From Candidatus Iainarchaeum sp. (GTDB lineage Archaea; Iainarchaeota; Iainarchaeia; Iainarchaeales; Iainarchaeaceae), in assembly GCA_013331625.1 (NCBI GenBank), contig DUGC01000063.1:6054-22711 (forward strand): a stretch of 16,658 nucleotides of DNA, given 5' to 3'. Of the stretch, positions 1 to 16,658 are shown piece after piece (within the stretch, counting starts at the first letter, position 1; every line of letters begins with the position of its first letter). The translations under genes and the position numbers were made by a program. The notes beneath the pieces were generated by a model. That model ran no database searches. It was given only the letters and a program-made list of their open reading frames with translations, and was not told the origin of the DNA.

Positions 1-500
1 TTTTCATACTCATCAAGCATCCAGCCCATTATCTTGGGGTTAGTATTGACATCAGGGGCAGGAATATCCCTGTAAGGCCCTAAAAAGTCTGCATACTCGC
101 GTATATATGCCCTGCTAAGCCGCTGCAGCTCGCCCTCATTGAGCTCTTCGGGATCAACTTTTATCCCTCCCTTGGCGCCGCCAAAAGGGATGTTTGCAAC
201 AGCGCATTTTAGCGCCATCAAAAAAGCCAGCTCCTTCACTTCCTCCATATCAACATCAGGATGGAACCTTATGCCCCCCTTTGTCGGGCCGCGTGCATCA
301 TTATATTGCACTCTATAAGAAGGGAAAACCCTCACCGAGCCATCATTCATTATGAGCGGGATATTGACATTTATAACGCGCTTTGGCTGGTTTAATATGA
401 AAAGCTCAAGGTCGGTCAGTTGCTTTACCTTTGCAAGTTTGCTAAGGTGCACCCTGCACACTTCGCACACTACATCGCTTTTCTCCTGCGGTGCTTCCAA
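1..500 (-). CDS. gdhA: Glutamate dehydrogenase, N-terminal part (cut by left edge)
   Basis: Glu/Leu/Phe/Val dehydrogenase family. It reversibly aminates 2-oxoglutarate with NAD(P)H and so makes the glutamate used by the aminotransferases. About 166 residues are visible. The translation contains NQPKRV, MNDGSVRVFPSYRVQYNDAR, GPTKGGIRFHP and PFGGAKGGI, the substrate-binding N-terminal domain with its conserved lysines, then YRDIPAPDVNTNPKIMGWML at the edge. The Rossmann domain lies outside the window. The start is uncertain: no ATG exists in frame after the upstream stop at 519-521. I chose the TTG at 498-500, which gives an N-terminus of the usual archaeal length. A TTG at 516-518, directly after that stop, or a GTG at 468-470 are alternatives. 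It is probably cotranscribed with the phosphatase-family gene upstream. Confidence 0.9.
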   Translation of the reverse strand, partial: MEAPQEKSDVVCEVCRVHLSKLAKVKQLTDLELFILNQPKRVINVNIPLIMNDGSVRVFPSYRVQYNDARGPTKGGIRFHPDVDMEEVKELAFLMALKCAVANIPFGGAKGGIKVDPEELNEGELQRLSRAYIREYADFLGPYRDIPAPDVNTNPKIMGWMLDEYE

Positions 501-518
501 AACCCAAAACCCCCACAA

Positions 519-1208
519 TCATGCCTGTTCCTTAAATTTCATAAATTCCATTTTTTTGCCATCATCCAAACGATGGAGATATCCTGTACCGTCCTTTTTT
601 GATTCTGCAAGATAGTATTTTACGAAAGTCTTGTGCGGCAGGTAATCAATATAGTAAATGCAGTCATTGGGGAACTCGATTTCCATTTTTTCCTGCGGGT
701 GCAATCCGAGCATGCTCCCGAGCAAAAGCCTGCAGATCCCCGCGTGTGTTATCACAAGGATGCTCCTGCTTGAATATTTCTCGCGAAATTCGCTGAGCAG
801 GGGCTTAACGCGCTTTTCATCAACTTCACGGTAGCTCTCCCCCGCCTCATGCAGGAACGAGTACTTGCTGTCAACGCGCCTTGACCAGTCCCCGGGAAAA
901 TTCACCTCGATTTCATGCCGGTCCATGCCGGTATACTTGCCCAAATTGACCTCGGCAAGCCCGTCGCGGTAAATGATTTTTCCCCCATGCGGCTTTGCAA
1001 TGATCTTTGCCGTCTGCACGCAGCGCTTTAGCGGGGAGGAAAAAATAAAATCAAACTTTTCATCCTTTAGCTTTTGTGAAATGAGCCCTGCCTGACTGAT
1101 ACCGCGCTTATTGATCAGCGTGTTCATTACGCCCTGCAGCCTGCGCTGCACATTATAATCAGTCTCGCCATGGCGGCATAGCACAAGTCGCATAAAATGA
1201 ATATGCAT
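519..1208 (-). CDS. Histidine phosphatase / phosphoglycerate mutase family protein
   Basis: Histidine phosphatase superfamily protein of 229 aa. The signature RHGE lies at residues 12-15 (VLCRHGETDYN) with the phospho-accepting histidine. FSSPLKRCVQTA follows near residue 57, and the second catalytic histidine is in VITHAGICR near residue 155. All core residues are present, so it should be active as a phosphatase or cofactor-dependent mutase. Family membership alone does not tell a glycolytic mutase from a metabolite phosphatase. The C-terminal tail of about 50 residues (YYIDYLPHKTF onward) resembles no accessory domain I recognise. The start may be the second ATG (1191-1193), which puts the strand leading to RHGE at the N-terminus; neither start has a clear SD. 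The gene's own promoter probably lies at 1257-1267. Its TGA stop adjoins the gdhA start region, so the two likely form an operon. Confidence 0.88.
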   Translation of the reverse strand: MHIHFMRLVLCRHGETDYNVQRRLQGVMNTLINKRGISQAGLISQKLKDEKFDFIFSSPLKRCVQTAKIIAKPHGGKIIYRDGLAEVNLGKYTGMDRHEIEVNFPGDWSRRVDSKYSFLHEAGESYREVDEKRVKPLLSEFREKYSSRSILVITHAGICRLLLGSMLGLHPQEKMEIEFPNDCIYYIDYLPHKTFVKYYLAESKKDGTGYLHRLDDGKKMEFMKFKEQA

Positions 1209-1256
1209 TACCGGCTTTTATTTGTTCCTGAGCGATGAGTGCTTTTGGGCAACGCT

Positions 1257-1267
1257 GTATTTATAGG
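1257..1267 (-). promoter_or_regulatory. TATA-like box for the phosphatase-gdhA unit
   Basis: The minus strand reads CCTATAAATAC here, close to an archaeal TATA box. Transcription would start near 1236, giving a 5' leader of about 28-43 nt before the mutase-family gene. It overlaps the spacer just past the 154-aa gene, suggesting a separate promoter for the mutase and gdhA. Confidence 0.45.
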
Positions 1268-1277
1268 TGCAAATACG

Positions 1278-1742
1278 TCACCAATTCCCAATGGGGGGCC
1301 TTTGCATGATGTTCTTTGCATGATGTAGCGACATATGCCACAAATATTCCTTGAATTCTGCAAGGTAAATCGGTTTTTCACCCATGCCAAGCAATATCTT
1401 GTTAAGATGGTAAAATGACATCCCTCCTTCCTTATCCCCACGGATATATTCAGTTAGAAATCGCCTGTACCTCCCGGGTTCTTGCAGGGGGGATATGTTC
1501 TGGACCATCAGTTCCATTGTTTCGGAAATCATGCCAACATTATTAACAACAAATTCCTGGACGTGGGGGCCCCCTTTTGTTTCAATAATTTGAAATTTTT
1601 TATTAACACTATCAACAAGTTTTTGTGGGCCGCAAGCAAATAATTTTTTTTGCCTTTGGCCTGCAGGGGCACCTGATGGAATCTTTGGAAACTTACGCCC
1701 TGCATTTTTTCTGGATAGCATTTCAACCCAAACATCTTGCAT
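1278..1742 (-). CDS. Hypothetical protein, 154 aa
   Basis: I do not recognise this protein. It has a basic, proline- and glycine-containing N-terminal half (KNAGRKFPKIPSGAPAGQRQ) and a C-terminal half rich in aromatic and charged residues (GRYRRFLTEYIRGDKEGG, then AEFKEYLWHMSLHHAKNIMQ). There is no signal peptide or membrane segment. The composition looks like a soluble protein rather than a chance frame. The ATG at 1742 is the only reasonable start because the codon before it is TAA. No SD is visible. A TATA-like GGTTATAATTTTTT lies about 65 nt upstream, so a leader of about 40 nt is possible. It stands alone between the repeats that follow aroF and the promoter of the mutase-family gene. 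Confidence 0.5.
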   Translation of the reverse strand: MQDVWVEMLSRKNAGRKFPKIPSGAPAGQRQKKLFACGPQKLVDSVNKKFQIIETKGGPHVQEFVVNNVGMISETMELMVQNISPLQEPGRYRRFLTEYIRGDKEGGMSFYHLNKILLGMGEKPIYLAEFKEYLWHMSLHHAKNIMQRPPIGNW

Positions 1743-1782
1743 TTAATTCAATTTAAACCTATTCAGGGGAAGCAGAAGGGGA

Positions 1783-1804
1783 TTGGCAGCAATTTCCCTG
1801 CCAA
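1783..1804. repeat. Small inverted repeat in the promoter region of the 154-aa gene
   Basis: TTGGCAG (1783-1789) and CTGCCAA (1798-1804) are perfect 7-bp arms around an 8-nt loop. They lie just downstream of the TATA-like sequence near 1806-1815 (minus strand), where transcription of the 154-aa gene could begin. An operator or a leader hairpin are both possible. There is no U run on the 3' side in the minus direction, so it is not a terminator. Confidence 0.35.
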
Positions 1805-1881
1805 AAAATTATAACCCTGCACTTAAATCCGTAACAGGCCAAAAAACAATTCGGATAAATTTTCAGGTCTGCTATAACTAA

Positions 1882-1972
1882 TATCGAAAGACATTGGAAG
1901 AAGTTTCAAAATTAATGTCTTTCGATAGCTATCAAAGGACAAATTTTGTATCCCTATTTTTGTCCTTTGATA
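1882..1972. repeat. Two tandem perfect 14-bp inverted repeats after aroF
   Basis: Repeat 1 has arms TATCGAAAGACATT (1882-1895) and its complement (1914-1927) around an 18-nt loop. Repeat 2 has arms TATCAAAGGACAAA (1930-1943) and its complement (1959-1972) around a 15-nt loop. Only GC separates them. The two arm sequences agree at 10 of 14 positions, and each of the 4 differences is matched in the partner arm, so pairing is kept. The second repeat ends 4 nt from the aroF stop. In the aroF mRNA they would form two adjacent stem-loops right after the stop. As DNA they form four half-sites in alternating orientation. A 3'-end or stability element, or a regulator binding site, are the main options. 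Confidence 0.75.
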
Positions 1973-1976
1973 TAAA

Positions 1977-2993
1977 TTATATGAGCCCCCGTCCCACGGC
2001 CTTTGCAACCCCCCTGAGCTGTGCATAAAGCTTTTCAAATTCCTCAGGGCGCAGCTGCTGCGACTGGTCTGAAAGCGCGTGCTCGGGGTCATTGTGCACT
2101 TCTATGAGCAATCCGTCAGCCCCAACGGCAATTGATGCCTTGCTGAGTGCAGGTACCGGCCCGCGCTTCCCTGCGGCATGGCACGGGTCCACAATCACGG
2201 GAAGGTGCGTGACATCCTTGAGTATGGGTATAACGCTCAGGTTCAGGGTGTTTCTTGTCATAGGCTCGAATGTCCTTATCCCGCGCTCGCACAAAATGAC
2301 ATTATTGTTCCCCTCATTCATTATGTACTCTGCGGCAAAGAGCCACTCCTCAACTGTTGTTGATATCCCGTTCTTTAAAATTACAGGCTTGTCAACCTTG
2401 CCGACCTCTTTTAATAGGTCAAAGTTCTGCGTGTTGCGCGCGCCCACCCGCAGCATATCCACGTGCTTTGCAACTTCCTCAACGCTCCTTGTGTCCATCA
2501 CTTCGGTTTCAGTGACAAGGCCAAGCTCTTTTCCCACCTTTTGTATTATCCTGAGGCCCTTTACACCAAGCCCCTGGAACGCGTAAGGCGATGTCCTTGG
2601 CTTGTATGCCGAGGCCCTCATTACTTTTATGCCCATTTTTTTGAGCCTGCTGCCGATGCCATAGAGCTGCTCTTCACTCTCAACGCTGCACGGTCCGGCA
2701 ATCACCACGACATCATTTCCGCCGATCTTCACTCCTTTCACATCAACTATAGTGTTATCAGGGTGCACTTCACGCGATGCCCTTCGGTATGGCTTTTGGA
2801 TCGGCATGACTTTTTCAACAAAGTCGAGGCTCTCCAGAACATCCTTTTCAATTTTTGATTCATCCCCGATTATCCCCACGATTGTTTTCGTGGTGCCGGG
2901 CGATACGTGCACCTTGAGGCCTGCCTTTTTTATAAGGCCGGTCAGGTGGTCAAGCTGCTCTTCTGTAACACCTTTGCCCATCACAACTATCAT
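1977..2993 (-). CDS. aroF: 3-deoxy-7-phosphoheptulonate (DAHP) synthase, type I-beta with FL domain
   Basis: Condenses PEP with erythrose 4-phosphate, the first step of aromatic amino-acid synthesis. The 338-aa protein has the architecture of the Thermotoga maritima enzyme. A ferredoxin-like regulatory domain covers residues 1-65, followed by a TIM barrel from about 75 to the end. Visible motifs are AGPCSVES (99-106), KPRTSP (131-136), GARNTQNF (184-191), CERGIRTFE (235-243) and DPCHAAGKR (269-277). The expected metal ligands C102, H272, E298 and D309 are all present, and E298 and D309 sit in LIEVHNDPEHALSDQ. The N-terminal domain is the site of feedback control by aromatic amino acids in that family. 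Its ATG overlaps the tktB stop (ATGA, 2990-2993), implying translational coupling. It is the last gene of the aromatic operon, and a tandem hairpin element follows its stop. Confidence 0.96.
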   Translation of the reverse strand: MIVVMGKGVTEEQLDHLTGLIKKAGLKVHVSPGTTKTIVGIIGDESKIEKDVLESLDFVEKVMPIQKPYRRASREVHPDNTIVDVKGVKIGGNDVVVIAGPCSVESEEQLYGIGSRLKKMGIKVMRASAYKPRTSPYAFQGLGVKGLRIIQKVGKELGLVTETEVMDTRSVEEVAKHVDMLRVGARNTQNFDLLKEVGKVDKPVILKNGISTTVEEWLFAAEYIMNEGNNNVILCERGIRTFEPMTRNTLNLSVIPILKDVTHLPVIVDPCHAAGKRGPVPALSKASIAVGADGLLIEVHNDPEHALSDQSQQLRPEEFEKLYAQLRGVAKAVGRGLI

Positions 2994-3952
2994 ATCCGAT
3001 CCTCTCCTTTCACCTTCAGTAATTCCTGAGCTATAGCGTCAGCATTCATCCTGTACTTTTCCAATAGTTCGGCAGGCTTTCCCGATTCTGCAAAGCTTCC
3101 CCTGAGCCCGACCCTTGCAAGGCGGCAATCAATGCCTTTTTCCGCAATGACTTCGGCCACAGCGCTTCCAAGCCCGTTTACCGTGCCATCCTCAGCGCTC
3201 ACAACAGCGCCTTTCCTGCACTCTTCCCCGACAGCCTTTGAATCAAACGGGGAAAGGAACGGAACATTGAGCACCGAAACCGACAGGCCTTTCCCCTTCA
3301 GGATTTCCTGCGCTTTCATTGCCTGCTCGACAAGGCCCCCGGTTGCAATAATTGCCCCATCAGCCCCTTGCGCCAAAACAACCGCTTTCCCTATTTTCAT
3401 TTCAGGGACGCCTTCATAAAATATTGCGGTTTTCTCCCTGCATGTGCGCATGTAAAAAGGCCCTGCATTTTCATACATGGCATAAGTTGCCGCAACAGTC
3501 TCATAATAATCTGCCGGGCATATTACGGTAAAATTTGGCATGCTCCTCATTATTGCAAGGTCCATTATTTCCTGCCCGGTAGGCCCGTCCTCTCCGGTTA
3601 AGATCCCGCCATGGCTGCCGACAATTTTGACATTGGTTTTGGAGTATGCGACACTGATCCTTAGCTGGTCAAGGCCGCGGTTCACCACAAAGCATGCAAA
3701 AGAGCTTGCAAACGGCACCTTCCCGCTCAAGGCAAGGCCCGCTGCCATCGAGACCATGTCAGCTTCCGAAATCCCGACATATTTGAACCGGTCGGGGAAT
3801 TTTTTCCCGAACACTATTGATTTCGTGCTCTTTGCAAGGTCGGCATCAATAGCCACTATATCCTCGTGCTTTTCCCCAAGCCCGAGCAGCGCATCGCCAT
3901 AGCCATCCCTTGTTGCAACCTTTTCACCGAGTTTATATTGTGCTATCGCCAT
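2990..3952 (-). CDS. tktB: Transketolase, C-terminal subunit
   Basis: C-terminal half (pyrimidine-binding and C-terminal domains) of a transketolase made as two polypeptides, 320 aa. DADLAKSTKS (37-46) and GISEADMVSMAAGLALSG (60-77) mark the pyrimidine-binding domain; E63 is the cofactor-activating glutamate. GSHGGILTGEDGPTGQ (112-127) carries substrate- and cofactor-site residues. The C-terminal domain runs from about 190. With the N-terminal subunit it would interconvert pentose and hexose/triose phosphates and make erythrose 4-phosphate. The start has an SD-like GGAAGGGG 7-8 nt upstream. It lies 54 nt after the N-terminal subunit gene and overlaps aroF by 4 nt, so its product is made next to the enzyme that consumes erythrose 4-phosphate. 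A DXS-like enzyme is unlikely because the partner half is transketolase-like. Confidence 0.93.
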   Translation of the reverse strand: MAIAQYKLGEKVATRDGYGDALLGLGEKHEDIVAIDADLAKSTKSIVFGKKFPDRFKYVGISEADMVSMAAGLALSGKVPFASSFACFVVNRGLDQLRISVAYSKTNVKIVGSHGGILTGEDGPTGQEIMDLAIMRSMPNFTVICPADYYETVAATYAMYENAGPFYMRTCREKTAIFYEGVPEMKIGKAVVLAQGADGAIIATGGLVEQAMKAQEILKGKGLSVSVLNVPFLSPFDSKAVGEECRKGAVVSAEDGTVNGLGSAVAEVIAEKGIDCRLARVGLRGSFAESGKPAELLEKYRMNADAIAQELLKVKGEDRI

Positions 3953-4006
3953 CCTAAAACCCCTTCCTTAAAAATCCAGTTCCTTCACCTGTGTCAAATG
4001 AGTGTA

Positions 4007-4831
4007 TCATTTCAGCACCTTCAATGCCTCTATGTATTGTTCATTGGTCAGCGCCTTCCCGTGCATGTCAGGGGTGTTTTCAATGAATTTCACTCCCTTG
4101 CCCTTGATAGTCTTTGCGACAATGCACACCGGCTTGCCTGATACCCTTGCCTTCCCAAGGGCCGGCACGATTTCCTCGAACCTGTGGCCGTTGATCTTTA
4201 TCACTTTCCATCCAAAAGCCTCAAATTTCTTGTCAACAGGCTCAACATCTTTTGTCTGGTCAACCCAGCCGTCATTTTGCAAATTGTTGCGGTCAACTAT
4301 CACCGTGACATTATTGAATCCGAAGAAAGGGGTTGCCATAATCGCTTCCCAGCACTGGCCTTCCTGCAGTTCCCCGTCCCCAAAGAGCACATACATGTGG
4401 TGATCTTTCCTGTCAAGCCTTGCAGCATAAGCCATGCCGTTTGCAACAGAGAGCCCCATTCCAAGGCTGCCGGTTGATATTTCAACCCCCGGCGTCTTTG
4501 TCCTGTCAGGATGGCCCTGCAACATCGAATTGATCTGGCGCAGGTGCTTTAATTCCCCGCGGTCAAAATAGCCCGCTTTTGCAAGGCACGCATATAGCGC
4601 AGGCGCGCCATGCCCCTTGCTCATTATGAAGCGGTCACGATCAGCCCACTGAGGGTTTTTAGGGTCATGCTTCATGAGCTTGAAATAGAGCGCAGCCATT
4701 ATGTCAATGCATGAAAAGCTTGTGGTAGGATGCCCCGATCCTGCAATTGTAGTCATTTCCAGTATATCTTTGCGCAGATCGTACGCGATTTTCCTGAGCC
4801 TTTTGACTTCATCCTTTCCAATAGTTGCCAT
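4007..4831 (-). CDS. tktA: Transketolase, N-terminal (TPP-binding) subunit
   Basis: N-terminal half of a split transketolase, 274 aa, carrying the pyrophosphate-binding domain. Motifs are AGSGHPTTSFSCIDI (30-44), RFIMSKGHGAPALY (67-80), and the thiamine-pyrophosphate/Mg motif GDGELQEGQCWEA (151-163) closing at VIVDRNNLQNDG (177-188). It would pair with the C-terminal subunit encoded next in the operon. The ATG lies 1 nt after the pheA stop (TGA at 4833-4835). An SD sequence GGAGG sits about 8-9 nt upstream inside the end of pheA, so translation is probably coupled. Split transketolases are common in archaea. The placement between pheA and aroF suggests it serves erythrose 4-phosphate supply for aromatic synthesis. 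Confidence 0.94.
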   Translation of the reverse strand: MATIGKDEVKRLRKIAYDLRKDILEMTTIAGSGHPTTSFSCIDIMAALYFKLMKHDPKNPQWADRDRFIMSKGHGAPALYACLAKAGYFDRGELKHLRQINSMLQGHPDRTKTPGVEISTGSLGMGLSVANGMAYAARLDRKDHHMYVLFGDGELQEGQCWEAIMATPFFGFNNVTVIVDRNNLQNDGWVDQTKDVEPVDKKFEAFGWKVIKINGHRFEEIVPALGKARVSGKPVCIVAKTIKGKGVKFIENTPDMHGKALTNEQYIEALKVLK

Positions 4832-4832
4832 T

Positions 4833-5939
4833 TCACGATTCCTCCAGTGAATTTTCAGGGTAGCTGCCCAAAATCCTCAGAAATCCTGTGTTTTTCTTCA
4901 TTTCCAAAAGTGCCTGCGACACTTTTGCATCCTCCACAAAGCCTGAGAAATCAACAAAGAACACATATTCCCAGTTTTTTACCGCAGTTGGCCTTGACTC
5001 GATTTTTGTCATGTTGATGCCAAAATTTTTGAGCGGCTCGAGCGCCATGAAAAGTGCCCCGGACTCGTTTTTTGTTGTAAAAACAATGCTTGTCTTTGAC
5101 TTTGCGCACTTCCCCGGCTTCCCCTTGCCTATCACAAGAAAGCGCGTGATGTTATTTGCCTTGTCCTGTATATTTGCTGCAACAATATTGAGGCCGTAAT
5201 GGGCCGCGGCGTAGACGCTTGCAATGCCGGCTGATTTCACGTAAAGCTGGGCTGCCTCGGCGCTCCTAGCAGTTGATGAAACTTCAATAAGCTCGGCGTG
5301 CGGCAGATTCTTTGAAAGCCATTCCCTGCACTGCGTGAGTGCCTGCGGGTGGGAGTACACTTTCTCGATATCATTGAGCCTGCACTTTGAAACAAGGTTA
5401 TGCCTCACTTCTTCCGCAAGCTCTTCGATGATATTGAGGGGTGAGGAAACGAACATGTCATAAGTGTAGGCGACGCTTCCGCCCACCGAATTTTCAACCG
5501 GCACTACCCCAATGTCTGCTTCCCCCTTTTCAACGGCCCAGAAAACGTCCTTGATTGAATCAAAACCCAGATACTGCGCGCCCTTGCCAAAATGCCTTGC
5601 AGCCGCGCTGTGGGAGAAAGTCCCCTGCGGCCCGAGGTATGCAACCTTTACGGGCTTTTGCATCTTGCGCGAAATGCTGAAAATCTCGCGGTAAATTGTC
5701 TCAAGGTCTTCATTTGGCAAAGGTCCGCTGTTTTTTGCCTTGAGGCCTGAAATTATCCCGTTTTCACGGCTCGGGTCATAAACCTCATCATTCGAGAGCT
5801 TTTTTTCCTTCCCGATCTCAATCGCAAGCTTTATGCGCCTGTTGAGCAGCCCCACAAGGCCCTGATCGATTTTGTCAATTTCGCTGCGTGCCTGGTCCAT
5901 TTTCATCAAAATTCCCGTTCCAAATCCCTTACTTTCCAT
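4833..5939 (-). CDS. pheA: Bifunctional chorismate mutase / prephenate dehydratase with ACT domain
   Basis: P-protein of 368 aa that converts chorismate to prephenate and then phenylpyruvate. An AroQ-type chorismate mutase domain covers about residues 15-90 (ARSEIDKIDQGLVGLLNRR). Prephenate dehydratase spans about 97-275: VAYLGPQGTFSH (99-110), VVPVENSVGGSV (145-156), SHPQAL (196-201) and the active-site NNITRF (262-267). An ACT domain spans about 282-360 with the phenylalanine-binding IESRP (313-317), so feedback inhibition by phenylalanine is expected. The start is uncertain. ATG 5939 is used; ATGs at 5903 or 5897 would begin directly at the mutase domain and are credible. It is the first structural gene of the aromatic operon, and a probable aromatic leader peptide lies about 90 nt upstream of its start. 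Confidence 0.95.
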   Translation of the reverse strand: MESKGFGTGILMKMDQARSEIDKIDQGLVGLLNRRIKLAIEIGKEKKLSNDEVYDPSRENGIISGLKAKNSGPLPNEDLETIYREIFSISRKMQKPVKVAYLGPQGTFSHSAAARHFGKGAQYLGFDSIKDVFWAVEKGEADIGVVPVENSVGGSVAYTYDMFVSSPLNIIEELAEEVRHNLVSKCRLNDIEKVYSHPQALTQCREWLSKNLPHAELIEVSSTARSAEAAQLYVKSAGIASVYAAAHYGLNIVAANIQDKANNITRFLVIGKGKPGKCAKSKTSIVFTTKNESGALFMALEPLKNFGINMTKIESRPTAVKNWEYVFFVDFSGFVEDAKVSQALLEMKKNTGFLRILGSYPENSLEES

Positions 5940-5995
5940 TGCATTGTTTCCCTTTGCTTTCCCCTAACTTCGTTCCACGTATCCCTATGCCTTCC

Positions 5996-6093
5996 AAAAC
6001 CGCCCCTCGATTCAAAATTTACGGGGCAAAATTACCAAAAGTAAAAATAGGAATAAGCGGAAAAACTATAAGCCCCAGCGCTTTGGCTGGCGC
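5996..6093 (-). promoter_or_regulatory. Putative attenuator of the aromatic operon (alternative hairpins)
   Basis: Four segments of the minus-strand RNA can pair in exclusive ways. Segment 1 (6093-6086, GCGCCAGC) pairs with segment 2 (6079-6072, GCTGGGGC) by 7 bp with one mismatch. The GGGGC of segment 2 (6076-6072) can instead pair with segment 3 GCCCC (6027-6023). Segment 3 can also pair with segment 4 GGGGC (6006-6002), extended by two U-G pairs and followed by UUUU (5999-5996). The last is terminator-like. Segment 3 starts 4 nt after the leader stop, so a ribosome held on the last aromatic codons would cover it. Pairings were found by eye; energies were not computed. Confidence 0.45.
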
Positions 6094-6124
6094 ACTTTGC
6101 AACCCTGCCAATTGCCGAAACCAT
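6032..6124 (-). CDS. Putative aromatic leader peptide of the pheA-tkt-aroF operon
   Basis: A 30-codon frame, ATG 6122-6124 to TAA 6032-6034. Its last 13 residues are AYSFSAYSYFYFW, with 8 aromatic residues among the last 12 (Tyr, Phe and one Trp), right before the stop. The first part (MVSAIGRVAKCASQSAG) has none. No SD precedes the ATG. A TATA-like box lies 27-28 nt upstream, so transcription would begin at or next to the ATG and translation would be leaderless. The next gene is pheA, followed by the erythrose 4-phosphate and DAHP enzymes. Seen: composition, spacing and pairing segments. Known: such peptides (pheL, trpL) control bacterial operons by ribosome stalling. Inferred: the same role here. 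A short plus-strand frame lies antisense and I regard it as chance. Confidence 0.62.
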   Translation of the reverse strand: MVSAIGRVAKCASQSAGAYSFSAYSYFYFW

Positions 6125-6146
6125 ATTAAAAGTAAAACCGGTAAGG

Positions 6147-6157
6147 AATATAAATAT
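6147..6157 (-). promoter_or_regulatory. TATA-like box of the aromatic operon
   Basis: The minus strand reads ATATTTATATT, preceded by AAGCAAAC as a possible BRE. Its centre is 27-28 nt from the ATG at 6124, the distance expected between an archaeal TATA box and the transcription start. The leader peptide mRNA would therefore be essentially leaderless, and the leader in front of pheA about 185 nt long. Confidence 0.55.
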
Positions 6158-6247
6158 GTTTGCTTGGCAAAAACCACAGGTTTTTTGGAACCTGCCCAAA
6201 GGTGAATGAATTGCAGCGAAGGGCTCGGGCCCGCAGAAGGCTGTGCT

Positions 6248-6253
6248 AAAAAA
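6248..6253 (-). terminator. T-rich terminator after the AEC transporter
   Basis: On the minus strand a TTTTTT tract starts 2 nt after the transporter stop (TGA at 6256-6258). Archaeal transcription can end at such U-rich tracts without a hairpin. A GGGCccgaGCCC hairpin lies about 25 nt further on. This separates the transporter from the aromatic operon's promoter. Confidence 0.4.
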
Positions 6254-6255
6254 GT

Positions 6256-7134
6256 TCAGGAAACCGCTGCGAGCACCGCCGCAATTGATATGATGCTAAA
6301 CAGCGTCCCTATGAGCACTGCACTTGCCGCATTGTGCGGGTCTGCGGAGAACTTCTCATTGAGCACATAGCTGTTCACTGCAGGAGGCATCACTGAGAGC
6401 AAAAGCACAACCGATGCCACAACGCCTTCGAGCGCGAATATTTTCACGAACACAAAGCCCGCAATCCCCCCGACCACGATCCGGGAGAACACTGCAAGAA
6501 GCGGCACTTTGAGCGCTGCCAGCTCCAGTGTCACAAGCCTCCCTCCGAGAGCAAGGAGCGCAAGGGGGATTGTTGCCGAGCCAACCATGCTCAGGGCATC
6601 AATGAGCGTGACTGGAAGAGGAACAGCAGTGAAATTGAATAGCAGGCCGAGGAAAATCACATAAATGAGCGGCAATGAAAACACCGCCTTTATTCTCCCC
6701 TTAACCGTTTCCCCCTTATTGTGCACAAGGAAAATGCCAAGGGTGAAAAGCAGTATTGTCTCAACGGTGTCAAAGATTATCGCTTTCTGCAAGCCTATCT
6801 CCCCAAGCGCAAAAAGCGCGACAGGATAGCCAAGGTACCCGGAATTCATGAACATGGAAGGCAATATGATCCCTGAATTTTTATACCCGATCGCGCTGAA
6901 AGCAAAGAATGCAAAAATTCCTGAGGCAAACATCACGGCAATGGCAGCAAGAGTTAAAATGTAGAGCTCTGAAGCATAAATTCTGTGCGAATAGAGGGCA
7001 ACAAATATGAGCGCAGGCCCTGTGACATATAACACGAGATCGGAAATATTTTTGTGGTCAAAGCCTATCGTTTTCTGGAAAATCGCGCCAACGGCCATAA
7101 CCCCGAAGGCAACAAGGACCGGGTCAAGGAACAT
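6256..7134 (-). CDS. AEC-family (auxin efflux carrier/malate permease type) transporter
   Basis: Integral membrane protein of 292 aa with about ten hydrophobic segments filling the whole length, typical of the Mem_trans (AEC) family. Landmarks are VLYVTGPALIFVALYS near residue 38, the conserved MNSGYLGYPVALFALGE near 95-112 in the first half, and VMPPAVNSYVLNEKFSADP near 252-270 in the second. The two halves are related inverted repeats in this family. Members export or import organic anions, amino-acid-related compounds or auxin; the substrate cannot be read from sequence. Lying between two amino-acid operons, it might move an amino acid, keto acid or organic acid, but that is inference. The ATG at 7134 has no SD and a TATA-like sequence lies about 28 nt upstream, so it is probably leaderless. 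A T tract follows its stop. Confidence 0.88.
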   Translation of the reverse strand: MFLDPVLVAFGVMAVGAIFQKTIGFDHKNISDLVLYVTGPALIFVALYSHRIYASELYILTLAAIAVMFASGIFAFFAFSAIGYKNSGIILPSMFMNSGYLGYPVALFALGEIGLQKAIIFDTVETILLFTLGIFLVHNKGETVKGRIKAVFSLPLIYVIFLGLLFNFTAVPLPVTLIDALSMVGSATIPLALLALGGRLVTLELAALKVPLLAVFSRIVVGGIAGFVFVKIFALEGVVASVVLLLSVMPPAVNSYVLNEKFSADPHNAASAVLIGTLFSIISIAAVLAAVS

Positions 7135-7157
7135 GCTAAAAATACGAAAGGCAAAAG

Positions 7158-7168
7158 GATTTTTAACG
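7158..7168. promoter_or_regulatory. AT-rich element possibly shared as TATA box by divergent genes
   Basis: GATTTTTAACG (plus) reads CGTTAAAAATC on minus. Its centre is about 27 nt from the ATG of the plus-strand gene (7190) and about 28-29 nt from the ATG of the minus-strand transporter (7134). The spacer is only 55 bp and neither start has an SD. One element could position TBP for both directions. Confidence 0.35.
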
Positions 7169-7189
7169 CATAAGGATTATTCTAGACAG

Positions 7190-7777
7190 ATGCCGCGCAA
7201 ATCAAGGAAAATAATCTGCGTAAACTCGGAACACAGGAACCCAAAATTATTCGGAGTTGCTTTAAGGGGGCTTAAGGCCGGGTTCATGCGCAGATTTCCC
7301 GATAGCAACAATGCCAAATTTTATTATATCCCGCAGGAGAACACATGGGTAATCAAGACTATTGATAGGGATAATTACCAGCGCCTGTATGAAATCAGCC
7401 GGATAAATGGGAAAATAAATTTCTCGTTTGCAGGCTATTTTGACCCCACATTTGATACCAGGGAAATTTTCAAGATGGCTCTTAGGGGAAAGGGCCTTGG
7501 TTTAGCCGCATTGAAGGATCATCTTAGGCTGGCTGCGCTGCAGGGAAAGGAAACAATATTTCTGAATTCTGCCCGCAGATCGGCTTTGCTTATGTTCCTG
7601 AGAAACGGTTTCACAGTTGACCTGAAGGCTAGCGCCGGCGCATTGGGAGCTATGAAAATCAGAAGCCAGGCCGGGCTGATGCAATTGCTCAAAAGGCGCC
7701 AAACGCCCGAGGATTTATCAAGGATTTGCGGGCAAAATTTGATCCAGATCAAAAGGGAGATCCGGAAAAATCCCTAA
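7190..7777 (+). CDS. GNAT-like acetyltransferase fold protein, 195 aa
   Basis: Unassigned protein with a probable GNAT fold. About residues 100-170 contain a stretch like acetyl-CoA-binding motif A: REIFKMALRGKGLGLAALKD, where RGKGLG matches the Q/RxxGxG/A loop. It is followed by GKETIFLNSARRSALLMFLR and NGF, the usual strand, helix and 'F-Y-xK-x-GF' ending. The N-terminus is basic (MPRKSRK). Roughly residues 25-90 (FRRFP, FYYIPQENTWVIKTIDRDNY, YFDPTFDTRE) would form the first GNAT strands or a separate domain. The substrate is unknown. The ATG at 7190 was chosen because it stands about 27 nt after a TATA-like element with no SD; longer upstream frames run antisense into the transporter. It converges with leuB with only 8 bp between the stops. 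Confidence 0.75.
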   Translation: MPRKSRKIICVNSEHRNPKLFGVALRGLKAGFMRRFPDSNNAKFYYIPQENTWVIKTIDRDNYQRLYEISRINGKINFSFAGYFDPTFDTREIFKMALRGKGLGLAALKDHLRLAALQGKETIFLNSARRSALLMFLRNGFTVDLKASAGALGAMKIRSQAGLMQLLKRRQTPEDLSRICGQNLIQIKREIRKNP

Positions 7778-7785
7778 TTTAGGCG

Positions 7786-8871
7786 TTAGTCCCCGCGCTG
7801 AATAATCTCCTTGGCCACGAGCTTTCCCATTTCGTTCGTGCCTACAAGCTTTTTTCCCTCGCTCATAATGTCTTTTGTGCGGTTGTGCTCAATTACGGCT
7901 TCAACCGCCCCTTCAATGTCTTTTGCCCCTTCCTCAATACCGAATGTGTAGCGCAGCATCATAGCCCCGCTTAGAATTGTTGCAATAGGGTTTGCAACAT
8001 CCTGCCCCGCATACTTTGGGGCTGAGCCATGGATAGGTTCATACAGGCCGAATTTGCCATCGCCCAAAGACGCTGAAGGCAGCATGCCAAGCGAGCCTGT
8101 GACAATGGAACTTTCATCGCTCAAAATATCCCCAAAAAGGTTTCCCGTTACAATAACATCAAACTGCCTCGGGTTCTTTACTATCTGCATCGCGCAGTTG
8201 TCAACGTACATATGCTCAAGGGAAACATCGGAAAACTGCTTGTGGACATTCTCAACCTCGCTCCTCCACAAAACGCTCGCGTACAAAACATTCGCTTTAT
8301 CGACAGAAGTCACCTTATTGCGCCTTGTGCGCGCAAGCTCGAATGCCTTTTTTGCAATCCTCGAAACTTCAGGACGGGAATATTTCATCAGATCGCTCCT
8401 CCACGTATCCTTTTCATCAAGGTCCTTTTTGCCAAAGTAAACATCGCCTGTAAGCTCGCGCACGGTGACAAAATCAAAACCATCACCTATGATCTCGCGC
8501 TTCAAAGGCGAGGCATCGATGAGCGCGGGGAATATTTTTGCAGGCCTTATGTTTGCATACAGATCAAAAATCTTCCTAAGCGGAAGCAGGGCTCCGCGCT
8601 CGGGCTGCCCTGCGGGAGGCAATTTGTCCGCGCGCGGGTCCCCAACAGCGCCAAGCAGTATTGAATCGGAATTCCTGCACAATTCAAGCGTTTCAGCAGG
8701 GAGGCACTGCCCCTTCTTCTCGTACCCTGCATAACCGACATATGCGTGCTCGAATTCAAGGCCAATAGAGTGCTTGTCCGAAACGGCTTTGAGGCACAAG
8801 ACAGCCTGCTGAACTATTTCAGGGCCGATGCCATCGCCTGCCAAAACCGCGATCTTCCTATTCAAGGCCAT
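7786..8871 (-). CDS. leuB: 3-isopropylmalate dehydrogenase
   Basis: NAD-dependent oxidative decarboxylation of 3-isopropylmalate to 2-ketoisocaproate, the last step before transamination to leucine. The protein has 361 aa from this start. Motifs include AGDGIGPEI near residue 11, LLPLRKIFDLYANIRPAK near 95-112 (substrate arginines), VRELTGDVYFG near 136 with the catalytic tyrosine, TSVDKANVL near 190 with the catalytic lysine, GNLFGDILSDESSIVTGSLG (metal aspartates) and LYEPIHGSAP (NAD binding). The length and the RELTG...YFG form match bacterial-type LeuB better than the shorter archaeal homologues. ATG 8871 is chosen over the TTG at 8886 because GGAGAGGAG (8876-8884) lies just upstream. The start overlaps the end of the preceding gene by 14 nt. 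It is the last gene of the leu-ilv operon. Confidence 0.95.
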   Translation of the reverse strand: MALNRKIAVLAGDGIGPEIVQQAVLCLKAVSDKHSIGLEFEHAYVGYAGYEKKGQCLPAETLELCRNSDSILLGAVGDPRADKLPPAGQPERGALLPLRKIFDLYANIRPAKIFPALIDASPLKREIIGDGFDFVTVRELTGDVYFGKKDLDEKDTWRSDLMKYSRPEVSRIAKKAFELARTRRNKVTSVDKANVLYASVLWRSEVENVHKQFSDVSLEHMYVDNCAMQIVKNPRQFDVIVTGNLFGDILSDESSIVTGSLGMLPSASLGDGKFGLYEPIHGSAPKYAGQDVANPIATILSGAMMLRYTFGIEEGAKDIEGAVEAVIEHNRTKDIMSEGKKLVGTNEMGKLVAKEIIQRGD

Positions 8872-9253
8872 GGTGCTCCTCTCCAATTATTTTGCCTTTA
8901 ATCGTCCTTAAGTTGCCGTCCAGCATAAATCGCTCTTTTTGGAAGCGGTATACCCTCATAAAAACCCTTTTCCGGCCAAAGCCCTCATGTGATACCACCA
9001 TAAGGGCTGATGGCCTAAATTCTGCGGGAGTTTTTAAAAAAAGAGCAGCCATCCTAGCAGCGAACTCCTCAGGATTCCTGTTCCCAATATCGATTGGCCT
9101 GCCTTTTTGGGCAGCCTCGAATGCCAATGCCAATTTTGAATCATGGATATGGCGCCCCAACCTAGGCGTGGATTCTTGAAAATAACATTTTGGCATCGAC
9201 GTTCTTTTCCGATGTTCATCCCTGCCGGGATTAGGCCTGTGTGGTGGCACCAT
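8858..9253 (-). CDS. Hypothetical basic protein between ilvC and leuB, 131 aa
   Basis: Not recognised. The protein is soluble and basic with many Arg, Lys and His residues. The first 20 residues (VPPHRPNPGRDEHRKRTS) look disordered. A folded part follows: HDSKLALAFEAAQKGRPIDI, NPEEFAARMAALFLKTPAEF, then two probable strands VSHEGFGRKRVFMRVYRFQ and RFMLDGNLRTIKGKIIG. The alternating strand pattern at the end would suit a small alpha/beta or RNA/DNA-binding domain, but this is a guess. The ATG at 9253 has GGAG 7 nt upstream, supporting it; a second ATG at 9196 is possible. It starts 32 nt after the ilvC stop and ends 14 nt inside leuB, with the leuB SD inside its coding sequence. It is thus a coupled member of the leu-ilv operon and may act in branched-chain metabolism or its control. 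Confidence 0.72.
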   Translation of the reverse strand: MVPPHRPNPGRDEHRKRTSMPKCYFQESTPRLGRHIHDSKLALAFEAAQKGRPIDIGNRNPEEFAARMAALFLKTPAEFRPSALMVVSHEGFGRKRVFMRVYRFQKERFMLDGNLRTIKGKIIGEEHHGLE

Positions 9254-9285
9254 TATATCGCTCCAGTAAAATCCATTTTCAAAAC

Positions 9286-10290
9286 CTATTTCTTTTTGAA
9301 CAGCGCCCGTATCTCCTTTCCCACTACCTCAATTTCATGGGCGTTCTGCTCCCCGCGCAGTTTCTTGAAATTCTTGAGGCCTCCCCTGTACTCGGCAATC
9401 CATTCTGTTGCAAACTTCCCGCTTTCAACATCCCTCAAAAGCTCCTTCATGCGCTTTTTGGTTTCAGGCGTGATTATCGCCTTGCCGCGCGTCCTTCCGC
9501 CATACTCGGCAGTATTTGAAACGACGTGCCACATATGCGACATCCCGCCCTCATAGACGAGATCCACAATCAGCTTCATTTCATGCAGGCACTCAAAATA
9601 TGCCATTTCAGGAGGGTATCCTGCTTCAACAAGCACTTCAAACCCTGTTTTGATAAGTTCAGACAGGCCCCCGCAGAGCACTGCCTGCTCGCCAAAGAGG
9701 TCCTCATAGGTTTCCTGCTCAAAAGTGCACTCAAGAACGCCGGCACGCGTAAAGCCGCATGCCTTTGCCATTGCAAGCGCGGTCCTTTTCGCCCTGCCGC
9801 TTTTGTCCTGCTTTATTGCAATGAGCGCTGGAACGCCAAACCCTGCAACAAACTGCTTGCGCTCCTCGGTCCCGGGGGCTTTCGGGGCAACCATTATAAC
9901 GTCAATATCGGCAGGAGGCTTGATGAAGCCATAGCAGATGTTGAACCCGTGGGAAAAAGACAAAGTCTTGCCCTTTGAGAGGTGCTGCTTTATCTGCCTT
10001 TCATAAACTTCGCTTTGCACTTCATCTGGCATCAGCAGGTGTATTATGTCCGCTTTTTTTGCAGCTTCATCAACCTCAAAAACCTTGAACCCGTAATCGA
10101 GCGCCTTCTTGGCGCTCTCGCTGCCCTTGCGCAATCCCACTATCACATCAAGGCCCGAATCCTTCATGCACATTGCCTGCGCCGCGCCCTGCGCGCCATA
10201 CCCGATCACTGCAACGGTCTTCCCCGCCACATCCTTCAGGTCGGCATCCCTGTCTTGCATCAATTTGAGCTGTTTTGATTCTGCTTTCAT
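9286..10290 (-). CDS. ilvC: Ketol-acid reductoisomerase
   Basis: Converts 2-acetolactate or 2-aceto-2-hydroxybutyrate to the dihydroxy acids with NAD(P)H; shared step of valine, leucine and isoleucine synthesis and of ketoisovalerate for pantothenate. Class I (short) form, 334 aa. The Rossmann domain shows VAVIGYGAQGAAQA and VGLRKGSES, whose serine favours NADPH. FSHGFNICYG holds the catalytic histidine. The knotted domain shows EDLFGEQAVLCGG, YFECLHEMKLIVDL and the substrate serine in MSHMWHVVSNTAEYG, with all Mg-ligand acids in place. VAPKAPGTEER replaces the common APKGPGHxVR; the catalytic lysine remains. ATG 10290 is preferred over the ATG at 10305 because GGAGGT (10298-10303) lies 7 nt upstream. 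It follows ilvN by 18 nt. Confidence 0.96.
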   Translation of the reverse strand: MKAESKQLKLMQDRDADLKDVAGKTVAVIGYGAQGAAQAMCMKDSGLDVIVGLRKGSESAKKALDYGFKVFEVDEAAKKADIIHLLMPDEVQSEVYERQIKQHLSKGKTLSFSHGFNICYGFIKPPADIDVIMVAPKAPGTEERKQFVAGFGVPALIAIKQDKSGRAKRTALAMAKACGFTRAGVLECTFEQETYEDLFGEQAVLCGGLSELIKTGFEVLVEAGYPPEMAYFECLHEMKLIVDLVYEGGMSHMWHVVSNTAEYGGRTRGKAIITPETKKRMKELLRDVESGKFATEWIAEYRGGLKNFKKLRGEQNAHEIEVVGKEIRALFKKK

Positions 10291-10297
10291 CCCCAAG

Positions 10298-10303
10298 ACC
10301 TCC
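10298..10303 (-). promoter_or_regulatory. Ribosome binding site that fixes the ilvC start
   Basis: GGAGGT on the minus strand, 7 nt before ATG 10290. It overlaps an earlier in-frame ATG (10303-10305), which therefore is unlikely to be the start. Confidence 0.7.
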
Positions 10304-10308
10304 ATAAG

Positions 10309-10782
10309 TCATAACACCAAAATGGCATTCGAGCCCGAGCGCGAAATGCCCAAAATCCCGATTTCCTTTTTCGCAAATTCCAGAAATTTCTCTATAACGG
10401 CCGGATTGTCCACGACCTCCACAATTGCAAATCCATTATTCTCCTTAAGAACCTTTACATTGAACCCCGAGAGCTTTTTCGCCATGTCTTTGGAGCTTTT
10501 CAGCCTCACTAGGCACAGCTCGCGCTCGGCGACATCCCCTGAGCGCGCCATTTCAATGCTGATCACATTCACGAGCTTCCCAAGCAGGTCCCTGGCGTTC
10601 ATGACCTCGCTTTCCTCGCCCATAATCGAGAGCGTGATGAGGGCTTCGCCGCCCTCGAGGTGCTTTCCAACGCACACGGAATTGATGTTGTAGCCTTTCC
10701 TTGCAAGAAGAGTTGCAATCCTTGCCATGACCCCCTTGTTGTTATCAACAACGATCATCAGGTAAAATTTTTCTCCAGCCAC
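10309..10782 (-). CDS. ilvN: Acetolactate synthase, small (regulatory) subunit
   Basis: Regulatory subunit of acetohydroxyacid synthase, 157 aa, the usual length. An N-terminal ACT domain covers about residues 5-75 (YLMIVVDNNKGVMARIATLL, RKGYNINSVCVG, GEALITLSIMG). A second ACT-like domain covers about 85-155 (ELCLVRLKSS, GFAIVEVVDNPAVIEKF, GISRSGSNAILVL). It binds valine at the subunit interface and gives feedback inhibition of the IlvB catalytic subunit in known complexes. The start is a GTG with GGTGG 4 nt upstream; the next in-frame ATG would cut into the first ACT strand. It is separated from ilvB by a 148-bp AT-rich gap, an unusual spacing within this operon, and is followed by ilvC after 18 nt. 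Confidence 0.94.
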   Translation of the reverse strand: MAGEKFYLMIVVDNNKGVMARIATLLARKGYNINSVCVGKHLEGGEALITLSIMGEESEVMNARDLLGKLVNVISIEMARSGDVAERELCLVRLKSSKDMAKKLSGFNVKVLKENNGFAIVEVVDNPAVIEKFLEFAKKEIGILGISRSGSNAILVL

Positions 10783-10930
10783 TTTTCCACCAACCCCAAA
10801 ATCCCTTTTTTAAACATCCATATCAATGAAAAACTTTTAACTTTTACACTCCCCGAAATTTTTCAACCCTTATTTTAAACCAATTTTTCAATTTTTATAT
10901 TTTAGCCTTTCCCGATGCCCGGCCTGCAAT
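10783..10930 (-). promoter_or_regulatory. AT-rich spacer between ilvB and ilvN with possible internal promoters
   Basis: This is the longest gap inside the leu-ilv operon. On the minus strand it holds several TATA-like stretches: AATATAAAAAT (10892-10902), GGTTTAAAATAAGG (about 10869-10882) and GTTTAAAAAAG (10805-10815). The last is about 28 nt from the ilvN GTG. An internal promoter for ilvN-ilvC-orf131-leuB is possible. No leader frame rich in branched-chain residues was found in it. Confidence 0.3.
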
Positions 10931-12622
10931 TCATTTGCTGAAATACTCCCTGCTGATTTTTTCACCCCTCATCTCGCTGTTTGTCGCGCCTGCAGGGACA
11001 ATCGGCAGCACGATCTTGTCGCTGTGCACCAGCACATCAACAACAACGGATTCCTCAGCCCTGAGCGCACGCTGCAGGGCCGGCGCGATTTCAGAAGGGC
11101 GTTCCACATTTATCCCTTCAAGCCCGAATGCGGCCGCAAGCTTTGTGAAATCTGGCACCCTGCCAAGCCACACCTGTGACCTCCTGCCCTCATAGAACAT
11201 GTCATTCCATGCGCGCACCATGCCAAGGTAGGAATTGTTCATTATCACGTTTATGGTCTTGATGCCGTTCACCTTTGCCGTTGCAAGCTCCTGGTTTGTC
11301 ATCGCAAAGCTGCCATCACCGTCAATATCAAAAACCTCATTTTCCGGCATCGCGACTTTTGCGCCGATTGCGGCAGGAAGCCCGAATCCCATCGTGCCAA
11401 GCCCGCCTGAAGTGATGAGCCGGCGCGGCTTTGCAAACTTTATGAAATGGGCAACATCCATCTGGTGCTCGCCCACGCCCGTTGCAACTATGGCGTCAGG
11501 GGTGAATACCTTTTGCAGCTCAAACATGAGCTTGCGCGGGTCAATGGGCGTTGAATCAATGTCATTTTCAATCGGGTACTCCTTTACAAGCCTAGCGAGC
11601 TTTTCATTCCACTCAGCGCTCTTTGGCCGCATTTTCCCAATCAGCTCGGCCATATAGGCAAGTATCTCCTTTGCATCCCCAAAAATGCCCAGCTCCGCCT
11701 TCCTGTTCTTGTGGATCTCGCTTGGATCAATTTCAATATGGATCACTTTCGCCTCGGGGGCAAAGCCGTCAAGCCTGCCGGTTACCCTGTCATCAAACCT
11801 TATCCCTACGGTAAAGAGCACGTCGCATTTCTGTATCGCATAAAGCGCGGGGGGATTGCCATGCATGCCGGTCATGCCCAAAGAGAGCGGGTGGCGCTCG
11901 TCAAAGACGCCCTTCCCCATCAAAGTGCTTGCAACAAAAATATTGAGCGTTTCAGCAAGGCTCCGCAATTCCTGCGAGCAGTCAGCATGAACCGCGCCGC
12001 CGCCAACAAGCAGTACCGGCCGCTGGCTTTTGAGCAAAAGCTTTGCAGCCTCTTTTGAAGCTTCCTTGTCAAAGCCACTAACAACTGCATACCCTTTGAG
12101 CCGAAGGGGCTTTGGATCCACTACCTCTTTTTGCTGCACGTCCTTTGGCAGCTCAATATAAACGGGCCCCGGCCTGTTTGTGGATGCGATCATGTATGCC
12201 GCATCGGCCATGCAGTCAATCTCATCAGGGCTCCTTAGCTGGAAATTGTGCTTTGTAATGGGGGTTGTGATCCCCATGAGGTCGGCTTCCTGAAAAGCGT
12301 CCCTGCCTATTAGGCTCGTTACAACCTGTCCGCCGATAGCAACAATTGGCACTGAATCCATGAAAGCGTCGGCAATCCCTGTCACAAGATTAGTTGCCCC
12401 CGGGCCGCTTGTCCCAAGGCAAGTGCCCACTTTCCCTGATGCCTTCGCATAGCCTTCAGCCATGTGCGCCCCGCCCTGCTCATGGCGCACAAGGATGTGC
12501 TGCAATCCCTTGTCATGGTAGAGCTCATCGTAAAAAGGTATCACGACGCCACCGGGAATCCCGAACATGTGGCGCACGCCGTTGCGCTTTAGCGCCTCAA
12601 GAAAAGCCTTTGACCCCTTCAT
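10931..12622 (-). CDS. ilvB: Acetolactate synthase, large (catalytic) subunit
   Basis: Thiamine-diphosphate- and FAD-dependent acetohydroxyacid synthase, 563 aa, full length. It makes 2-acetolactate from pyruvate, or 2-aceto-2-hydroxybutyrate with 2-ketobutyrate. The N-terminal PYR domain shows MFGIPGGVVIPFYDEL and VRHEQGGAHMAEGYAKASG with the catalytic glutamate at about residue 48. GTSGPGATNLVTGIADA follows. The central FAD/DHS-like domain begins near 190. The C-terminal PP domain has the thiamine-diphosphate motif DGDGSFAMTNQELATAKVNG leading to IMNNSYLGMV. ATG 12622 is chosen; the frame opens at a TTG directly after the leuA stop (12659), but the extra 12 residues are not part of the family. 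It follows leuA by 36 nt. Activity should depend on the IlvN subunit encoded next. Confidence 0.96.
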   Translation of the reverse strand: MKGSKAFLEALKRNGVRHMFGIPGGVVIPFYDELYHDKGLQHILVRHEQGGAHMAEGYAKASGKVGTCLGTSGPGATNLVTGIADAFMDSVPIVAIGGQVVTSLIGRDAFQEADLMGITTPITKHNFQLRSPDEIDCMADAAYMIASTNRPGPVYIELPKDVQQKEVVDPKPLRLKGYAVVSGFDKEASKEAAKLLLKSQRPVLLVGGGAVHADCSQELRSLAETLNIFVASTLMGKGVFDERHPLSLGMTGMHGNPPALYAIQKCDVLFTVGIRFDDRVTGRLDGFAPEAKVIHIEIDPSEIHKNRKAELGIFGDAKEILAYMAELIGKMRPKSAEWNEKLARLVKEYPIENDIDSTPIDPRKLMFELQKVFTPDAIVATGVGEHQMDVAHFIKFAKPRRLITSGGLGTMGFGLPAAIGAKVAMPENEVFDIDGDGSFAMTNQELATAKVNGIKTINVIMNNSYLGMVRAWNDMFYEGRRSQVWLGRVPDFTKLAAAFGLEGINVERPSEIAPALQRALRAEESVVVDVLVHSDKIVLPIVPAGATNSEMRGEKISREYFSK

Positions 12623-12658
12623 GAATATTCCACTCTCACAATTCTTCCTGCTATACAA

Positions 12659-13846
12659 TTATAAATTATTTAATGGCAAATCCTTTCTGCCGCCCATGGC
12701 CTTTGCAGCAATTGCCACGATTTCATCATCTTTAAGGCCCTTTTTGCCCGCAGCAGCCTCTTTTATCCCTGAAGTGATTGCTGCAAGCTCATTTTCATCC
12801 GGCTCAATGCCGTTTTTTTTCAAAAAGTCTGCGATCGCGGCCCTTCCAGAGAGCTTTCCGATCACAAGCTCTGTTTCCTTTCCGATCATCTTTGGGTTCA
12901 TGATCTCATACACCTCGCGATTCGAGAGTATCCCATGCTGGTGCACTCCGGATGCATGGGCAAAGGCATTCCTGCCAACAACGGCCTTGTTCGGCTGGAC
13001 GGGAATGGACGTGAGTTCGCTGACCATTTTGCTTGTACTGTAAATTTCCCGCAGGTTGATATTTGTTGCCGCATTGAAAAAGCGTTCACGCGTGTGGATG
13101 TTCATCACAATTTCCTCAAGTGCAGCATTGCCGGCGCGCTCGCCGATACCATTGACGGTACATTCAACCTGCCCTGCACCTGCCATCACGCCTGCAAGGC
13201 TGTTTGCAACGCTTTGCCCCAAGTCATTGTGGCAGTGCGTGGAAACCGTGACTGAATCATTGTAGCCCGGGGTGTTTTCAATTACGCCTTTAATGAGCGC
13301 CCCATACTCTGAAGGCTGCGTGTAGCCGACAGTATCGGGAATATTGAGTGTTGTTGCGCCCGCATGGATGGCCTTCTCCAAAACAGTGTAAAGGAATTCA
13401 GGCTCGCTCCTTCCCGCATCCTCGGGGGAAAATTCAACCTCGTCGCACAGGCCTGCAGCATACCCTACGCATTTTTCAGCCTCTTTAATGACCTGCCCAG
13501 GCTCCATTTTCAGCTTGAATTTCATGTGGATCGGTGAAGTTGCAATGAACACGTGGATCCTCGATCTTTTAGCCCCTTCAAGCGCCTTTGCCGCAATGTC
13601 GATGTCCTCTTTGCGGCAGCGGCCAAGGGCGCAAACAGCGGGTTTGCCTATAATGCTAGATATTTCCTTTACCGCATTAAAATCGTCATTGCCAGCAGCC
13701 GGAAAGCCCGCTTCGATGATATCAACATTGAGCTTTTCAAGCTGCCTTGCAATAATCACCTTCTCTTCACTTGTTAGTGCCGCCCCGGGGGTCTGCTCGC
13801 CATCGCGCAGAGTCGTGTCAAAAATCCGGATAACCCTTTTTGCCAT
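12659..13846 (-). CDS. leuA: 2-isopropylmalate synthase, short form without regulatory domain
   Basis: Condenses acetyl-CoA with 2-ketoisovalerate, the committed step to leucine. The catalytic TIM barrel shows [16 protein letters not shown] (9-24), [50 protein letters not shown] (metal histidines) and [14 protein letters not shown]. The linker region has [20 protein letters not shown]. These favour isopropylmalate synthase over citramalate or homocitrate synthase, though substrate choice within the family can shift. At 395 aa it ends where the roughly 120-residue C-terminal leucine-binding domain would begin, so allosteric inhibition by leucine is not expected. ATG 13846 fits the family; a GTG at 13864 is the alternative. 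It is the first structural gene of the leu-ilv operon. The 5' region carries a leucine-rich leader. Confidence 0.94.
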
Positions 13847-13902
13847 CCAATCCACCCATGCCACTTTTTTGCAGCTTTCCGCATTTCCTGCCTGTGCATA
13901 TC

Positions 13903-13974
13903 AAAAAGCAGCCCTAAGGACTTCTGAAAGGTTTTATCGCCGCCCCCCAGAAGAAGAAATTTTGTCAGGGAGCT
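13903..13974 (-). promoter_or_regulatory. Putative attenuator of the leu-ilv operon (alternative hairpins)
   Basis: Segments in the minus-strand RNA after the leader stop are as follows. Segment 1, GCTCCC (13973-13968), can pair with segment 2, GGGGGGC (13948-13942). Segment 2 with its 5' flank, CTTCTGGGGGG (13953-13943), can instead pair with segment 3, CCTTTCAGAAG (13931-13921), over 11 bp including three G-U pairs that work only in the minus-strand RNA. The end of segment 3 is also the start of a terminator-like hairpin, AGTCC (13922-13918) with GGGCT (13914-13910), followed by GCTTTTT. Segment 1 begins right after the leader TAA, so a ribosome stalled on the last leucine codons would cover it and free 2:3. 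By-eye pairing only. Confidence 0.5.
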
Positions 13975-14043
13975 TTAAGCTAGCAACACAAGGCCAAGCA
14001 GTCCAAGAAGGACGGAACCTTGCAATGTATTGCTAAAATGCAT
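13975..14043 (-). CDS. Putative leucine-rich leader peptide of the leuA-ilvBNC-leuB operon
   Basis: A 22-codon frame, ATG 14041-14043 to TAA 13975-13977. The C-terminal part is QGSVLLGLLGLVLLA. Eight of 22 residues are leucine and two are valine, using CTT, CTG, TTG and CTA codons. The TATA-like box is centred about 26 nt upstream of the ATG and there is no SD, so the message is probably leaderless. The nearest downstream gene in the same direction is leuA, 128 nt away, heading the leucine/valine/isoleucine operon. A stem (CAAGG..CCTTG with inner GTCC/GGAC, 14022-13989) lies within the leucine codons, and alternative hairpins follow the stop. Known parallel: leuL and ilvL of bacteria. A chance hydrophobic frame is possible but would not explain the position or the downstream pairings. 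Confidence 0.65.
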   Translation of the reverse strand: MHFSNTLQGSVLLGLLGLVLLA

Positions 14044-14063
14044 GAAAAGATTATGTTGATTGA

Positions 14064-14075
14064 ATATTAAATAAC
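14064..14075 (-). promoter_or_regulatory. TATA-like box of the leu-ilv operon
   Basis: The minus strand reads TTATTTAATATT, preceded by CCGAAAG as a possible BRE. Its centre is about 26 nt from the leader ATG at 14043, which places the transcription start at or beside that ATG. The leader to the leuA start would then be about 195 nt, long enough for an attenuator. Confidence 0.55.
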
Positions 14076-14095
14076 TTTCGGTGTAGCTGAGAGGG

Positions 14096-14102
14096 AAAAA
14101 AA
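14096..14102 (-). terminator. T-rich terminator after the nitroreductase gene
   Basis: The minus strand has TTTTTTT 7 nt after the nitroreductase stop (TGA at 14110-14112), without a strong hairpin. This fits an archaeal U-tract terminator ending the ilvE-nitroreductase unit before the leu-ilv promoter at 14064-14075. Confidence 0.45.
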
Positions 14103-14109
14103 CAGCGGT

Positions 14110-14679
14110 TCAAAGGATTTTTCCTAAATTTTTCAGGCTATTTCCAAAGACCAATGATTTTGCATTCTTTTTTGGCTTTCTTTGCGGCTTTTCATCCGCA
14201 TACCCGAAAAAAGTCACGAGCACGATTTTTTGCCTCGCACTGAGCCCTATCATTTCCCCAAGCAGCTTTTCAGATTCCCTGTCCATGAGTATCGTGACAG
14301 ACGGCAGGCTTGCAAGCCCCATAGATTGCGCTGCAAGGAACATGTTTTGTATTGCCATGGCGCAGCTGGTCATTTTCCCGAAATCGGAATCCTCACAAAC
14401 GACAACTATCGGCGTGGCTTTTTCAACAAAGGATGTGTCCTGCGCATATAGCCCGAGCTTCACGCGCGCAGCAGTGTAAACTCCCCTCAACCCCTTTTTT
14501 TGCGCGGCATCCTGCAGCACGACAAATTTCCACGGCTGTGAATTCAATGATGATGGGGCGGTAACTGCCGCATTGATTACCTTTTCTATCTGCCCTTTTG
14601 TAAGTTTTTTTTCCCTGAATTTGCGCACGCTCTGCCTTGAGCGCATGAGTGAATAGAGCGCAGGATATCCCGTTTTCAT
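14110..14679 (-). CDS. Nitroreductase-family FMN flavoprotein
   Basis: Nitroreductase-like FMN-dependent oxidoreductase, 189 aa. SRQSVRKFREK (14-24) carries the phosphate-binding arginines. VTAPSSLNSQPWKFVVLQD (39-57) is the conserved flavin-binding loop. SCAMAIQNMFLAAQSMGLAS (105-124) is the core helix, and the C-terminal strand ends in LVTFFGYADEKPQRKPKK. It would act as a homodimer that reduces nitro compounds, quinones or flavins with NAD(P)H; the physiological substrate cannot be told from sequence. The ATG lies 6 nt after the ilvE stop, with GTGAG as weak SD, so it is cotranscribed with ilvE. Any link to branched-chain metabolism is unproven. A T tract follows its stop. Confidence 0.9.
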   Translation of the reverse strand: MKTGYPALYSLMRSRQSVRKFREKKLTKGQIEKVINAAVTAPSSLNSQPWKFVVLQDAAQKKGLRGVYTAARVKLGLYAQDTSFVEKATPIVVVCEDSDFGKMTSCAMAIQNMFLAAQSMGLASLPSVTILMDRESEKLLGEMIGLSARQKIVLVTFFGYADEKPQRKPKKNAKSLVFGNSLKNLGKIL

Positions 14680-14685
14680 GCCTGC

Positions 14686-15603
14686 TCACTTTTCAACAAA
14701 GTCAAGCCACTTTGAGTATCTGCTGTCCTTTCCATGGACTATGTCGAAGAATTTTGCCTGAAGCTTTTTTGTGGCCGGCCCTACCTTCCCTTCACCTATC
14801 ATGCGGTCATCGACTTCACGCACAGGGGTCAGTTCAGCGGCAGTGCCAGTGATGAAGCACTCGTCTGCAATATAGAGCTGGTCGCGCGTAAAGGTCTGCT
14901 CTGAAATCCTGAGCCCCTCATTTGCCGCAATTTCCATGATGCTCTTCCTTGTTATCCCTTCAAGCGCATTTGTTGCAGGCGGGGTTATTAGCTCTCCGCT
15001 GCGCACGATGAAAATGTTCTCGCCTGAAGCTTCCGCAACAAAACCATTGGCGTCGAGCACGAGCGCCTCCTCATACCCTGCATTGAGGGCTTCCATTTTT
15101 ACAAGCGTGCTGTTTGCATATGATCCAGTGGTCTTGGACTTTGTCATGGATGAATTGACAGTCGGCCTTGAATATGAGGAAATCTTTGCCCTAATCCCGT
15201 TCTTCAATCCTTCATCCCCAAGGTATGACCCCCATGGCCATACCGCAACTATTGAATCGACAACGCAGCCTGTTGTCGCAAGGCCCATCTTGCCGTAACC
15301 GTAATAGACGAGTGGCCTGATGTAGCACTCGCGCACAGCGTTCTTTTTCACACTGTCCCTGCACGCATTCTCATAATCTGCCTGCGAGTAGGGGAGTTTC
15401 ATCTGCATTATGTGCGCGCTGTCCACAAGGCGCTTTATGTGATCTTTCAGGCGGAAGATCGCAGGGCCCTTTGGCGTATCATAGCACCTGATACCTTCAA
15501 AAACACCGGTTCCGTAATGCAAAGTGTGCGTGAGCACATGTATCCTTGCATCGTTCCACTTCACCATCCTGCCGTTCATCCAGATGAATTGCGTCTCCTC
15601 CAC
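14686..15603 (-). CDS. ilvE: Branched-chain amino acid aminotransferase
   Basis: Fold-type IV PLP aminotransferase that transfers the amino group of glutamate to the keto acids of valine, leucine and isoleucine. The protein has 305 aa, the usual length. HTLHYGTGVFEGIRCYD (27-43) is the family signature; VRECYIRPLVYYGYGKMG follows. The PLP lysine is in SSMTKSKTTGSYANS near residue 155-160. GYEEALVLDANGFVAEASGENIF (catalytic glutamate) and ITRKSIMEIA come next. The C-terminal ECFITGTAAELTPV contains the TGTA phosphate-binding loop. The start is GTG 15603: AGGTGG (15610-15615) lies 6 nt upstream and the N-terminus fits the family (WMNGRMVKWNDARIHV). It is first in a two-gene unit with the nitroreductase and divergent from panB, with which it shares the substrate 2-ketoisovalerate. 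Confidence 0.96.
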   Translation of the reverse strand: MEETQFIWMNGRMVKWNDARIHVLTHTLHYGTGVFEGIRCYDTPKGPAIFRLKDHIKRLVDSAHIMQMKLPYSQADYENACRDSVKKNAVRECYIRPLVYYGYGKMGLATTGCVVDSIVAVWPWGSYLGDEGLKNGIRAKISSYSRPTVNSSMTKSKTTGSYANSTLVKMEALNAGYEEALVLDANGFVAEASGENIFIVRSGELITPPATNALEGITRKSIMEIAANEGLRISEQTFTRDQLYIADECFITGTAAELTPVREVDDRMIGEGKVGPATKKLQAKFFDIVHGKDSRYSKWLDFVEK

Positions 15604-15609
15604 TCAAAA

Positions 15610-15646
15610 CCACCTAACAATTAAAAATTGCGCAATTATTAAAAAG
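15610..15646 (-). promoter_or_regulatory. Promoter region of ilvE with palindrome and SD
   Basis: The minus strand has a TATA-like TTTTTAATAA (15636-15645) about 37 nt from the ilvE GTG. A perfect 12-bp palindrome AATTGCGCAATT (15626-15637) directly follows and partly overlaps it, and the SD AGGTGG is at 15610-15615. The palindrome is placed where a repressor would block transcription, so it is a candidate operator (an Lrp/Asn-C type is one guess). Confidence 0.4.
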
Positions 15647-15670
15647 CCCATTACCCCCACAAAGGCCAAT

Positions 15671-15799
15671 GCTGTGTTGCATAATTACGGAAACCAAACA
15701 AATCCGACTTTTACGATTCGTCTTATGGCCTTACAGGGGCCTGACCAGTTAGACGTCCTGACAAAAAAAGGGCAGTTTTTGGGAGTTATGCAACAGGGC
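15671..15799. mobile_element. MITE-like 129-bp insertion between ilvE and panB
   Basis: The stretch is flanked by an exact 10-bp direct repeat, AAAGGCCAAT, at 15661-15670 and 15800-15809. Inside, each end has an inverted repeat spaced equally from the border: TGTTGCATAA at 15675-15684 and its complement at 15786-15795, each 4 nt from the flanking repeat. Reading inward from both ends gives GCTGTGTTGCATAA and GCCCTGTTGCATAA, matching at 12 of 14 positions. This is the form of a non-autonomous element with target-site duplication. TGTTGCA termini resemble those of some insertion sequences such as the IS6 type, but no transposase is present and the family is not settled. It encodes no convincing protein. 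Confidence 0.55.
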
Positions 15800-15813
15800 A
15801 AAGGCCAATTAGG

Positions 15814-15822
15814 TTAATTAAA
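15814..15822 (+). promoter_or_regulatory. TATA-like box of panB
   Basis: TTAATTAAA centred about 25 nt before the panB ATG (15843), with no SD before that ATG. It lies just outside the MITE-like element, so the insertion left the core promoter intact. Confidence 0.5.
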
Positions 15823-15842
15823 GCGGCATACAATACACATAC

Positions 15843-16598
15843 ATGGCTTTGGGATCCGCAATGAAAAAAATCGTGGCTTTAACGGCTTATGATTACCCTT
15901 CAGCATCCATTGCAGACCGCGCGGGAGTTGACATCATACTTGTCGGGGATAGCGCCGCAAATGTTGTCCACGGGATGAAAAGCACGCGCGAAATCACACT
16001 GGCGCAGATGATATCGCACGTGAAAGCGGTGCGCGCCGCAAAGCCAAAGGCGCTCGTTGTTGCGGACATGCCATATGCCTCAGATTCCGCGCCGAAAAAA
16101 GCCCTCGAAAATGCCCAAAAATTCCTCAATGCTGGGGCGGACGCAGTGAAAATTGAAGGGATGAAAATTGCTGCAATAGAACTGCTGCACAAAAGCGGCA
16201 TTGACGTTATGGGCCACCTTGGATACCTGCCGCAAACAGATGAGAAGCCAAAAGTGAAGGGGCGCGAAGAAGCGGAAGTGCAAAAGCTCATTGCCGATGC
16301 AAAAAAGCTCGCAAAGGCAGGGTGCTCATGGATAGTGCTCGAGCTTGTGCCTGAGCAGGTTGCAAAAAAAATCACCGAGAGCATAAGCGTTCCTACAATC
16401 GGCATTGGCGCCGGAAGGTATTGCTCGGGGCAGGTACTCGTATTCCACGACCTGCTTGGATTGAACCCTGATGATGAATTCAGGCCAAAGTTTTTGCGCA
16501 GGTACGCAAACCTCAAAGGGCAGGCGGTAAATGCGGTGAGAAAGTACTGCGCAGAGGTAAGGTCTGGTGAATTCCCGCAAAAAAATAACACCTATTAA
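15843..16598 (+). CDS. panB: 3-methyl-2-oxobutanoate hydroxymethyltransferase
   Basis: Ketopantoate hydroxymethyltransferase, 251 aa. It adds a hydroxymethyl group from methylene-tetrahydropterin to 2-ketoisovalerate, the first step to pantothenate and CoA. The (beta/alpha)8 barrel shows VALTAYDYPSASIADRAGVD (11-30), VGDSAANVVHG (34-44, metal aspartate D36), VADMPY (73-78, D75), AVKIEG (101-106), MGHLGYLPQ (123-131), LELVP (166-170, catalytic glutamate), IGIGAG (186-191) and GQVLVFHDLLG (196-206). The N-terminus is short, and the usual second metal-loop text (LGYD-TT-) is replaced by NVVHGMKSTREITL. ATG 15843 fits a leaderless message; an in-frame ATG at 15861, preceded by GGGA, is the alternative. 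It is divergent from ilvE and competes with it for ketoisovalerate. Confidence 0.93.
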   Translation: MALGSAMKKIVALTAYDYPSASIADRAGVDIILVGDSAANVVHGMKSTREITLAQMISHVKAVRAAKPKALVVADMPYASDSAPKKALENAQKFLNAGADAVKIEGMKIAAIELLHKSGIDVMGHLGYLPQTDEKPKVKGREEAEVQKLIADAKKLAKAGCSWIVLELVPEQVAKKITESISVPTIGIGAGRYCSGQVLVFHDLLGLNPDDEFRPKFLRRYANLKGQAVNAVRKYCAEVRSGEFPQKNNTY

Positions 16599-16601
16599 AA
16601 T

Positions 16602-16611
16602 TATATATTTG
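16602..16611 (+). promoter_or_regulatory. TATA-like box of the gene at the right edge
   Basis: TTATATATTT is centred about 25 nt before an ATG at 16631. This is the same spacing as at panB and fits leaderless transcription. Confidence 0.4.
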
Positions 16612-16630
16612 AAAGCTATTACATAAATGG

Positions 16631-16658
16631 ATGCCAAATCAACATCAACCTAAAAGCC
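16631..16658 (+). CDS. Start of a gene running off the right edge
   Basis: Nine codons are visible, MPNQHQPKS, open to the end of the window. The evidence is only the position of the ATG about 25 nt after a TATA-like sequence, as at panB. The earlier ATG at 16627 stops after eight codons. The product cannot be identified. Confidence 0.35.

Follow-up and report, generated by a model that had tools for sequence, protein, structure and literature searches.

Ribosome-mediated attenuation belongs to the textbook mechanisms of bacteria, and the phe, leu, his and trp operons of enterobacteria are governed by ribosome-mediated transcription attenuators. The leaders described here share with these a short ORF that encodes the amino acid made by the operon and precedes both RNA hairpins and the biosynthetic genes, but differ from them in an archaeal promoter and polymerase, an often putatively leaderless start, one main hairpin at the stop codon without a conserved 3:4 pairing, and a U-run that is mostly absent. 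As the control codons and the hairpin are present while the terminator U-run is mostly missing, we file them as a variant of the ribosome-mediated attenuators.

In layout our leaders come closest to the leaderless polycysteine short ORFs of mycobacteria (Canestrari et al. 2020), which in the excerpts of PMC9031893 control downstream translation. Like our leaders, some of which may be leaderless too, they carry contiguous codons for an amino acid whose supply sets the speed of the ribosome; unlike them they are bacterial, and it is control of translation that the excerpts describe. For the actinobacterial LEU element the excerpt of PMC1262725 gives the proposal that a Leu run pairs with the leuA SD and that the region folds into a pseudoknot. 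Our leucine leaders resemble it (PMC1262725, same excerpt) in having a Leu codon run upstream of leuA with some attenuator parts missing, but pairing of the codon run with the SD is not above mismatched controls here (z −0.18; 27 leaders, phe and leu together). The same excerpt describes mycobacterial cys leaders with Cys codons near the stop and no conserved terminator hairpin.

In archaea transcription and translation share one compartment and the termination factor FttA favours U-rich RNA, as stated in the excerpts of PMC8116511 and PMC11616081, the former also noting that factor-dependent termination is present in archaea. Termination by FttA (aCPSF1) as presented in these excerpts is like the system proposed here in that U-rich RNA and ribosome occupancy may set the outcome, and unlike it in that leader-peptide control is not described there; the word ‘attenuation’ occurs in neither PMC8116511 nor PMC11616081. 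One general sentence in the excerpt of PMC10219788, citing reviews, names attenuation as a way in which uORFs work in archaea as well. A search of the open-licence literature by title and abstract start found no report of an archaeal leader-peptide attenuator.

The aromatic leader and its conservation

The window, the whole stretch of 16,658 nucleotides that was analysed (G000:C111:6054–22711), belongs to genome bin G000 (1.43 Mb), whose host is an archaeon, with TBP found in the genome. The features around the aromatic leader all lie on the minus strand:

6147–6154, minus: TATA box TTTATATT of the leader promoter, first base 30 nt 5' of the leader ATG
6032–6124, minus: leader ORF including the stop codon, MVSAIGRVAKCASQSAGAYSFSAYSYFYFW (frame read; relatives compared)
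6035–6070, minus: control-codon run, 8 Tyr/Phe/Trp codons in the last 12, up to the stop
6023–6029, minus: arm A (UUGCCCC) of the stop-adjacent hairpin
6014–6017, minus: U-run in the hairpin loop (T4+ shortly 5' of arm B in 18/33 leaders)
6000–6006, minus: arm B (GGGGCGG) of the stop-adjacent hairpin
5996–5999, minus: UUUU after the hairpin (T4+ at this place in only 9/33 leaders)
4833–5906, minus: pheA, chorismate mutase-prephenate dehydratase (PF01817, PF00800), ATG at 5906
4007–4831, minus: transketolase N-terminal half (PF00456)
2990–3952, minus: transketolase C-terminal half (PF02779, PF02780)
1977–2993, minus: DAHP synthase, aroF-like (PF00793, PF18152)

The leader frame comprises 30 codons from the ATG at 6124–6122 to the last codon TGG at 6037–6035, followed by TAA at 6034–6032 (minus strand), and eight of its twelve final residues are Tyr, Phe or Trp, just as an earlier sequence-only reading of the window had claimed. 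That reading had also placed the start codon close to the expected transcription start and seen no SD; the distance to the TATA box agrees with the former, and no Shine-Dalgarno-like match was flagged 5' of the leader ATG at 6124. A second in-frame ATG of pheA lies upstream at 5939, and a gene for a membrane transport protein precedes the leader on the same strand. The kind of PheA encoded here (window 4836–5906) is common in bacteria, with at least 80 loci, all titles among the matches listed being bacterial, and up to 50% identity; entries close to this genome may be missing from these matches. Rfam covariance models gave no gathering-level match in the window, neither to a T-box nor to another RNA element. 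Over 5700–6500, with E up to 1, only snoTBR5 appeared, inside the pheA coding sequence (window 5739–5828) and below cutoff (25.6 bits vs 44), which is probably a chance match.

A pheA census of the 75 genomes of the order with a cutoff of E 1e-20 or better returned 27 genomes, to which we added G005, whose contig ends within pheA, giving 28; G034 was left out, as its weak match covers the chorismate-mutase part only. The aromatic leader proved to be conserved when the upstream regions of these relatives were compared: 16 of the 28 genomes, from seven families, have a short ORF with an aromatic end ahead of pheA itself or of the genes that run up to it. Six of them have it immediately 5' of pheA (G000, G002, G004, G005, G056, G022). 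Further upstream, stretches of 0.5–9.6 kb from 20 genomes were scanned for promoter-spaced short ORFs, and seven genomes carry the aromatic leader farther up, ahead of same-strand long ORFs towards pheA (G014, G021, G024, G061, G062, G044, G063). A looser scan (9 of the 20 stretches) added the aromatic leaders of G006, G013 and G036, whose promoter spacing is poor or unknown. We discounted a Cys match (L229), a GTG BCAA match (L230) and four L245 matches, three of these being aromatic with 12–17 codons and one BCAA. In the other 12 genomes no aromatic leader was found, either with about 9 kb upstream being read (G009, G019, G020, G030, G071) or with the contig ending 0.3–3.1 kb upstream (G003, G027, G038, G050, G057, G067, G069; about 500 nt read for G027 and G038). 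The 16 leaders have 6–9 aromatics in their last 12 residues, with a mean of 7.2.

Leucine leaders, codon specificity and promoters

The window contains a second leader of this kind, ahead of leuA:

14064–14071, minus: TATA-like box TTTAATAT of the leucine leader, 28 nt 5' of its ATG
13975–14043, minus: second leader ORF including the stop codon, MHFSNTLQGSVLLGLLGLVLLA
13942–13973, minus: stop-adjacent hairpin of the leucine leader, GCUCCC...GGGGGGC
12659–13846, minus: leuA-like isopropylmalate/homocitrate synthase (PF00682, PF22617), ATG at 13846

The leuA-like gene is the first behind this leader and is followed by ilvB-, ilvN-, ilvC- and leuB-like genes. Orthologs of leuA were found in 19 of the 87 genomes of the phylum (the class-level and phylum-level searches covered the same 87), matches of 35% identity or less being taken as paralogs, and 18 of them have upstream sequence; the leuA of G018 is located at a contig edge. 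A leader ending in Leu/Val precedes 17 of these 18, in seven families; G013, where leuA comes after another gene, has no Leu/Val leader. The leader of G009, which starts with GTG, had been missed by the ORF scan and was recognised by eye. On average the leucine leaders have 8.8 Leu/Val/Ile and zero aromatics in their last 12 residues (n=17). In six of them (L133, L134, L135, L138, L142 and L214, from G000, G004, G002, G014, G061 and G062) the element A(G/A)AAGTCNTTA recurs ahead of leuA, 14–19 nt past arm B.

When the 16 aromatic regions were shuffled with dinucleotides preserved, an ORF with at least 6 aromatics in its last 12 residues arose in 101 of 4,800 trials, or about 2%, so that a single case would be no more than suggestive; its recurrence in 16 of 28 pheA genomes makes it secure. 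With the same threshold, shuffling the leu regions gave a Leu/Val/Ile ORF in 35 of 5,100 trials; the real regions pass it in 16/16 (aromatic) and 14/17 (leu) cases. As the leaders were partly selected by the property tested, and from longer stretches, the genome counts are the fair figures. The codon type follows the operon, in keeping with the claim that the control codons match the product: no aromatic ORF was found in the leu regions and no Leu ORF in the aromatic ones (0/33 cross-matches), and none of 35 control upstream regions (hisG and trpE, 450 nt) has an aromatic or Leu/Val/Ile ORF. Leaders with at least 3 His in the last 12 residues were not found before hisG (600 nt, 17 of 22 loci), nor Thr/Met leaders before homoserine dehydrogenase in 7 loci.

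The control residues are encoded by varied codons, namely TTT, TTC, TAT, TAC and TGG in the aromatic leaders and all six Leu codons in the leucine leaders, and the run of control codons reaches the final codon of the ORF or the one before it in 32 of the 33 leaders. Between G061 and G062 the phe leaders differ in 4 synonymous and 7 non-synonymous codons and the leu leaders in 5 and 4, with 18–19 codons being identical, and in four more distant leader pairs non-synonymous changes outnumber synonymous ones. With non-synonymous changes in excess in 5 of the 6 pairs the whole peptide is not strongly kept, only its C-terminal composition is.

A TATA-like octamer (score 7 or 8 of 8) lies 27–33 nt 5' of the start codon in 15 of the 33 leaders, or in 18 if boxes of score 6 are admitted, both being raw counts. 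This spacing supports a putatively leaderless start in about half of them; in the remaining leaders the best TATA-like box is located elsewhere, often further up, from which a short 5' UTR would follow.

The stop-adjacent hairpin

In the window itself the RNA fold is ordinary, with z −0.63 for 5980–6124, the folding having been proposed as a check by the sequence-only reading, and z +0.63 for the 60 nt that follow the leader stop, so that the structural evidence rests on the set of relatives. Across all leaders the 60 nt after the stop have a mean z of −1.38 against shuffles (n=33, related sequences). The best helix starting 0–11 nt past the stop has a mean of −15.6 kcal/mol and reaches −10 kcal/mol or lower in 30 of 33 leaders; bins from 12 nt past the stop onwards do so in at most 33%, and bins inside the ORF in 21–61%. 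The position of this hairpin is conserved and its arm sequences are diverse, for example GCACUUCC/GGAAGUGC, GCCCUCU/AGAGGGC, AACACCCUU/AAGGGGGUGUU and GGCUCUCC/GGAGAGCC.

Pairing was compared between matched and mismatched arms in 27 of the 33 leaders, F_G005, F_G013, F_G036, L_G056, L_G057 and L_G067 being excluded on the grounds of a start that is absent, late, non-ATG or close to the hairpin; the starts of the first genes were chosen by eye and the limits of the hairpin arms set by hand. Arm A pairs with its own arm B at −13.4 vs −7.6 for mismatched arms (z −2.30), and arm B shows no such preference for the sequence downstream (z +0.16). A conserved 3:4 pairing gave no signal. All four segments on which the sequence-only reading had built its scheme do exist (GCGCCAGC at 6093–6086, GCTGGGGC at 6079–6072, GCCCC at 6027–6023 and GGGGC at 6006–6002). 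The scheme, with its segments 1 and 2 in codons 11–18, has no counterpart by eye in the other 32 leaders and is not supported by them: the structure that recurs is one hairpin adjacent to the stop.

Competing pairing of the codon run with arm A is weakly indicated, mainly in the leu leaders. In the comparison of matched and mismatched partners it reaches z −0.54 vs −0.19 for the control pairing of the ORF start with arm A (27 leaders), and against synonymous resampling the helix has a mean z of −0.85 in the leu and −0.37 in the phe leaders. The best cases are G061 (fraction 0.010), G062 (0.020), G024 (0.040), G063 (0.043) and G009 (0.050), G006 being the best phe leader (0.060), and several leu leaders are able to pair the end of the control run with arm A. 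In the leu leader of G009 the Leu run stops five codons ahead of the stop codon, and the ORF itself contains a hairpin arm of 12 bp that begins 2 nt past the last Leu codon. Here arm A tracks the control codons and not the stop, which, as one case, fits a ribosome at that place deciding the fate of the hairpin.

Of the 33 leaders, 18 have a U-run of four or more shortly 5' of arm B (background 0.198, p 1e-5) and nine have one after arm B (background 0.141, p 0.035). The UUUU that had been noted behind the hairpin is present in the window at 5999–5996, but makes it an exception among the leaders.

A proposed ribosome-mediated switch and its alternatives

We consider it likely that the aromatic leader is a ribosome-mediated attenuator in an archaeon, the position of the ribosome on the control codons setting whether the hairpin forms. 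From the arrangement described above we infer translation of the leader, stalling, termination and the polarity, that is the direction, of the control. Transcription would start at the leader AUG or just 5' of it, and the leader ORF would be translated while emerging. With ample charged Phe, Tyr and Trp tRNAs the ribosome would cross the aromatic codons, reach the stop codon and depart, after which the stop-adjacent hairpin could fold and RNA polymerase would halt ahead of pheA, either unaided or via the archaeal terminator FttA/aCPSF1; the U-run in the loop might serve as a polymerase pause site. With scarce charged tRNAs the ribosome would linger on the aromatic run and the hairpin would be prevented, arm A being covered directly by a ribosome stalled on the last codons or, after an earlier stall, pairing with the freed codon run where the sequences permit, and the polymerase could proceed into pheA-tkt-aroF.

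With the usual ribosome footprint of about 15 nt ahead of the P site, arm A would be covered only while the ribosome stands on the stop codon or on one of the final two or three control codons. That a stalled ribosome itself blocks the arm, as had been proposed, is consistent with the control codons abutting the 5' arm of the hairpin, but early stalls would leave the arm uncovered; direct blocking cannot be the whole account for these, and the weak pairing of the codon run with arm A may cover them. Arm A would be hidden just as well by a ribosome waiting at the stop, so the hairpin of the fed state would require prompt release.

Among the alternatives, it is possible though unlikely that the hairpin is not a terminator at all and that the ribosome shields U-rich RNA, namely the aromatic codons and the U-run of the loop: once the ribosome leaves at the stop, FttA would bind the bare U-rich RNA and end transcription, and a stalled ribosome would exclude it. 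The U-runs lying more often before than after arm B fit this, as do the ends of the phe leaders, whose last 36 nt are 52% T, with a T-run of five or more in 13/16. In the excerpt of PMC11616081 FttA prefers U-rich RNA 30–36 nt behind the RNA end, and its exclusion by coupled ribosomes is proposed. Such shielding would leave unexplained, however, why a stable hairpin of varied sequence follows right behind the stop, and the ends of the leu leaders contain less U (42% T), 0/17 having a T-run of five or more.

Translational attenuation, in which the leader would govern whether the Shine-Dalgarno sequence of the first gene is open to ribosomes, appears improbable. It is how known bacterial leaders with control codons are described in the excerpts of PMC1262725 and PMC9031893, and SD-like sequences are present at several first genes. 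Against it, pairing with the Shine-Dalgarno site was not above mismatched controls in the 27 leaders, neither for arm A (z −0.06) nor for the codon run (the value given above) nor for arm B (z −0.05), and in these leaders the hairpin ends 27–51 nt past the leader stop while the first gene begins 77–171 nt past it. The lack of SD pairing together with this distance makes transcription the likelier target than translation. Possible exceptions are the leu leaders of G056 and G057, both outside the pairing test, with candidate leuA starts only 28–48 nt past the leader stop.

We give very little credence to the idea that the nascent peptide is sensed instead of the codon supply, its aromatic or Leu C-terminus arresting the ribosome in response to free amino acid. 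The control run does extend to the stop in nearly all leaders, and the trp operons of the same phylum have a different leader with a D-L/S-L-W motif, but the number and order of the aromatic or Leu residues vary among the leaders, and arrest peptides are not known to vary in this way. Equally far-fetched is that the leaders are untranslated chance ORFs in U-rich terminators or spacers: Phe and Tyr codons are U-rich and the shuffles do yield some aromatic ORFs, but the leu leaders have no T-runs of five or more, so that a plain U-tract does not explain both sets of leaders, the codon type follows the operon, the control regions are empty and about half of the starts lie at promoter distance.

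Returning to ribosome-mediated attenuation, we also lean, a little less firmly, towards a phylum-wide arrangement in which aromatic, Leu/Val and trp operons stand under translated leader ORFs, the first two with a minimal switch, consisting of control codons, a stop codon and a single hairpin whose loop holds a U-run, that would set the ribosome against archaeal termination. If true, it would be the first case known to us of leader-peptide attenuation in archaea. The main signature of an attenuator (matched codons, a short promoter-proximal ORF and an adjoining hairpin) occurs at 33 operons of one archaeal phylum, which suggests that coupling of transcription and translation is tight enough for sensing there. 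This coupling becomes testable with an archaeal polymerase and FttA, and a simpler attenuator design would be on offer.

In connection with the trp operons we noticed a conserved element, GATTYACTTTGG, within a short ORF that has a single Trp codon and often lies close to a promoter (e.g. MARRDLLWGQSGCFK, MQGDSLWLR). A search of the 87 genomes with the pattern RRNGATTYACTTTGG gave 20 sites, in 18 genomes, vs 4 for the reversed control; 16 of the 20 are in frame within such an ORF, and 10 of these 16 lie at most 0.8 kb upstream of a trpE match. The loci are L266, L265, L267, L270, L268, L259, L257, L260, L272, L262, L263, L258, L254, L255, L269 and L271, with L266 (G000:C111:4644–4658) being located outside the window. 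As the element is kept at the nucleotide level it is possibly an RNA or DNA element. At L270 (G021) an 18-nt form, AGAAGGGATTTACTTTGG, is present in two copies, of which the second lacks a start codon.

Five genomes have a tRNA-Trp(CCA) gene upstream of trpE, namely G000 (where it bears an intron), G056, G020, G014 and G004, with the trp element further upstream in all of these except G020; in G005 (L200) the same position was called as tRNA-Arg with an intron and looks like the same tRNA. The loci with a tRNA upstream of trpE are L204 (G000), L191, L194, L195, L197 and L200. At four of them (L191, L195, L197, L200) the end of a second Trp-rich ORF precedes the tRNA gene, reading WVWVWRCS, WLWAWFTP, YAWHWL and YAWRWL, the last being read by eye, and in G004 and G005 this second ORF is, by hand reckoning, in the +1 frame relative to the first.
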